Assembly: GCF_008326305.1 (NCBI RefSeq)
Contig: NZ_BIXY01000001.1
Location: forward strand, 248,001-312,000
Direction: 5' to 3'
Source: Dictyobacter arantiisoli
GTDB taxonomy: Bacteria > Chloroflexota > Ktedonobacteria > Ktedonobacterales > Ktedonobacteraceae
DNA: 64,000 nucleotides
The notes under the pieces are model-generated. The model worked only from the letters and a program-made list of their open reading frames with translations. It searched no databases and was not told where the DNA came from. This document shows positions 1 through 64,000 of this stretch, one piece after another. Numbering within the stretch: the stretch's first letter is position 1; each line of letters opens with the position of its first letter. Made by a program: the position numbers and the translations under genes.

Positions 1-109
1 TCGTGAAAAATAACAAGCGATGTGTGGTATACGCAAATAGTAGTAGTAAAACACGACAATTATGTGCCTTCTTGTAGACTGGAAATAGGTAAAAGTAAGG
101 AGTGGCATA

Positions 110-1168
110 ATGAGTAGAGATGGAAATGAACGCCTTGATGTACGTCAGAAACAAAACATGATGCTTTCGGTAGTCCAGGGAAAGCCTGCTGAGATGGCTA
201 TAGCACACGATCTGACGACACACTATGTCGCATTGATACGGGATGTATTATCCTGTCATTTTGTCATGCTGACCGAATTTTGCTGTGAGACAGATAAACT
301 GGTGCCCTTAAGCCATGCTGGCACTTCTCCTCTGCCAGATCAATATTGGGAGCAGGGGGTGCGTTTAGACACCCTGGTTGCAGATGCCTCCCAATATGCG
401 CAACTGTGTTCCGGTGAGGTGTTTCCCTGGTTGACGGCTCAGCCAGCTTCCAGCATTTCAACAGCGTATCAGATAATCGTACCGCTGGCGCAGCAAGAGA
501 ATCTGATTGGTATGCTGTTTATTAGTTATAACCTGCCGTTGCCTCGCTATTCTTTGCACGAGCTACCATTTATAAAATCGAGTAGCCAATTAGCGCTGTT
601 GATTATTCAACAGGAGCGTGCCCGACGCGAGGCAGAGCGTAAGCTGGCTATATTACAGGATCGACTGGCACTTCTGGAGGCGGAACAGGATCAGTTATGC
701 TTATCCTGGTTGAATCTTAATCCTTTGATTATGGCGGTGGTCAAACGCATACGGGGAGCCACTCCCCATCGGCATATCGCGCTTCGTCTGGCTGTTGCAT
801 TACCGGTATTATTGGGTGATCGTGAAAAATTGCTACTGGTTATTTCGCATCTTATCAGTACCGCACTGGAATATTCCGCTCCTGGTAGTGACATTATTAT
901 TTGTAGTCGGGTAGCAGGTAATCTTGTGCATCTCAGTATTCACACGCGAAGCGCCGTAATTGCCCTGGCTGTTCCAAAATATGACCATTCATCGCTTCAG
1001 ATGACTGATCAGAGTGGGGATTGCAGGGGAATATATTTAAACCTGGCTTTGGAGCAAAAGATTATTAACCTGCATGGTGGACAGATCTGGGTTGAGTGCA
1101 GCATGCATCAAACGCTTACCTTTCATTGCACGATTTGTTTTGCAGCCTCCCAATCAGTGCAAATCTGA
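110..1168 (+). CDS. GAF-like protein with degenerate histidine-kinase ATPase domain
   Basis: Role is probably signal sensing. The 352-residue product has an N-terminal GAF-like region (about residues 20-170), a short helical linker rich in Arg/Glu (about 168-195), and a C-terminal stretch resembling a HATPase_c fold. The end, EQKIINLHGGQIWVEC, matches the last conserved block of sensor kinases. However, the N-box position reads HLISTALEYS where an Asn is expected, no DxGxG motif is visible, and no HisKA phosphoacceptor His is found. I infer it has lost kinase activity or acts as a partner for another kinase. The start is supported by TAAGGAG 7 nt upstream. No membrane segment is seen and no response regulator is adjacent. 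Confidence 0.6.
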   Translation: MSRDGNERLDVRQKQNMMLSVVQGKPAEMAIAHDLTTHYVALIRDVLSCHFVMLTEFCCETDKLVPLSHAGTSPLPDQYWEQGVRLDTLVADASQYAQLCSGEVFPWLTAQPASSISTAYQIIVPLAQQENLIGMLFISYNLPLPRYSLHELPFIKSSSQLALLIIQQERARREAERKLAILQDRLALLEAEQDQLCLSWLNLNPLIMAVVKRIRGATPHRHIALRLAVALPVLLGDREKLLLVISHLISTALEYSAPGSDIIICSRVAGNLVHLSIHTRSAVIALAVPKYDHSSLQMTDQSGDCRGIYLNLALEQKIINLHGGQIWVECSMHQTLTFHCTICFAASQSVQI

Positions 1169-1357
1169 TAGCCCATCCCCAAAAATGACTACAAGGGTGT
1201 ATCGTGCAACAATCTATTCACTCACCTCGTACTATAAATAGCAGCAATTAATTAACGCTGTGGAAATTCTCAACAAAGAAAAGCGAATTGCCAAATGAAT
1301 AGCAACTCTATTGTTTTCTAATTTAAACGCGTTATATCTTCCATAAGGAGAAAATAA

Positions 1358-1624
1358 ATGACTGCCAGTCGCGGCTGTGCCACTAATTCTATTCTGTTTT
1401 TAATCTGCGTGTTTATACCCGTTGTAGGCCATATTATTGAAACTATCTTTATCCTGGAGGATGACCATTCTTTCCTGGGTAAGATTTTTTGGTTAGTTAT
1501 TGTCTGGTGCATACCCTTCCTGGGAGCCTTGCTCTACCTCTTGTTTGGACAGCGTCCCGTCAATCGTCCTCGCGTGATGTTTGGACAGCCGGGCTACCTC
1601 AACAACAATCCCTATCAGCGCTAA
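1358..1624 (+). CDS. small PLDc_N-type membrane protein
   Basis: An 88-residue protein with two hydrophobic helices (about 10-28 and 43-62) separated by a short acidic loop. It resembles the phospholipase D nuclease N-terminal (PLDc_N) family of small membrane proteins, including the aromatic/Pro pattern around WCIPFLGALLYLLFG. Function in this family is not defined; the domain normally precedes cardiolipin synthase catalytic domains but is found alone here. ATAAGGAG lies 8 nt upstream of ATG, and a strong terminator follows directly, so this looks like a monocistronic unit. Confidence 0.7.
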   Translation: MTASRGCATNSILFLICVFIPVVGHIIETIFILEDDHSFLGKIFWLVIVWCIPFLGALLYLLFGQRPVNRPRVMFGQPGYLNNNPYQR

Positions 1625-1645
1625 TACTAACCAGTTTAAATCTAG

Positions 1646-1681
1646 CGGGCACAACCTGAAATCAAGGTTGTGCCCGTTTTT
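1646..1681 (+). terminator. intrinsic terminator after PLDc_N gene
   Basis: A perfect 12-bp stem (1646-1657 with 1665-1676) and 7-nt loop is followed by five T. It sits 22 nt after the stop codon of the upstream gene. Confidence 0.9.
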
Positions 1682-1895
1682 ATATAACAATAGATATGCC
1701 AGAGCGTATGATTGATAGACATTATCTTCATCTGGCAATTTGTCGTTAGTATTGCTTTATATCTTCTGCTGTGAGTAAGCTTTATAGTACAGTTATTAAT
1801 CATTGCGATGTTGTGAAAGAATAGAGATGGGAGCTAAAGTAGCAGTACATCCAGGTGCATAAGCACGTCCAGCTAGAGTGAGAGGAAATACGCTG

Positions 1896-3077
1896 ATGTC
1901 AGAGCATAGCATGCGAGAAGCGGTCATTGTTGAGGCTTTGCGTACACCGGTTGGGAAACGTGGTGGTCAGTTGAAGAACTGGCATCCCGTGGACTTGTTG
2001 GCGCATGTGTTCTCGAATCTTGTTGCGCGTACCGCCATTAATCCCGAGTTGATTGATGATGTGATTGTGGGTTGTGTGAGCCAGGTTGGCGAGCAGAGTC
2101 AGAATATCGCACGCAATGCGGTGCTGGCGGCTGGCTTGCCTGAGTCCGTTCCGGGGACGACCGTTGATCGGCAGTGTGGGTCCAGCCAGCAGGCTATCCA
2201 TTTTGCGGCGCAAGGTATCATCAGTGGGGCGTATGATATTGTGCTTGCCGCTGGTGTGGAGTCGATGACGCGTGTGCCAATGGGCTCAAATGTGCAGGGA
2301 GTAGCCTCACCTTTTGGCTCATTGATGGAGCAACGCTATCAGGGACAAATTTTTCATCAGGGCTTGAGCGCGGAAATGATTGCGCAGAAATGGAATCTTT
2401 CACGGACCGCATTGGATACTTTTAGTCTGGAGAGCCATCGACGAGCCGCTGTCGCAACGGCCGACGAACGTTTTGTCTCGCAGATTGTGCCGGTGCCAGT
2501 CCCGCATACCGATGGCAGCACCACGCTTTTCAGCCAGGATGAGGGCATTCGTTTTGACTCGAGCCTGGAAAAACTGGCGACGCTCAAAACAGCCTTTAAG
2601 GAAGATGGTGTGATTACAGCGGGGAATGCTTCACAGATTAGCGATGGGGCAGCCGCGTTGCTTTTGATGGAGCGCGCGACGGCCGAGCGACTGGGATTAC
2701 GCCCGCGCGCCCGTTTGATCTCTTTTGCCCTGGCGGCCGATAATCCCGTCTGGATGTTGACCGCTCCCATACCGGCTACACGTAAAGTATTAGCAAAGGC
2801 CAATCTGACACTGGCCGATATGGATTTGATCGAGATCAATGAGGCCTTTGCCAGTGTGGTCCTGGCCTGGCAGTACGAGCTACAGGCTGATTTGAGCCGG
2901 GTTAATGCCAATGGAGGTGCGATTGCGTTGGGACATCCTCTTGGAGCCTCAGGGGCGCGTCTGACAACGGTTCTATTACATGAACTGGAACGTACTGGTG
3001 GACGCTATGGCTTACAGACGATGTGTGAGGGCGGCGGCATGGCAAATGCAATGATCCTGGAACGCTTACCCGCGTAA
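1896..3077 (+). CDS. thiolase (acetyl-CoA C-acyltransferase)
   Basis: Thiolase that condenses or cleaves acyl-CoA and acetyl-CoA in fatty-acid degradation or acetoacetyl-CoA formation. Family signatures are in order: the N-terminal VIVEALRTPVGKRGG, the nucleophilic Cys in VDRQCGSSQQA (about residue 89), NEAFA, GHPLGASGAR with the catalytic His, and the C-terminal CEGGGMANA with the second catalytic Cys. The length of about 393 residues is normal. A GTG at 1878 would extend the protein, but ATG 1896 fits better because GAGAGG lies about 10 nt upstream and homologues begin here. No beta-oxidation genes are adjacent, so fadA versus atoB cannot be decided. Confidence 0.9.
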   Translation: MSEHSMREAVIVEALRTPVGKRGGQLKNWHPVDLLAHVFSNLVARTAINPELIDDVIVGCVSQVGEQSQNIARNAVLAAGLPESVPGTTVDRQCGSSQQAIHFAAQGIISGAYDIVLAAGVESMTRVPMGSNVQGVASPFGSLMEQRYQGQIFHQGLSAEMIAQKWNLSRTALDTFSLESHRRAAVATADERFVSQIVPVPVPHTDGSTTLFSQDEGIRFDSSLEKLATLKTAFKEDGVITAGNASQISDGAAALLLMERATAERLGLRPRARLISFALAADNPVWMLTAPIPATRKVLAKANLTLADMDLIEINEAFASVVLAWQYELQADLSRVNANGGAIALGHPLGASGARLTTVLLHELERTGGRYGLQTMCEGGGMANAMILERLPA

Positions 3078-3122
3078 AAACGTATCAATGCCTTAAATCA
3101 TGCATCTACCTGGGAATAAGTC

Positions 3123-3151
3123 GCAGGAGCGGTTAATACAGCCGCTCCTGC
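3123..3151. terminator. hairpin between convergent genes
   Basis: A 10-bp perfect stem (3123-3132 with 3142-3151) lies between the thiolase stop and the stop of the opposite-strand gene. T-tracts on either side are weak, so termination is inferred from position. Confidence 0.5.
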
Positions 3152-3170
3152 CAGTTTCCAGTCCCCGTGC

Positions 3171-5243
3171 TTATTGATGGGGTGCTGACCAGATACCGAT
3201 AGTGCTATTATAGTGTGGATCAACGTTCTGGCTACCTACGAAACTTACACGTATAATGGCGAGGTAGTTGCTATCAGGCGACCATTGAATTTCCTGCACA
3301 CTACTAACAGAATTTGCACTTTTGTAGCGTGCGATATCGTCGCCTGTCATTGCATCCCAAACCTGCACAGCAGTATTTTGATAGATGGCAGCTAAATATT
3401 TGCCATCCGGTGACCATGTCAGGATATGCCTCTGTGTACCCATATTTCCATGATGGGTGGCGATCTTTTTACCTGTTCTGATTTCCCAGATATCAACAGT
3501 TTTGTTATCCTTCTCCTGGATTGCTATATCCGCTCCATTGGGAGAGATGAGTTTGCTTAGATCTGTTTCGACGCTCATATCGCTGGGAATACTTGCAATC
3601 AGCTTTTGATGAGGGATATCCCAGATCAGGGTAGAATATTCTGCATCATGATAGCCAGCCAATCCCTCCTTTACTCCCTGTAAAATCAGATAGTGACTGT
3701 CCCTTGACCATGCGGATGCGGATGTTTGTATGAGTGTGGATGGTATGGTTTGCAGTAATTTTTGTGTTCTACTATAGGATTCGAGGATAAAGATATTTTC
3801 AAGGCTAATCGCTGCCAGGTAGTGCTGGTCAGGAGACATTGTCAGGTTAGAAATATTTCGATCGAAAAAGCCAAATGAGACATCTCTTTTCTGCGTAACG
3901 TTCCAGATGACAACATTGCTTGTGGTAGTGCTAACTGCAATGGATTTTCCTCCTGGCAGCCATGTGGCCTGTTGATAGGGAGCCAGACTATCCTTCAAGA
4001 CAAACGGGATGGAATTTTCTTTGGGTTGCGCGATTACCAGACTCCCTTCATTGTCCAGCAACGCTAATTGTGTGTTATCTGCCGACCACCATACTTTGCG
4101 TGTTGCAAATTCCCCCTGTCCCTCACTGGAAGGAGCTTTTCCCGCCAGCGTATAATGCACCAGTAAGCGACCAGTCCTGTTATCTACAATATAGAGATAA
4201 TTTCTCTGTGTCTCTTTACTGCTACCAATCCCTACATAGTAGTTGTTATCAGACCCGGTTGCATTTTCCATTATGAGTACTTTATCAATATTCATTAATC
4301 GCGCAAGGTCTATTTTCGGATAGTCTGTTTTATGTTTGCCTGGTAGGTTAAATGTTTCGAGTGAAGGATTAGAAAAAGTCAGTTGTTGGCTGTTAGCGCT
4401 CCATTGTGCGTTTGTGATAGGGAGTTGCTGATTGGTTGTAGCAGCGGTCCACAGCGGTTGTCCGCCATCCGAGACGGTATGGGTGGTTGGGACGATGGAA
4501 AAGAGAAACCAGGCGCTCACAAGAGAGAGTAGTATGATTGCTGCTACCAATCCTTCGAGCATGTGTCGGCGTCTCATAGTAACTCTTTTAACGTGTTGAT
4601 ATTTGTTATGTGGGTGCATAGGAGCGATATCGACGATCTCAAACTCTATCTTGTCGCTGTCAAAGGTTGGCAGAGAGTTGTTTTCTATCTGTGATTCTGC
4701 TCTGTCCTGGAGATTCTGGCGTTTCATGTTGGTGAATGCTGAGCTGTCAGGTAATGAGGTCGGCTGGTCATGTCCATGTTGGGTCATAACGTGTAGCGCT
4801 GCCTGACGTACAATATCGCTGGGATCAAATTGAGCTGCCGCAATGTGTTCAAGGTTGGCATGGCCGGGTATTGCGTCCAATGCGTAGATAGTAGCTTCCC
4901 GTACCAACGGTGAACTATCCTGAAGCGTTCTGGTTAAACGTGTCAGCGAACTGGTATCATGCCTGTAAGTGATTACTTGTAGGGCTGCGATGCGTACCGA
5001 TTCATCTGGATCTTGCAGCGCGTTCTGTATTAATTTCTGAGCCTGAGCGGTATTCTTCAGATGATGGATGATATGGACGCGTTCCTGCCAGCTAAACGTG
5101 GGGAAGCGTGTGTTTAGCTCCGCCATGTTTGTGGTATCTATCGTCTCAAGGACCGTCCGAGCACTGTTTAAGCGTTGTTTTAGAGCTGGCAAGAGCGTTG
5201 CTGGCGCTTGAATATTTGGTGTATCCAGATTTTGCTCATCCAT
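3171..5243 (-). CDS. HEAT-repeat / transmembrane / WD40-like protein
   Basis: A 690-residue three-part protein. Residues about 50-160 form HEAT-type helical repeats (for example DESVRIAALQVI and SPLVREATIYAL). A single hydrophobic helix at about 229-251 follows an Arg-rich stretch. The remainder is a beta-propeller with degenerate WD40 blades (LTWSPDGKYLAAIYQN, VQVWDAMTGDD). Topology is probably N-terminus inside and propeller outside. Its ATG shares one base with the stop of the upstream sigma-factor gene (TAATG), with GGGAGG just before it, which indicates translational coupling. I infer that it regulates or senses for that sigma factor; no classical anti-sigma zinc motif is visible. Confidence 0.75.
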   Translation of the reverse strand: MDEQNLDTPNIQAPATLLPALKQRLNSARTVLETIDTTNMAELNTRFPTFSWQERVHIIHHLKNTAQAQKLIQNALQDPDESVRIAALQVITYRHDTSSLTRLTRTLQDSSPLVREATIYALDAIPGHANLEHIAAAQFDPSDIVRQAALHVMTQHGHDQPTSLPDSSAFTNMKRQNLQDRAESQIENNSLPTFDSDKIEFEIVDIAPMHPHNKYQHVKRVTMRRRHMLEGLVAAIILLSLVSAWFLFSIVPTTHTVSDGGQPLWTAATTNQQLPITNAQWSANSQQLTFSNPSLETFNLPGKHKTDYPKIDLARLMNIDKVLIMENATGSDNNYYVGIGSSKETQRNYLYIVDNRTGRLLVHYTLAGKAPSSEGQGEFATRKVWWSADNTQLALLDNEGSLVIAQPKENSIPFVLKDSLAPYQQATWLPGGKSIAVSTTTSNVVIWNVTQKRDVSFGFFDRNISNLTMSPDQHYLAAISLENIFILESYSRTQKLLQTIPSTLIQTSASAWSRDSHYLILQGVKEGLAGYHDAEYSTLIWDIPHQKLIASIPSDMSVETDLSKLISPNGADIAIQEKDNKTVDIWEIRTGKKIATHHGNMGTQRHILTWSPDGKYLAAIYQNTAVQVWDAMTGDDIARYKSANSVSSVQEIQWSPDSNYLAIIRVSFVGSQNVDPHYNSTIGIWSAPHQ

Positions 5244-5839
5244 TAGTATACCTCCCTGGTAGGCGTGTAGAGTATTTGATAGAGAAGTTTGGTGCTGCGA
5301 TGTAGTTGGGATTTGACGGTTCCGATGGGTTGTCGGGTCCTCTCGGCCACTTCGCGTGTTGTCAGGTGTTCAAAGTAATAAAGTTGCACTGCCGTCTGAT
5401 AGTTTTGGGGAAGTTGCGCAATCCCTTTTCGTAAGGCTTGTTGTTCTTCATTGCGGCAGGCAAGCTCTTCCGGCGTCATGCTTTGATCCTCAATATCCAG
5501 TAGAGGATCGGTTTGCTGCGTGGGCAATGGAATGGAAGGGAGTCTGTCGGCGCGGGTTTGTGTATCGCGTAGATAGTTTTTATACAGGTTGCGTGTGATC
5601 TCAAAGAGCCATGAGGCCAGTCTGAGCAATAAAATTCGCTCAGGAGGATAACCTTTGAGCGCGTAATAGGCACGCTCAAGTGCCAGTAATACAATCTCCT
5701 CAGCTGCGTGTGGGTTGTGTACATGGGTCAGGGCAAATGCGTAGAGTCGATCTTGATAACTAATAACAAGCTGCTCAAAGGCTCCATCAAGATTGCTGGC
5801 TAGCAGATATAGTAGTTGCGGTTCATCTAACTGCTCCAT
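5243..5839 (-). CDS. ECF-type RNA polymerase sigma factor
   Basis: Sigma-70 family factor of about 198 residues. Region 2 is at about 20-90 (FEQLVISYQDRLYAFALTHV onward). Region 4 is at about 130-190, with the helix-turn-helix LTTREVAERTRQPIGTVKSQ. An upstream ATG at 5857 is possible, but AAAGGG precedes the ATG at 5839 closely and the family normally starts near there. It is the first gene of a two-gene unit, and its stop overlaps the start of a membrane HEAT-WD40 protein that may be its partner. The target promoters are unknown. Confidence 0.85.
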   Translation of the reverse strand: MEQLDEPQLLYLLASNLDGAFEQLVISYQDRLYAFALTHVHNPHAAEEIVLLALERAYYALKGYPPERILLLRLASWLFEITRNLYKNYLRDTQTRADRLPSIPLPTQQTDPLLDIEDQSMTPEELACRNEEQQALRKGIAQLPQNYQTAVQLYYFEHLTTREVAERTRQPIGTVKSQLHRSTKLLYQILYTPTREVY

Positions 5840-5986
5840 AAATCCCTTTCTGAGCATCCGCGGTATGATCAGGTTTCATAGCATAGAACACGGCGCAAGT
5901 GAAAATGGTTGCATGAAAACAAGGAAAATGTATTCATCAAAATGATCTATGTGTAATGTATACACTGGATTATAACGGTTGTGCCC

Positions 5987-6016
5987 TTGACACGTCGGGA
6001 CCCCCTTGGGTATACT
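5987..6016 (+). promoter_or_regulatory. sigma-70-type promoter of the met operon
   Basis: TTGACA at 5987-5992, an 18-bp spacer, and TATACT at 6011-6016. It lies about 85 nt upstream of the SAM-I aptamer and would give a leader of about 630 nt. Confidence 0.7.
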
Positions 6017-6100
6017 CTCACTAACGTAAAAATAAACAGACCAGACAATAATTAGATACAAGTTCACACAACAGAATCAAAAATTGCAGTAATAACTGCT

Positions 6101-6267
6101 CTCATCCAGAGAGGTGGAGGGATACGGCCCTGTGAAGCCCGGCAACCCGCTTTGCAATGTTGCAAGCAGGGTGCCAATTCCGGTAAGATGTGCCTGTAGA
6201 TATACAGTGCATGTTTTGCAAGATGAGGGGAACAGCGATGTAGCAGCCCCCCGTGAGGGGCTTTTTT
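6101..6267 (+). promoter_or_regulatory. SAM-I (S-box) riboswitch with its terminator
   Basis: Binds S-adenosylmethionine and switches off transcription downstream. Conserved S-box blocks are visible in order: CTCATCCAGAGAGGTGGAGG, the GGCCCTGTGAAGCCCGGCAA core, GGTGCCAATTCC, and the closing P1 strand GATGAG (6222-6227) that pairs with CTCATC (6101-6106). A terminator hairpin follows at 6245-6262 with six T. It stands immediately upstream of a T-box leader and then metX. Confidence 0.93.
6245..6267 (+). terminator. SAM-I riboswitch terminator
   Basis: AGCCCC (6245-6250) pairs with GGGGCT (6257-6262), followed by a T-run. It is the expression platform of the S-box. Confidence 0.85.
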
Positions 6268-6319
6268 GTTACCTGTTTCCTGGAATCTCGTGTACCTTAC
6301 AATTGAAATATCGAATGGC

Positions 6320-6626
6320 GTTGAAGAGGAAGAGTAAATGTTAAGGGCGGTTACAGCGAGTTGATAGAGATGAGATGTCAGCACCGTACCGGCATTGAAT
6401 ATGGCCTTAGAGCCGCGGATTGAACCCTTGTATGAGGTAGTAGATTGCGCCGTGAGCTACGTTACAGCTCGAGTGTTATCCAGAAGTGTCCATGGAGCCC
6501 ACAGAATAGAAGTCTGGAAGGGAACGACTGATAACACTCATAAGGTTGCTGCTGTGAGGTAGTGACAAATCAGGGTGGTACCGCGAAGACGTTTACCCCT
6601 CGCCCCTGCAGGGTGAGGGTTTTTTT
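6320..6626 (+). promoter_or_regulatory. T-box leader, probably tRNA-Met specific
   Basis: Senses uncharged tRNA and then antiterminates. The near-invariant T-box GGGTGGTACCGCG lies at 6573-6585. The stem I AGTA motif is at 6333-6336. On the 3' side of stem I, GAAT is followed by ATG at 6401-6403 and a purine, which fits a Met specifier placed after the loop-E GAA. The specifier reading is inferred from sequence pattern and gene context, not from a folded model. The terminator at 6597-6626 overlaps the antiterminator region. This is the second regulator in series before metX. Confidence 0.9.
6597..6626 (+). terminator. T-box terminator
   Basis: A 9-bp stem with one G-T pair (6597-6605 with 6611-6619) is followed by seven T. 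Confidence 0.85.
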
Positions 6627-6653
6627 GTTCCCTTTTCCAGGAAGGAGTGCAAC

Positions 6654-7796
6654 ATGGTAGCACAATTGCAGTACATTAATCACAAAATACAGGTAAAACC
6701 AGAGAATGAAGTGTTGACATTCACTTTTGATCAACTGCTGTTGCAACGCGGTGGACGTCTCGGTCCCGTGACGCTGGCATATGAGACGTGGGGGGAGTTG
6801 AATGCAACCGGTGATAACGCGATTTTGATTACGCATGCCCTGACCGGAAGTTCACATGCTCATGATGTAGAAGATCCGGAAAATCCTAAAGTTGCCTGGT
6901 GGAATCCTTTGATTGGTCCTGGAAAGTATTTTGATACTTCGCGTTTCTTTGTGATTTGCTCCAATATCATTGGAGGCTGCTCGGGCAGCACTGGCCCTTC
7001 TTCCATCAATCCTTTAACCGGACGCCCCTATGGTATGCGTTTTCCCGTGATTACTATCCGCGATATGGTACGGGCGCAGCGGAAACTGATTGAGCATCTG
7101 GGTGTACGGCGTTTAGCCATGGTAGTTGGTGGCTCTATTGGTGGTCAGCAGGCTCTGGAATGGGCGGTCCATTATCCTCATCTGGTCGATAAAGTCATTG
7201 TGATGGCGGCTTCAGCGGCAGTTTCTGCTCAGGCAATTGCTTTTAATGAAGTGGCTCGCCAATCAATCATGGCAGATCCTGCCTGGCTGTGTGGCGATTA
7301 TTTGCCTGGTCAGGGACCGACCACTGGCCTGTCGATTGCACGCATGCTCGCCATGATTACGTATCAAAGCGAAGAGTCTATGGAGATGCGCTTTGCACGC
7401 AATTCGGTGCAGCGTGAGGTGGTAACGGCACCAACCTTCTCGCCTGAGCTGGGTGGACGTTTTGATGTTGAGAACTATCTCTATTATCAGGGTGATCGCC
7501 TGGCCCAACGCTTTGATGCGAATAGCTATCTTTATGTGAGCCGGGCCATGGATCTCTATGACGTGAGCGAAGATTATCTCTCTCTGGATGAGGCCTTGCG
7601 CCGTATCCGTAGCCAGATATTATTTGTGGGTATTCGTTCAGATTTTCTCTTTCCTGCGTCACAGGTCCGCTGGCTGGCAGAGAAAATTCAGGCTGTGGGT
7701 GGTAATGCGCAGTATGCAGAGTTGGATTCTCCCCATGGTCATGATGCCTTCTTAAAAGAATGGTCAAAAATAGTGGATACTCTGCAAGAATTTTAA
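6654..7796 (+). CDS. metX: homoserine O-acetyltransferase
   Basis: Transfers acetyl from acetyl-CoA to homoserine, the committed step of methionine synthesis. It is an alpha/beta-hydrolase protein of 380 residues, normal for MetX. The nucleophile elbow is GGSIGGQ (Ser161), the catalytic Asp lies in VGIRSDFLFP, and the His in SPHGHDAFL (His363). The N-terminal LAYETWGELN and ALTGSSHA blocks are typical of the family. AGGAAGGAG precedes the ATG. It is the first gene of a four-gene run with metY, aspartate kinase and asd, controlled by the SAM-I riboswitch and T-box upstream. A succinyltransferase specificity cannot be excluded from sequence alone. Confidence 0.93.
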   Translation: MVAQLQYINHKIQVKPENEVLTFTFDQLLLQRGGRLGPVTLAYETWGELNATGDNAILITHALTGSSHAHDVEDPENPKVAWWNPLIGPGKYFDTSRFFVICSNIIGGCSGSTGPSSINPLTGRPYGMRFPVITIRDMVRAQRKLIEHLGVRRLAMVVGGSIGGQQALEWAVHYPHLVDKVIVMAASAAVSAQAIAFNEVARQSIMADPAWLCGDYLPGQGPTTGLSIARMLAMITYQSEESMEMRFARNSVQREVVTAPTFSPELGGRFDVENYLYYQGDRLAQRFDANSYLYVSRAMDLYDVSEDYLSLDEALRRIRSQILFVGIRSDFLFPASQVRWLAEKIQAVGGNAQYAELDSPHGHDAFLKEWSKIVDTLQEF

Positions 7797-7818
7797 TTCT
7801 ACGCAGTTTTTCATATAG

Positions 7819-9171
<1,353 letters not shown>

Positions 9172-9187
9172 GTCATAGCTGTCTCTA

Positions 9188-9232
9188 GGGGTCTGTAATG
9201 CTTCTTTGCATGAAGATAGTGCTACAGGCCCC
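9188..9232 (+). other. intercistronic hairpin between metY and aspartate kinase
   Basis: A 10-bp stem with one G-T pair (9188-9197 with 9223-9232) encloses a second small stem. There is no T-tract, so it is more likely an RNA processing or stability element than a terminator. Confidence 0.4.
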
Positions 9233-9264
9233 AGAGTCATGTTTAGGAATGTTGGTGGTTTGTT

Positions 9265-10749
9265 ATGGAACAATCTGTTTGTGTTTTAAAATTTGGTGGT
9301 ACGTCGGTTGGTAGTGGAGAACGTATCCGTCGTGTCGCCTCCATTATTGCTGATACTCGCAATGATCCGAAAACCCCGTTTCCGGTGGTGGTCGTTTCCG
9401 CCATGTCTGGTGTCACCGATCAACTGCTACGAATTGCGCGTGCGACTTCATCTGATGATCTGCCGGCTTGTGAGCAAGAATTAGCTTCTCTCCGCCAGAA
9501 GCATCTGGATGCAGTTGCAAAAGTGACCGCTGAGGGCGAGGCTCGCACGCAATTGTTGCAGGATATCGATAGTGCTCTGGAAGGTTTAGCGCGTGATGTT
9601 CAGATCTTGCGCGAAGCTACCCATGCAAACGATATGGTGCATTTACATACCGCGGCAGTCGCATCCTGGGGTGAGCGTCTCTCTATTTTGCTTGTTTCAG
9701 CAGCGACTCGTGAACATGGAGTGCAGGCAGAGCCAGTACGTAAAGAGGTCATTATTACTACCCATCCTCCACATGATCCTGAGCAGCCCTTTGGCGTGGT
9801 CGAGGGGGCGGAGCCATTGCTTGAGGAAACACGCACCAATGCCCATACCTTGATCCATCCTTTGGTGCAAAATGGCTGTGTGCCAATTGCAGCCGGATTT
9901 ATGGGCCGCACAATTACAGGTTTTGTAACAACCCTGGGACGTAATGGTTCTGACTATTCCGCAACAGTGATCGGTGCAGCGCTAGACTGTGTTGAAGTCT
10001 CTATTTATACCGACGTGGATGGCGTATTATCCGCCGATCCTCGTCTGGTGGCGAATACACGCTTGCTGCCCCATCTCTCATATGCAGAAGCTGCACGTCT
10101 CTCCTGGTTTGGCGCAAAAGTCTTGCATCCACGTACCTTGATCCCCATCGCTCCACGCAACATTCCTGTGCGAGTACGTAACTCGTTCCGTCCCTATATT
10201 CGCGGGACAATTATTGGTCCAGTTGGTCATACTCCCAGTGGCGCTGGCGCGATCACGACACGGCGAAAGTTGGCCCTGATTACTGTAGAAAGCACAGATC
10301 TGTTTGGTGCTCCAGAAAATGCTGGTCAGGTCTTTGCATTGGCTGCCAAAGCCGGTGCCGCCCCGGTTGCGATCTGTTCTTCATCTGGACATCATCTTTC
10401 CTTTGTGGTAGATGAGAAGGCCATAGACTCTGTTGTTGCATTGCTGCATCATGTGATGGACCCGGCCCTCTGGACGGTGAGTCAGCGGCGTGGATTGGCC
10501 GCCTGCGCCTGCATCGGTTCTGGTTTCACCGCTGATCCTATGAGTTCGGCGCGCGCGATCACAGCCCTGGCCAGTGAGCGTATTCCTGTTATCTCACAGG
10601 GTGCTTCGGAGCAAGGTATTACCCTGATTGTTGAGGATCGTTCCAGCGAGCGGGCGTTACGCTGTTTGCATCGGGATCTGGTCGCTCCGGTTATTCCATT
10701 GGTGCGTCATCCCGCTAATGTGAGCGAGGTAGCACTGCGTAAAGCCTGA
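9265..10749 (+). CDS. lysC: aspartate kinase
   Basis: Phosphorylates aspartate, the entry step to Lys, Thr and Met. The N-terminal VLKFGGTSVGSGERI is the family signature. NGSDYSATVIGAAL and YTDVDGVLSADPRLV form the catalytic and nucleotide site. Two ACT-type regulatory segments occupy about 330-480. The 494-residue length resembles the kinase half of ThrA-type enzymes but without a homoserine dehydrogenase domain. Its place between metY and asd supports supply of precursor for methionine. Feedback specificity cannot be told from the sequence, so the symbol is generic. Confidence 0.92.
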   Translation: MEQSVCVLKFGGTSVGSGERIRRVASIIADTRNDPKTPFPVVVVSAMSGVTDQLLRIARATSSDDLPACEQELASLRQKHLDAVAKVTAEGEARTQLLQDIDSALEGLARDVQILREATHANDMVHLHTAAVASWGERLSILLVSAATREHGVQAEPVRKEVIITTHPPHDPEQPFGVVEGAEPLLEETRTNAHTLIHPLVQNGCVPIAAGFMGRTITGFVTTLGRNGSDYSATVIGAALDCVEVSIYTDVDGVLSADPRLVANTRLLPHLSYAEAARLSWFGAKVLHPRTLIPIAPRNIPVRVRNSFRPYIRGTIIGPVGHTPSGAGAITTRRKLALITVESTDLFGAPENAGQVFALAAKAGAAPVAICSSSGHHLSFVVDEKAIDSVVALLHHVMDPALWTVSQRRGLAACACIGSGFTADPMSSARAITALASERIPVISQGASEQGITLIVEDRSSERALRCLHRDLVAPVIPLVRHPANVSEVALRKA

Positions 10750-10757
10750 ACGATTCC

Positions 10758-10766
10758 TGCTATACT
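10758..10766 (+). promoter_or_regulatory. possible extended -10 element upstream of asd
   Basis: TGCTATACT matches an extended -10, but no convincing -35 is seen. It could give asd partial independence from the riboswitches. Confidence 0.25.
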
Positions 10767-10848
10767 ACACACAAGAAAAACACAGCCCGGGATGGGAATA
10801 GCTAGCGGTGCATCCCCATTCCATCGAAGACAAGATGGCGGAAGAAAT

Positions 10849-11931
10849 ATGGAGACACAGGAACGAAAGAGAATACCCGTTGCCGTATTGGGCGCGACGG
10901 GTATGGTTGGTCAGCGTTTTATTGAACTTTTGCAGGATCATCCCTGGTTTGAACTGGTTGGCCTCGGTGCTTCTGAAAAACATAATGGACGCCCCTACGC
11001 TGAAGTAACAGCCTGGCGACTGACAGGCAGCGATATGCCAGTGGGGGCCGCGCAAATGCCGGTGGTAGCCTGTACGCCAGAGGCATTGCCAGATGTGAAA
11101 GTGGTCTTTTCGGCCTTACCTGGCGAGATTGCGGGTGAGATTGAGCAGGCTTTTGCGCAGGCTGGCGTGGCTGTATTTAGCAATGCCAAAAATTATCGCA
11201 TGGCGCCAGATGTGCCGTTGCTCATTCCAGAGGTCAATGCCAATCACATAGCGGCTGTCGCACAACAGCGCAAACAGCGCGGCTGGCCGGGTTTTATTAT
11301 TACCAATGCTAATTGTGCCACAACCCCATTAGTGATGGCTCTCAAGCCTTTGCAGCTGGCATTTGGTGTCACTAAAGTGCTTATCACAACTCTGCAATCA
11401 ATTTCTGGTGCGGGTTATCCCGGCCTACCCTCCTATGACATCTTAGATAATGCTATTCCTTATATTAGTGGTGAAGAAGAAAAACTTGAGTGTGAGACTC
11501 AGAAGATGTTGGGCGAGTGGCGCGAGGGCCAGGGATTTGTGGATGCTCCGATTGTGGTGAGTGCGCATTGTAACCGTGTGGCGACACGTGAGGCTCATCT
11601 GGAATGTGCCAGTATCGAGTTGGGGCGCAACGATGTGAGTCCAGAAGAGATTATTGCTGCCTGGGAGAACTATCGGCCAGCGTCGCAGCAGGCTCAATTG
11701 CCCACTGCCCCTGAGCACACGCTGATCTATCGGCATGAGCTTGATCGCCCACAGACACTCCGTGATCGCGATGCTGGACATGGCATGACGGTGACACTGG
11801 GACGCCTGCGCCGTTGTCCTATCCTCAGCTATAAATTCGTCATGTTGGGTCATAACACCATTCGCGGTGCCGCGGGCGGCTCAATCTTAAATGCTGAGTG
11901 GTGTGTACAGCAGGGATTATTACCGCTGTAA
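10849..11931 (+). CDS. asd: aspartate-semialdehyde dehydrogenase
   Basis: Reduces aspartyl phosphate to aspartate semialdehyde. The NADP-binding loop is VLGATGMVGQRFIELL near the N-terminus. The active-site Cys156 is in NANCATTPL. The protein belongs to the archaeal/fungal-like Asd branch rather than the E. coli type (inferred from the LGATGMVGQRF and NCATTPLV patterns). A longer frame opens at 10792, but ATG 10849 is preceded by GGCGGAAG and gives the normal length of 360 residues. Its stop codon merges with the terminal repeat of the structured element that follows. Confidence 0.93.
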   Translation: METQERKRIPVAVLGATGMVGQRFIELLQDHPWFELVGLGASEKHNGRPYAEVTAWRLTGSDMPVGAAQMPVVACTPEALPDVKVVFSALPGEIAGEIEQAFAQAGVAVFSNAKNYRMAPDVPLLIPEVNANHIAAVAQQRKQRGWPGFIITNANCATTPLVMALKPLQLAFGVTKVLITTLQSISGAGYPGLPSYDILDNAIPYISGEEEKLECETQKMLGEWREGQGFVDAPIVVSAHCNRVATREAHLECASIELGRNDVSPEEIIAAWENYRPASQQAQLPTAPEHTLIYRHELDRPQTLRDRDAGHGMTVTLGRLRRCPILSYKFVMLGHNTIRGAAGGSILNAEWCVQQGLLPL

Positions 11932-12129
11932 CAAAGTGTCAGACTCCCAGTACCATCGAGATCTTGCTGCTCACCTGCTGGCAGGCGCGCCTGCGCCCTT
12001 TTTAGTGTGTGGTGCAGAAAAGGTGCTATGCACCTTTTCTGCACCACACACTAAAAACAGTTTTGAGCACCGCAGGTGCGAAAACTCATGCACCAGGATG
12101 GCGAAGGCCATGGGAAACAAACACTTTGT
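11931..12129 (+). repeat. structured dispersed element, copy A
   Basis: 199-bp element bounded by inverted ends ACAAAGTGT (11931-11939) and ACACTTTGT (12121-12129). Inside are a GGCAGGCGC/GCCTGCGCC segment and a perfect 28-bp hairpin with a 3-nt loop (11999-12026 with 12030-12057). A conserved module follows, with GCACC-GCA-GGTGC, then GAAAACTCATGCAC, then a small ATGGC/GCCAT hairpin. It lies in the same orientation as asd and begins at its stop codon. Related copies are at 31900-32103, 48310-48445 and 58285-58445. Confidence 0.85.
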
Positions 12130-12382
12130 AAGTGAGCTCAATCTATCTACCCATTTAGCGGAGGAGCGCATCCGGAATAAGGCGATTCAGACCAAGGAAG
12201 GTGCCAACCAGGAGCATCGCAAGACCGGTGAGGAGATTCGGGAACTGATTGCCAGAGGAGGTGGAACACTGCCAGAGGATCAACCAACGCCCACGAAGTC
12301 GATCCAGCAGATCCAACGAGAAGCACAGAAGCGCTTGGAAAGTGGGCAACAGCCATCGCTCTTTGAGGAGCTGGAGCCGTAA
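12128..12382 (+). pseudogene. dinD C-terminal remnant
   Basis: The reading frame entering from the repeat encodes about 85 residues resembling the end of DNA-damage-inducible protein D, including LSTHLAEERIR, EANQ-like GANQEHRKTG and GGTLPEDQPTPTKSI. The N-terminal Bro-like domain is missing, because the preceding sequence is the repeat element and then asd. It is therefore a truncated gene or deletion scar. An ATG at 12098 inside the repeat could start a short fusion, but this is probably not functional. Confidence 0.65.
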
Positions 12383-12601
12383 GATGTATGAAAGGGCAAT
12401 CGTGAGCGGCCATTCAGTGGATCCACAAAGAGATTGTGACGATTGCCTTCGTTGTGTGAGAAAGCAATCGTTATCATTTGGCCCGAGCTGGGGTGCGGCA
12501 AGGATTTTTTGCGGCAAGCCCGCTCGATGCTATTGGGCCTCTTTCCCTCTTGCTTTTGCCCGTCTGCTACTCTATCCTGTTGACAAAAAGGAGTACGGAC
12601 C

Positions 12602-13306
12602 ATGGATATCCCACGTTCCCGTGAACACACCCCCTCCGAAGTCACGCCCTTGGATTCAGACGATCTGAACTACCTGCAACTCTTCGCACATCAGATTGAC
12701 GCCGCCTTTCAAGGACATGAGGTTCCCGACATGTCTCTATCTCAACGGTACGACCGTCATACTGATTCTGGAGGGCCGCAGCCCATCGGTTTAGACGGCA
12801 TCTCTATCGATGCCATTCCATTGGATGTGAATGGGAGTTTTCGTAGCAATGATCAACCAGATCACTGGCATCAAGATTTGTATAACGTACATAGGCAAGA
12901 GAGAGGAGCTCAACCGGGACCTGAAGACCTCGATGCTCGCGCAATACAAGAGCAGCGAGAACACATAAGGGGAACAATACAGACATTAGGGGAAGAAATT
13001 GTAAAGGAAAGAATTCTACGAGATATACGAGCGTTTGTGACAAAAAATCCAGAAATGGCTGGAACAATGATCGATACTCTTCGGCCAATTGGACAAAGAT
13101 ATAGTACCCAACTATTACTACTAAATTTCTCTGAGGAAGGGCAAGCGCATGCTGCCTGGGATGGGAATACGATTATAACCGATACTCAGCTGTGGAAAAA
13201 GATTAACGCCTATAAAGAGAAAAAACTTAATTTAGATGTAGAGAATGCAATGAGTAGGCTTGACGTTCTAGAGCGAGTGAAAAAGCAAAAGGAAAAAGAA
13301 CAATAG
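12602..13306 (+). CDS. hypothetical acidic protein
   Basis: Not recognised. The 234-residue product is hydrophilic with no signal peptide or membrane helix. The first 120 residues are rich in Asp, His, Gln and Pro and look disordered. Residues about 120-234 are predicted helical with many Lys/Glu and end in a Lys/Glu-rich tail. AAAAAGGAG sits 8 nt before ATG, so translation is plausible. It is flanked by a dinD remnant and a broken resolvase and may be cargo of a decayed mobile element. Confidence 0.5.
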   Translation: MDIPRSREHTPSEVTPLDSDDLNYLQLFAHQIDAAFQGHEVPDMSLSQRYDRHTDSGGPQPIGLDGISIDAIPLDVNGSFRSNDQPDHWHQDLYNVHRQERGAQPGPEDLDARAIQEQREHIRGTIQTLGEEIVKERILRDIRAFVTKNPEMAGTMIDTLRPIGQRYSTQLLLLNFSEEGQAHAAWDGNTIITDTQLWKKINAYKEKKLNLDVENAMSRLDVLERVKKQKEKEQ

Positions 13307-13325
13307 CATCTGGCTTTCTGTCCTT

Positions 13326-13569
13326 CTCAGCAAGAGCACCCATCAGATGGAAGATGAGTTTGCCTCCTGGAGTTGTGGTATCAATCTGCTCGGTGAGACC
13401 CTTGAGTAGCTCAATCAAACGCGAGAGCTTCATCCAATCCTTTGCGCTCGGCTTTCGAGCCAGTCATTTTATCCAAAAAACATTTCTCGCAGCCAGCTTC
13501 TTTCAAGGCATCGATTTGCAACATCTCATGTTGTTCCTGTTTTGAGACACGCACATAGCCAATCTTCAT
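13326..13569 (-). pseudogene. serine resolvase/invertase remnant
   Basis: Two adjacent frames on the minus strand spell a broken serine recombinase. From 13569, MKIGYVRVSKQEQHEML carries the catalytic Ser region and continues to KGLDEALAFD. A second frame then resumes with LIELLKGLTEQIDTTTPGGK and FHLMGALAE. The segment between them, which normally carries the DRLGRS motif, is mostly deleted and the frame shifts. The C-terminal DNA-binding part is absent. A good ribosome-binding site (AAAAGGAAG) remains upstream. Confidence 0.75.
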
Positions 13570-13727
13570 AAACTCTTCCTTTTGTCTCACGTTTCCCGTC
13601 AACTGAGTGAGGTTTTGAGATTTTGATTATGAGATGAGTTATGAGATTTGTCAAGGAAAATTCTACGCATGCGGAACGGGTGCATGGCCGCATGAAAAGA
13701 CTGATCAGATTGTCTCATCAAACGGCC

Positions 13728-13772
13728 GATTGTGAGAGGCAAGGAAGATAGTTTGCATTGCCTCTCACAATC
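13728..13772. repeat. 15-bp perfect inverted repeat
   Basis: Arms 13728-13742 and 13758-13772 are exactly complementary with a 15-nt spacer. The rest of the gene-free stretch 13603-14075 shows no convincing gene. It may be an end or terminator of the decayed mobile patch. Confidence 0.5.
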
Positions 13773-14075
13773 AATGCACTCCCATTCCTTGTCGCTCACG
13801 CTCCAGAGAGAAGCTGAGAGGAAAAACTGTAAGGTATCACCAACTGATTTTACGCATGTAATGCTAGCACTATGTATCTCCCCGCATTCTACCGTTTGAA
13901 CTTGGCTGATTTTCCAATGTGGTTTCGTCAAACTGAGATGATGTTCTGTCTCTACACGAGAAACTCACCTGGCAAGCAATCTCCAAAGGATAACAGCGGA
14001 GGATGGAGTCTCATTAGGTACCCCACGCTTCTGAACAGTTACCAATTTCGGTGATATCCTGGTCCTATCTCTTGT

Positions 14076-15836
14076 TCACTTGCTACTTTCCAGGATTAAG
14101 GTATCTGGTGCTAATGGTGTTGGCTGCATTGCTCTGTATGGACTAATATATGCCTGTTCCATCAATGCGATGAGTGCGGCACTATTCGATAGATAGATAT
14201 CTGATGCTGGCGTATCGTTTGAGTCAGTATTACGCTGGAACCAGGCTGGAAGCCCGTTCTGTACTATTTCTTCCTGGAAATGTTCAACCCAGCTAATACC
14301 CCAGGTAAAACTCGTGGCATAGGGAAGATAGCGCATAAAGATGTCCTGACCGTCTTCTGGCTCGCTTTTGTGTAAGATGATGCTTTGGAGATATTTGTCG
14401 AAGGCTTGCCATTGTGCTGTTGTCTGGACTCCTTGTGGGGATAGCCGCCGACAATAAGCCCGTATGAACAGGGCGATGATGCCTGCCAGTATTAGACTCA
14501 TGGGAAGAATACCGATCGGCCAGATATTCAGTGCAATTCCAATGCCGAAGCCCAATGCTGATGCGCCTAGTCCGACACTGATCAAGAGCACACTCCACTG
14601 TCTCAAGCGTTTGCGAAGTGGGACATAGTTGAGATCGAGCAAGCCTGCTTTCGCGATGGTCTGTTGCACGGCTGTATCAAATTGTCTGGCTCCATTGAGA
14701 TAACGTTTAAAGATATCTGTAAATGTGAGTGCCGTGGATGGCATGTCTTCGGCGTGGAAGAGTATTTTAAGTAGCTGTGCCTCGTAGAGTTTTAGATCGG
14801 CTGGTTCTGTAAGCAAGTTGACGCAGAATACGACGGCATCTGCCCCCTCTATTGTGGATGTGAGAATGTCGCCTGTTTGCCGCTGCTCGCTGATGCTGAG
14901 GACGCCACGGTTTGCCAGATTAAAGAGCGTGCCTAAGACTTGTTCATAGTGGACATCTCCACGGGTGGGGGATGTAACCAGCGTTCCGCTGAGTGCTGGT
15001 GTGAGATCATCTGGCGGCTCTGTAACTGTCAGGTTTCTATTCAAGGTGACAGGACTCTGTTGTTTTCGCGTATAGAGAAAGAGTGCCAGCGCGATAATCA
15101 CTCCCAGGATAATGGCACCTGAAAAGCAGGGGAGAAAATAGTTATCAGCTTGATTTTTCCACGTTTGCCAATGGGGAGCGCTTGTAATCAGGCTGCGAGC
15201 ATGAAAGTCAATACCAATATCTATTGGATCATCAGCATCGACCTCTTTCGCTTTGTATACAACGCTGCCTGTTTGCAGGGGATGTACCACCAGAGCTGGC
15301 CCTTTCACGACCTCTGGCGGTCCGACAATCTGTGTATTATTGGGATAGCTTACAGTAATAGTCGCGTCGTGAATAACATAATTGCGCGAGGCCGGTATTG
15401 CTTCCCAGCCGAGAAAATCAGATGTCGCTGTTTTTGTGAAGACACCCTTTGCACGATAGGTCAGGCTAAAAGTATGCGTTGAATTACTGGTTGGCGCAAA
15501 GTGCCACATGACCCGAAGTGGATTAGTGCCTGTAACAGAATACTGTCCCGTTGCATCGCCACGCGCTACCACTTTTCCATCCATATTGGCATTGGCGATA
15601 GTCACATTTTCCGTGTGGTTCGTTGCAATGGGACGATTTACTGAGGTATATGTCCCTCTTATGAAGTGGAAGACAGTCGTCTCTGTGATCAAGAGAGAAC
15701 TGTCATTTTGAATTGAGATAGACGCAGTAAATTGGTCGGCGGCATATTCATTAGCTGTTTGCGCTAATGAAGGATGGATCAATGCGAAAAATAAGATAAT
15801 AAATAGGGACGAGACAATAAATAGTTTACGGATCAT
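14076..15836 (-). CDS. DUF2207 family membrane protein
   Basis: A 586-residue membrane protein with a cleavable-type signal (residues about 1-25, ending LAQT). A large extracellular beta-rich domain of DUF2207 type (about 30-215) is followed by a membrane helix at about 235-255. A cytoplasmic segment (LFNLANRGVLSISE) comes next, then two further helices at about 415-460 and a C-terminal tail. The family is widespread in Gram-positive bacteria and Chloroflexota; its function is unknown. There are no obvious operon partners, and the S53 protease lies upstream on the same strand after a 340-bp gap. Confidence 0.8.
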   Translation of the reverse strand: MIRKLFIVSSLFIILFFALIHPSLAQTANEYAADQFTASISIQNDSSLLITETTVFHFIRGTYTSVNRPIATNHTENVTIANANMDGKVVARGDATGQYSVTGTNPLRVMWHFAPTSNSTHTFSLTYRAKGVFTKTATSDFLGWEAIPASRNYVIHDATITVSYPNNTQIVGPPEVVKGPALVVHPLQTGSVVYKAKEVDADDPIDIGIDFHARSLITSAPHWQTWKNQADNYFLPCFSGAIILGVIIALALFLYTRKQQSPVTLNRNLTVTEPPDDLTPALSGTLVTSPTRGDVHYEQVLGTLFNLANRGVLSISEQRQTGDILTSTIEGADAVVFCVNLLTEPADLKLYEAQLLKILFHAEDMPSTALTFTDIFKRYLNGARQFDTAVQQTIAKAGLLDLNYVPLRKRLRQWSVLLISVGLGASALGFGIGIALNIWPIGILPMSLILAGIIALFIRAYCRRLSPQGVQTTAQWQAFDKYLQSIILHKSEPEDGQDIFMRYLPYATSFTWGISWVEHFQEEIVQNGLPAWFQRNTDSNDTPASDIYLSNSAALIALMEQAYISPYRAMQPTPLAPDTLILESSK

Positions 15837-16176
15837 TAGAAAAAAAGCTCCTTAAATTTACAGCGCAAACGCGAAATGATCCACATTTTCCAGCTGGGGG
15901 GTGTAGATAAAAAATGCTTCTGTTCTCTTTTATATATTACGATACTTTGGGAAGGCCTGCTTCAAAATAGGAAAAGAATGTATTTCTCAAAAAGACAAGA
16001 AATTTAATTGCAGAGTATAAAAGATGATCGGGCTTATAGCAGGCAAGTGTGCATTTGGAGAGATGCCCTGCCTGCAACAAGAATACGTTGGATACGCAGG
16101 CAGAGCGTAAAGGTAAAGAAGGATATCGTCGGGCTAACAATCAAGACTATCGATATAGTCTTCAGATTGTTGTCGT
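15837..16176. other. intergenic region with a hairpin
   Basis: No gene seen. A hairpin at 16138-16169 (two stacked stems, 8 and 5 bp, 4-nt loop) lies just after the stop of the minus-strand S53 protease and may end its transcript, although no T-run follows. Confidence 0.4.
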
Positions 16177-17475
16177 TTAGTGACTGTTTTTAATCAATGC
16201 TGGAATCAAGTATTGCGCATTGGGTGTCCCCAGTCCTGTCACTGCATCCCAACCCGGGGCGGCTGAATAGCCCTGAACTTTCGCCGACTGGTTGCTGTTA
16301 TTGCCATTGACAATATCATGGAATGCTTGATGATAGGTATCGCTGGCGGCGATTTTATAGAGTGCTGGATTGATAAAGCCCAGTGGATGCCCGGCCATTT
16401 GATTGGCAATCGCCATAATCGCGCTCCAGACTGGCGAGCTGGCGCTGGTGCCTCCGGCCTGTGTCCATTGTCCATTGATGTAGACCGCCATACCCGTAAA
16501 TGGATCGGCGACCGCAGAGACATCTGGTACGCCGCGGCGGTTTTGAAATTGTGTCTGTGTACTGGCAGGAAGATCTTTCTGATAGGTTGGCGCTGCATAG
16601 AATCTGCTGAAACCACCGCCGCTCCCCGACCAGGCATCCTCATTGACGACGTTATTTTTCGTGTAAAGTGATGTACCACCAACGCTTGTTACCCAGGGAG
16701 AATCGGCGGCGAAGCTGGTCGTAGCAACATTGGCAAGTTTGGTGCCATTGAGATCCGTGTAATCAGTAGCGCCAGAGTCGCCAGAAGAAGAGAAATAGGT
16801 CATTCCTTGTTGGGTCGTTCCTTTTTGGAGCAGTGCATCCCATAATTTGAGTTCCTGCCTTGCCTGATTATTGCCAAAGGTCAATTCAGAAGCCCCCCAG
16901 CTATGCGACACAATATTACCGAGCTTATGGTCAATCGCATATTGTTCTAGCTGCCGAAATTCTGGCAGGCCGATTGTTCCCTCTGTTTCAGCGACGGGAC
17001 TAACCAGGAGCACAATATTGGCATCAGGGGCCAGAGCATGAATAATTTGAACGTCTAAGGTCGTCTCTCCCGCCCAGCCCTCTTTGTCATGATGAGGATC
17101 AGACTCAGGTATGTTCAAAGGTGCAATTATTTTGACGTTAGCGGGTGGTAGGTGAAAAGTACTGTCGAACGTCTTCATATCTTGTTGTAAGGTTGGGCTA
17201 CCGAAAGAAACGATATCGACAATGGTTTGACCCTTGCCGGTATTTCCCTGTTGGATCAGGGAATCAACTCCATAGGCTTGTCGCATCGTCTGCGGAGTCT
17301 GACAGGTTGCAGAAAGATTGAGTGAGGCTGGACATGCCTCCGTGAGTGGTGCACGGGTGGCAGTTGGGGTATCCATTGCATTACTGCCTGTCCCCTGGGC
17401 TGGTGCCGTAATGCAGGCCGTCAGGAGAAAGGCAATCAATAGTACTGTGGAAGAAAAACGCAAGTGGCGCTTCAT
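16177..17475 (-). CDS. S53 family (sedolisin/kumamolisin-like) secreted protease
   Basis: Predicted lipoprotein serine-carboxyl peptidase. Signal peptide LLIAFLLTAC places the lipidated Cys at 21. The catalytic set characteristic of sedolisins is visible: Glu137 and Asp141 in GETTLDVQ, Asp233 in SSSGDSGA, and Ser344 in GGTSASSP. A C-terminal calcium-site-like DIVNGNN with YSAAPGWDAVTGLGTP completes the fold. The usual prodomain of 150-200 residues is missing, with only about 40 residues between the signal and the catalytic domain, which is odd for this family. ATG 17475 is preferred over 17514 because TAGGAG precedes it. Confidence 0.88.
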   Translation of the reverse strand: MKRHLRFSSTVLLIAFLLTACITAPAQGTGSNAMDTPTATRAPLTEACPASLNLSATCQTPQTMRQAYGVDSLIQQGNTGKGQTIVDIVSFGSPTLQQDMKTFDSTFHLPPANVKIIAPLNIPESDPHHDKEGWAGETTLDVQIIHALAPDANIVLLVSPVAETEGTIGLPEFRQLEQYAIDHKLGNIVSHSWGASELTFGNNQARQELKLWDALLQKGTTQQGMTYFSSSGDSGATDYTDLNGTKLANVATTSFAADSPWVTSVGGTSLYTKNNVVNEDAWSGSGGGFSRFYAAPTYQKDLPASTQTQFQNRRGVPDVSAVADPFTGMAVYINGQWTQAGGTSASSPVWSAIMAIANQMAGHPLGFINPALYKIAASDTYHQAFHDIVNGNNSNQSAKVQGYSAAPGWDAVTGLGTPNAQYLIPALIKNSH

Positions 17476-17799
17476 TGTAACTCCTATGTACGCTCTATCT
17501 AGAAACAAGTACAAACATGACTGATTATCGCAGAATCATCTTCAGACTCTCTTTCAAGACCATGTATCTTATTTTGATGCTCTTGATTTAAGAGTTTAAG
17601 CAGAGCTGGCTGAACTCGTTATCATATCCTATCATGGATGACGATATTTTGCAGCCAGGGAATGATTTATTACATGTTATAGATTTGAATATATATATTT
17701 AATCTCTAAAAAATTATCTTGCGTGTAGTCTTATCTTCCTACTATATTGGTTACTTTTGGATGTATAAGAAGATTTTAGTTACACTTATTAGTATGTGT
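17476..17799. other. AT-rich intergenic region
   Basis: Upstream region of the S53 protease, strongly AT-rich around 17640-17780. No gene or clear regulatory site was identified. Confidence 0.4.
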
Positions 17800-17935
17800 T
17801 GGGATCTCTTTCTTTTCGGGTGAAAGCGTGGTGCAGGGACGGCAGCCCCTGACGGCGTGCGATGGCAGGCATGCCGGGGGCATGACAGTCCTCGCCATTA
17901 TTCCCTTCCCCCATCACCCGGAAGGATAAAGAGCC
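17800..17935 (+). repeat. dispersed repeat family 2, copy 1
   Basis: About 136 bp that recur in inverted orientation at 28231-28367 with roughly 85-90% identity by eye. TTCGGGTGA near the left end pairs with TCACCCGGAA near the right end, so it is MITE-like or a hairpin leader. It ends 73 nt before a CHAP-protein gene on the same strand. Confidence 0.8.
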
Positions 17936-18008
17936 ATGTGTTGAGTGCGTTTTCTGTTGGGTTGTATAGTAGTAGTGCAGCTCAGCTGTATTGTAAAGGT
18001 AATAAAGG

Positions 18009-19082
18009 ATGTCGTTTTCAGATCATCGAGGCAAGCGTAAGAATATATATCGACAGCGCAGTCGAATTACCCCTCTCGTTTATGATGTTCGACCACCAGT
18101 GACACCAGATGAACAAACCATTTTTAATGGGCAAACATGTTTTTTCCCTTACGATACGGTGCATACTCCACCTTTATTTTCTCCTCGGCCTTCTGATACT
18201 TCTGTAAAGGTTACTCCTCAAGAGGACGCTTTATTTGCTAGCTCAGCACGCAAGATCTTCCACAGCACAAAGCTAGTTCATCCTGATGTTCCGGGCGCAT
18301 CATCCTGGCCGTCTTTTCATGTACCGGTGCCTGAGAACGCGTCTGTTGCCAGGCGTATGCCTATGGGACCACAGAAATTACCAGTAGTAATTCGTGGCAA
18401 TGGCAAGAGGAAGCAGGCAATCGTATCCTTTGTACCTCCGGGCAGGCGACTGGTGGTCAATGGGGCGATCAGCGTTTTGTTGCTTTTTATTGCCATGGGG
18501 ACCTTGATCACCATTTTGCCCATGGATCAGCGTGATCGTAGCAGTACAAGAGGCTTATTCTTGTTTCATAGTATCGCTGTCAGGAAAAACGATACTGCCT
18601 TGATTGATGCGCAATCCGCGACCGCAACCGCCGTGACGGTGGATGGTTATGATCCCGGTGGTGGGCGAATGTATTCGGGTGTACAGGTGCAACCCCAGGA
18701 CGCCCAGACCTCAGCGGCAGATTATGGAAGCTTGAATCGCTTCTTTTACGGGCAATGTACCTATTGGGTTAATAAGCGTTATCATCAGGTGACGGGCCAT
18801 TGGATACCCTGGTTGGGGAATGCCTATCAGTGGGCCTATCAAGCACCAGCCTATGGATGGAATATTTCCGATATCCCCAATCCGCATGGCGCTTCGATTA
18901 TGGTTTTTAGTCCCTATACGGAAGGCGCGGGGGCCTATGGACATGTCGCAGTGGTCGAGCGCGTGAATGATGATGGTAGTATCCTTACCAGCAATTGGAA
19001 CTGGGATGGAGCATGGGCCACATTGACATGGCGTACATTTTATCCTGGCACTGGCATACATTTTATCTGGTATCCCGGTTAG
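18009..19082 (+). CDS. membrane-anchored CHAP-domain hydrolase 1
   Basis: Predicted cell-wall hydrolase (amidase or endopeptidase). The 357-residue protein has a basic, Pro-rich cytoplasmic region to about 148, one membrane helix (149-171), and a juxtamembrane motif KNDTALIDAQSATATAVT. A CHAP domain occupies about 240-357, with catalytic Cys250 in YGQCTYW and His in YGHVAVVE. AAAGG lies 8-9 nt before ATG. It is the first of three tandem paralogues; it has a long N-terminus not shared with the others and lacks the promoter motif found in front of them. Confidence 0.85.
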   Translation: MSFSDHRGKRKNIYRQRSRITPLVYDVRPPVTPDEQTIFNGQTCFFPYDTVHTPPLFSPRPSDTSVKVTPQEDALFASSARKIFHSTKLVHPDVPGASSWPSFHVPVPENASVARRMPMGPQKLPVVIRGNGKRKQAIVSFVPPGRRLVVNGAISVLLLFIAMGTLITILPMDQRDRSSTRGLFLFHSIAVRKNDTALIDAQSATATAVTVDGYDPGGGRMYSGVQVQPQDAQTSAADYGSLNRFFYGQCTYWVNKRYHQVTGHWIPWLGNAYQWAYQAPAYGWNISDIPNPHGASIMVFSPYTEGAGAYGHVAVVERVNDDGSILTSNWNWDGAWATLTWRTFYPGTGIHFIWYPG

Positions 19083-19270
19083 TACATCTCATTTGAGGAG
19101 TTGTTTTGTACAGCTCCTTTTTTGTGTAGGCGCGCAAAAATTTTTGGTTGCCCCATAAATGGGCAGCTAAATTTTCTCTAAATGAGAGCTTTTATAAGAA
19201 ATAATCGAAAAGAAGGACGCGGTCCTTTTTCAAAACATTTAATTTGTAGGTGTAAATGCATGATAGTTAT
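19083..19270 (+). other. intergenic region with weak terminator
   Basis: AGGAG and CTCCT (about 19096-19118) can form a short stem before six T after CHAP gene 1. The rest is AT-rich with no gene. Confidence 0.35.
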
Positions 19271-19301
19271 ATAGTCCTACAAAACGCCTGCTGAATTGAC
19301 T
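19271..19301 (+). promoter_or_regulatory. shared upstream motif plus -35 of CHAP gene 2
   Basis: ATAGTCCTA (19271-19279), 16 nt, then TTGACT (19296-19301), with a possible -10 TAAAGT 18 nt later. The same arrangement stands before CHAP gene 3 at a nearly equal distance from its ATG. Confidence 0.45.
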
Positions 19302-19400
19302 GTGACCCCATCTCTTGAGTAAAGTCATGTATGAGTATTTAAAAAAATCGATGTGAGCCGTCATCTATGATGCTCCTGTGTAAAACTAAAGGGAATATGT

Positions 19401-20354
19401 ATGTTATTTCGTGATCGTTCTCGTACAGCCACTACTGAGCAGCCATATGGTAGTTCGACTTCATCCCAAATAGAGGAATGGAGTGCAGGTGCGTTGATGG
19501 ACCAAGCCTCCACACCTGATACAACTACTCCATATGCCCTTCCCGGAGAAGCGCAGGTCCCAATGGTGCCATCGCCAATGGAAGGCTCATTGATGCCAGA
19601 TATTTCATCCCCAGATGCAAGTCCAAAGATGCAGACTCGTGCCCCTATTTTTATTCCCTCTACTGGCAAGAAAAGTACCGGTTCCCTCCGCCCTCCCAGG
19701 GGAAGAGGGCTCGTAATTAATATTGGTGTAGCAGTAGTACTGCTTGTAGTAGTGATCGGGGCGTTAGTAGCCGTCTTGCCAGCTGGCAATGGGCAGGCCA
19801 GTGCTCTGGGCAAACTATTTAATCCTACACAGAGCATGGTACAGTCGAAGAAAAATGACACGGCGTTGATTCAGGCCCAGTCTGCTACGGCTACAGCGGT
19901 AACGCAAGATGGCTATGATGCTGGTAACCAGATCTATGCCGGTGTGACCTCTGCTCCCAGTACCACTGTTATCACGGCGTCAGATACTGGTAGTCTGAAT
20001 CGCTTTTTTTACGGCCAATGCACTTACTGGGCTAACATGCGTTATCATCAACTAACAGGTCACTGGGTGCCCTGGCTGGGTAATGCAGGCGACTGGGCTT
20101 ATCAAGCGCCGGCCTATGGCTGGAAAACCTCTTCGGTGCCCAATCCTAATGGACCTTCAATTATTGTGTTGGCACCATATACGCAAGGTGCTGGTTCGTA
20201 TGGACATGTGGCTGTCGTCGAAACAGGCGTCTCGAATCCCTATAATGGTGTTTCCACCAGTAACTGGAATTGGAATGGACATTGGGCCAGTGAAGACTGG
20301 GTGACGTTTTATCCAGGAGCCGGTATAACCTTTGTCTGGTTCCCGGGCGCATAA
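19401..20354 (+). CDS. membrane-anchored CHAP-domain hydrolase 2
   Basis: A 317-residue paralogue of its neighbours. A Ser/Thr/Pro-rich N-terminus leads to a conserved FIPSTGKKSTGSLRPPRGRG segment, then a membrane helix (about 103-126). SKKNDTALIQAQSATATAVT follows, then a CHAP domain from about 195 to the end, with Cys207 in YGQCTYW and His in YGHVAVVE. The CHAP domain closely resembles that of gene 1, including HQ(V/L)TGHW(I/V)PWLGNA. AAAGGG precedes ATG by 9 nt. A terminator follows, so it is probably monocistronic. Confidence 0.85.
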   Translation: MLFRDRSRTATTEQPYGSSTSSQIEEWSAGALMDQASTPDTTTPYALPGEAQVPMVPSPMEGSLMPDISSPDASPKMQTRAPIFIPSTGKKSTGSLRPPRGRGLVINIGVAVVLLVVVIGALVAVLPAGNGQASALGKLFNPTQSMVQSKKNDTALIQAQSATATAVTQDGYDAGNQIYAGVTSAPSTTVITASDTGSLNRFFYGQCTYWANMRYHQLTGHWVPWLGNAGDWAYQAPAYGWKTSSVPNPNGPSIIVLAPYTQGAGSYGHVAVVETGVSNPYNGVSTSNWNWNGHWASEDWVTFYPGAGITFVWFPGA

Positions 20355-20373
20355 GTACCACATCAAGCTGAAC

Positions 20374-20407
20374 AAAAGCGGAAATAGATCATGCTATTTC
20401 CGCTTTT
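20374..20407 (+). terminator. terminator after CHAP gene 2
   Basis: A perfect 14-bp stem (20374-20387 with 20394-20407) with a 6-nt loop, ending in a T-run. Confidence 0.9.
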
Positions 20408-20471
20408 TGATTTCTTTATGTATTTTTCGTACCTTGCTAAATTCACACTATATTCGTGCAATACTAGTCAC

Positions 20472-20501
20472 ATAGTCCTAATATGTGTCAATAGGTTGAC
20501 T
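20472..20501 (+). promoter_or_regulatory. shared upstream motif plus -35 of CHAP gene 3
   Basis: ATAGTCCTA (20472-20480), 15 nt, then TTGACT (20496-20501), with a possible -10 ATAAAT 17 nt later. Confidence 0.45.
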
Positions 20502-20602
20502 CACATAGGTGCAATTAGATAAATTGTGGACAGATGTTTAGCGACGTGAAATTGATTGCACGCTCACGAGAGATACATTCTATCGGACTGAAGGAAGTAT
20601 AA

Positions 20603-21619
20603 ATGATTTCAAAGGAATATACTGATACATCAACCGATGTAGAACAACTGGATTTTGACGCATCATCACATCCAAGGGATGAAGCGACATCATCGCGATC
20701 TTCTGTTGAGCAGATGTCAATGGCGGTGCAAGGAGTGCAAAGTGCACAAAATGATGATGTAAAGCAGAAGAATATGCTGCCCGCTAAGGCTGAGGCCAGA
20801 CGTGAGCCAGTCTATATTCCAGCCACCGGTAAAAAGAGTAGTGGCACTATGCGTCCACCCAAAGGGCGCCGTCATGTGATCAACATTGGTGCCTCTATAT
20901 TGTTGATTGCAGTAGTGTTGGGTGCCTTAGCGGCCGTGCTTCCAGCCGGTTCTGGTGAAGCTCGTAGCGTGTTGAGCACCATATTTAATCCCGGCGTGAA
21001 TATGGTGGCGTCGAAAAAGAATGATACAGCACTGATTGCCGCTCAGGCAGCGACGGCTACCGCGGTAACCCAGGATGGTTACGAAGTGAACGGAGCGGGC
21101 GGCCAATATACTTTTGCGGGCGTACAAAATACTTTTACTTTGCCTGATGGCACAAGCACTGGCTCACAGGGAACAACGAATACGCAGACACAAAACACAA
21201 ACACTTCTTCCGCGCCCGCGATAAATAGCTCATCCGGTGGTATTTCTTCAAGCACCGGAACCATTGCGGATAGTAGCTTCAACAATTATTTTACCCCTGG
21301 TCAGTGTACCTATTGGGCTGATTACGAATATCACCATTTAACTGGCTATGCTGTGACCTGGAGTGGTAACGCCTCCTATTGGGCAATTGGAGCAGCTAAC
21401 GCCGGCTGGAATGTTTCCAGCACACCACATGTCCCTTCAATTATTGTATTGCAACCAGGCGTACAGGGTGCTGGCTACGCGGGACACGTTGCAGTGGTGG
21501 AAAGCATCAATGCGAATGGTTCCGTAGCGACGACTAATTGGAATGTCAAGGGTTGGGGCGTCTTCTCATGGGAGACCTATTCTCCCGCAGCTGGAGTCCA
21601 GTTTGTCTGGCATAAATAG
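20603..21619 (+). CDS. membrane-anchored CHAP-domain hydrolase 3
   Basis: A 338-residue third paralogue. It has an acidic N-terminus, then VYIPATGKKSSGTMRPPKGR before a membrane helix (about 92-114), then SKKNDTALIAAQAATATAVT. A Thr/Asn/Ser-rich extracellular linker (about 180-225) precedes the CHAP domain (230-338), with Cys235 in PGQCTYW and His in AGHVAVVE. The CHAP domain is more divergent than those of genes 1 and 2. AAGGAAG precedes ATG. A strong terminator follows. Confidence 0.85.
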   Translation: MISKEYTDTSTDVEQLDFDASSHPRDEATSSRSSVEQMSMAVQGVQSAQNDDVKQKNMLPAKAEARREPVYIPATGKKSSGTMRPPKGRRHVINIGASILLIAVVLGALAAVLPAGSGEARSVLSTIFNPGVNMVASKKNDTALIAAQAATATAVTQDGYEVNGAGGQYTFAGVQNTFTLPDGTSTGSQGTTNTQTQNTNTSSAPAINSSSGGISSSTGTIADSSFNNYFTPGQCTYWADYEYHHLTGYAVTWSGNASYWAIGAANAGWNVSSTPHVPSIIVLQPGVQGAGYAGHVAVVESINANGSVATTNWNVKGWGVFSWETYSPAAGVQFVWHK

Positions 21620-21636
21620 TTCTTGCCAACGCTACT

Positions 21637-21677
21637 GAAGGAAGAGCCGATGAGGAATTTTCATTGGCTCTTCCTTC
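21637..21677. terminator. terminator between CHAP gene 3 and DUF5522 gene
   Basis: A stem of about 16 bp with one unpaired base (21637-21653 with 21661-21677) is followed by TATTTTTA. It may serve both convergent genes. Confidence 0.85.
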
Positions 21678-21692
21678 TATTTTTATTTCAAT

Positions 21693-22037
21693 TTAGTTCA
21701 GTCGATGTTTGGCATTCCAGCGCTCAAGCAGCAGGTTATAATGCTCAATCATGGCCTGATGCCTGGGTACTTCAGCGGGCTGGCAGTGTTGTAGCTGCTG
21801 TTCGTGATAGTCAAGTAAGGCATAGGCTGCGGCGATAGACTTAGGCGAGACTCGAGTGCGCTTAATACATTCAGCAGGAAGCGGTTCCCAACTCGTGCAG
21901 TTTTGCCAGTTAATATAAGGACAGTTACGACACTTATTGGAGCAACAAAAGCCACGGCGTACTAAATAATCACGTGTTGCGATATAGAGGCCGTTTGCTG
22001 TAACCTCCCAATCCTCCGCATCCTTCCTCGAATACAT
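21693..22037 (-). CDS. Cys-rich DUF5522-type protein
   Basis: A 114-residue cytoplasmic protein. The N-terminal half has the pattern NGLYIATRDYLVRRGFCCSN followed by KCRNCPY, which I recognise as DUF5522; its four Cys could bind metal. The C-terminal half is helical with an LDYHEQQLQHC region. Function of the family is unknown. Its stop lies 15 nt from the shared terminator. Confidence 0.7.
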   Translation of the reverse strand: MYSRKDAEDWEVTANGLYIATRDYLVRRGFCCSNKCRNCPYINWQNCTSWEPLPAECIKRTRVSPKSIAAAYALLDYHEQQLQHCQPAEVPRHQAMIEHYNLLLERWNAKHRLN

Positions 22038-22391
22038 AGTTCGCCCTTTCTCTGTCCCTCGTGAAGGGTAGGTACTTTCCTGGCACAGAATTGACTGGTC
22101 TTATAGTAGGTATTTTACTATTGTTGGGTATTGTAGCTGATAAATAGCTGGCATAGCAAATGTGTCTATCCATGATATCCTTTTTTTCTGCCCCCTGGAT
22201 CTATACCGCTATGCTGGTTTACCTTTAATCACCATGATAACGAATAATAACGCTCAAATAGATAAATATTGAAGAATGCTGTAGATGCGCACCTCGGTTG
22301 CGACCCCTGGTACGCAGCTACGTTTTCCATCATTTGTGGTTTTCCTCCACATTCTCGTTCTTTGAGCGGTATTGCCCGTGAAAGGTAGCTG
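22038..22391. other. intergenic region without recognised features
   Basis: No gene, clear terminator or promoter was identified between the DUF5522 gene start and the eIF2B-like gene end. Confidence 0.4.
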
Positions 22392-23315
22392 CTACATTTT
22401 ATTTAATCTGGCAAGCAAGCGTTTATTTGCTCTGGTTGTGACTGCGATGTCCCGAACGTTCCGTCGATCCAGGATGCCCTGTTCCGTAATGATATTGGTG
22501 ATGAGCCGATGCGGAGTATGATCAAAATAGAAATTACGGATCTCGATAGCAGACGGTGCGGCGTCCCATACTTCGCCGGGCTCTTTCTCTTCGAGGAGGG
22601 CGAGATTGCCTGCCAGGCGTGTTGGATCATGTTCATACCAGCGCTGAGAAGAGATTTTGAGGGTCTCACTCAGTACATGTAATTTGATACCACGGCCCTG
22701 GGCGGCCCAGGCGAGTAAGGCGGTGCCCGCTTTATTGAGGACATCGCTGTTGATGAGAATACTATCTGCTCCTACGACCACACTCTGGCATTGGGGCAAA
22801 AAAATATCCGCCTGGGCATCTGTGACCAGTGTCACTGGAATCCCCTGTTTTTGGAGTTCCTGTGCCATTGCACGCCCTTCGTAGCGTGGACGCCCTTCAA
22901 GTACAGTTACATGTTTGATTTGTGCTTTGAGTTGCAACAAAACCTCCAGGACGGTTCCTGAAATGCTGCAAGTCATAATGTGTCCGGTAAGCAATGGTTG
23001 CGCATATTCGGCAATACGTTGGGGCGCGCTAGCATAGTCACTTAAGAGTTGCTCAGCGGCCTGTGTAATGGCCTCTATCCCATCCTCATAGACGCTGATG
23101 ATCTGACTGACTGCACTGGCCAGAGCACCCATAGCCGGGCGTGCCTGCGCGATATGATAGGCATTGGTAATAAGTTTTGTGATGCGTTCGTCTGGTGCTA
23201 TTTCTATGGTTTGCGCGAGATCTCGGAGAATGGTCACCGCCTCTTTGACTAACCAGCGTGATCCATGTTCGCGATCCTCGCATACCTCTTGGATACGTTG
23301 TTCTAGTGTCTCCAT
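22392..23315 (-). CDS. eIF-2B alpha/beta/delta-like protein
   Basis: A 307-residue member of the superfamily that includes eIF2B subunits, methylthioribose-1-phosphate isomerase and ribose-1,5-bisphosphate isomerase. The family core is seen in TCSISGTVLEVLL, VLEGRPRYEGRAMA, the DAQADIFLP stretch, VVVGADSILINSDVLNKAGT and the final FDHTPHRLITNIITEQG. In bacteria such proteins are sugar-phosphate isomerases rather than translation factors, so a metabolic role is the better guess. It is divergent from the MocR regulator and shares the intergenic region with its putative operator cluster. Confidence 0.8.
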   Translation of the reverse strand: METLEQRIQEVCEDREHGSRWLVKEAVTILRDLAQTIEIAPDERITKLITNAYHIAQARPAMGALASAVSQIISVYEDGIEAITQAAEQLLSDYASAPQRIAEYAQPLLTGHIMTCSISGTVLEVLLQLKAQIKHVTVLEGRPRYEGRAMAQELQKQGIPVTLVTDAQADIFLPQCQSVVVGADSILINSDVLNKAGTALLAWAAQGRGIKLHVLSETLKISSQRWYEHDPTRLAGNLALLEEKEPGEVWDAAPSAIEIRNFYFDHTPHRLITNIITEQGILDRRNVRDIAVTTRANKRLLARLNKM

Positions 23316-23505
23316 AACTATTTTTTATACCCGCTGCTAGATTGTACTGTAAAATACTAACGCGAAAATTTAAACGCGTATACCTTGTTTCGTCTCTCTT
23401 ATAAGTTTTACGATGCGATTCAGTGTAACATACCCGCCAGCCCCCTGGATACTCTTCGTATTCTCATTTGAATCGCATCGCTTCCTGGCTTGATTTGCCC
23501 TGTTG

Positions 23506-23605
23506 ATTGGATGGGATAAACATATTGGACTGCCTGTGCTTGTGCTGATTGGCTCTTGTCTCCTGACAATTGGATTGGTTACACTATTTTTATCAGGAGC
23601 CAATC
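23506..23605 (+). promoter_or_regulatory. ATTGG repeat cluster upstream of the MocR gene
   Basis: Five ATTGG on the plus strand (starting 23506, 23524, 23548, 23569, 23574) and one inverted CCAAT (23600-23604) lie within 100 bp. A 9-bp inverted repeat, GATTGGCTC (23547-23555) with GAGCCAATC (23597-23605), encloses the likely core promoter. It is a candidate autoregulatory site. Confidence 0.5.
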
Positions 23606-23615
23606 GGAGGATTCT

Positions 23616-25220
23616 ATGGGACAAGCCAAATCGGATCAGCTACAGCAGCAATCAATATTCACATATGATACGACAACGATTCATGCATTGATTCATCTTG
23701 AGCGTGCTAACGGGACACCGCTGTATCGACAAATTAGCCAGGGATTGCGAGAGGCGATTTTAGCTGGAACACTTGCGGAGGGTACGCGCTTACCAACTGA
23801 GCGCGCATTAGCCCGGGAATTGTGTGTTAATCGCACGACGATTATGAATGCATACAATGATTTAGCGGGTGAAGGTTTGATTGAAGGACATGTCGGGCGT
23901 GGGACGCTGGTGAAACGTGCTTATTTCCGGCAGGATGATGAATATGATTACTGCGAGCAGACAACCCCTTCCTGGCTGCTCGGCCTTTCGGCCAATGGAG
24001 ATTCTCTGCTGGGACAGGATGAGCGTACTTTAAGCGGAACAATGTTTACTGAAGGACCACAACCGCAAATGATTTCTCTGTCGCAAAGTATTCCCTCTGC
24101 GTCTATGTTACCAACCGAGCGTATTCAACAAATTATTGCTGAGAGTCTGGATGGCGCACGCGAAAGCGCCCTTGGTTATTGTCCCGTCGAAGGATTACAG
24201 ATGTTGCGCCGTCATATCGCTTTGCGGATGCGCCAACGGGGCGTGCTTGTTGATGTGCCAAATATCTTGATCCTCTCGGGTTCAACCCAGGGATTAGGAC
24301 TGATCGGGCGTTTCCTGCTGTCCCCTGGCGATGAAGTGGTGGTGGAAGTGCCAACCTATCTGGGTGCTATTCAGACGTTTCGTGCTCTGGGAGCCCATAT
24401 TATTGGTGTGCCGACCGACAATGAGGGGATGCGCGTTGATATGTTGGAAGCGATATTGGCACGCCGTCAGCCGCGTTTTATCTATACATTGCCGACATTC
24501 CAAAATCCTACCGGTTCGGTGCTGAGTGCTGAGCGTCGCCGCCGCCTCCTACAACTGGCAAAGCGCTATCAGATACCGATCATTGAAGATGATGCCTATG
24601 GTGAGCTCTATTTTACTGAGCAGGCTCCTCAACCTCTCAAAGCTCAGGATAGATATGGAAATGTGCTCTATCTTGGCACTTACTCGAAGATTCTGGCTCC
24701 TGGACTGCGTGTCGCCTGGCTGGCTGCTCCAGAACCGGTTATCGAACGTCTGGCTCTGTATAAACAGACATTTGATATGAACACCAACGCGCTGGGACAA
24801 TGGATTATTCAAGAGATGCTGTCCACTGGCTGGTTAGATGAACATCTGGCGCGGGCGCGTAAAGACTATCAGCATAAATTAACGCTCATGCTGGAGGCGA
24901 TTGAGCGCTATTGGCCCAGGGAAACTCGTTTGTATATTCCGGAGGGTGGGATGCAACTCTGGTGTCGTTTGCCCGGCGATATGCGCGCTCGTCAATTGTT
25001 CCGCGAAGCGCTCCGTGAACAGGTTTCTTTTTACATTGGCGAACTCTTTCATGTTGATGGGGGCGGCCAACATTATATTCGTCTGAGCTTTGCATCGGTT
25101 GAAGAACAGCAAATCGTGGAAGGGGTGCGACGCATTGGTGTGGCTATGAAACATTTACGCGCCTGGAATCTGCGTTCAGCTGAGCATTCATATCCGATTG
25201 ACAGGCTGCCAGTCGTCTAA
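23616..25220 (+). CDS. MocR-type GntR regulator with aminotransferase-like domain
   Basis: PLP-dependent transcription factor of 534 residues. The N-terminal GntR winged helix is at about 37-98 (PLYRQISQGLREAIL and LPTERALARELCVNRTTI). The type I aminotransferase fold fills about 140-520, with the PLP Lys358 in LGTYSKILAPGLR and the NPTG motif in TFQNPTGSVL. CGGAGG lies 5 nt before ATG 23616; the longer frame from 23556 lacks a site. Members of this family regulate vitamin B6, GABA or amino-acid genes. No such target is adjacent, so the effector is unknown; the divergent eIF2B-like gene is a candidate target. Confidence 0.92.
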   Translation: MGQAKSDQLQQQSIFTYDTTTIHALIHLERANGTPLYRQISQGLREAILAGTLAEGTRLPTERALARELCVNRTTIMNAYNDLAGEGLIEGHVGRGTLVKRAYFRQDDEYDYCEQTTPSWLLGLSANGDSLLGQDERTLSGTMFTEGPQPQMISLSQSIPSASMLPTERIQQIIAESLDGARESALGYCPVEGLQMLRRHIALRMRQRGVLVDVPNILILSGSTQGLGLIGRFLLSPGDEVVVEVPTYLGAIQTFRALGAHIIGVPTDNEGMRVDMLEAILARRQPRFIYTLPTFQNPTGSVLSAERRRRLLQLAKRYQIPIIEDDAYGELYFTEQAPQPLKAQDRYGNVLYLGTYSKILAPGLRVAWLAAPEPVIERLALYKQTFDMNTNALGQWIIQEMLSTGWLDEHLARARKDYQHKLTLMLEAIERYWPRETRLYIPEGGMQLWCRLPGDMRARQLFREALREQVSFYIGELFHVDGGGQHYIRLSFASVEEQQIVEGVRRIGVAMKHLRAWNLRSAEHSYPIDRLPVV

Positions 25221-25415
25221 AAAACGTCTTGTATAATATATTCACTCAAAGAGAGATCTACTTCCCATCAGGCCCGTATTTTAGTATACTATGGTATACC
25301 CATTAGTCCTGCTGATTTGGTGAACGCTGAGAAGATCAGTATCTTTAACTTGGTAGTCGCTGTTCTCTATTGTTTGATCGGTGGGTATGTGAATGGAAGG
25401 AGATGGGCAGTCAAG

Positions 25416-26996
25416 ATGGAGCATAAACAGCAAGAATCATCGAATGATGTGTCGCAAGCAAAAAAAATGCCGACACCAGAGCCTTCAGAAAAAAAAGAAC
25501 CTGAGGATGGTGAAGTTGTACCTGGCGCGTCTATTGTGCGCAGTAATACCCCACGTCCGCTTTCATATGAATTGATGATATCTTCCGGGGGACAGTATCA
25601 AGGCGTACCTCCGTCGAATAGTGTTCCTCCAATACCAACGTTCCCTGCCAGAGCTCCCTCGGCTCCTCCTTTACCAGAAGAGTTGGGTGAGCGGGAGCAA
25701 GCTGGGAGCGTTCCCGTCCCCACACCGCAGCCTCTTGCCGCTCCTCCTGCGCCTCCTGCAGAGGCACAGGAGTTTATCTGGCTGTTTGAGTATGGATTGG
25801 AAATGGATGCCGCTATCCTGAATAGTCCCGAACGATTGGATGGACTGGCGCTTCTCTATGGACCTGCAGTCTTAAAAGGATATACATTGATCCTGGGGGC
25901 ACAGCGTATCCATGGGAGTACTGGACCGGCTATTATCGCTATCCGGCCAGATGAGGAACCAGATGCCGAGGTCTGGGGCGTCTTATACCGTATCCCACAG
26001 CGTCTGGCTGAGCCAAACGGAGGTGATCCATCTCTGTTAGATACGATACATGCGGCAATTTTGCCACAAAAATTCTTTGAGGGAGTACAGGTAGTGGTGT
26101 ATGAGACCTACCGGGAGCGCGAAATCACGAGTGTTACCTATGTCGCTACCGATCTGGCATATCAACAATTACAATTCACGCAGGCAGAGCAAGGAGGGGA
26201 TGAGGCATTTATGCAACGTCTCGCCGCGATTGCCAGAAAGCAAAAACTGCCAGCAAGCTATATTGATCGCTTATGCGGGACCAGGGATCGCTTGCCCGAT
26301 GAGCCATTGCCTGATGAACAGATTTTGGGCCAGCGGACGACACGGACCAGTACACCGCATCGCTCATTAGAAGAGAGCACTCTTCCCATGAGTCCATATG
26401 CATCCCATTCTTCTCATGTTTCTGAGGTGCGGGGACATACCACGATCTCATTATCGCATCCTGGTGCCAGCTCGGCGCTGCATAGTGAATTGGATACTGA
26501 GCCTTTGCCAGCAACCTTCAAAGAGCGTCTGTTACCTTCTACTGATTTTGTTCCTAAGTCAGTGCTACCGTCATCTGCCTCTCATCCCTCTCGCTGGTTA
26601 ATGGCTTTTGCTCTCTATCTGGTCATTTTGTTACTCCTCGCGCTGACTTTTGCGATTGCACAGGGGATTGGCTTTGGCGATGGTGTCTTTAATCATAACT
26701 TTACGCCGCTCGGGGTACCATGGTTGGTATTGATGTATGGCCTGTTGGGTGGTTGTATTAGTAGCATCGTAACCCTGGGCCGCTTGCGGTTGGAGGTCCC
26801 CCCAACTTTTGTGATTATTACCTGGTTTACGCGCCCATTTATTGGTGTGACATTGGCGCTCTTAAGTTATGTCTTGCTGACCAGCGGTATTTTTTCCTGG
26901 AATGAGGCCATCAGTCGCCATGCCACCTTCTTTTCTCTGGCGGGAGCCCTGGCGGGCATGTGTGAGGGGTGGATCTTCTTCCGGCGTTCCTGGTGA
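25416..26996 (+). CDS. membrane protein with gamma-glutamylcyclotransferase-like domain
   Basis: About 526 residues. A long Pro/Glu/Ser-rich N-terminal region leads to a GGCT/AIG2-like domain (about 130-275). That domain reads LFEYGLEMDAAIL where family members read YGSN, then VLKGYTLILG, AEVWGVLYRIP, and ends VYETYREREI. A second disordered Ser/Pro stretch follows, then four membrane helices at the C-terminus (about 400-526). I infer a membrane-tethered enzyme or ligand-binding domain. AAGGAG lies 13 nt before the ATG at 25416, a long spacing; a TTG at 25317 would add a hydrophobic N-terminus but has no ribosome-binding site. Confidence 0.6.
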   Translation: MEHKQQESSNDVSQAKKMPTPEPSEKKEPEDGEVVPGASIVRSNTPRPLSYELMISSGGQYQGVPPSNSVPPIPTFPARAPSAPPLPEELGEREQAGSVPVPTPQPLAAPPAPPAEAQEFIWLFEYGLEMDAAILNSPERLDGLALLYGPAVLKGYTLILGAQRIHGSTGPAIIAIRPDEEPDAEVWGVLYRIPQRLAEPNGGDPSLLDTIHAAILPQKFFEGVQVVVYETYREREITSVTYVATDLAYQQLQFTQAEQGGDEAFMQRLAAIARKQKLPASYIDRLCGTRDRLPDEPLPDEQILGQRTTRTSTPHRSLEESTLPMSPYASHSSHVSEVRGHTTISLSHPGASSALHSELDTEPLPATFKERLLPSTDFVPKSVLPSSASHPSRWLMAFALYLVILLLLALTFAIAQGIGFGDGVFNHNFTPLGVPWLVLMYGLLGGCISSIVTLGRLRLEVPPTFVIITWFTRPFIGVTLALLSYVLLTSGIFSWNEAISRHATFFSLAGALAGMCEGWIFFRRSW

Positions 26997-27120
26997 GAGC
27001 GCGTTTCTGCTATATTGCATGCGGAAATCTTCGTGCAATATAGCAGAAAAAGAGCGCAGAAAAGTATCAAGATCCCAATGAAACTGGGAGCCTGACTCAT
27101 TTTATTGCCTATCCATTGCT

Positions 27121-28191
27121 TTATGCGGGATCAGTCCCAAAGATGGAGTAGACTACCCGCTCTGGATCATGACGGGCCAGTGAGTCTCCTTCCAGATTGA
27201 GGCGCTCGACCACAATACTGGGTACCAGGCGTTCCAATAGTTCACGATCAACCGTGACAGGTGCACTTCCTTCTTCCTGATACATTTTTAGTACCTCAGG
27301 TAGGAATGTACCATCATTGAGCATGACGCGGTCAACTCGTGCTCCCAGATAGCGATGAATGGTGTTGACGAAATCTGATGCTTTGTAGTTGTCAGTTTCA
27401 CCATGTTTGGTCATCAGGTTGCAAATATAGACTTTTTCGGCGTCTGACTCGCGTACCGCACGAGCAATTTCAGGCACAAGCAGATTTGGTAAGAGACTGG
27501 TATAGAGGTCACCAGGACCAATAATAATGGTATCGGCGCGACGAATGGCCCGCACAGCTTGCTGACAGGCAGGGGCATCGCCGGGTACGAGGCGCAGATG
27601 GCGAATCGGAGAGAGTGGACCCGGATATTTCTTTCCACGGGTATCGATCTCTGTCTCACCACACACTGTGGTGCCATCTTCCATATCAGCGCAAATAGTG
27701 GTTTGCGCAAGCGTCACTGGTACCACATTTCCTGCTGTATGCAGTAACTCCTGAGCATCTTCGATAGCTAACAAAAGATTATCATTATTGATGTCCTGCA
27801 AACCTTTGAGAATAAGATTCCCCAGGCTATGGCCCGTGACCCCGGGAACTGCAGGCTCATCATTGACATCGTCGGGCTGCTCAAAGCGGTGCATAAAGAC
27901 TTCGCGCCAGAGGGCTCCATTGCGTGCCAGAGCTACCAGCGACATACGCAGATCACCTAATGGAAGTTGACGTCGAAACTCATCCATTAGGCGGCGCGAA
28001 CTGCCGCCGCTATCTGACATATTCACCACTGCCGTAATATTAAATTGATATTTTTTGAGATGGGAAAGGAGTGAAAATGTTCCTGATCCTCCGCCGATAG
28101 TTACAATACGGCGTCCTGCAAACTGATCTCCTGTGCGATAGTTCCTTTGCACTAGGCTTCTCCTTCGGCTGATTTCAGGTTCGTTATCCAC
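27121..28191 (-). CDS. yvcK: YvcK/CofD-like gluconeogenesis factor
   Basis: A 356-residue protein of the CofD-like/YvcK family, which binds UDP-sugars and is needed for growth and cell shape on gluconeogenic carbon in Gram-positives. The nucleotide-binding start IVTIGGGSGTFSLLSHLKKY, then VNMSDSGGSSRRLMDEF, PLGDLRMSLVALA, IIGPGDLYTSLLPNL and VYICNLMTKHGETD are family blocks. It starts with GTG at 28191, preceded by AAAGGA. Its usual neighbours (rapZ, whiA) are absent. Repeat family 2 copy 2 lies 39 nt upstream in the same orientation. Confidence 0.92.
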   Translation of the reverse strand: MDNEPEISRRRSLVQRNYRTGDQFAGRRIVTIGGGSGTFSLLSHLKKYQFNITAVVNMSDSGGSSRRLMDEFRRQLPLGDLRMSLVALARNGALWREVFMHRFEQPDDVNDEPAVPGVTGHSLGNLILKGLQDINNDNLLLAIEDAQELLHTAGNVVPVTLAQTTICADMEDGTTVCGETEIDTRGKKYPGPLSPIRHLRLVPGDAPACQQAVRAIRRADTIIIGPGDLYTSLLPNLLVPEIARAVRESDAEKVYICNLMTKHGETDNYKASDFVNTIHRYLGARVDRVMLNDGTFLPEVLKMYQEEGSAPVTVDRELLERLVPSIVVERLNLEGDSLARHDPERVVYSIFGTDPA

Positions 28192-28230
28192 AATATGTTC
28201 CTTTTAGATAGCTACGCATTTAAAATATAC

Positions 28231-28367
28231 GGTTCTTTATCCTTCCGGGTGATTAGGGAAAGGGAATAATGGCGAGGATTGTCATGCCCCCGGCATGCCT
28301 GCCAGCGCGCTCCGTCAGGGGCTGCCGCTTCTGCACCCCGCTTTCACCCGAAAAGACAGAGACCCAA
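28231..28367 (-). repeat. dispersed repeat family 2, copy 2
   Basis: About 137 bp, the inverted partner of 17800-17935. Read on the minus strand it carries the same TTTTCGGGTGAAAGCG start, the CAGCCCCTGACGG centre and the TCACCCGGAAGGATAAAGA end. It lies just upstream of yvcK on the same strand. Confidence 0.8.
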
Positions 28368-28842
28368 ATATACGCGCACTAATGTTGTTTTTACGACTTA
28401 TATCTGCTGAATCGCAGTAACACTTGTATCAATACAACGCCTATGTGCGCATGTATCGAGTGTTCGTAGCGTTTTCAACCCCCACATGAGCCAACCACCA
28501 TTGGGTGAGAATAAAGGTCGCATAGGTATCAATTGTGTATCGTCCCAAATAGCCATTTATGTTATAGGGAGTAGTTTCTTCCTTTTTCCGTAGTCAAAAG
28601 AAACACTCCAACAGGTTATATACGCTCATGAAGGGCTATTTCGATACGGAGAACGTGCGGATATAGCATTTTTGAACTTGCCAGATCTACAAATTCACCT
28701 TGTAATAGACTGGTTCTCTGCGACTCATCTATTCTATCCCGACAGTCTACCACGGCAGTATACGCCGTGCAAGAAATAGTATTTACCTGTGCGTTAGCTT
28801 GTATCCTTACGGCCATATCGCATAACCTGCCCATTTCATCTC
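28368..28842. other. gene-poor region
   Basis: No recognised gene. A minus-strand open stretch near 28430-28590 reads like a coding scrap (YTIDTYATFILTQWWLAHVG) but has no start or ribosome-binding site and I cannot assign it. Confidence 0.35.
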
Positions 28843-28941
28843 AGTTCGACTTGGTACATTTTTGAAAACGTGAGCTCGAAAATGCGTTGCACTGGCCCTT
28901 TTTCTCAGGCTCAAAAGCCTAAAAATGTACCAAGTCGAGCT
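28843..28941 (-). repeat. MITE-like repeat family 3, copy 1
   Basis: A 99-bp element with 21-bp terminal inverted repeats matching at 20 positions (28843-28863 with 28921-28941; ends AGTTCGACTTGG and CCAAGTCGAGCT). A related copy lies at 48206-48301 in the opposite orientation. No coding capacity. Confidence 0.85.
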
Positions 28942-29134
28942 CACAGGAATGGCTTCTACAATGGGACTTGTGGGTAGGATATGTTCCATACTATCGAAGC
29001 CTCCCTCTCTTGCTAGTGCCGTGAAATAGATAATCTGTTGCTTATAATAGCATATCAAGCAGTAAATATAGCTGCTAATTAGCCATTCTTTTTATCTTAT
29101 TTCGCATGTTTTTCCTATCATAGGTCATATCTTC

Positions 29135-29163
29135 TTGTGTAAGCTATAGAATTACGCTATACT
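29135..29163 (+). promoter_or_regulatory. sigma-70-type promoter
   Basis: TTGTGT (29135-29140), 17-bp spacer, TATACT (29158-29163). It starts about 7 nt before the folded element at 29171. Confidence 0.6.
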
Positions 29164-29169
29164 GTGTGT

Positions 29170-29236
29170 AACGGGAATCTCTCCGCCACTTTGTGGGCGC
29201 GGTGGCGTGGGCGCAAGACTCCCGTTCTCTTTTTTG
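29170..29236 (+). ncRNA. candidate short structured RNA or attenuator
   Basis: Directly after a good promoter, about 66 nt can fold into an outer stem ACGGGA/TCCCGT (29171-29176 with 29220-29225), a TCT/AGA extension, and an inner CGCCAC/GTGGCG hairpin (29184-29189 with 29202-29207). A T-rich run follows (29226-29236). It could be a small RNA ending at its own terminator, or a leader attenuator for the TPR gene 176 nt downstream. No known family is recognised. Confidence 0.4.
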
Positions 29237-29411
29237 GCAATCCCAAAGAGCCTGGATGCACGCTGACTCCCTCTTTTCCTGGGACCTATTTTTTCTCTCC
29301 TTTTTGCTATTTTCCTCCCCTTTGCGTTTTTTCGCTGCTTTCACAGTAGCTATTCTCTGTTTATTGGATGTGTTATAATTGCACACATATTTTAAGAGGG
29401 AGGAATGCACA

Positions 29412-30560
29412 ATGACACAGAATGCAGATGTTAAGATGTTACTCTATCGGGCCAGACTATTGGTGGAAGAAGGTAGATATGATGCGGCCCTGACGTTGCT
29501 GATGACCATGCATCCAGAAGATGAGAAGCAACGCCAGGATGTAACATATCTGCTTGGCTGGTGTTATGTGCTACAGAAACGCTGGGATGATGCATTAAAG
29601 ACCCTGACGCCTCTCCTGGCAGGCATGGATATGCGCTTCGAGGTTGAGACGTTACAGGAGCGTGAACGCCATGCGATGGCTTTGTTGCGTCTGGGCGTCG
29701 TTGCGGTGAATTTATCGACGTACGAAGATGCCTCTTCGCATTTTACACGCTGTTTAAAGGTGCTCCATGATCGGCGTGTGCATTTACCTGTAGTGCGTAT
29801 TAATGCGCGTTATTACCTGGCTATGACGTGTCTGATGCGTGGTTTGTATACGCCAGCTTTAGAGCAATATTCAGAGGCCATTCGTCTTTGCCATTATTAT
29901 AATGATGAGACGGCTTTGCCAGATATTTATTATGGCCTCTGCGATGTCTATCGAGCGTTGGGGGATCTCTCACAGGCGTATGTGATGGGACAGGAGGCGT
30001 TACGTTTCTACGCATTGCGCAGCGATCAGCAGATGGAAGCGCGTATGCATAATATGTTGGGACAGGTGAGTTTTCAGCATGGCGATTATCGTGAGGCAGC
30101 GGATCACTATACCGAGTCGCTGGCGATGGCTACTAATTATAATGGCCCTACGATGGTGATGCTGAATTGCGCGTCTCTGGCGGAACTGCGCCTGGCGGAG
30201 GACCGCTTGCAGGAGGCGAAACGCTATTGCCATCTGGCGCTGACTTCGATGGATCATACGGATGATGTTCATATGCAAGGCCGTGTCTATCATGTCATTG
30301 CGAAGGTGACCTATGAAGAGTCACGTCGTTTTAGTGGATCTGAACGCAAGTTGTTGCTGGAAGAGACGATTTCCTGGTATGAGAAGGCGAAGGCATGCCT
30401 GGCAAAGACACAGGCTTATGCGGATGTCGCAGATGTCTACGGCGGTTGGGCATTAACCCTCGAAGAATTAGGCCGTGCCGCTGAGGCGTTTGAATGCTGG
30501 CGTGCTGGCTATGTAATGCTTCACCAATCCAAAGAGGATGTGCTACACCAGGGAGATTGA
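29412..30560 (+). CDS. TPR-repeat protein
   Basis: A 382-residue soluble helical-repeat protein with at least six TPR-like units, for example EGRYDAALTLLMTMHPEDE, TYLLGWCYVLQKRWDDALKT, DLSQAYVMGQEALRF, MHNMLGQVSFQHGDYREAAD and the final YADVADVYGGWALTLEELGR. There is no enzymatic or DNA-binding domain, so it is presumably a scaffold. GGGAGG lies 8 nt before the ATG at 29412, and a TATAAT (29374-29379) fits a -10 just upstream, though no good -35 is seen. Confidence 0.85.
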   Translation: MTQNADVKMLLYRARLLVEEGRYDAALTLLMTMHPEDEKQRQDVTYLLGWCYVLQKRWDDALKTLTPLLAGMDMRFEVETLQERERHAMALLRLGVVAVNLSTYEDASSHFTRCLKVLHDRRVHLPVVRINARYYLAMTCLMRGLYTPALEQYSEAIRLCHYYNDETALPDIYYGLCDVYRALGDLSQAYVMGQEALRFYALRSDQQMEARMHNMLGQVSFQHGDYREAADHYTESLAMATNYNGPTMVMLNCASLAELRLAEDRLQEAKRYCHLALTSMDHTDDVHMQGRVYHVIAKVTYEESRRFSGSERKLLLEETISWYEKAKACLAKTQAYADVADVYGGWALTLEELGRAAEAFECWRAGYVMLHQSKEDVLHQGD

Positions 30561-30673
30561 CCATGAACGCAGAGGTAAGCAAGTAATTTGTGATTGTGGT
30601 CGTACGATGCTTTTCCTCTGCGTCTGTGCTGTGCTGTGGTGGATTATGAAATGCCAGCAGTCAGGGATGTGCT

Positions 30674-31639
30674 TTATGCGGTCCCAAAGGTGAGTCCTAA
30701 CTGTCTGAGCCATTTTCGATAGGCAATAGCAGTACGATCAGAGCGCAAATGCAACTCGGCCTGTAAGTCGAGGGGAAGCAATTCTGGGCGCTGTGATTCG
30801 ACGATGGGGACATCCTGCAATGTAATCATATTTTGATACTGGCGTGCCTCTTCATCGGTCAGGTTACTATAATCCATCGCGACATAGGCCCAGGCGCGCG
30901 AAAGATCAGGGGCAACTGGTGTGATGGTAAAGAACATCGCGAAGTGCGGTCCTGCTGATGACTTGATAAAGCCTGCTGTGAATGGACGATAGACACGATA
31001 GATATAGGATACGTTGGCTCCCTGTCCCGTGCCATCTGGATCTGGCTGCCAGATGTTGATATCGCTGGCCGTAATACCATCCTCGTTGATTTCAACGGTG
31101 TAGTCGTTGATCTCAGCGTGTTCTGGATCACCTAGATAGGATTGATGGACAAAGGGGAAGTGTGTGACATCCAGGAAATTCTCGATAGCTCGTGGCGCAC
31201 TGGCCTTGTATTCATATGGGCCACAGAGTATCTTGCGATATGTTGGATCATCCCATTGCGCAAAGACTGGAATATCCTGTGCGGGCTCACCCAGGCAGAC
31301 CCAGATCCAACCGTAGCGTTCGCGCGCTTTATATACTTTTGTGTGCGCACGCTCAGACGGCTTCTGCTCGGGATGCGCTGGATAGCGGATACATTGGCCA
31401 TCTTGATCGTAGACCCAGCCATGATAGGGACATGCCAGAGTTTCATTCTCAATTTTGCCGAGGGAGAGACGGGTGCCGCGATGCACACAGAGGTCCTGCC
31501 AGACACAAATAGACGTGCCAACGCGCCAGAGTACCAGGTCCTCTTCCAGTAAGCGAACGGCCATTGTCTTGCCTTCCTGCAGATCGGTGGCGAGGGCGAC
31601 AACATGCCAATCATTCACAAGGACAGGATCATTCAACAT
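30674..31639 (-). CDS. Rieske non-heme iron oxygenase, alpha-subunit-like
   Basis: Oxygenase of about 321 residues. The N-terminal Rieske domain binds the 2Fe-2S cluster through Cys51 and His53 (CVHRG) and Cys70 and His73 (CPYHGW). The C-terminal catalytic domain has ENFLDVTHFPFVH, the mononuclear iron region with two His and an upstream Asp. It resembles the vanillate O-demethylase/pheophorbide a oxygenase-like group of Rieske enzymes; the substrate is unknown. No reductase is adjacent. ATG 31639 is preceded by AGAGGAAA and matches homologue starts; the frame open to 31783 adds a non-homologous extension. Confidence 0.85.
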   Translation of the reverse strand: MLNDPVLVNDWHVVALATDLQEGKTMAVRLLEEDLVLWRVGTSICVWQDLCVHRGTRLSLGKIENETLACPYHGWVYDQDGQCIRYPAHPEQKPSERAHTKVYKARERYGWIWVCLGEPAQDIPVFAQWDDPTYRKILCGPYEYKASAPRAIENFLDVTHFPFVHQSYLGDPEHAEINDYTVEINEDGITASDINIWQPDPDGTGQGANVSYIYRVYRPFTAGFIKSSAGPHFAMFFTITPVAPDLSRAWAYVAMDYSNLTDEEARQYQNMITLQDVPIVESQRPELLPLDLQAELHLRSDRTAIAYRKWLRQLGLTFGTA

Positions 31640-31899
31640 AAATTTCCTCTTCTTTTCGTCGAAGCTAGCAGGGTTTGAAGCTATCAAATTGCATATAGGC
31701 ATATTTACATAACGATAGCAGATTTCTATACTCCGCTTATGGTTTTGAAATGTCTTATTGAGATTAGTATAAAGCTCTTTCATAAGGATGGGAAGGGGGC
31801 AGTGTTTTTTTTAGCTATTTGGCAAACACTTTGTGGCGGAGCATAGCTATACGTATGTATATTCTGTACTGGCTCTAACACCGTAGCAGCCATCCCTGA
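31640..31899. other. intergenic region upstream of the Rieske gene
   Basis: No gene. An extra copy of the element end CAAACACTTTGT lies at 31824-31835, in the same orientation as the right end of copy B, suggesting a partial or nested second element. Confidence 0.4.
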
Positions 31900-32103
31900 G
31901 AGAGTGTCAGCCTCCCGTGGTCTCCACAGTCTCTGTGCATGAGTTTTCGCACCTGTGGTGCTCAAACATCTTTTTATTGTGTAGTACAGGAAAGGTGCAT
32001 AGCACCTTTCCTGTACTACACAATAAAAAGGGCGCAGGCGCGCAAGCGCCTGCCAGCCAGGGAGCAGCAAGATCCCGCTGGTGATGGGAATCAAACACTT
32101 TGT
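31900..32103 (-). repeat. structured dispersed element, copy B
   Basis: A 204-bp element on the minus strand, beginning ACAAAGTGT at 32103. It carries the GGCAGGCGC segment and a perfect 29-bp hairpin with a 3-nt loop (31970-31998 with 32002-32030). The GCACC-ACA-GGTGC plus GAAAACTCATGCAC module and a small GTGG/CCAC hairpin follow. It lies 28 nt after the stop of the minus-strand membrane-protein gene at 32132 and has the same orientation. Confidence 0.85.
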
Positions 32104-32131
32104 GAAGGATGGCTGCTACTAGTTTTTCTGT

Positions 32132-32989
32132 TTATGGTTCTGGTTTTAGACGAATGAGCATGCAGCCCAACCAGATAATCCAGATGGCTAGTAGCCAGGT
32201 GGCTATGGTGGTTAGTGTGCTTTGTCCAATCCCTGCTGCACTGACAACTGCGACTGCGCTGATACAGAGGATTGCGCCCACAAAGAGGGCAGTGTAGCCA
32301 AAGAATACCCAGGAATCGGGCCAGAAAATTTTGCCTGTACGGACGATCATGGCTCCAAAGAACAGACATGCCAGACCAAGCAAGCCTGTGCCAACCGCAT
32401 TGGTGATGATAGTGAAGATGGGGGCCAGCACTGTCACGCTGTTATGGATAGCTGATCCAGTACTTCCACCTACCAGCACGAAATATCCTGTACTGAGTGC
32501 TCCCCCAATCAGATAGATCGCCAGACCAAGCAGTCCAGCCCAGCCAGCCAGAACGACAAAGCCTTTGCCGCGCCAGGGATGTTCTGTCATATCATCGCTG
32601 TCTGTTGTGTCGTCCTCGGTCTCGATTGTGTCTGGGTTGGCCGTGGTGTCAATAGCGTTATCCTCGCTAGCTTGCGTTTCCGCCCTCTCTTGTAGACCCA
32701 GTAGTTCCTGGGCTACGATGATACGCTGGAGCGCGAAAGGGAATGTGAGTAGCAGAAAGAAAGCGCCAAGCAGCAGTACACGATAGATCACAAAGAGCAA
32801 ACTATGCGTACTGATCCATATCAAATAGGCTGCATAGCGTCCACTTCCTGTTTCATCCAGGGCACTACTAAAGCCGGTTGATCCTAAAATCAATACTTGA
32901 TAGAGTGGTACTCCTAAGAGTAAAATGAGTCCACTTATGAGGTAATTGAATCCGTTTGAGCGGAGTCGAGCTAATAAACTACGTTTCAT
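32132..32989 (-). CDS. multi-pass membrane protein of unknown function
   Basis: Not recognised with certainty; it resembles DUF5671-type membrane proteins. About 285 residues with some seven hydrophobic helices. An N-terminal pair (about 15-35 and 60-90) is followed by a long acidic cytoplasmic loop rich in Asp, Glu and Thr (about 105-140), then a C-terminal bundle of helices. The ATG at 32989 has AAAGG just upstream and a basic MKRSLLARLR start. Copy B of the structured element follows the gene. Confidence 0.6.
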   Translation of the reverse strand: MKRSLLARLRSNGFNYLISGLILLLGVPLYQVLILGSTGFSSALDETGSGRYAAYLIWISTHSLLFVIYRVLLLGAFFLLLTFPFALQRIIVAQELLGLQERAETQASEDNAIDTTANPDTIETEDDTTDSDDMTEHPWRGKGFVVLAGWAGLLGLAIYLIGGALSTGYFVLVGGSTGSAIHNSVTVLAPIFTIITNAVGTGLLGLACLFFGAMIVRTGKIFWPDSWVFFGYTALFVGAILCISAVAVVSAAGIGQSTLTTIATWLLAIWIIWLGCMLIRLKPEP

Positions 32990-33197
32990 GCTAAAACCTT
33001 TGTGATTGTGAATGACAAAGATAGGTCCCATTGAGAGTATTACAAAAGTTTATCGTTTCGTGCAAGGGGATATTTCACAGCCAGCTTTAGGAAAATGGAT
33101 GTGTCGAAACGTTTATCTCTCAAAAGTACTTGAGTAGGTGCGATATGATTTTGCTCAGGTGAATGGTTGATAGCCATGATGGAAGGAAAGAGATGTT

Positions 33198-35192
33198 ATG
33201 CCAAGAGATATTCCTGTCGGCAATGGAAGATTGCTGATTAATTTTGATAAAAGCTATAATGTGCGCGATATTTATTGGCCGCACGTAGGCCAGGAGCTTC
33301 ATACGGCGGGTGATGTTTCACATACTGGCGTGTGGGTGGATGGCAAGTTTGCGTGGCTGGATGCACCTGAGTGGCAACGAACGATGGCCTATGTGCCAGA
33401 GACATTGGTGACCGAGGTGACACTGACCCATCCCGGTCTACAATTGCAATTACTCTTTCACGATACCGTTGATTTTTACCGTCCTCTTTTCTTGCGCCAT
33501 GTGCAGATTACCAATCAGGCTGAGAGTGCACGCGAGGTGCGGCTCTTTTTTCATTATGATTGGCATATTTGTGGCGATGTGGATGGCAATACGGTACTGT
33601 ATTATCCAGCTGCGCAGGCCCTGGTTGCTTATAAGGATCGCACCTATTTCTTGATGGGGGGACAGGTTGGTAGTGGCGCACAGGTCCAACAGGGTATCAC
33701 AAGCTGGTCTACTGGCATCAAAGAGTTTAATGGCTCTGAGGGCACATGGCGTGATGCTGAGGATGGTGTTTTGAGCCGCAATCCTATTGCGCAGGGTTCG
33801 GTGGATGGGACATTGGAACTGGCGGTGCCATCTATCGCTCCGCATGCTATCAGTGAAGTCTATCATTGGTTGGTCGCAGGGGAGGCTATGCCGGATGTAA
33901 CAAACTTAAATACCATGGTACAGACCCAGGGACCAGCCTTGTTTTTGCAGCGCACACAGAACTACTGGCACGCCTGGGTCAATAAAGAGCAGCAAGGTTT
34001 TGCTGATCTGTCTCCTGAATTGGTCGCGCTCTACAAGCAGAGTTTACTGATCTTGCGGACGCAGATTGATTATGATGGAGCCATTGTGGCGGCTAATGAT
34101 GCCGATATGCAGCGTTTCTTCCGCGATAGCTATTCTTATATGTGGCCGCGCGATGGTTCGTTGGTCGCTACGGCGCTCAGCCATGCAGGCTATTCGGAGA
34201 TCACGCGTAACTTTTATGAGTTTTGCCATTCTGTGATCACAGAAGGGGGCTATCTCCTCCATAAATATAATCCAGATCGCTCCTGGGGAAGTAGTTGGCA
34301 TCCCTGGATTGATAAAAATGGTGTTTCTCAATTACCCATTCAAGAGGATGAGACGGCGCTTGTCATTTATAGTCTGTGGCAGCACTACGATCTCTTCCAT
34401 GATATAGAGTTTGTGTCATCCCTGTATCGGGACGTTGTAGTGGCGGGCGCTAATTTTTTGATCAGTTATCGTGAGCCAACCACGCATTTACCTGCGGCAT
34501 CCTATGATCTCTGGGAGGAACGGCGTGGTATCCTTTCTTACACCACTGCAACCGTCTATGCCGGGCTAATGGCGGCGGCAAACTTTTCAACACTCTTTGG
34601 TGAGGAGTCTCTGGCTGCCACTTATCGTCAGACGGCAGCAGAGATAAAAGAGGCGGCCTTGCGCTATCTATGGGATGACACCCATGGTCATTTCGTGCGT
34701 ATGATCAATGTGGCCCCTGACGGCACCCTTCAGAAGGATCTGGTATTGGATAGTAGCCTGTGTGGATTGTTCCAGTTTGGTATGTTTGCTCCTGATGATC
34801 CACATATCGAGCAGACGATGCAAAAGCTTGAGCAGACGCTATGGGCTAAGACTGCTGTCGGTGGCATGGCGCGCTACGAAAATGATAATTATTATCAGGT
34901 GACGCAGGATCTCTCACAGGCGCAGGGCAATCCCTGGTTTATCTGCACTCTATGGCTGGCGCAGTATCGCATTGCTCATTCAACTACCATCGACGAACTC
35001 CATCAAGCCCTACCGTTGTTGCGCTGGGTATATGATCATGCCCTGGCCAGTGGCGTGATGGCGGAACAGGTGCATCCTTTTACCAGTGAGCCGCTCAGCG
35101 TTTCACCTCTCACCTGGAGCCATGCCGAATATGTCATGACCGTACGCTGGTATCTAGGCCATTTAGAGCGCCTGGAACATAGCGTACAGTAA
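33198..35192 (+). CDS. glycoside hydrolase family 15 protein
   Basis: Glucoamylase-like (or trehalase-like) enzyme of 664 residues. An N-terminal beta-sandwich (about 1-260) leads to an (alpha/alpha)6 barrel (about 280-660). Landmarks are YSYMWPRDGSLVA, the DRSWGSSWHPW region, IQEDETALVIYSLW, and YDLWEERRGILSYTTA with the likely general-acid Glu. No signal peptide is seen, so the substrate is probably intracellular glycogen, maltooligosaccharide or trehalose. GGAAGGAAAGAG precedes the ATG. No other sugar genes are adjacent. Confidence 0.88.
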   Translation: MPRDIPVGNGRLLINFDKSYNVRDIYWPHVGQELHTAGDVSHTGVWVDGKFAWLDAPEWQRTMAYVPETLVTEVTLTHPGLQLQLLFHDTVDFYRPLFLRHVQITNQAESAREVRLFFHYDWHICGDVDGNTVLYYPAAQALVAYKDRTYFLMGGQVGSGAQVQQGITSWSTGIKEFNGSEGTWRDAEDGVLSRNPIAQGSVDGTLELAVPSIAPHAISEVYHWLVAGEAMPDVTNLNTMVQTQGPALFLQRTQNYWHAWVNKEQQGFADLSPELVALYKQSLLILRTQIDYDGAIVAANDADMQRFFRDSYSYMWPRDGSLVATALSHAGYSEITRNFYEFCHSVITEGGYLLHKYNPDRSWGSSWHPWIDKNGVSQLPIQEDETALVIYSLWQHYDLFHDIEFVSSLYRDVVVAGANFLISYREPTTHLPAASYDLWEERRGILSYTTATVYAGLMAAANFSTLFGEESLAATYRQTAAEIKEAALRYLWDDTHGHFVRMINVAPDGTLQKDLVLDSSLCGLFQFGMFAPDDPHIEQTMQKLEQTLWAKTAVGGMARYENDNYYQVTQDLSQAQGNPWFICTLWLAQYRIAHSTTIDELHQALPLLRWVYDHALASGVMAEQVHPFTSEPLSVSPLTWSHAEYVMTVRWYLGHLERLEHSVQ

Positions 35193-35361
35193 TGCTCTTG
35201 CACGACATGAAATCTCGTTTGTTATACCCTGGTAATGCGCAATAGCCCTGTCACGCAGTGTTATCCACACCGCGAGGGGATAGACTGCTGGAACCATCAT
35301 AGCAGAGCGTACGTGTATCCCATATGGGCCCGGGTTTGGGATTAAATTTGGAGGACTGTGC

Positions 35362-36711
35362 ATGTCTCGTTGGTTGTATGCGTTACTTGTATTTTCTGTT
35401 GCCGCAATACTTTTGAATTTTTTACCTCTTCATTTACCGGCACTTCTTCTCTTTGTAATTGCTGCTCTGGGAATTATCCCTCTGGCCGCGCTGATTGGTC
35501 AATCGGTGGAAGATGTGGCCGAGCATACTGGTGAGCGCATTGGTGGCCTGCTGTTTGCAACCTTTGGCAATATGACGGAGCTGATCATCAGTATTTTGGC
35601 TTTGAGCAAGGGGCTGGTAGATGTTGTAAGTGCCACGATTATTGGTACTATTCTGGGCAATGTGCTATTGATGCTGGGAATTACGGTTTGTGTAGGTGGT
35701 TTTAGACATGGACGTTTGCGTTTTGAGACGCGTCCTGCCAGCCAATATGCTTCATTGCTGGCTCTATCCATTGGCGGCCTCTTATTGCCGACAATCGCAG
35801 AGCTCTTTGCCAGCCGTGCGCATCAGTCCATGATCGTCGAGCATGGGGTGCTCCTCTCTGATTTTATTGCTGTGTTGCTGCTGGTTGGTTATATTGCCTC
35901 GATTCTTTTCAGCGTCTTTCAGTTTGGAGATAATGGTGTCTCCGAAAATGAGATGATGGAGCCATTGGTAGGCGTGCGTTCTGTAGCGGCGATTTCGCGT
36001 TTATTGGCGTATCGTCAACATGTGGCACGCAGCGGTGTGACTGGCAAGACCGCTGTGCTTCGTCGTATTGATGGTACAGTGGATGCGATTATGGAGCACG
36101 AAAGCAAGCAGGTTGCTGGCGTTGCAACGCAAAATCCCGCACCAGCTGATACCATCTTGCCAGCTGGTGCACAGGCACAAATGACGTCAGCAGCTATGGA
36201 AGCGGAGAAGCCGCAGGCTGTGGAGCAGGAGAAGCCGTCATTATGGCGTGCCCTGGCTCTGCTGGCCCTGTCGACGATTGGTGTAGCCATCATCTCTGAG
36301 GTATTGGTAAATGCAATCGAGCCGATGACATCCATCCTGCACTGGAATCCTGCTTTTGTAGGATTGGTATTTGTGCCGCTGATCGGGGCGATACCGGAGT
36401 ATTTTAATACGATTAGCATGGCATGGAATAAGCGTATCGGCATGGTTTTATCCGCCTCGGCAGGTTCTTCAATTCAGATTGCGCTCCTGGTCGCGCCGAT
36501 CCTGGTGCTGGTCAGCATCTTTATGCCGGTACGTCTTGATCTGGTATTTAGTCTGGTGGAACTGGCGGTACTTGCGCTGGCAACCTTCCTCTTTAGCGAG
36601 GTGACGAAAGATGGTGAGCTGGTCTGGCTGGAAGGCTTATTGCTGATCCTCCTCTACGTGATGATGGGTGGCACCATTTTCTTGTTTGGGACCGCTCCAC
36701 TCTTGCCTTAA
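35362..36711 (+). CDS. calcium/proton antiporter-like (CaCA family) protein
   Basis: Cation exchanger of the CAX branch, 449 residues, about 11 membrane helices. The first alpha repeat holds EHTGERIGGLLFATFGNMTE with the key Glu, as in Ca2+/H+ antiporters. The second repeat reads VFVPLIGAIPEYFNTISMAW, where other CAX proteins read GNAAEH-like motifs, so ion preference may differ. A long hydrophilic loop at about 195-300 (Ala/Gln/Glu-rich) is unusual. The ATG is preceded by TGGAGG. A terminator follows at 36737. Confidence 0.85.
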   Translation: MSRWLYALLVFSVAAILLNFLPLHLPALLLFVIAALGIIPLAALIGQSVEDVAEHTGERIGGLLFATFGNMTELIISILALSKGLVDVVSATIIGTILGNVLLMLGITVCVGGFRHGRLRFETRPASQYASLLALSIGGLLLPTIAELFASRAHQSMIVEHGVLLSDFIAVLLLVGYIASILFSVFQFGDNGVSENEMMEPLVGVRSVAAISRLLAYRQHVARSGVTGKTAVLRRIDGTVDAIMEHESKQVAGVATQNPAPADTILPAGAQAQMTSAAMEAEKPQAVEQEKPSLWRALALLALSTIGVAIISEVLVNAIEPMTSILHWNPAFVGLVFVPLIGAIPEYFNTISMAWNKRIGMVLSASAGSSIQIALLVAPILVLVSIFMPVRLDLVFSLVELAVLALATFLFSEVTKDGELVWLEGLLLILLYVMMGGTIFLFGTAPLLP

Positions 36712-36736
36712 GCCAACGCTCTGGAATACGCAACAC

Positions 36737-36775
36737 AAAGGGACACCTCTGCTTATTAGAGAGATGTCCCTTTTT
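36737..36775. terminator. terminator between antiporter and pseudokinase genes
   Basis: A 14-bp stem with one mismatch (36737-36750 with 36760-36773) and a flanking T-run on the plus side and A-run on the other. Probably bidirectional for the convergent genes. Confidence 0.8.
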
Positions 36776-36794
36776 CGTGGTTATATGTGAATGC

Positions 36795-39083
36795 TTAGAG
36801 GGGAATGGAAAGCACGTTGTGTCCCTCGCGTCCGTTTTGGACGAGGTGAGAAATGAAGAGTTCGATGACAAAGGGTTTTTCGTAGAGTGGATTGCGATCT
36901 TCATCCATAAAGAAGATATGCAGGCGTTCACGCCGTCCATTGGGGCCGCTACTCAGAGGTTGCATGGGCATTGTGACCTCGGCTACGTAGCCAGCGGCGG
37001 GAATGGTGACATCTGCTTGTTGCACGATATAGGCATAGTTCTTATAGAGAGCGGAGCGTACCTCGATATGGATGGTATCATCCTCACCAAACGCACTGAG
37101 CCCACCGTTATCCTCGTTGCCCTCAAGCTTACGACGTCCTATGACATTGATGCGAATCGAGTATTCCTGACCGGGTTGGACGCGCATAGGTGTCTCAATC
37201 AAGGCCGCTGCTGAGGTTGTTTGTTGAGGTTCACCCAGAATAAAACGTTGCATTCGTTTGAGGAGTGAGCTTTCTTCTTCAGTCTCAGCACTTTCCTGGT
37301 CGGTCGTGGACTGATTTTTCGGATATCCCAGGCGTGGGATTGCTGGTAAGGAATGGGTAATCAATCCTTTGAGATGGGCAAGTGAGGATGTTCTCTGCGA
37401 AGAGGTGGTATTCTCATCTGTAGCCGGCTGTGGCATGTCCTGCGCAACTTCGGCTGCGTTTTGAGCCGTTGCCAGCTTGTTCAAAAAGGCATCATTTTTG
37501 ATTAACACGGTTGATTGCTGGGCAATATCTGGCTCGTTTCTGTCTTCTGGTTCCTGGGAGGTGGACGTGGTAGCTGGTGCCTCCTCAGTATTGCTTTTTG
37601 CAGTCGTTTCCTGGGATGTTTCCGTGACAACTGGAGAGGTGAGCTGTGTGATTGGTTCTGCGTCGCTTTGCACATTGGATATTTCTGTCTGGATGGGTGC
37701 CATGGGGGTATCCACTATGAGTTCGGACGTCAATGCCGGGTGTGCTGCATTCCCGCTCCCGGCTTCTTCTACCAGTTCTTCATCGGGTTGTCGCTGTTGA
37801 ATCGACCCTTTTTCCACTATTGCCTCCCCGGTTGTTTGTTCCGGCATTCCCAATTTTCCTGTTTTAATTCTGGATAAGTAGCGCCGGGCCATACGAGCTT
37901 GCAATGGGATAATTGAAACCGTCTTTTCGTTGCTATCGGGCAACCCTGCCATATCGGCTGTAGCTGCCATATTCGACGGCTCATCCTGCTTATCATTGTT
38001 ATTATCGGCAGCATCCACTGAGTCCAATAGCGCCTGATTTTTACCTGCTGGCGTGAGAGAACCGGGCCCTGCAGACCGGGTATGGGGTAGGAATTGCTCA
38101 AGCGCTTCTGAAAAATCGCTGATGGTTTGATAGCGCTGCTCATTCGCCAGTGCCAGTGCTTGCATGAGAACGGTATCCAACGCACTATCACTATGGGGAT
38201 CGAGATCGCGCAGGGAGGGAAGCGGACGATGACCACGTTTGACTGCATCAGCAGGGGTAATGCCGGTTAGCAGGAGATAGAGAATGGCGCCCAGGCTATA
38301 GACATCCGAGCATGGCTCGACGTGCTGCTGGAGTGCCTCTGGTGCGCAAAAAGCCGATGGATTGTTGCTCTTCAAGGTTGGTGTGAGGAGCGTACGGACC
38401 AGATCAGGAAGCCATGAACCGACCAGTAGAGGCTCGCCGCTATAATCCTGCCGACTCATCAAAATAGTCTGGGGTGTCAGGTTGCCGATCACGATATCCA
38501 GGCGATGGAGTTGTTCGAGTGCGTGGCAGAGGCGCACCATCCAGGCGATAGCCACCTGTTGTTCAGGGAGACCCAGCCCGCTTTGTAATAAATCGTGTAA
38601 GGTAGTTAATTGATGATGGAGTGTACCAGTCTCAGTCGGTGCTATTTTTGCCAGAGTAAAAGGCCAGCCAGCCACAACATAGAGGTGAGTATTGAAGTAG
38701 CGTAGATCGACCAGCGGCATAATGGCTGGAATGCGTTCTCGACGTAAGAGATCGTATTCATTTTGGAGTGCCGCTACAGCCTGCGCTCGTGCATCGTTAT
38801 CCAGACTGCTCACATCAATATCGTGAATCACCACCGGACGCTGCTGCTGGGTATCAAGCGCTAATAAAACCTGGGTTGGTGGTTGTCGTTGGAGCAATGA
38901 AGTGATACGATAACGGTCAGTGATATCGGCGTTTTTTGGTGAAGACTTATCGCCGTTTTGTTTCTCGACACGTTCACCGCATTGACTACAGAATGTCGCT
39001 GACGGCGGTAACTCTGCGTCACAGCGTGTACAGCGAATAATTTCATGTTGAGGTTGGTCGAGAGATGTGTGTGTTAAGCTCAT
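36795..39083 (-). CDS. zinc-ribbon pseudokinase with C-terminal beta domain
   Basis: A 762-residue protein. The N-terminal zinc ribbon uses Cys18, 21, 32 and 35. A protein-kinase fold covers about 55-340. The VAIK lysine position reads VVIHD (His87). The catalytic loop reads IVIGNLTPQTIL instead of HRDLKPxN (Asp to Asn201, Lys to Thr). No DFG is found, while the APE motif (FCAPE) and the SDVYSLGAILY helix are intact. It is therefore a pseudokinase. An acidic, Thr/Gln-rich linker (about 345-630) precedes a beta-rich C-terminal domain (about 640-762). No membrane helix is seen. Role inferred to be scaffolding or signalling. Confidence 0.8.
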   Translation of the reverse strand: MSLTHTSLDQPQHEIIRCTRCDAELPPSATFCSQCGERVEKQNGDKSSPKNADITDRYRITSLLQRQPPTQVLLALDTQQQRPVVIHDIDVSSLDNDARAQAVAALQNEYDLLRRERIPAIMPLVDLRYFNTHLYVVAGWPFTLAKIAPTETGTLHHQLTTLHDLLQSGLGLPEQQVAIAWMVRLCHALEQLHRLDIVIGNLTPQTILMSRQDYSGEPLLVGSWLPDLVRTLLTPTLKSNNPSAFCAPEALQQHVEPCSDVYSLGAILYLLLTGITPADAVKRGHRPLPSLRDLDPHSDSALDTVLMQALALANEQRYQTISDFSEALEQFLPHTRSAGPGSLTPAGKNQALLDSVDAADNNNDKQDEPSNMAATADMAGLPDSNEKTVSIIPLQARMARRYLSRIKTGKLGMPEQTTGEAIVEKGSIQQRQPDEELVEEAGSGNAAHPALTSELIVDTPMAPIQTEISNVQSDAEPITQLTSPVVTETSQETTAKSNTEEAPATTSTSQEPEDRNEPDIAQQSTVLIKNDAFLNKLATAQNAAEVAQDMPQPATDENTTSSQRTSSLAHLKGLITHSLPAIPRLGYPKNQSTTDQESAETEEESSLLKRMQRFILGEPQQTTSAAALIETPMRVQPGQEYSIRINVIGRRKLEGNEDNGGLSAFGEDDTIHIEVRSALYKNYAYIVQQADVTIPAAGYVAEVTMPMQPLSSGPNGRRERLHIFFMDEDRNPLYEKPFVIELFISHLVQNGREGHNVLSIPL

Positions 39084-39312
39084 GCCGCAATTACGCCCTT
39101 TTTCGTAAAACTATGGATGCTTCAGACAAATTATAGCACACCAACTCTATTAACGTGCTCTTTGTTGAAGCTCGATAGGTAGGATGTCAGGATATTTTCT
39201 TGCGACGGTATGGATGAGCTAACTGTGAGGAGTGAGAAATGGATAGGAAACGGGTATTTTAAGTCCCTGCTGATTTGCCTCTAAAAGGCAGATTGATATG
39301 ACATTTTTCCTC
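39084..39312. other. intergenic region, pseudokinase upstream side
   Basis: No gene recognised; the nuo promoter begins at 39313. Confidence 0.35.
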
Positions 39313-39341
39313 TTGTCACCTGCCCTCTGTTTTGTTAGAAT
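39313..39341 (+). promoter_or_regulatory. nuoJ: promoter of the nuoJKLMN operon
   Basis: TTGTCA (39313-39318), 17-bp spacer, TAGAAT (39336-39341). CCCTCTG (39323-39329) and CAGAGGG (39344-39350) form a 7-bp inverted repeat around the -10, a possible operator. The leader would be about 200 nt. Confidence 0.55.
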
Positions 39342-39545
39342 CCCAGAGGGACTATGCACACATTCTATCCCCCCTGGAACGATATTTAAGAGAAGTCTGT
39401 AGCTTGTCGTGTCCAGACGCCATAGAATGAGATACAATACAGTCTACAGAGTAAACCAACGTAAGGATGTGTAATCTTCTCCCTCTGGTTTGAGTCTGAA
39501 ATTACGATCCAATGATATCCGATATATTCCGGAGGTATGTTCTTT

Positions 39546-40070
39546 ATGGATTTAGCCACCCTCTTGTTCTGGATCTTTGCCGTGATCATGGTGGGTGCCG
39601 CATTACTGGTGGTGGGGCTGCGTGATATTGTGCATAGCGCTCTGGCTCTGGTTGTGGTGTTTGCCATGGCTGCCGGCGTGTATGTTCTGCTTGATGCAGA
39701 GTTTATCGCTATTGTCCAAATCCTCATCTATGTAGGTGCGGTAACGATCCTGGTTTTGTTTGCATTGATGTTGACGCGCATCGAAGGACAAAGGCACACC
39801 AATCCGACCAACAAGCTTTGGCCGGTTGCTGCTGTTATCTGTGTCGCCATTGGCGCGGTCATTGTCTACGCTTTTTCCGAGAGTAAGCATGCTGTAAGCA
39901 CAACTATAGCTGCGTCCGATGTCGTAAAGCAGCTGCCAAACAATGTAGTACGCATCGGTCAATTATTGTACAGTCCCACGAATTACAGCTATGTGCTCCC
40001 CTTTGAAATTGCATCGCTGGTGCTCCTGGTTGCAATTGTTGGCGCCATTGTCATCGGCAGAGAGGATTAA
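39546..40070 (+). CDS. nuoJ: NADH-quinone oxidoreductase subunit J
   Basis: Membrane-arm subunit of respiratory complex I, about 174 residues with five membrane helices. The central FIAIVQILIYVGAVTILVLF with Glu/Gly pattern is the family signature and carries the pi-bulge helix. GGAGG at 39531-39535 fits ATG 39546 (10-nt spacing) better than ATG 39537 (1 nt). It heads a run of nuoJ-K-L-M-N with gaps of 5 to 76 nt. Confidence 0.93.
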   Translation: MDLATLLFWIFAVIMVGAALLVVGLRDIVHSALALVVVFAMAAGVYVLLDAEFIAIVQILIYVGAVTILVLFALMLTRIEGQRHTNPTNKLWPVAAVICVAIGAVIVYAFSESKHAVSTTIAASDVVKQLPNNVVRIGQLLYSPTNYSYVLPFEIASLVLLVAIVGAIVIGRED

Positions 40071-40075
40071 ACGGG

Positions 40076-40399
40076 ATGCACCTCACACTTGAACACGTTC
40101 TCGTTTTGGGGGCCGTGCTTTTTTGTATTGGCCTGTATGGCGCAATAACCAAGCGCAATGCCATTGCCGTATTGATGAGTATTGAAATTATGTTAAACGC
40201 CGTCAATATCACAATGGTTGGTTTTTCGTACTTTGACACTGTCAAGCTATATTCACAACACTTGACTGGGCAGATCTTCGCTATTTTCATTATCACTGTT
40301 GCTGCGGCTGAGGCTGCGGTTGCCCTGGCGATGGTTATTGCCATCTATCGCAAGCGTGCTACGGTGGATGTTGGCGAGATCGATATGATGAAGTGGTGA
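40076..40399 (+). CDS. nuoK: NADH-quinone oxidoreductase subunit K
   Basis: Complex I subunit with three membrane helices, 107 residues. The conserved acidic residues of the proton path are present in LMSIEIMLNAVN and VAAAEAAVALAM. It starts 5 nt after the nuoJ stop. Confidence 0.95.
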   Translation: MHLTLEHVLVLGAVLFCIGLYGAITKRNAIAVLMSIEIMLNAVNITMVGFSYFDTVKLYSQHLTGQIFAIFIITVAAAEAAVALAMVIAIYRKRATVDVGEIDMMKW

Positions 40400-40406
40400 T
40401 CTAGAT

Positions 40407-42551
40407 ATGTTGTATCAATTATCTTGGACAATCTTGTTTGCGCCGCTCCTCGCTTTCGCTGTTATTATCTTTGGTACACGTGTGTGGGATCTGCGAAGCC
40501 GACCGAAAGTCGCGCTACCAGCTGCCGAGCACGGCCATGGAGAACATCATACTGATGACCATGACACCCATGCGGTAACCGATGAGCACGGCCATGGCGG
40601 GCATAGCGAACAGGATGAAGATGACGACCCACACGTTCCGCAATTGTCTGCGGGCGCGAAAGCCAGTGCTTATGCCGCGCTGGTGATTATGGCCCTTGCC
40701 TGTATCTATTCCTGGGTTTTGTTGTTTAGCACAGTTCTGCATCCAGCGGATCTGGCAGCAGCTGGTAAAGAGGTCTTTGCCTACAACTGGTTAAGTGTTG
40801 GTGGTTTGAATTACATCGTTGGTTTCCACCTGGATCGCCTGGGTATTGCCATGATGGTGGTTGTGACAACCATCACTTTCTTAGTGCAGTTTTATTCACA
40901 GGGCTACATGGAGAACTCCGCTGGTTATGCGCGTTTCTACGCCTACCTGTCGCTGTTTGCCTTCTCTATGTTAGTCATCGTGTTTGCTGAAAATTTCCTG
41001 GTAATCTTCTGTGGCTGGGAACTGGTCGGTTTGAGTTCTTACTTGCTGATCGGCTTCTGGATTAATAAACGCGCGAAACCAGAGGAGCAGCGTCCTTCCC
41101 CGGCCTCGGCGAACCTGCAAGCCTTCATTATGAACCGTATTGGTGACGTTGGTTTTATCCTCGGCATCATGATCCTTTTTGTCAATACTGGTTCTTTTGA
41201 TTTCATCGCAGTTCAGCATGGTGTTGTCCATATGGACAAAACACTGCTGGGTATCGCAATGATCCTGGTGTTTTGTGGTGCGATGGGTAAATCGGCGCAG
41301 TTCCCGCTGCATACCTGGTTGCCATCCGCTATGGAAGGTCCTACCCCGGTCAGCGCTCTGATCCACGCCGCAACCATGGTTGCCGCCGGTGTGTATATGA
41401 TCGCGCGTACCAGCCCTCTCTTCGCTACTGCAGCTCCCTTTGCCTGGGAAGTTGTGGCCTCGATTGGTGCGTTCACCGCTTTCTTTGCTGCTACGATTGC
41501 TCTGGTTCAATCGGACTTCAAACGTGTACTGGCGTTCTCAACGATCAGCCAACTTGGATATATGTTTGTTGGTCTGGGCGTTGCGGGTCCTGAGTATGGC
41601 GTTGGTCCTGGTATGTTCCACCTCTTTACACACGCTTTCTTTAAAGCATTGCTCTTCCTGGGTGCTGGTAGTGTGTTGCACGGTCTGCATCACGCCATGC
41701 ATAAAGAAGTGCAGGATGTACGTTTGATGGGTGGCCTGGCCTCGAAGATGCCAATTACCGCTGCAACCTGGTTGATTGCGGTACTGGCGATCTCTGGTTT
41801 CCCTGGCTTCTCTGGCTTCTATAGTAAAGAAGAAATTATCGGTCTGGCACTTGAGCAAGGGCATCCAGTTATCTATGCCCTGACCCTGGCAACTGCTGGT
41901 CTGACTGCCTTCTACATGTTGCGTGCCTTCATCCTGGCCTTCGGTGGTAAGGGTGGTAAGTTCATGGGCCTGTGGGGCGGTCCTTACCGTGGCTATGGCG
42001 AAGTAAAAGAGTCTCCTCTGTATATGACTATTCCGCTGATGCTGCTGGTTATTCCTTCGGTGTTGGCTGGTTACTGGACTGGTTTCTATCAGTATGTCAA
42101 CGTCAGCGCTGAGAATGTTGCCAATTTAAGCATACCTGCGCTGTTCCAGGCTACCGATACCTGGATTGGTGTGATTGTTTCGCTGGTTGGATTGGGCTTT
42201 GCCTGGTTCCTGTATGGCCGTGTTGATCTGGTGAAGATCAATCAGGTGGTACAGTCGAATGCTGCGCTGCGCACGATCCATCGTATCCTGTTTAATCGCT
42301 ACTATGTGGACGATCTGTACAACTGGATTGTGAAATACGTTGTATTGGGTCTTGCCGCTCTCGCCCAGGCTTTCGACCGCTATATTGTCGATGGCATTGT
42401 CAATGGCGTGGCAAGTGGTGTGACTGGAACAGGTTCTGGCATTCGTCGTCTGGAGACGGGTCGTGTACAGTCGTATATGATCGGTTTCTTTGGTGGAGTT
42501 GCTGTACTGGCCGTCGTCTTTGTAGTCCTGATCACAACGGTCTGGAAGTAA
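40407..42551 (+). CDS. nuoL: NADH-quinone oxidoreductase subunit L
   Basis: Antiporter-like distal pump subunit of complex I, 714 residues. Family blocks include MVVVTTITFLVQFYSQGYM, FCGWELVGLSSYLLIGFW with the key Glu, KSAQFPLHTWLPSAMEGPTP with the central Lys/His, and HAFFKALLFLGAGSVLH. The C-terminus keeps the lateral helix and anchor. Unusual is a His/Asp/Glu-rich insertion at residues 41-76 (ten His in 36 residues) in the loop between the first two helices. It begins 7 nt after nuoK. Confidence 0.95.
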   Translation: MLYQLSWTILFAPLLAFAVIIFGTRVWDLRSRPKVALPAAEHGHGEHHTDDHDTHAVTDEHGHGGHSEQDEDDDPHVPQLSAGAKASAYAALVIMALACIYSWVLLFSTVLHPADLAAAGKEVFAYNWLSVGGLNYIVGFHLDRLGIAMMVVVTTITFLVQFYSQGYMENSAGYARFYAYLSLFAFSMLVIVFAENFLVIFCGWELVGLSSYLLIGFWINKRAKPEEQRPSPASANLQAFIMNRIGDVGFILGIMILFVNTGSFDFIAVQHGVVHMDKTLLGIAMILVFCGAMGKSAQFPLHTWLPSAMEGPTPVSALIHAATMVAAGVYMIARTSPLFATAAPFAWEVVASIGAFTAFFAATIALVQSDFKRVLAFSTISQLGYMFVGLGVAGPEYGVGPGMFHLFTHAFFKALLFLGAGSVLHGLHHAMHKEVQDVRLMGGLASKMPITAATWLIAVLAISGFPGFSGFYSKEEIIGLALEQGHPVIYALTLATAGLTAFYMLRAFILAFGGKGGKFMGLWGGPYRGYGEVKESPLYMTIPLMLLVIPSVLAGYWTGFYQYVNVSAENVANLSIPALFQATDTWIGVIVSLVGLGFAWFLYGRVDLVKINQVVQSNAALRTIHRILFNRYYVDDLYNWIVKYVVLGLAALAQAFDRYIVDGIVNGVASGVTGTGSGIRRLETGRVQSYMIGFFGGVAVLAVVFVVLITTVWK

Positions 42552-42563
42552 GGATAAGAAATC

Positions 42564-44180
42564 ATGGCGATTTTTGGAAATTGGCTGACATGGATTATCC
42601 TACTGCCCGTCCTTGGTGCTATTGGGATCTATGTGGTGCCGAAACGTTATGAGAATGCTGCACGTTGGACAGCGTTGGTGTTTTCGGCGGCGACGTTTGT
42701 TGTTGCAATGGGCGTCTTCTTTTACATTCTGCATGCGCGTGGGATTAATGGGTTCGGCAGTCTTAATGATCTTCCCTACGCGATCAATCTTCCCTGGATC
42801 AATTTTGCTGCCGGTACAACGCACTTTACGGTTCACTACTTCCTGGGTGTGGATGGCTTGAGCCTGCCGATGGTGATTTTGAACGCTCTCCTGACCATGC
42901 TGTCGGTTATTGGTGGCTGGAAAAAGAAGAATGTTCGGGCCTATATGGCGCTATTGCTCTTGCTGGAAGCTGGTGTCATGGGCGTCTTCATGGCGTTAGA
43001 CATCTTCTTCTTCTTCCTGATGTGGGAAGTTGAGTTGGCCCCAATGTTCATCTTGATCGGTGTCTGGGGTAGTGATGTTGTCAAACATGGCGTCCCTGGT
43101 CGCGTCTATTCGGCCTGGAAGTTCTTGCTGTACACGTTCTTTGGTAGTGTGTTCATGCTGGCGGGCTTTATCCTGTTGTACTTCCATGCTGGTAGCTCAG
43201 ACATGACCGTGCTGTCTCACCATTTGATTGGTGGTAGCACAACCATCCTGGGCGTCTCGATAAGCCTGCAATTGCTGACATTCTTGCTCGTCTTTATAGC
43301 CTTTGCCGTGAAGATTCCAATGTTCCCATTCCATACCTGGCTGCCAGATGCCCATACAGACGCTCCGACCGAGGTCAGCGTATTGCTGGCTGGTGTGCTG
43401 CTGAAAATGGGTGCTTATGGCTTGATCCGTTTCTGCTTCACGCTCTTCCCCGGTGGACTGTCACAGTTCGCTGGTGTGCTGGCGGTGCTGGCGGTGATCA
43501 ACATTCTCTATGGTGCGGCGATCTGTCTGGTACAGACGGATATGAAGAAGTTGATCGCGTATTCGAGCGTGAGCCACATGGGTATCATCCTGCTGGGCGT
43601 AGCGGCTGCGGCTGGTGGTGGCAATGGGTTCTTCACAGGTGCTCTGGCTGGTGGCGATCTGGCATTCCGTCAGGCTGCTTTGACCGGCGCGACCTTGCAG
43701 ATGTTTAGTCACGGTATCATTACTGGTATGCTCTTCTTCTGCGTCGGTGTTGTCTATGATCTGGCGCATACACGTGAGATTGCGATCTTCGGTGGTATTG
43801 CCAAGCGCATGCCAATGTTGGGAACACTCTTCACGTTTGCGGCGATGGCTTCGCTGGGCCTGCCTGGCCTGGCCGGTTTCGTCGCTGAATACATGGTCTT
43901 CACCAGCAGTTTCCGTGTCTGGACCATCCCAACCATCCTGGCCGTGTTTACCATGATCTTAACCGCTGCCTACTTGCTGTGGATGATCAAACGCGTCTTC
44001 TTTGGGACATTTAATAAGAAATGGGATTGGCTGCCGGACATTTCGAAGCGCGAGTTGATCCCATTGTTTGCCCTGGCTGGTTTGATCGTGTTTGTGGGTA
44101 TCTATCCTGCACCGCTGATCAATGTCATTTCGAGTAGCCTCACACCAATTATTCAATCGGCTGTGACCTTTATCAAGTAG
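42564..44180 (+). CDS. nuoM: NADH-quinone oxidoreductase subunit M
   Basis: Antiporter-like subunit of complex I, 538 residues. It has the key Glu in FFLMWEVELAPMFILIGVWG, the helix-breaking KIPMFPFHTWLPDAHTDAPT segment with its Lys, and SHMGIILLGVAAA. It starts 12 nt after nuoL with a TAAGGA site. The gap to nuoN is 76 nt and can form a small GC-rich hairpin, but no terminator is seen. Confidence 0.95.
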   Translation: MAIFGNWLTWIILLPVLGAIGIYVVPKRYENAARWTALVFSAATFVVAMGVFFYILHARGINGFGSLNDLPYAINLPWINFAAGTTHFTVHYFLGVDGLSLPMVILNALLTMLSVIGGWKKKNVRAYMALLLLLEAGVMGVFMALDIFFFFLMWEVELAPMFILIGVWGSDVVKHGVPGRVYSAWKFLLYTFFGSVFMLAGFILLYFHAGSSDMTVLSHHLIGGSTTILGVSISLQLLTFLLVFIAFAVKIPMFPFHTWLPDAHTDAPTEVSVLLAGVLLKMGAYGLIRFCFTLFPGGLSQFAGVLAVLAVINILYGAAICLVQTDMKKLIAYSSVSHMGIILLGVAAAAGGGNGFFTGALAGGDLAFRQAALTGATLQMFSHGIITGMLFFCVGVVYDLAHTREIAIFGGIAKRMPMLGTLFTFAAMASLGLPGLAGFVAEYMVFTSSFRVWTIPTILAVFTMILTAAYLLWMIKRVFFGTFNKKWDWLPDISKRELIPLFALAGLIVFVGIYPAPLINVISSSLTPIIQSAVTFIK

Positions 44181-44256
44181 GAGGGATCCCCTGAGTGCAT
44201 GGGCGATCAGCGTATACCCGTTGAGTCGCCCCTGTTGAGGGGGCTAAGGAGTTACT

Positions 44257-45750
44257 ATGTTTCAACTGTCTGATCTCTACCTGCTAGCACCTGAAATCAG
44301 TCTGGTGCTATTGGCTCTGGTAGTGATGGTGATCGATCTCTTCACCAAGAGACGCATCGTTATTGCTACCGTGTCACTGGTGGGGTTAATCGTGCCTGTG
44401 GGTTTTGTGATTGCGCAGGCTGTCACCTATACAGGTCCCAGGACAGCATTGTTTAGGATGCTGGTGGTAGACCAATACTCACTGTTTTTTCGCGTTATCT
44501 TTTTGATTATCGCCGCCTTTATGGTGCTGGCCTCATATAACTATCTTGGGAAGTATATTAAAGCTGAGGGTGAGTTCTATGTCCTGATGCTCTTCTCGGT
44601 CGTTGGTATGATGCTGATGGCGAGCACCGGTGAGTTGATTTCGATCTATATCGCTCTCGAACTGACCAGCTTCCCTCTGTATGCGATGGCGGGTCTGCTG
44701 CGTTCCAGCACGAAATCCTCGGAAGCGGCTCTGAAATATGTCCTGCTGGGTGCTATGTCTTCAGCGATCTTGCTGTATGGCTTTGCGTTACTCTATGGCC
44801 TGACCGGTACTACCGATCTGCAGGGTATTGCGCAGTCCTTTAAGAGCTTTGGCAATGGCAACCTGATGGTCATTGTGGCTGATGTATTGATCATTGCTGG
44901 TTTCGGCTTTAAGATTTCGGCTGTGCCTTTCCATATGTGGGCTCCTGACATCTATGAGGGTGCTCCTACCCCGGCGACGGCCTTCTTCTCGGTCGGCTCA
45001 AAAGCTGCCGGTTTTGCGGCCTTGATCCGTATCCTGGTTTACGGTGGTCTCTGGCAGGCTGATCTGACACCTCTGATTGTGGTGTTGGGTGTGGTTGCTG
45101 TGCTGACCCTGATACTTGGTAATTTTGCTGCCGCGGTTCAGACCAATATCAAGCGCATGATGGCTTATTCCAGTATTGCGCAGGCGGGCTATATCCTGGT
45201 AGGTGTTGTGGCAACGCTCACCATGTCGCAGAAAAATCATACAGCGGCTTCCAGCGGTATTGCTGCGGTATTGTTCTTCATTCTTGTTTACGTCGTCACG
45301 AACCTGGGAGCCTTCTCGGGTATTATCGCGCTGTCAAATCTGACCGGCGGTGAGAAGATTGAAGATTTCCGTGGTCTCTGGCATCGTTCACCGCTCCTGA
45401 CGGTCTGTACATCTCTGTGTTTGTTGTCATTGGCTGGTATTCCCCCGGTGGCTGGATTCTTCAGCAAAGTGTTTATCTTTACTGCCGCCTGGCAGTTGGG
45501 TCAGCCCTGGCTGGTAATCATTGCCCTGCTCTGTAGCATCGTCTCCATCGTTTACTACGGACGCATCATCAAGGTTATGTTCTTCGATGCACCGCGCAAA
45601 GAAGAGCGTCTGGTTGCTCCTATCAGCCTGAGCACAACCATTACACTGGCTACGGCCGCCTTGTTGGTTCTGACCGTCATCGTCACGGTTGTCCTGGATG
45701 CTGCCAATCCAGCGGCTCTCAGCCTCTTTGCTTCGCTGCTGGGAAAATAA
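44257..45750 (+). CDS. nuoN: NADH-quinone oxidoreductase subunit N
   Basis: Antiporter-like subunit of complex I, 497 residues, the last gene of the run. ELISIYIALELTSFPLYAMA holds the key Glu and FKISAVPFHMWAPDIYEGAP the central Lys; NIKRMMAYSSIAQAGYILVG is typical. CTAAGGAG precedes the ATG. A strong terminator at 45779 ends the operon. The peripheral-arm genes nuoA-I are not in this window. Confidence 0.95.
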   Translation: MFQLSDLYLLAPEISLVLLALVVMVIDLFTKRRIVIATVSLVGLIVPVGFVIAQAVTYTGPRTALFRMLVVDQYSLFFRVIFLIIAAFMVLASYNYLGKYIKAEGEFYVLMLFSVVGMMLMASTGELISIYIALELTSFPLYAMAGLLRSSTKSSEAALKYVLLGAMSSAILLYGFALLYGLTGTTDLQGIAQSFKSFGNGNLMVIVADVLIIAGFGFKISAVPFHMWAPDIYEGAPTPATAFFSVGSKAAGFAALIRILVYGGLWQADLTPLIVVLGVVAVLTLILGNFAAAVQTNIKRMMAYSSIAQAGYILVGVVATLTMSQKNHTAASSGIAAVLFFILVYVVTNLGAFSGIIALSNLTGGEKIEDFRGLWHRSPLLTVCTSLCLLSLAGIPPVAGFFSKVFIFTAAWQLGQPWLVIIALLCSIVSIVYYGRIIKVMFFDAPRKEERLVAPISLSTTITLATAALLVLTVIVTVVLDAANPAALSLFASLLGK

Positions 45751-45778
45751 GGTTTGGATAGAGTCGTCAACAAGCGAC

Positions 45779-45819
45779 AAAAAGATAGGGTACGATTTTA
45801 TGCGTATCCTATCTTTTTT
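45779..45819 (+). terminator. terminator of the nuo operon
   Basis: A 16-bp stem with one G-T pair (45779-45794 with 45803-45818) and 8-nt loop, ending in six T. Confidence 0.9.
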
Positions 45820-45991
45820 GCGTTTCAACAGCATATGCGCTGTCATCCATTGATGGGTTTATCTCTATCTCTATCAGAGTGGACCTTTGGGTAAATAGAT
45901 AGCAGTGGTGAGTGGTCATGCGTTATTATGTTCACAAGAACAATTTAAAACACTCATTCGCAGTATACTAAAAATAAGGAATAGATACGTT

Positions 45992-47350
45992 ATGGCAACT
46001 GTCAATAAACATCCTCAGTCCTGGGGACGCTATCCAATTGCAAAATCGAGTCAGGTCGTACCAGTATACTGGCGCGATGAATTGCCGAATCTGGCGGCCT
46101 TTGAACAATCAATCCTTCCATATGGTTATGGACGGAGCTATGGTGATAGCTGTTTGAATGATGGTGGGGTATCCGTCGATGTCAGCCATTTGAGAAACTT
46201 TATTGCTTTTGATGATGAAACTGGTGTCATCCGCTGTGAAGCCGGGGTTTCGCTGGCCGACATTCTGGAAGTAGCCGTGCCGCGTGGCTGGTTCTTGCCG
46301 ACCTCACCAGGGACCAAGTTTGTCTCGGTGGGTGGCGCGATTGCCAACGATGTCCATGGGAAAAACCATCATTCCGCCGGTACGTTTGGCTGTCACGTCA
46401 CACAGTTTGAACTGTTGCGTTCGAATGGTGAGCATTTGATCTGTTCGCCGGAGCAGAATAGCGAGCTTTTCCGCGCTACGATTGGTGGCCTGGGCCTGAC
46501 TGGTATGGTCATCTGGGCTGAGTTTCGCCTGAAGAAGATTGTGAACCCTTATATCGATATGGAGTCCATCCGCTTTGATTCGTTGGATGAGTTCTTCGAG
46601 TTATCCGCGGAATCGGATCAGAAGTTTGACTATTCTGTCTCCTGGGTGGATCTGCTGATTGGTGGTCCCGGTCTCTGCCGCGGCAAGTTCTCGCGTGGCA
46701 ATCACAACCAGGATCCCGCACTGGCACAAAAGCCTTTGAAGGCCAAGAAATTGCCCCTGACTGTGCCGATTGATTTTCCTTCCTTTGTGCTCAATTCTTA
46801 TACCGTAAAGGCGTTCAACGAAGCCTATTACCGGGTACAGATTGACAAATATGTCAAGAAGACAGAATCCTACGAGCCATTTTTTTATCCTCTGGATGCC
46901 ATTCATAACTGGAATCGTATTTATGGCAAGCGCGGCTTCTTCCAGTATCAGTTTGTGGTGCCGTTTGAGCATGGTCGTGAGGCATTGAACAAGAGCATTA
47001 CCCATATCCAAAAGGCTGGTGAAGGTTCCTTCCTGACCGTGTTAAAGCAGTTTGGGGATGTGAAGTCGCCTGGTATGTTGTCTTTCCCTCGTCCAGGTAT
47101 TACCCTGGCGCTGGACTTCTCTAATCATGGTGAGCGCACCCAGAAATTCCTGCGTGAACTGGATCAGATTGTGGAAGACAATGGTGGCGTGATCTATCCT
47201 GCCAAGGATGCTCGCATGAGTGCTGAGAGCTTCAAGAAATTCTATCCCCAGTGGCAAGAATTTGAGCAATATATCGATCCCAAGTTTTCTTCCAGCTTCT
47301 GGAGACGGGTCACCCAGGGCACTGATAGCAATATACCTCTGTATATTTAA
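45992..47350 (+). CDS. DprE1-like FAD-dependent oxidoreductase
   Basis: FAD-linked oxidase of 452 residues, strikingly like mycobacterial DprE1, which oxidises decaprenylphosphoryl-ribose at C2. Shared blocks are YGYGRSYGDSCLNDGG, SPGTKFVSVGGAIANDVHGK, NHHSAGTFGCHV, GGLGLTGMVIWAEF, FFYPLDAIHNWNRIYGKRGF and FQYQFVVPFEHG. Aligning from memory, the benzothiazinone-target Cys387 region (NICVDF) corresponds to TLALDF here, so that Cys is Ala. The ATG is preceded by TAAGGAATAG, and an upstream in-frame extension to 45905 lacks a site. The downstream reductase supports a two-step epimerase. Confidence 0.85.
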   Translation: MATVNKHPQSWGRYPIAKSSQVVPVYWRDELPNLAAFEQSILPYGYGRSYGDSCLNDGGVSVDVSHLRNFIAFDDETGVIRCEAGVSLADILEVAVPRGWFLPTSPGTKFVSVGGAIANDVHGKNHHSAGTFGCHVTQFELLRSNGEHLICSPEQNSELFRATIGGLGLTGMVIWAEFRLKKIVNPYIDMESIRFDSLDEFFELSAESDQKFDYSVSWVDLLIGGPGLCRGKFSRGNHNQDPALAQKPLKAKKLPLTVPIDFPSFVLNSYTVKAFNEAYYRVQIDKYVKKTESYEPFFYPLDAIHNWNRIYGKRGFFQYQFVVPFEHGREALNKSITHIQKAGEGSFLTVLKQFGDVKSPGMLSFPRPGITLALDFSNHGERTQKFLRELDQIVEDNGGVIYPAKDARMSAESFKKFYPQWQEFEQYIDPKFSSSFWRRVTQGTDSNIPLYI

Positions 47351-47471
47351 TAGCAATCTGACATATATACTGCCTTAAACAGACCTTTAATCTTGACGTA
47401 ATTTCAGTGGCGGATCACACTCCGTCTTCCGCCGCTGTGCCTATAGATAAGACGAAAGTAAAGCTAAAGAG

Positions 47472-48206
47472 ATGAAAGTTGCAATTATCGGGGCCTCTTC
47501 TGCCCTGGCCCATGAGACGGCCAAATTTTTTGCCCGTGATGGTGCTGACCTGTTCCTGGTTGGTCGCTCCGCCGATAAACTGGCGGTGGTGGCCGACGAT
47601 CTCAAAGTGCGCGGTGCTCATAGCGCCGAGACCTTTGTGCTGGATGTGAATGAACTGGATCGCCATGAGGAGCTTTTACAGCAGACGGTTGCTACCCTGG
47701 GTGGACTGGATATCATCCTGGTCGCGCATGGGACGCTGGGTGATCAGCGGAAGAGCGAGTTGAGCGTAGCTGAGACGTTGCAGGAATTGAATACCAACGC
47801 TATCAGCGTGATTTCGCTTTTAACGCTAAGTGCGAACTATCTGGAGCAGCAGAAGCGTGGCTGTATCGCCGTGATCTCGTCGGTAGCTGGTGATCGCGGT
47901 CGACCCTCTAACTATGTCTATGGGACCGCCAAAGCGGCTGTCACAACCTTCCTGCAGGGCCTGCGTGGCCGTCTGGCGAAATCCGGTGTGGTCGTCGTCA
48001 CGATCAAACCAGGCAGCGTTGCGACCCCCATGACCGCCCATATGAAGCAGGGCTTGCTCTTCGCGCAACCGAAAGCAGTCGGCGAAGGCATCTATGAAGC
48101 GATCAAAAAAGGGAAAGATGTGGCATATGTGCCAGGTTACTGGCGCGTGGTGATGCTGATCATCAAGTCAATCCCAGAAGGCCTGTTTAAACGTTTGCCC
48201 CTCTAA
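47472..48206 (+). CDS. DprE2-like short-chain dehydrogenase
   Basis: SDR enzyme of 244 residues with the Rossmann start VAIIGASSALAHETAKFFAR and the active-site pair Ser in VISSVAGDRG and YVYGTAK. It follows the DprE1-like oxidase, as in the mycobacterial ribose-to-arabinose epimerase, where this partner reduces the 2-keto intermediate. The 121-nt gap is without a terminator. AGCTAAAGAG precedes the ATG. The lipid-linked sugar substrate in this organism is unknown. The stop codon coincides with the left end of a MITE-like repeat. Confidence 0.8.
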   Translation: MKVAIIGASSALAHETAKFFARDGADLFLVGRSADKLAVVADDLKVRGAHSAETFVLDVNELDRHEELLQQTVATLGGLDIILVAHGTLGDQRKSELSVAETLQELNTNAISVISLLTLSANYLEQQKRGCIAVISSVAGDRGRPSNYVYGTAKAAVTTFLQGLRGRLAKSGVVVVTIKPGSVATPMTAHMKQGLLFAQPKAVGEGIYEAIKKGKDVAYVPGYWRVVMLIIKSIPEGLFKRLPL

Positions 48207-48301
48207 GCTCGTTATACATTTTTAGGCTTTTGAGCCTGCGGAAAAGGGCGAGTGCGATGTATTTTCGAGCTCGCGTTTTCAAAATTGTACCAAGTCGAGC
48301 T
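48206..48301 (+). repeat. MITE-like repeat family 3, copy 2
   Basis: A 96-bp relative of 28843-28941 (read on the opposite strand), sharing TTTTTAGGCTTTTGAGCCTG, GTATTTTCGAGCTCGCGTTT-like and CCAAGTCGAGCT ends. It starts at the last base of the DprE2-like stop codon and abuts structured element copy C. Confidence 0.8.
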
Positions 48302-48309
48302 AAGGGAGC

Positions 48310-48445
48310 ATTGGACTCTCATTATTTAAGTGCTGCAGGAAAGGCGTTCTACGTCTTTCCTGCAGCACTTAAATAAAAACCTGCTGAGTGCCAACGGCAC
48401 GAAAAGTCATGTACGAAGAGCATGGAGATTAAACACTCTCCATGA
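48310..48445 (+). repeat. structured dispersed element, copy C
   Basis: A partial copy of about 136 bp. It has a 26-bp hairpin with one G-T pair and a 3-nt loop (48322-48347 with 48351-48376). Then follow CTGAGTGCC-AAC-GGCAC and GAAAAGTCATGTAC, and a CATGGAG/CTCCATG hairpin that replaces the small terminal hairpin. The GC-rich left segment is missing. Orientation matches the upstream dprE2-like gene. Confidence 0.8.
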
Positions 48446-48457
48446 GATAATTGGTAC

Positions 48458-48510
48458 AAACAAGAAGCGAGTGTGCCTGGAAATTTGCCAGACACACGCG
48501 CTTCTTGTTT
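48458..48510. terminator. strong hairpin between convergent genes
   Basis: Arms 48458-48480 and 48488-48510 pair over 23 positions with a few mismatches and a 7-nt loop. T-rich flanks lie on both sides, so it can serve both strands. Confidence 0.8.
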
Positions 48511-48519
48511 TGACTTTAT

Positions 48520-49491
48520 TTAATTGCTGTGGGAATTGCTGAGGAACATGGTGAGACCAACGATGACCAGGATAACACCTAAGCCTCCCATGGCAAAGAT
48601 GAGCCAGGTGAAAGATCCACCTGTACCGCCGCCGTTGCCACCGGTCGTGGTTGTTGGGGTGGCGGTGGCGGCTGGAGTGGGTTTTGCCGTGGCGGTAGGT
48701 GTGGCTGTTTCAGTTGCCTGTGGTGTCGGTGTGGCTGAAGCATTCACCGTCACCGGATTATTCTGATTGGCTTTAATATTTGGATTATTGGGAGCGGTGA
48801 CGCTGATGTTATAATTACCTGCCGCAGTATTGCCCGGAATAGTAAAGGTGATATTTAGCGTGCCATCGGCATTCGAATTTGCTTGCTGGGTAGATGCTGC
48901 TGTGCCATTTTGATCAACCAGGCTTACATTGATGGTTTGTTGCGGAGGCCAATATTGTCCACTGACCGTAATTGTCTGACCTGCATTGACGGTCTGGGGG
49001 GTAACGGTGACTGTAGGATCGGGCAAGACCGTAAATGTACTGGTTGATACGGCGTTGGCACCTGTGGTACTGGCACAGACGTAGTAGGGTGTATTGGGTA
49101 TATTCGCTCCTGCCGGCCACGTTGCCGCCGCCTGAAATCCACCATTGCCATCCGCTGTACCGCCGCTTGTCGCCTGAATGGCTGCTATGTTACCACTGCC
49201 TGTTGCACATTGATTGGGATCGCTGACAACCGAGAACGAAATAGTGCTATTGGCGGGAAAGCCGGTGCCAGTGATCTGTATGGCTGTGCCTGCACGTCCC
49301 ATCGGATTCCCTCCGGTGGGGAGCGCCAGGGTAATCGCAGCTTTGCTCGTCGCGGGTGGTGTTGGTGTGGCATCGTTACTATAGTTTGAACTGGCAAACG
49401 CCGTTGGTTGTATCGCAAGCAGTGCCACAAGTACCCATCCGACCATGCCAAAAAATAAGACACTGGTATATTTCAGAAAAGATTTGAACAC
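48520..49491 (-). CDS. cell-surface protein with Ig-like repeats and C-terminal anchor
   Basis: About 323 residues. The N-terminal signal is basic then hydrophobic (FKSFLKY, MVGWVLVALLAIQ) with probable cleavage near AFASS. Two extracellular beta-sandwich repeats follow, the first about 55-155 (IQITGTGFPANSTISFSVV) and the second about 155-245 (ITVSGQYWPPQQTINVSLVD). A Thr/Pro/Ala-rich stalk (about 245-285) and a membrane helix end the chain (about 292-315). It is probably exported and membrane-anchored. A GTG at 49491 with AGGAG just upstream is preferred to ATG 49542. Confidence 0.75.
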   Translation of the reverse strand: MFKSFLKYTSVLFFGMVGWVLVALLAIQPTAFASSNYSNDATPTPPATSKAAITLALPTGGNPMGRAGTAIQITGTGFPANSTISFSVVSDPNQCATGSGNIAAIQATSGGTADGNGGFQAAATWPAGANIPNTPYYVCASTTGANAVSTSTFTVLPDPTVTVTPQTVNAGQTITVSGQYWPPQQTINVSLVDQNGTAASTQQANSNADGTLNITFTIPGNTAAGNYNISVTAPNNPNIKANQNNPVTVNASATPTPQATETATPTATAKPTPAATATPTTTTGGNGGGTGGSFTWLIFAMGGLGVILVIVGLTMFLSNSHSN

Positions 49492-49624
49492 TAGAATTAC
49501 TCCTGAGAATCCAACGCTGTATAAAAATAGGCGTAACTGCATGAATGCACGTAACGAAGAAAGTCCTTTTTATTCTATACGTCCAACGTACTCCAATGGT
49601 CCCGTTTTAGGCGTTGTTTTCCCA

Positions 49625-50374
49625 CTATTGTCCAGGTTGCGCGGATCGCTGACGCAATGCCTCATAGAGTGAAATGCTGCCAGCTACAGCGGCATTCAAG
49701 GAATTGACATGCCCAAACATAGGAAGCTTGATTAACACATCGCAATGCTCGCGCACCAGGCGACTGAGTCCTTTACCTTCATTGCCGACGACCAGTGCCA
49801 GAGGACCGGTTAAATTGGCCTGAGTATAGAGTGTTTTGGCCTCGCCTGCCAGTCCAACGACCCAGATATTTTTCTCTTTCAGACTATCTATCATGTGGGT
49901 AAGATTGGTCACCTGGGCGATCAGAATATGTTCAGTCGCGCCTGCGGAGGTCTTGACGACGGTTGCATTAACTTCTGCGGCCCGATGTTCAGGGATGATA
50001 ATACCGTGGACGCCAGCGGCCTCTGAGGTGCGGAGCAGTGATCCCAGGTTATTGACATCCTGGATCGCATCGAGGATCACCAGGAAGGGGGCTTCATGCT
50101 TTTTTTCGGCCAGCGCCAGAATCTCATCTACCGTAGCATAGGTGCGCTCCTCGACCTGCGCGATACAACCCTGATGGACGGCCCCATGGCTGATCTGGTC
50201 CAGACGTTGGCGGGACACCACTTCGATAGGTACGAGACGACGATGGGCCTCTTTGAGGATGGTAGCAATCGCAGGGGCTTCGCGAACCCCCTCGGCGATA
50301 AGGACACGCTGAACGTGTCGTCCGGCTTGTAGCGTCTCTGAGACGGGGTTACGGCCCCATATATATTCAGGCAT
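49625..50374 (-). CDS. rlmB: 23S rRNA (guanosine-2'-O-)-methyltransferase RlmB-like
   Basis: SpoU-family SAM-dependent RNA methyltransferase of 249 residues. An N-terminal substrate-binding domain (IWGRNPVSETLQAGRH) leads to a knotted catalytic domain, with motif 1 DVNNLGSLLRTSEA, motif 2 LVVGNEGKGLSRLV and motif 3 NSLNAAVAGSISLYEAL. The 23S G2251 target is the usual assignment for this subfamily and is inferred. AAGAGGTACC precedes the ATG. The IS607 element lies upstream. Confidence 0.88.
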   Translation of the reverse strand: MPEYIWGRNPVSETLQAGRHVQRVLIAEGVREAPAIATILKEAHRRLVPIEVVSRQRLDQISHGAVHQGCIAQVEERTYATVDEILALAEKKHEAPFLVILDAIQDVNNLGSLLRTSEAAGVHGIIIPEHRAAEVNATVVKTSAGATEHILIAQVTNLTHMIDSLKEKNIWVVGLAGEAKTLYTQANLTGPLALVVGNEGKGLSRLVREHCDVLIKLPMFGHVNSLNAAVAGSISLYEALRQRSAQPGQ

Positions 50375-50439
50375 GGTACCTCTTTTTGTCTTATTCGATG
50401 ATGATTTTTTCTCACCGAGTATAGCATACCTCCTGTTTA

Positions 50440-50620
50440 GACTCTACAGTTTCTTAAAATGACGACAAATATGCCTATCGGTCATCCGTTTAGACGGCCA
50501 GCCGCCTTGGGCGAACTGCAGCGCCCTCTACTCCTCGCCCCAATTGCAAAAGGTCGGAGTTACTTTTCCGTAGAATGTTCAAGCTGCCGTTAATATCGGC
50601 GTGGATGGTCGTTCCATCAC
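50440..50620 (-). ncRNA. candidate omega RNA region at the tnpB 3' end
   Basis: TnpB guides usually come from the 3' end of the gene plus the element's right end. Here stems such as GGGCG/CGCCC (around 50501-50518) and CCGT/ACGG (around 50489-50500) lie around the stop codon. The exact ends and guide are not resolvable without flank comparison. Confidence 0.35.
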
Positions 50621-51728
50621 TGGCTCGATACCAACTTCTGGCAATGCGCCTGCCAGAAAAAACAACCGTTTCCGAACGATCGGCCTGATATGTTGGGAGC
50701 GGATCAGCGTCCAGAAAACTCGCTTTGCTCGTATAGCTCTCTTCCTGGATGATCACCTGAATCCCTACCAGTTTGGCCTTGTAGGTCAACTGCTCAATGA
50801 AACGAGCATGAGGAAGTTGCACAAAGGTCTGGTTATTTTTGCTTCCCATGTTCACTTCCTGCTTCCAGAGCGGATTTTTGCCAATGACGAGCACTCCGAT
50901 GCCCTCCTCCACCAGCAGATCAATGATGCGACGGCTTGCCGTGTGCAGATAGCTGTCAACACGGCGATTGCGCTTCGTCGTTATGCAATCCAGGCGGCGA
51001 GAGGTGAACCGTTTTTCGTGACTCACATGGCTTTGATGCGTGGCGCGTTGTTTGTTATAGTATTGGTTTATGCTCTTGATGGGCTTGCCGCTGACCAGAC
51101 GTGGAGCCAATCCTGGCTTATTGGAGGTCAATGCCGCCAGGACATTCACGCCGACATCAATAGCCGCAACCAGTTTCCTGTCCACATCGGCCTGCTCCTC
51201 AGGCTGCTCGTACACGACCTCTATCATATACTCATTGGAGCGCGGCACGATACGTACCTGAGCAATGTGCCACCACTCGGGGACGCAGGTCTCAATCTCG
51301 ATGGGTAATCCTGAAGGGAGCAGTTTCCCGGTCTTCTTAAACGCGCGTTTGCCCAGGGCTTGTCTGTCATAGAGAAGGATGTTGCGCCCTTTTTCCTTAT
51401 CCTTGTATTTTGGGAGGCGAGGGCGTCCGGTAAAACGAGAAGGATCAGCGTTGTATGACGCTAGAGCTTCAAAAAACGATACCCAGTTTTTATGCAGCAG
51501 GATCAAAATGGAATTGGCGACCTTGGCTGGCAACGCTTTGTAGCAGTCCCTGCCCTTGACAAGGTGGAACACGTCGGCAGAGGGCAAATACCTTCCATGA
51601 GTGATGTAGGCTTGCCGGATCTGGTAGTTCGCCTGATTGTACAGGTTTTTGGATGCAAACGCCGCCGCATCAATGACGGCAAAGCGTGGATCAGTTGCGC
51701 GAACGAGATGACGTTCAACCAGCCGCAT
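50490..51728 (-). CDS. tnpB: TnpB-like RNA-guided nuclease of IS607 element
   Basis: A 412-residue TnpB. The first RuvC Asp is in VAAIDVGVNVLAAL and the last in IHADINGSLNIL. The usual Glu of the middle motif is replaced by VLVIGKNPLWKQEV, and a Glu pair occurs later in IIQEESYTSKASFLD. This is the subtype with a relocated catalytic Glu and no zinc ribbon (FSGRRIARSWYRASDG in its place). ATG 51728 overlaps the tnpA stop (TGATG), which suggests coupled translation; the longer frame from 51812 overlaps tnpA. Confidence 0.85.
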   Translation of the reverse strand: MRLVERHLVRATDPRFAVIDAAAFASKNLYNQANYQIRQAYITHGRYLPSADVFHLVKGRDCYKALPAKVANSILILLHKNWVSFFEALASYNADPSRFTGRPRLPKYKDKEKGRNILLYDRQALGKRAFKKTGKLLPSGLPIEIETCVPEWWHIAQVRIVPRSNEYMIEVVYEQPEEQADVDRKLVAAIDVGVNVLAALTSNKPGLAPRLVSGKPIKSINQYYNKQRATHQSHVSHEKRFTSRRLDCITTKRNRRVDSYLHTASRRIIDLLVEEGIGVLVIGKNPLWKQEVNMGSKNNQTFVQLPHARFIEQLTYKAKLVGIQVIIQEESYTSKASFLDADPLPTYQADRSETVVFSGRRIARSWYRASDGTTIHADINGSLNILRKSNSDLLQLGRGVEGAAVRPRRLAV

Positions 51729-52354
51729 CAGGCATCCCCCTGTTCCTGTAACTCTTGCACAACCTTCTCTGTTTTGCGTTTGGCTCTCCGTTGTCCATAG
51801 AGTCTGGCGCAAAACGAGTAGATAATGCTGGTCAAATCAGCCAGCAATTCTTCGGTATCGTTTTGGGCGGGATTGACCACTTCAATCACCCGACCTTGTA
51901 CCGAAAACAGCGCATCAATGTACTGAAAACCGAAACGCGTGAGACGGTCGCGATGTTCGACAACCACCCGCGTGATGCTGGCATCCTTTAAAAGACTGAG
52001 CAATTTTGGACGACTGTCATTGACCCCAGAAGCAACTTCTGTGACAACCAGCGCCACTTGATATCCGCGTACGGTACAATACTGGCTCAAGCGCTCTGCT
52101 TGCCGTTCTAAATCCTCCCGCTGCTCTGAGGAAGAAACGCGTGCATAAATCGCGACTTTCTGAACGGCTTGCGCTGGTTCGCGGCTTTCCGTCACGATAA
52201 TCGTTCCTGATGGAGCCTGATACCCGTGAATGGTTCCATCGCGAAACCAGCGTAACGCGGTGCGATAGCTAATCCCTTGTTGTTTCGCGTACTGGCTTAA
52301 TTTCATACCACAATGATCACATATTCTTACGTATTTGTCAACGTTTGACGTCAT
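51728..52354 (-). CDS. tnpA: IS607-family serine recombinase TnpA
   Basis: A 208-residue transposase. The N-terminal MerR-like helix-turn-helix is KLSQYAKQQGISYRTALRWF. The serine-recombinase catalytic domain follows, with YARVSSSEQREDLERQAERL carrying the nucleophile and VVVEHRDRLTRFGFQYIDAL. The tail is basic. The order of DNA-binding domain before catalytic domain is characteristic of IS607. Its N-terminus begins at the element's outer end. Confidence 0.92.
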   Translation of the reverse strand: MTSNVDKYVRICDHCGMKLSQYAKQQGISYRTALRWFRDGTIHGYQAPSGTIIVTESREPAQAVQKVAIYARVSSSEQREDLERQAERLSQYCTVRGYQVALVVTEVASGVNDSRPKLLSLLKDASITRVVVEHRDRLTRFGFQYIDALFSVQGRVIEVVNPAQNDTEELLADLTSIIYSFCARLYGQRRAKRKTEKVVQELQEQGDA

Positions 52355-52392
52355 TTCTTAGAAACGTTTATAACACCTGATAGGAGAGAACT

Positions 52393-52433
52393 AAAAAACC
52401 TCTTGTATAGAGCGAAAGAGTCTATACAAGAGG
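52393..52433 (-). terminator. terminator of the Q/Y-rich gene
   Basis: A perfect 12-bp stem (52399-52410 with 52422-52433), 11-nt loop, then six T on the minus strand (52393-52398). Confidence 0.9.
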
Positions 52434-52453
52434 TCAGGGAGGATTAAGAAGAT

Positions 52454-53068
52454 CTAGTAATCCTCGCGGCGGTGATGATGGCGATGTTCGCCCTCTTCAA
52501 AGCGCTCAAGTTCACGTTCTTCCTGGCGAAGTTCACGGCGTAATTCTTTCTCTTCGCGTCGTTCTTCATTCAGTTCTTGTTGAATGTAACCTTGATTGCC
52601 ATATGGCTGCTGGTAGCCACCATATTGTTGCTGATAGCCATTATTAGCATATTCTTGACGATCTTCTCTATATTCTTCACGGCGATGATTGTCAATCATA
52701 TGTTTGGCGATCAAGCCAGTTAAGACTGCGGCGCTACCGAGCAGGACCGGATGGCTAAAGACACGTTGTAACAATTGTGGCTGTTCTCTGCCCAGGCGCA
52801 TCAGCCCCTGTGCCATTGACCAGGAATTATTAGGATCGATCCCATATTGTGGAGGCATCTGTTGAGCCAGCAGGGCGCGATGCTCATAGGGCATCTGATC
52901 AAAGTGCTGTTGAAAAAGACTCTGCTGCAGATCAGCGGGGGCACCTTGAATAAATTGGTTGAGATGACCTAGTGTTTGTCCAGAATCGAAGCCATTGTAA
53001 TTGCCTGTATTATAGGCCTGAGCATACTGCTGATAGGCCTGTTGATTGTTATTGTCGAAGGGCCACAT
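52454..53068 (-). CDS. Q/Y/N-rich hypothetical protein with short hydrophobic helix
   Basis: Not recognised. The 204-residue protein has an N-terminal Gln/Tyr/Asn-rich region, a helical middle (about 40-95), and one hydrophobic stretch (about 107-123, LLGSAAVLTGLIAKHMI). A Tyr/Gln/Gly-rich low-complexity segment follows, then a strongly charged Glu/Arg coiled-coil-like tail ending in His/Arg (EEGEHRHHHRREDY). The composition suggests a low-complexity or condensate-type protein. AAGGAG sits about 7 nt before the start. Confidence 0.65.
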   Translation of the reverse strand: MWPFDNNNQQAYQQYAQAYNTGNYNGFDSGQTLGHLNQFIQGAPADLQQSLFQQHFDQMPYEHRALLAQQMPPQYGIDPNNSWSMAQGLMRLGREQPQLLQRVFSHPVLLGSAAVLTGLIAKHMIDNHRREEYREDRQEYANNGYQQQYGGYQQPYGNQGYIQQELNEERREEKELRRELRQEERELERFEEGEHRHHHRREDY

Positions 53069-53562
53069 GAGTTGCTACTCCTTTGCCTGACAATCGTAAG
53101 CGATTGTCATACAGGGCGACAATTAATCAATTGAAATTGTCGTAACTCTCAAAAAATCAGAACCGTACAGAATGATGTTTCCATTTTGTAGTATCTTACA
53201 GTTCTACCTACTAGAGTAGCACATCTCCTGTGTAAATGTCAAAAATCGTCTCTGTCGAAAATGCCTTATCCTCAATGTTTTCCGCTCAACTATCCCCACG
53301 TATAGGCGCTTAAAGATGTGTTTCCTGGCAAGTTCACAGTACAGGGGATATCGTCGTTTATCTCGTCGTAAATTCTCTGGTAAAAACTCAATCTTTTATG
53401 CTACTCTAAACAATAGCGATACATGTAAAAGCATTTTGATCCGTGCAAGCCTGCGCGGTTGCTGAAATGAGATGCCTGCACATTGTAGCGGATTATTTTC
53501 GATGCACGTGTTATAAGCGTGCGTCAATTTTATTGTGGTCTTATTGTTATGAAGGAGAAAGA
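53069..53562. other. intergenic region between Q/Y-rich gene and mscL
   Basis: No gene, repeat or clear terminator was identified. The mscL ribosome-binding site AAGGAG is at its right end. Confidence 0.35.
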
Positions 53563-54096
53563 ATGCCCATGGCTCGGGAAATATTTGATCGGGATCGTCT
53601 GGCAGACTATGGCAAGCGTGGTTTTCAGGGTGGCTTGAGTACACTAGGTGATTTTAGGAAATTTCTATTGCGCGGCAATGTCGTTGATCTGGCCGTCGGT
53701 GTTGTCATTGGCGCCGCATTCAATGGCCTGGTGCAAGCTTTTGTAAATGATGTTATTAAGCCATTAATTGGGCTGCTTGGAAATGGACAGAATTTTAGTG
53801 GTTTGCACACAATACTCCATGGGCAGACTTTTCTTTGGGGTGATTTAATCGGTGTATTTATCAGCTTTATATTGACGGCTGCCGTGGTTTACTTCTTTGT
53901 TGTGAAGCCGATCAATGCGTTGCAGGATGGCTTTGGTCGTTTGCGTCCGAAACATGAGGTTGCTCCCACAACACGGGATTGTCCTTTCTGTTTGAGCACA
54001 GTGAATCTTAAGGCGACACGTTGCGCTTATTGTACGGCGCAGTTGCCGCCAGTAGATGGCTCTCAGGCCCAGGCCAATGTAGCTCCATCCCGCTAA
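53563..54096 (+). CDS. mscL: large-conductance mechanosensitive channel with C-terminal zinc ribbon
   Basis: MscL homologue of about 177 residues. The first helix and pore are in FLLRGNVVDLAVGVVIGAAF, followed by the periplasmic loop and the second helix LIGVFISFILTAAVVYFFVV. Instead of ending with the usual cytoplasmic helix, it continues into a Cys4 ribbon (Cys140, 143, 154, 157; CPFC and CAYC). The N-terminus is longer than the E. coli form by about 30 residues. AAGGAG precedes ATG 53563. The zinc ribbon implies an extra partner or metal-dependent regulation. Confidence 0.88.
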   Translation: MPMAREIFDRDRLADYGKRGFQGGLSTLGDFRKFLLRGNVVDLAVGVVIGAAFNGLVQAFVNDVIKPLIGLLGNGQNFSGLHTILHGQTFLWGDLIGVFISFILTAAVVYFFVVKPINALQDGFGRLRPKHEVAPTTRDCPFCLSTVNLKATRCAYCTAQLPPVDGSQAQANVAPSR

Positions 54097-54412
54097 GATT
54101 GCTGGCATGGCAGACATTTATTGGCTCTTTATATCATTCCTCTCCTTTGAGCGGTATTGGTCGCTGCAGAGAAGGTCCGCACCTTTGCGGTCGGGTTTTC
54201 ATTGTGACGTTTATTGATGATGGCTGATAAATTCTTGCATGTGAGAAATGGCTAGCGTATACTGCTAACGGAGAAATAATTGATTGTGGTTCATGGTTGC
54301 ATGCGCACAATTGATGTATGCCGTGAAGACAAGGGGCAGTCAAGTGAATACTGTAGAGAACTTGATGAGCCCCTGTGCTATTGCCAGTTTCATATAGAGG
54401 AGAACATATCTC
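54097..54412 (+). other. intergenic region between mscL and apt
   Basis: Contains a short stem CCGCA (54177-54181)/TGCGG (54186-54190) followed by a GGGTTTT run, a weak terminator for mscL. No gene was seen. Confidence 0.4.
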
Positions 54413-54946
54413 ATGACGTCAACATCCGAGCCAGTACGATTGGAAGATTGGGTTCGTGATATTCCTGATTTTCCCCAGCAAGGTGTCCTCTTTAAGGACA
54501 TTACTCCTTTGCTACAAGATGCCAGAGCTTTTCGGGTAGCTATGGATCGCCTGGCCGCACATTATGCGGGAGCGGGTATTGAAGCCGTCGTTGGTGTTGA
54601 GTCTCGGGGCTTTATTTTTGGGGCACCGCTGGCCTATTTGCTCAACTGCGGTTTTGTGCCGGTACGCAAATTTGGCAAGTTGCCAGGTGAAACGGTCAAC
54701 GTTGAATATGCTCTGGAATATGGCACGAATGTCGTCGAACTGCATATGGACGCCATTAAGCCCGGCCAACGTGTGTTGATCGTTGATGATCTGCTGGCAA
54801 CCGGCGGTACCGTATCCGCTTCTATCGAGCTGGTTGAGAAGTTAGGCGGTCATATCGCGGGTATTGCTTTCCTGGTAGAATTAGGTTTCCTCAAGGGGCG
54901 CGAGCGCTTAAAAGGCCACGATGTTTTTGCTTTGATTCAATATTAA
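54413..54946 (+). CDS. apt: adenine phosphoribosyltransferase
   Basis: Salvages adenine to AMP with PRPP, 177 residues. The family blocks are IPDFPQQGVLFKDITPLL, VGVESRGFIFGAPLA, VPVRKFGKLPGETV and the PRPP loop VLIVDDLLATGGT. AGAGGAGAAC precedes the ATG. A long hairpin follows at 54984. Confidence 0.95.
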   Translation: MTSTSEPVRLEDWVRDIPDFPQQGVLFKDITPLLQDARAFRVAMDRLAAHYAGAGIEAVVGVESRGFIFGAPLAYLLNCGFVPVRKFGKLPGETVNVEYALEYGTNVVELHMDAIKPGQRVLIVDDLLATGGTVSASIELVEKLGGHIAGIAFLVELGFLKGRERLKGHDVFALIQY

Positions 54947-54983
54947 GCATACATCAGGACGGATGCCTGCCATGGCATGCGTG

Positions 54984-55034
54984 GTTTGATGCGTGGGATG
55001 GTAGCCCTTGGAAAATCCATCCTACGCATCAAAC
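54984..55034 (+). terminator. 18-bp hairpin after apt
   Basis: Arms 54984-55001 and 55017-55034 pair throughout, with one G-T pair. There is no clear T-tract; termination is inferred from position. Confidence 0.5.
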
Positions 55035-55057
55035 TGTCTAAAATACTTGAACTGTCC

Positions 55058-55084
55058 AACTTATCTAACTTATCTAACTTATCT
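55058..55084. repeat. three tandem copies of AACTTATCT
   Basis: Three exact 9-bp units in a row directly before the stop of the minus-strand nitroreductase gene. Confidence 0.85.
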
Positions 55085-55674
55085 TAAAATCCTAGCCAGG
55101 TGGTTTTGCTGGCGGCTGCTAGCGGTTCACGTTCCATGGGCTGGCTGGCAGGATAGCCAAGATAGAAGAAGGCGACGATTTCATCCTCTGGTACCAGGCC
55201 AAACCATTGTTTCACGGCTGGATCAAAGGCGGCATCGCCAGTGCGCCAGATGGCAGCTAATCCAAGCTCTGCTGCGACTAGCAGCATGTTTTGGACCGCA
55301 GCGGCTGTGGCTTCGATATTTTCAATTTGTAGTACATTGTTCTGAGTGGGATGCTCGGCTGCGACTGCAATGATAATTGGTGAACGCATGGGTTTCTGTT
55401 GTTCTTTCTCAATCACAGCCTGGGGAACCTCTTGTCCCTTCAATTTCTGACGTGCAATCAATGTTTGCGCCATTACGCTACCCAATTCCCGCCGTGCCTC
55501 TCCGGCTAACACAAAAAACTTCCAGGGTTCTGCTTTATGATGATTGGGAGCATGGGTAGCTGCTTCCAGAATGAGTTCAATCTGGGCGCGTGTTGGTACT
55601 TGATCTGTCATTTTGCCAATGCTGCGGCGTTGTTTAATAATTTCAGAAATGCTCGATTGTGTTGTCGTTGCCAT
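55084..55674 (-). CDS. nitroreductase family oxidoreductase
   Basis: FMN-dependent reductase of 196 residues. SEIIKQRRSIGKM is the N-terminal FMN-binding Arg block. THAPNHHKAEPWKFFVLAGE resembles the YdjA-like small nitroreductase group. GLAAIWRTGDAAFDPAV and FYLGYPASQPMER close the site. Substrate unknown. The minus-strand start region lacks a textbook ribosome-binding site. Confidence 0.88.
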   Translation of the reverse strand: MATTTQSSISEIIKQRRSIGKMTDQVPTRAQIELILEAATHAPNHHKAEPWKFFVLAGEARRELGSVMAQTLIARQKLKGQEVPQAVIEKEQQKPMRSPIIIAVAAEHPTQNNVLQIENIEATAAAVQNMLLVAAELGLAAIWRTGDAAFDPAVKQWFGLVPEDEIVAFFYLGYPASQPMEREPLAAASKTTWLGF

Positions 55675-56086
55675 AAATCTATACTTTCTGCCCTTTCCCC
55701 TGACGCTCTATATTTTTAAAGTAGAGGATGTGTCCATGGGGCGGCCTTTACTGTCGTGAGGTGATACTTGCCCCTACATTATAGCTCGCTTCTTTGTTTT
55801 TCGTGAAGAGTATTTATCTAAATGGTGGGGTTGTTAGATATGGCGAGCTGGCTTGTAGAGTTTGTTGTTCTTGTGGTATGACATTAGTGTTATTTTGTGG
55901 CGAAGAACATGCTTGCATGGTACACTGGATGAAAATAGAGCGTTGTAGGCTCATACAATGCATATGCTAAACAGGACGAGCTGACAATCGTTTGCCTCAA
56001 TGTAAATACGATGCCGCTATTGTTCTCAGGCTCGTCAGGTGCATGCCAGGCTGCTGTCATTTGGTCGAAGAAGATGAGGTGTAGGT
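55675..56086. other. intergenic region between divergent genes
   Basis: Between the nitroreductase (minus) and WD40 (plus) genes. No gene, repeat or strong promoter was recognised. Confidence 0.35.
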
Positions 56087-57130
56087 GTGGAAGAACCTTC
56101 CGTGATGGTTTGTTCTCACGTGGTGGGACAGACCTGCTCCAGAATGTTGATACCCGATGGAACTCCATTATCTGACGATGTGTCTGCCGTACTGGCTGTG
56201 GCGTGGCGCAATGAGCATGCAGCATCTGTTCCTGCGCCGGGAATGATCTCACTGGCTTGCGTTGGCCCGGCTTCTACAGTACAGGTATGGGATTGCTGTG
56301 TGGATGCTGACTCCCTTTATGTCTGTGCACAGACCTATTACGGTCATACTGATGAGTTAACGGCTCTTGTCTGGTCCCCTGATACCACCATGCTTGCTTC
56401 GGCAAGTGAGGATCATACTGTGCAGGTCTGGAACGCACGTACAGGGCGTACGGTTATGCTCTATCGCGGACAAGAATGCAGCGTGCGGGCATTGGGCTGG
56501 TCCCCCGATGGCCGTTGGCTGGCGATTGGAGGTGACAATAATACCATTCAGGTTGTCAATATCGTCGAGCAGTATGCAACTGTGATATACAATGGTCATG
56601 CACAGGGTTGTTATGGTATTGATGCAGTGGCCTGGTCGCCGGATGGTCGATATGTGGCCTCAGCTGGTGATGATAACCGTGTACAGGTCTGGGATGCGTT
56701 TACTGGTCAGTGCAAGGTTATCTATGAAGGACACCTGGATTGCTGGGTATTGGCGGTAGCCTGGTCGCCGGATGGTGGCTGGATCGCGTCTGGTGGCGAC
56801 GATATCCATGTATGGAGCGTCAAAACTGGCATGTGCCGGCAAATTTATCATAAGCATGAGTATATGCAACATTGGATCGATCATATTGACTGGTCGCCTG
56901 ATGGATGTGTGATCGCATCTACCAGTACTGATGCTGTCTTACATATTTGGGAGGTCTGGACGGGATTGACTCTCCAGACTCAACGGCATCCTGGTAATGA
57001 AGAGGCATGCAGAGGTCTTTTGACGAATGCCCTTGCATGGTCCACAGCTATCCCTGCTACTCTACCGGGTGAGCGCTCTCTGGTATTTGCTAGTTGTGAT
57101 AAAACTGTAAGTCTGATCAGGTTGCTATAG
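56087..57130 (+). CDS. WD40 beta-propeller protein
   Basis: A 347-residue single propeller of about seven blades. Clear repeats are LVWSPDTTMLASASEDHTVQ, LGWSPDGRWLAIGGDNNTIQ, VAWSPDGRYVASAGDDNRVQ and VAWSPDGGWIASGGDDIHVW. No signal peptide or membrane helix, so it is a soluble scaffold or interaction module. It starts with GTG, with GAGGT upstream. It ends 14 nt before the FemX-like gene, so the two are probably co-transcribed. Confidence 0.85.
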   Translation: MEEPSVMVCSHVVGQTCSRMLIPDGTPLSDDVSAVLAVAWRNEHAASVPAPGMISLACVGPASTVQVWDCCVDADSLYVCAQTYYGHTDELTALVWSPDTTMLASASEDHTVQVWNARTGRTVMLYRGQECSVRALGWSPDGRWLAIGGDNNTIQVVNIVEQYATVIYNGHAQGCYGIDAVAWSPDGRYVASAGDDNRVQVWDAFTGQCKVIYEGHLDCWVLAVAWSPDGGWIASGGDDIHVWSVKTGMCRQIYHKHEYMQHWIDHIDWSPDGCVIASTSTDAVLHIWEVWTGLTLQTQRHPGNEEACRGLLTNALAWSTAIPATLPGERSLVFASCDKTVSLIRLL

Positions 57131-57144
57131 AGGAGAAAAGAAGA

Positions 57145-58281
57145 ATGGAAGCACGTTTCATTACTGATAGGCAGCAGTGGAACGACTTTGTGGCGAAGTC
57201 GCCCTATGGAAATATTACTCAGTCGTATGAGTGGGGAGAGCTCTCGAAGGATGTCGGTTCCCAGGCATTGCATATTGGCGTGGTGGACGATCAGAATAAT
57301 CTGTGTGCGGCGGTACTGCTGCTGGTCGTCAAAATGCCGATGTTGCGGAGTTCCTTTTTCTATGCGCCACGTGGTCCCATAATTGATGATCCAAACGCAC
57401 CTGCGATGGGAGTATTGCTGAACTTCGTGAAGAGCGAGGCCCGCAAGTATGGGGCGTTTATGCTCAAACTGGAGCCGGGTGTCGATGCCACCGATACGCG
57501 TTGGATCGCGGCCCTGGAACGCCGTGGTTTCCAACCCTCAAGCCAGTTCTTACATATCCGCAATGAATGGATTCTCGATATTCGCCCTGATGAAAAAGAT
57601 ATTTTGGCGAATATGAAAGAGAAGTGGCGTTATAATATTCGTCTGGCATCCCGCAAAGGTGTCACCATTCGCGAGGGACATGGACGGCAGGACCTCGAAA
57701 TCTTCCATCTTATTTTGCAGGAGACGGCTGAGCGCGATCATTTCTATATCCATGATGTCGATCATTTTGAATTATTGAGCGAACTGTTTGAACAGGATGA
57801 TCGCTATGCGCTATTGATCGCTGAACACGAAGGAAAAGCCATTGCGGCTATCGTCCTGATGAGGATGGGTAAATGGTGCTGGTATCGCTATGGCGCATCC
57901 TCCTCCAAGAGTCGTAACCTGATGCCCAATCATCTCTTGCAGTGGATGGGTATGCAGTGGGCCAAAGCACATGGCTGCGAATATTATAATTTCCTGGGTA
58001 TTCCTAATTCGCTTGAGGAGCCAGAGGCACAGCGAGATCCACTCTGGGGTGTCTATAGTTTCAAGCGTGGCTTCAATGGTTTCTCTCGGCTGTCGCTACC
58101 CGGCTACGACCTGCCCTACAATCCCGTTCTTTTCAAGGCGTACCGGAGCATGCTGGACTTCAAGAATTGGCGTGCTGAACGTGCCAGCAAAAAAGAACGC
58201 GCTGCGGAGGCGAAAGAAGAAGAGAAACAAGTTGAGGCAAAGGTGGCGGCCAGGTCCGTACCTGTTGCTCGCAAAGCTTGA
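57145..58281 (+). CDS. FemA/FemX-like peptidoglycan aminoacyltransferase
   Basis: A 378-residue GNAT-fold protein of the FemABX family, which adds amino acids to lipid II from charged tRNA to make peptidoglycan cross-bridges. QSYEWGELSKDVG is the N-terminal Fem block. ILANMKEKWRYNIRLASRKG is the conserved central motif. Residues about 270-320 include LLQWMGMQWAKAHGCEYYNF, GIPNSLEEPEAQRDPLWGVY and FKRGFNGF. The last 40 residues form a basic Lys/Glu/Ala helix. AGAGGAG precedes ATG. The amino acid added is unknown. Confidence 0.88.
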   Translation: MEARFITDRQQWNDFVAKSPYGNITQSYEWGELSKDVGSQALHIGVVDDQNNLCAAVLLLVVKMPMLRSSFFYAPRGPIIDDPNAPAMGVLLNFVKSEARKYGAFMLKLEPGVDATDTRWIAALERRGFQPSSQFLHIRNEWILDIRPDEKDILANMKEKWRYNIRLASRKGVTIREGHGRQDLEIFHLILQETAERDHFYIHDVDHFELLSELFEQDDRYALLIAEHEGKAIAAIVLMRMGKWCWYRYGASSSKSRNLMPNHLLQWMGMQWAKAHGCEYYNFLGIPNSLEEPEAQRDPLWGVYSFKRGFNGFSRLSLPGYDLPYNPVLFKAYRSMLDFKNWRAERASKKERAAEAKEEEKQVEAKVAARSVPVARKA

Positions 58282-58284
58282 TGT

Positions 58285-58445
58285 AAAGAGTCTATTTTTC
58301 CCTGGCTGGCAGGCGCTTACGAGCCTGCGCCTGCGCCTGTTATATTACATGGGGTACAAAAAGTTCGAAGAACTTTTTGTACCCCATGTAATATAAACCT
58401 TTTGAGCACCTCGGTGCGAAAAGTCATACACAAGTATTGTGCAAG
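58285..58445 (+). repeat. structured dispersed element, copy D
   Basis: About 160 bp. It has the GGCTGGCAGGCGC segment and a perfect 27-bp hairpin with a 3-nt loop (58340-58366 with 58370-58396). TTTTGAGCACC-TC-GGTGC and GAAAAGTCATACAC follow, then a small CACAA/TTGTG hairpin. It begins 4 nt after the FemX-like stop codon, in the same orientation. Confidence 0.85.
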
Positions 58446-58446
58446 A

Positions 58447-58484
58447 CATCAGTAAGCAAACATCAAAACGTTTGCTTACTGATG
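58447..58484. terminator. hairpin after argG
   Basis: A perfect 15-bp stem (58447-58461 with 58470-58484) ends 4 nt before the stop of the minus-strand argG. No T-run on either side. Confidence 0.55.
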
Positions 58485-58488
58485 CGGT

Positions 58489-59769
58489 TTACTTTTCAGT
58501 TTCAGATTCGCTCTTACTGGCGATCTGAACCTTCCCTTCTCCATTGTTGAGGAGGTTGCCTTCAAAGCCGATGGAGGGGAGTAACTGAGCCTGAGCCTGG
58601 GTGGTCAGGGGAAGAGCCCAGAGTTTGATAAAGCCAAGGGCGGCATTGTGGTCAAATTGATCACCACTATCATAGGTTGCCAGACCAATGCTGTAGAGTG
58701 AGTTCTCGGATTTGCGTCCCACGACCTGACAGCGGCCACGCGAGAGTTTCACCCGTACAGTGCCTGAGACAAAACGCTGTGTGCTCTGTACAAATGCGGC
58801 CAGATCCTGATGCAGGGCACTGTACCACTGACCATTGTAGATGACGCGGGCATATTCAGCGGCGACCGTTTCTTTGAAGCGGACCTGTTCACGGCTCAAT
58901 GTTAATGATTCCAATGCATTATGGGCGGCATGGAGTACAACAGCACTCGGAGCTTCATAGATCTCGCGGGATTTGATGCCAACCAGGCGGTTCTCGATGT
59001 GATCGATACGCCCGATGCCATACTTGCCGGCCTCACTATTCAGGGTCTCGATCAGCACATAGCCAGGGATCTCTTCTCCATCCAGCGCGACCGGAATACC
59101 ATTCTTAAAGGTAATCTCATAATATTTGGGAGCCAGATCGCCCAGGGCATCGGGATCGCTGGTCCAGGCATAGACCTCTGCGGGCGGCTCGGCCCAGGGA
59201 TCTTCGAGGATACCACATTCGACGCTACGGCCCCACAGATTCTGGTCTACCGAGTAAGGATTAGCAACGGTCGTTTTGAGGGGAATGTTATGCTCGGCGG
59301 CATAAGCCAGTTCGTTATCACGGGTCATACCCCACTCGCGGACAGGAGCGATGATCTTCAGATCAGGGGCCAGCGTATTGATTGAGACATCGAAGCGTAC
59401 CTGATCGTTGCCTTTACCCGTACAGCCATGGGCAACGGCGACCGCACCCTCCTGACGAGCTACTTCAACCAGCAAGCGAGCGATCAAAGGACGTGCCAGA
59501 GCTGTTGCCAGAGGATATTGTCCTTCATAGATTGCGCCAGCCTGCAGGGCGGGCCAGACAAAATAACGGACAAAATCTTCACGGCCATCCACAATCAACG
59601 ACTTGACGGCCCCAATCTGAATGGCACGGTCAGCAATCTCTTGCATATTGCGCTCATTACCGACATCAACAGTAACGGCGATAACATCGAGGTCATATTT
59701 TTCTTTGATCCAGCGAATAGCGACTGAGGTATCCAGTCCACCAGAATATGCGAGTACAACGGTTGCCAT
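58489..59769 (-). CDS. argG: argininosuccinate synthase
   Basis: Joins citrulline and aspartate with ATP, 426 residues. The N-terminal VVLAYSGGLDTSVAIRWIKE is the ATP pyrophosphatase P-loop. HGCTGKGNDQVRFDVSINTL and RDNELAYAAEHNIPL are further family blocks. It starts 2 nt after the argH stop, with GGAGGAGGA inside the end of argH, so the two genes form an argH-argG operon under one T-box. Confidence 0.96.
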   Translation of the reverse strand: MATVVLAYSGGLDTSVAIRWIKEKYDLDVIAVTVDVGNERNMQEIADRAIQIGAVKSLIVDGREDFVRYFVWPALQAGAIYEGQYPLATALARPLIARLLVEVARQEGAVAVAHGCTGKGNDQVRFDVSINTLAPDLKIIAPVREWGMTRDNELAYAAEHNIPLKTTVANPYSVDQNLWGRSVECGILEDPWAEPPAEVYAWTSDPDALGDLAPKYYEITFKNGIPVALDGEEIPGYVLIETLNSEAGKYGIGRIDHIENRLVGIKSREIYEAPSAVVLHAAHNALESLTLSREQVRFKETVAAEYARVIYNGQWYSALHQDLAAFVQSTQRFVSGTVRVKLSRGRCQVVGRKSENSLYSIGLATYDSGDQFDHNAALGFIKLWALPLTTQAQAQLLPSIGFEGNLLNNGEGKVQIASKSESETEK

Positions 59770-59771
59770 AT

Positions 59772-61181
59772 CTATTCCTCCTCCAGAATATGAATAAGGG
59801 ATGTTCCAACAAGTTGTTGGATAGCTGTTTTAAAGGTTGTGGTGCGTTGTTGCCAGTTCTCTTGCGCCTGCTCCAGGCGTTGTTGAGCCAACTCCAGTCC
59901 CGGGTTGCCAGTGCCACCCAGATGACTGCGAGCTTTCAGACGTGAAACTAACTGTTCCTGGCTCTCAGTGGGGAAAGGGATATGTTGATCGAGTTGAGCG
60001 GTCACCTCTTTGCCTACGATACGGTAGGCATCGCGGAAAGCCATCTGCTGATTGGTCACCATCTCATAGGCGCGGTCGGTCGCAAATAACTCAAAGGTGC
60101 AGGCGGCCTGTAAACGCTCTTTGTTGACAGTAACATGATCGATCACCAGAGCACAAATATCCAGCGTCTCCTGGGCCAGATCCAGCGCCTCCATCAACGG
60201 TCGTTTGGTTTCTTGGTAATCCATATTAAAACCGGATGGCAGGCCAGTGACCAGACCGAGAATATGTTGTTGATGGGCCAGCATCGTCTGAGCACGACCG
60301 CGTACCAGTTCCATAATATCCAGATTGCGCTTTTGCGGCATGATACTACTACCAGTGCAGACCTCTTGTGACACCTGGAAAAAGCCATATTCGGCAGTGG
60401 TAAAGAGCAACATATCCTGCGCGAACTTGCTGAGATCCAGCATAATCTGGGTCAGAGCCTGCACGATAGCAGCTTCGATCTTACCACGGGCGTTCTGGAC
60501 ATAGATGACATTGTTCTGGACATGGGCGAAGCCAAGCAGATCCGAAACAAGCTGGCGATCAATAGGAAATGGCACGCCATAGCCAGCGGCCGAGCCGAGC
60601 GGGGATTGATCATTGATCTCATACGCGGCTGCGAGCAGGCGCTCATCATCCAGTAAAGCTTCAACGAATGCGGCTGCCCAGAGTCCAACAGAGGAGAGCA
60701 TACCGCGCTGCATATGAGTATAGCCAGGCATTGGTACATCGACATTGGCCTGAGCAAATCGAAGTAGCGTCTCGCATAAGTTGCTGAGTTTTTTGCTAGT
60801 CTGGATCAGCTCTTCTTTGCTATAGAGGCGTACATCGACCAGTACCTGATCATTGCGTGAACGGGTGGTATGGATTTTTTTGCCGGCGGGTCCGACCTTC
60901 TCGGTCAGAAAGTTTTCGACACTGGTGTGGACATCTTCATCCCCGGGTTGAATAACAAACGCATGCGTTTTCTCTTGTTCTAAAATCTCATGCATGGCCT
61001 GTTGGAGAGCCTGCAGTTCTTCATCTTCGAGGATACCAATCTGCCGCAACATAATGGCGTGGGCCAGCGAGCCCCAGACATCGTGGCGGATCAGACGGTC
61101 GTCAAGCAGGCTATTTTGCGCGGAGGTATAGCGCTCAACCTGTGCGTTGATGCTATAGCCTTTTTGCCAGATTTTTGTCAT
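59772..61181 (-). CDS. argH: argininosuccinate lyase
   Basis: Cleaves argininosuccinate to arginine and fumarate, the last step of arginine synthesis. About 469 residues. IWQKGYSINAQVERYTSAQN is the N-terminus, then HTSVENFLTEKVG, TRSRNDQVLVDVRLYSKEEL, and the superfamily signature GSSIMPQKRN. ATG 61181 with AAGGAGGT just upstream is preferred to the frame start at 61226. It is the first gene of the operon, preceded by the T-box leader. Confidence 0.96.
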   Translation of the reverse strand: MTKIWQKGYSINAQVERYTSAQNSLLDDRLIRHDVWGSLAHAIMLRQIGILEDEELQALQQAMHEILEQEKTHAFVIQPGDEDVHTSVENFLTEKVGPAGKKIHTTRSRNDQVLVDVRLYSKEELIQTSKKLSNLCETLLRFAQANVDVPMPGYTHMQRGMLSSVGLWAAAFVEALLDDERLLAAAYEINDQSPLGSAAGYGVPFPIDRQLVSDLLGFAHVQNNVIYVQNARGKIEAAIVQALTQIMLDLSKFAQDMLLFTTAEYGFFQVSQEVCTGSSIMPQKRNLDIMELVRGRAQTMLAHQQHILGLVTGLPSGFNMDYQETKRPLMEALDLAQETLDICALVIDHVTVNKERLQAACTFELFATDRAYEMVTNQQMAFRDAYRIVGKEVTAQLDQHIPFPTESQEQLVSRLKARSHLGGTGNPGLELAQQRLEQAQENWQQRTTTFKTAIQQLVGTSLIHILEEE

Positions 61182-61227
61182 CTCTGTGACCTCCTTCGTT
61201 GGTGAGAAGGAAGGAATTGAGAGCAAT

Positions 61228-61265
61228 AAAAAACCCCCGTCCCTTCCGTCGCTTTTGAAGGGACG
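61228..61265 (-). terminator. argHG T-box terminator
   Basis: CGTCCCTTC pairs with GAAGGGACG (61257-61265 with 61238-61246), then a G-run and TTTTTT on the minus strand. Confidence 0.85.
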
Positions 61266-61535
61266 AGAGTGCAGGGGATTTACCCTATCACGCCCGTGGT
61301 ACCACCCTAATTGTCTTTCTGGTTGTATTTACATAGACCGTGAAAGACCACTTTTCCTGGTTGAGTCATACGTGGGAACCACCCACCTGTCCTACTTGCT
61401 CCTGGCAGATCCGCAGAATGCGGGGTGCTCATCAAAGCTTTCTTCGGTCAACTGCTCACGAATGCGTTTTGAGAAGGCATCACCATTCCGAACTTCCACT
61501 CTTCTTCGGATCGCTGTCGGCTGCTACTCTCATAC
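61228..61535 (-). promoter_or_regulatory. T-box leader upstream of argHG
   Basis: On the minus strand the T-box TTAGGGTGGTACCACGGGCG lies at 61291-61310, with the AGTA motif of stem I at 61525-61528. A terminator (9-bp stem 61238-61246 with 61257-61265, six T at 61228-61233) follows, then the argH start. The specifier is not settled: a CGA (Arg) reading is possible at 61444-61446 within GACCGAAG, but other codons also fit. Arginine specificity is inferred from gene content. Confidence 0.9.
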
Positions 61536-61568
61536 TAATTTCGCTCGACGCAGGTTATGTTTTGTATT

Positions 61569-61597
61569 AGAATAACAGTCCTCTTGAAAAATGTCAA
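61569..61597 (-). promoter_or_regulatory. sigma-70-type promoter of argHG
   Basis: On the minus strand: TTGACA (61592-61597), 17-bp spacer, TATTCT (61569-61574), placed just upstream of the T-box leader. Confidence 0.8.
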
Positions 61598-61776
61598 ATT
61601 TTTGCACGCCCCAGATGAGATTGCACCATTCCCGAGCTGATCTATAAATATAGTTGAAATTATAGTTGATGTGGTTGATTTTTGATGCATTTTTTAGCAT
61701 CTTAGCAACCATATCCATCGTATCTATATAGAGCGGATGTGGAAGAACAGTGTACGAGTTCGAAAGGAGTATTGGA

Positions 61777-62709
61777 ATGGGCGTTGTCACAAATTGGGGC
61801 ACAGCTATTGCCTCATCTTTAGCCACGGCACTCTCACTTTTTTTTAGCTTTATTCCCAGACTGGTCGGCTTCCTGGTTATCCTGGTAGTCGGCTGGATCG
61901 TTGCTGCTATTCTTGAAAAAGCTGTTACTCTGCTTTTGCGCCGGGTCGGCTTTGACCGTATGAGTGACCGCATTGGCCTGACACGCTTCGAGCAACGGTT
62001 AAACATGCGTATGGACCCTGCAGCTTTGTTGGGCAAGATCGTCTTCTGGTTTGTCTTCCTGATCTTTCTGGTACCGGCCTGTAATGCATTGGAGTTGACT
62101 TCTGTAAGTTCCATTATCAACTCAATTGTCGCCTACCTGCCGAACGTGTTTGTCGCTATTGTAGTGCTCCTCCTGGGCATGATAGTCTCAACCTTTGCTG
62201 CTGACATTGTCATTGGGGCAGCCCCTCGAACTGGCGCTGTGAGTCCAAAGCTCTTAGCGAATATTGTTCGCTATGCAATCATCGGATTTGTGACCTTAGT
62301 CGCGCTGGAACAATTACAAATTGCACCTGTTTTGATTACAACCCTCTTTACCGCGATTGTCGGATCTATCGCCCTGGCCTGTGGCCTGGCATTCGGCCTG
62401 GGTGGTCGTGACAGTGCCAGGCATTTATTGGAACGTGGATCGGCAAATGTAGGTATGGCTGGCGGGCCAGCATCACAGTTAGATATGCAAGATCGCTTTA
62501 ATCAGTCGCCCAGGACGGGAAGCACCATGGGTGGTACCGGTACGGGGACAGGCGCAGTGCCAAATACTCCCGTATCCACTCCCACAACTCCGGGTGTTGC
62601 TGGTGAACAAACGCGTACGAGAAACACGTATCCCGAGCAACAATCCTATTCCGGGCAGGCGAATCCTGGACAAAAGATACGCCCTGACCAGCAAACGCCG
62701 AATCGTTAA
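61777..62709 (+). CDS. CmpX/TM-helix-repeat membrane protein (MscS-like)
   Basis: About 310 residues with four to five membrane helices. The conserved TM-helix motif FFSFIPRLVGFLVILVVGWI and its second copy SIVAYLPNVFVAIVVLLLGM are typical of CmpX-type proteins related to small mechanosensitive channels. An Ala/Gly-rich pore-like helix (ALACGLAFGLGGRD) ends the membrane part. The C-terminal 70 residues are Gly/Thr/Pro/Gln-rich and disordered. AAAGGAG precedes ATG 61777. Downstream, CAGTAGAA (62731-62738) and TTCTACTG (62760-62767) may form a weak terminator. Confidence 0.8.
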   Translation: MGVVTNWGTAIASSLATALSLFFSFIPRLVGFLVILVVGWIVAAILEKAVTLLLRRVGFDRMSDRIGLTRFEQRLNMRMDPAALLGKIVFWFVFLIFLVPACNALELTSVSSIINSIVAYLPNVFVAIVVLLLGMIVSTFAADIVIGAAPRTGAVSPKLLANIVRYAIIGFVTLVALEQLQIAPVLITTLFTAIVGSIALACGLAFGLGGRDSARHLLERGSANVGMAGGPASQLDMQDRFNQSPRTGSTMGGTGTGTGAVPNTPVSTPTTPGVAGEQTRTRNTYPEQQSYSGQANPGQKIRPDQQTPNR

Positions 62710-62913
62710 CACATCTTGTTGACAACAAGTCAGTAGAACCAGAGATGGCCAGCAGATCTTTCTACTGGCCTCTTTGCTGTCTTTTTTTCATCTGGCATGC
62801 GGTGAAAGATAGTTATCGGCAACTATTTTGAGCTTGAGACGTATCTATGTTGATGCTATTATTATCTGTATATTTTTAAATTAAGCCAGGTGGATAGAAG
62901 GAGGCCTATTGTT

Positions 62914-64000
62914 ATGCAAAGCCAGGAAGGCGATTACCATCCTCAATACCAATATGAGCCGGAACATGTTTCCACTGAAGAGCGCGTTGAAAATACTGAT
63001 CCCCGCGAACATAGACAGCAAGCAGATAGCCCATCCTATACTGATAGCGAGTTCACTTTTAACTATCAAGATGGCTATAGCGGTCAGATATTTGAGGAGG
63101 ATAGCTGGTTCCGTGAGGATAAGGGAGCCAAGCTGCGGCCCCGCTCCGAGCCACAACGTGGTAGCGGGAATATACTTCTGCTTCTAGGTATACTCCTTAT
63201 CGGTTTTGTGCTGGGAGAGGTAGCCACGCAATTCATTGGCATAACGATAGCCTGGTTGATCTGGATACCAATTGCGCTTCTGGTAGCTGCAGGTATCTTC
63301 GTGGTGATCTCAAACTGGCGGGTTGTGGTAGCTCCTTTGCCGGTACAAACATTTCCCATTCAGGAACATGCCCGGCTCGTTATTGATAACTTTGCTGGCA
63401 ACATCTCTGTGCGCAGAGGCGAGCAGTCCATGGTCACGCTAGCTCCAACAACGCATGCCAGTGGTCTGGGCAACCTATCGAACGCAATAAAGGTGAATGC
63501 CTATCAGCAGGGGGATAATGTTTCCATTGCCAGCATGGTGCCTCGACTCCTCTTTGGATTCAGGCGTGCTGATCTTGTGATTACCGTGCCTGAACAGTGC
63601 GACATTCAGTTGAAAAACGGTTCGGGCAAGGTGAGCATTAAGAATCTGACAGGTGAGATCAAAGTGCACACGGGAAGTGGCTCGATTGAGGCCGCAGCAC
63701 TGCAGGGATCGCTTGCCCTGAAAACCGGGAGTGGTTCCGTAGATGTGGCTCATCTGCAAGGCCAGATTGCCATTAAGACCGGGAGTGGCTCGATGCAGGC
63801 GACGCAACTTGACGGCTCTATCTTGTTGTCCACTGGCAGTGGACCTATTGTTGTGGATGGATTGCGCGGTCAATCCCAGTTTACGACAGGGAGCGGTCGG
63901 ATTGAGGCGCTGTCTGCACAACTCAAAGGAAATAGCACCTTTAAAACTGGCAGTGGCTCGATCAGCTTTTCCGGCACACTTGATTCTTTTGGGGATTACC
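62914..64000 (+). CDS. DUF4097-type beta-helix membrane protein, truncated by window end
   Basis: No stop codon before 64000; at least 362 residues. The acidic N-terminus (about 1-85) is followed by two adjacent hydrophobic helices (about 90-130). A repeat-rich right-handed beta-helix region of DUF4097 type follows from about 150, with repeats of TGSGSI-type motifs about every 18-20 residues (HTGSGSIEAAALQGSLALK, TGSGSVDVAHLQG, TGSGSMQATQL). GAAGGAGG lies about 9 nt before ATG 62914. Function is unknown; such domains are predicted adhesins or envelope sensors. Confidence 0.75.
   Translation, partial: MQSQEGDYHPQYQYEPEHVSTEERVENTDPREHRQQADSPSYTDSEFTFNYQDGYSGQIFEEDSWFREDKGAKLRPRSEPQRGSGNILLLLGILLIGFVLGEVATQFIGITIAWLIWIPIALLVAAGIFVVISNWRVVVAPLPVQTFPIQEHARLVIDNFAGNISVRRGEQSMVTLAPTTHASGLGNLSNAIKVNAYQQGDNVSIASMVPRLLFGFRRADLVITVPEQCDIQLKNGSGKVSIKNLTGEIKVHTGSGSIEAAALQGSLALKTGSGSVDVAHLQGQIAIKTGSGSMQATQLDGSILLSTGSGPIVVDGLRGQSQFTTGSGRIEALSAQLKGNSTFKTGSGSISFSGTLDSFGDY

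Follow-up and report, generated by a model that had tools for sequence, protein, structure and literature searches.

The main text of Sherlock et al. (2022, RNA Biol., PMC9481103) describes seven cases of a SAM-I riboswitch followed by a T-box(Met) ahead of metX/metY, an arrangement assigned NOT A AND B logic, and also records two cases of the opposite order, T-box then SAM-I. A survey of contiguous riboswitches (PMC12452182) includes T-box/SAM pairs in Bacillota; Ktedonobacteria were not found in its main text, and Chloroflexi are unmentioned in the main text of PMC9481103, with whose species ours probably overlap. Our literature search found no paper linking Ktedonobacter and T-box riboswitches. 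The Xanthomonas campestris SAM-I element also binds initiator tRNA (PMC7270179); the same paper cites the S-box and T-box of the Clostridium acetobutylicum sulfur operon.

We analyzed a 64,000-nucleotide stretch of DNA from the soil bacterium Dictyobacter arantiisoli (the window), in which an original prediction had placed two complete leader regulators, each with its own terminator, between one promoter and metX at 6101-6626. All of these parts were found, and the limits proved about right: the two elements occupy 6099-6229 and 6312-6610, and the last terminator extends to 6626. We conclude, with a probability of about 0.9, that the metX leader is probably a transcription gate with two inputs, of the known SAM-I plus T-box(Met) kind. 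Both elements, both terminators, the single promoter, the methionine specifier and their conservation are read directly from the DNA.

The genes downstream are those originally named, all on the + strand and all scoring over curated cut-offs: metX, encoding homoserine O-acetyltransferase (6654..7796; NF001209, 463 bits, cut-off 331), metY, encoding O-acetylhomoserine sulfhydrylase/homocysteine synthase (7843..9171; NF006096, 749 bits, cut-off 726), lysC, encoding aspartate kinase (9265..10749; TIGR00657, 328 bits), and asd, encoding aspartate-semialdehyde dehydrogenase (10792..11931; TIGR00978, 413 bits), the true start of which is possibly downstream of 10792. Among named genomes the best matches to MetX were those of Dictyobacter kobayashii, vulcani, and aurantiacus (84-85% identical), all placed in the genus of the window by the genome search. 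By profile search lysC and asd are each present in the genome as a single over-cut-off copy, and no strong promoter-like site was seen ahead of either gene on the + strand. The LysX-type lysine pathway has no need for asd. As the lysine genes of this genome, read by eye from the sequence, resemble the LysX type and lie behind tandem Lys T-boxes, lysine synthesis here would not need asd. The two T-boxes in series have AAG (Lys) specifiers and precede a LysX-like gene (L008/L010, G000:C14:20925-21536).

The SAM-I (S-box) aptamer (6099..6229, +) matches Rfam RF00162 with 72.2 bits (gathering score 44.4, E 6e-15). In the Rfam profile search the match spans model positions 1-108 with both consensus and structure retained, and it was the sole match in the window when all Rfam families were run at curated cut-offs. 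The aptamer is followed by an antiterminator (6227..6250, +), formed by GGGG of the 3’ P1 strand and CCCC in the 5’ half of the terminator, and by an intrinsic terminator (6245..6268, +) having six pairs at 6245-6262 and then T6. The GATGAGGGG...CCCC arrangement was retained across 15 aligned leaders. Fold prediction gave the competition between the 3’ P1 strand and the terminator that defines an S-box expression platform: nucleotides 6218-6252, lacking the 5’ P1 strand, formed the GGGG/CCCC pairing, which occupies the 5’ half of the terminator. When the complete terminator was included (6218-6258 was also folded), the terminator hairpin prevailed over the GGGG/CCCC antiterminator. The S-box of the window is predicted to bind SAM and then to end transcription. 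A permissive Rfam scan also returned an asX2 match on the opposite strand (6244-6325, −, E 0.33), which was discarded as chance.

The T-box leader (6312..6610, +) matches the full RF00230 model (positions 1-219) with 88.3 bits (E 9.5e-20). As the gathering score of RF00230 is 93 bits, a default Rfam scan misses this T-box, and it was recovered by a permissive scan of 5900-6700. Of the 19 T-boxes of the genome having E < 1e-6, 16 score below 93 bits and three pass. Default Rfam cut-offs thus miss these T-boxes, and surveys would undercount SAM-I/T-box tandems. The antiterminator with its UGGUACC bulge (6572..6607, +, eight pairs) lies within the RF00230 match and competes with an intrinsic terminator (6597..6626, +) of nine pairs at 6597-6619 followed by T7. 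The antiterminator was 100% paired in 19 aligned leaders, whereas sliding controls dropped to 50-55%. Three of its pairs are altered on both sides between Ktedonobacteria and another Chloroflexota class in these 19 sequences, although they reflect one lineage split and count as one event in three sequences rather than as nine independent changes. The window contains a second T-box (61256-61557, −, 69.6 bits), which lies ahead of argH and has the specifier CGC (Arg).

Only one strong promoter-like site was found ahead of metX by consensus scan: TTGACA (−35), an 18-nt spacer and TATACT (−10) at 5987..6016 (+), with 11 of 12 consensus matches. The transcription unit would begin at about 6024, before the 6101 boundary given originally. 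In each of the 29 tandem leaders scored, a sigma-70-like site with 9-11/12 matches occupies this position. These data suggest that the S-box and T-box share one promoter and one transcript. A second promoter between the two elements would instead give two independent units with the T-box acting alone, for which the main text of PMC9481103 provides a precedent in the adenine/T-box(Tyr) tandem of Clostridium botulinum. The candidate site is a weak TACAAT (6298-6303 in the window; −35 3/6, 8/12 overall, p ~0.3) just ahead of the T-box in three Dictyobacter species, and it lies within a block, GTGTACYTTACAA at 6290-6303, conserved ahead of the T-box in part of the Ktedonobacteraceae. However, this best internal site is within chance in the window (p 0.26) and no such site was found in the other genomes. 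Between the S-box and T-box of the 25 leaders having enough inter-element sequence, the best site was ≤8/12 and never exceeded shuffled sequence (lowest p 0.25), the consensus scan being blind to other promoter types. Moreover, the sixth −10 position T of the GTGTACYTTACAA block is not kept, and the block is absent from Ktedonobacter and Thermogemmatispora. An internal promoter that lets the T-box act alone is very improbable, though a weak second start at the TACAAT site may exist. The GTACNTNACAA block before the T-box was ruled out both as a promoter and as a genome-wide operator, as it showed no genome enrichment (28 matches versus 44 for the reversed pattern). Note that GTACATAACAA also occurs ahead of the second of the two tandem Lys T-boxes (G000:C14:21199-21209).

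The specifier codon was placed by calibration on the genome’s own T-boxes, using a rule that takes the triplet after GAA or GAAn, five to seven bases ahead of a GAGC-like end. The rule reads CTC for leuS, TCC for serS, TTC for pheS, ACC for thrS, TGG for trpS, GGC for glyS and CAC for hisG, and when applied to the metX T-box it reads ATG at 6401..6403 (+). The ATG is constant in 32 of 32 tandem leaders, generally within the string GAAnATG (where n is A, T, G or C) and as GGGCATG in one. AUG fits the methionine genes downstream, and the methionine specifier originally proposed at these positions was thus upheld. A Tyr specifier, UAU (6400-6402), was ruled out because its first base varies in relatives whereas AUG does not, and the apparent ‘CGG’ specifiers at L035 and L133 were pattern matches inside the S-box; the T-boxes of these loci read GAATATGACC and GAAGATGACC.

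The metX T-box would answer to uncharged tRNA-Met. The possibility that it reads another tRNA, or solely initiator tRNA-fMet and not elongator tRNA-Met, draws on the Staphylococcus aureus met T-box, which prefers initiator tRNA and bound it despite an altered specifier (PMC3771891), so that the ligand of a T-box may not follow from its specifier alone. In this genome, moreover, an initiator-like tRNA (CAU) gene is repeated five times in tandem, and four of the copies lack an encoded CCA (L206, G000:C39:234-788). However, the invariant AUG leaves only CAU tRNAs. The genome has three CAU tRNA species. The UGGU bulge matches a tRNA with A73, and as every CAU tRNA detected in the genome carries this base, initiator and elongator are not separable from sequence. 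With either tRNA the methionine gate would remain intact, and we consider it very unlikely that another tRNA, or the initiator alone, is read.

T-boxes elsewhere in the genome gave several side observations. The leader of the leuS T-box, with specifier CTC, harbors an entire tRNA-Ala(GGC) gene, its CCA encoded, which separates Stem III from the antiterminator (L003:1501-1839, G000:C19:36546-36884; also L219-L233), and a tRNA-Ala(CGC) gene lies just upstream of the nested gene. Each of the 15 loci examined, which come from 15 genomes of the family, shows this nesting. RNase P processing of the tRNA would part the codon-reading half of the leuS leader from its antiterminator. No description of a nested tRNA in a leuS T-box leader was found in the literature searched, and this arrangement is perhaps more novel than the metX tandem. 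T-boxes also precede carA (specifier CGC) and argC, the latter appearing to have CCC in the same place, and a gene encoding an AlaX-like editing protein of 242 residues lies behind a T-box whose specifier appears to be ATC (Ile) (L009, G000:C44:22024-22455).

In the proposed two-input gate, transcription would start at about 6024 and proceed into the S-box. Bound SAM would stabilize P1 and keep the 3’ P1 strand off the 5’ half of the terminator, and transcription would stop at about 6268. When SAM is low the 3’ P1 strand would instead build the antiterminator and polymerase would continue. An uncharged tRNA with anticodon CAU would then pair with the specifier AUG (6401-6403) and hold the T-box antiterminator through its free 3’ end, the contact being UGGU to A73-CCA. 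A charged tRNA could not do so, and transcription would stop at about 6626. The metX-metY-lysC-asd transcript would therefore require low SAM together with the presence of uncharged tRNA-Met. Ligand binding, termination, the AND behavior and the tRNA-Met species read are all inferred from the DNA features given above.

S-boxes, one or two per genome, were found in 43 of 47 Ktedonobacteria genomes, and those inspected lie mostly before metK or metX. Both elements were detected by Rfam at metX in 29 of the 47 genomes. Ktedonobacteria usually have the SAM-I plus T-box pair, which is standard in the class. The same pair, which the original note proposed to look for in other Chloroflexota, was also detected by Rfam in three genomes of a second class (G349, G364 and G389), which belong to one family outside Ktedonobacteria in the phylum sample. 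In the same sample, the motifs at loci labelled Chloroflexia and Thermomicrobiales indicate an S-box without a T-box. Within Ktedonobacteria some metX leaders have only the S-box (G020, G028, G029 and G013), others have only the T-box (D. kobayashii, G024, plus G002, G005 and G006), one has neither (G001) and one has the S-box plus a T-box core lacking Stem I (G011). G044 and G008 were left unscored owing to an assembly gap or contig end at the expected S-box place; two apparent T-box cores in G044 (L127/L160) were rejected as an artefact of an adjoining assembly gap of N.

Some of the leaders that lack one element retain traces of it. The D. kobayashii leader (L126/L146) has lost the 5’ P1 strand plus part of P2 and gives no Rfam S-box, whereas the 3’ part and terminator are kept; from its sequence it appears to be a natural S-box knock-out within the genus Dictyobacter. 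That the S-box of the window is likewise a relic, leaving the operon under T-box control alone, has this congener as a precedent but is extremely unlikely, as the window S-box is complete (72 bits), possesses its antiterminator and terminator, and has been conserved by most relatives. In three S-box-only leaders (L051, L112 and L114) the T-box sensing part is gone and a second terminator is retained after the S-box terminator; in L112 and L114 this is plainly the former T-box terminator. In the genomes of these two loci metY is also gone from the operon (loci L165 and L195).

A joint reading, which we offer tentatively and at slightly below even chances, is that the pair is the ancestral and standard control of the methionine operon in Ktedonobacteria, and that through the only lysC and asd it would set the whole aspartate-semialdehyde supply by SAM plus Met-tRNA charging. 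A separate assembly would have taken place in another Chloroflexota class, and the pair would decay in a set way, with the S-box lost in some lines and the T-box sensing part lost with retention of its terminator in others. What had been a published oddity of seven cases becomes the rule across a class, and nature offers dozens of variants: leaders with the intact pair, with just the S-box or just the T-box, and with relics of either element. With these variants, the question of why a cell needs to sense the product as well as charging can be tested directly between near relatives, such as Dictyobacter species that differ in whether their S-box works.

The tandem of the window belongs to a published kind, because the main text of PMC9481103 contains the same pair, genes and logic, and the arrangement is therefore not new. 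The SAM-I/T-box(Met) cases of that text and the window share riboswitch classes, order, separate expression platforms, metX/metY and predicted logic, whereas in contrast to its seven cases the present set comprises 29 Ktedonobacteria and three other-class genomes, with specifier, promoter and loss states examined. The original description of the arrangement as unusual holds in that it is rare in published surveys (the seven cases in that main text), but not in that it was already reported and is common in Ktedonobacteria. The reverse-order tandem places the same two sensors on one leader in an order opposite to that of the window. Tandems of ppGpp riboswitch and T box(Leu) resemble the present leader in that a T-box and a metabolite riboswitch act in series and have separate expression platforms, but differ in that both are ON switches and the other ligand and genes are not those found here. 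The sulfur operon of Clostridium acetobutylicum also has an S-box and a T-box on one operon, but the layout differs, as the S-box there reportedly regulates a far-end antisense RNA rather than acting in a series leader. In X. campestris (PMC7270179), as proposed for the window, a methionine operon answers to both SAM and uncharged tRNA-Met, although this is done by a single SAM-I element that lacks a T-box bulge or specifier and acts mainly on translation. What is new here is the breadth of occurrence, the constancy of the specifier, the test for a single promoter and the series of natural losses.
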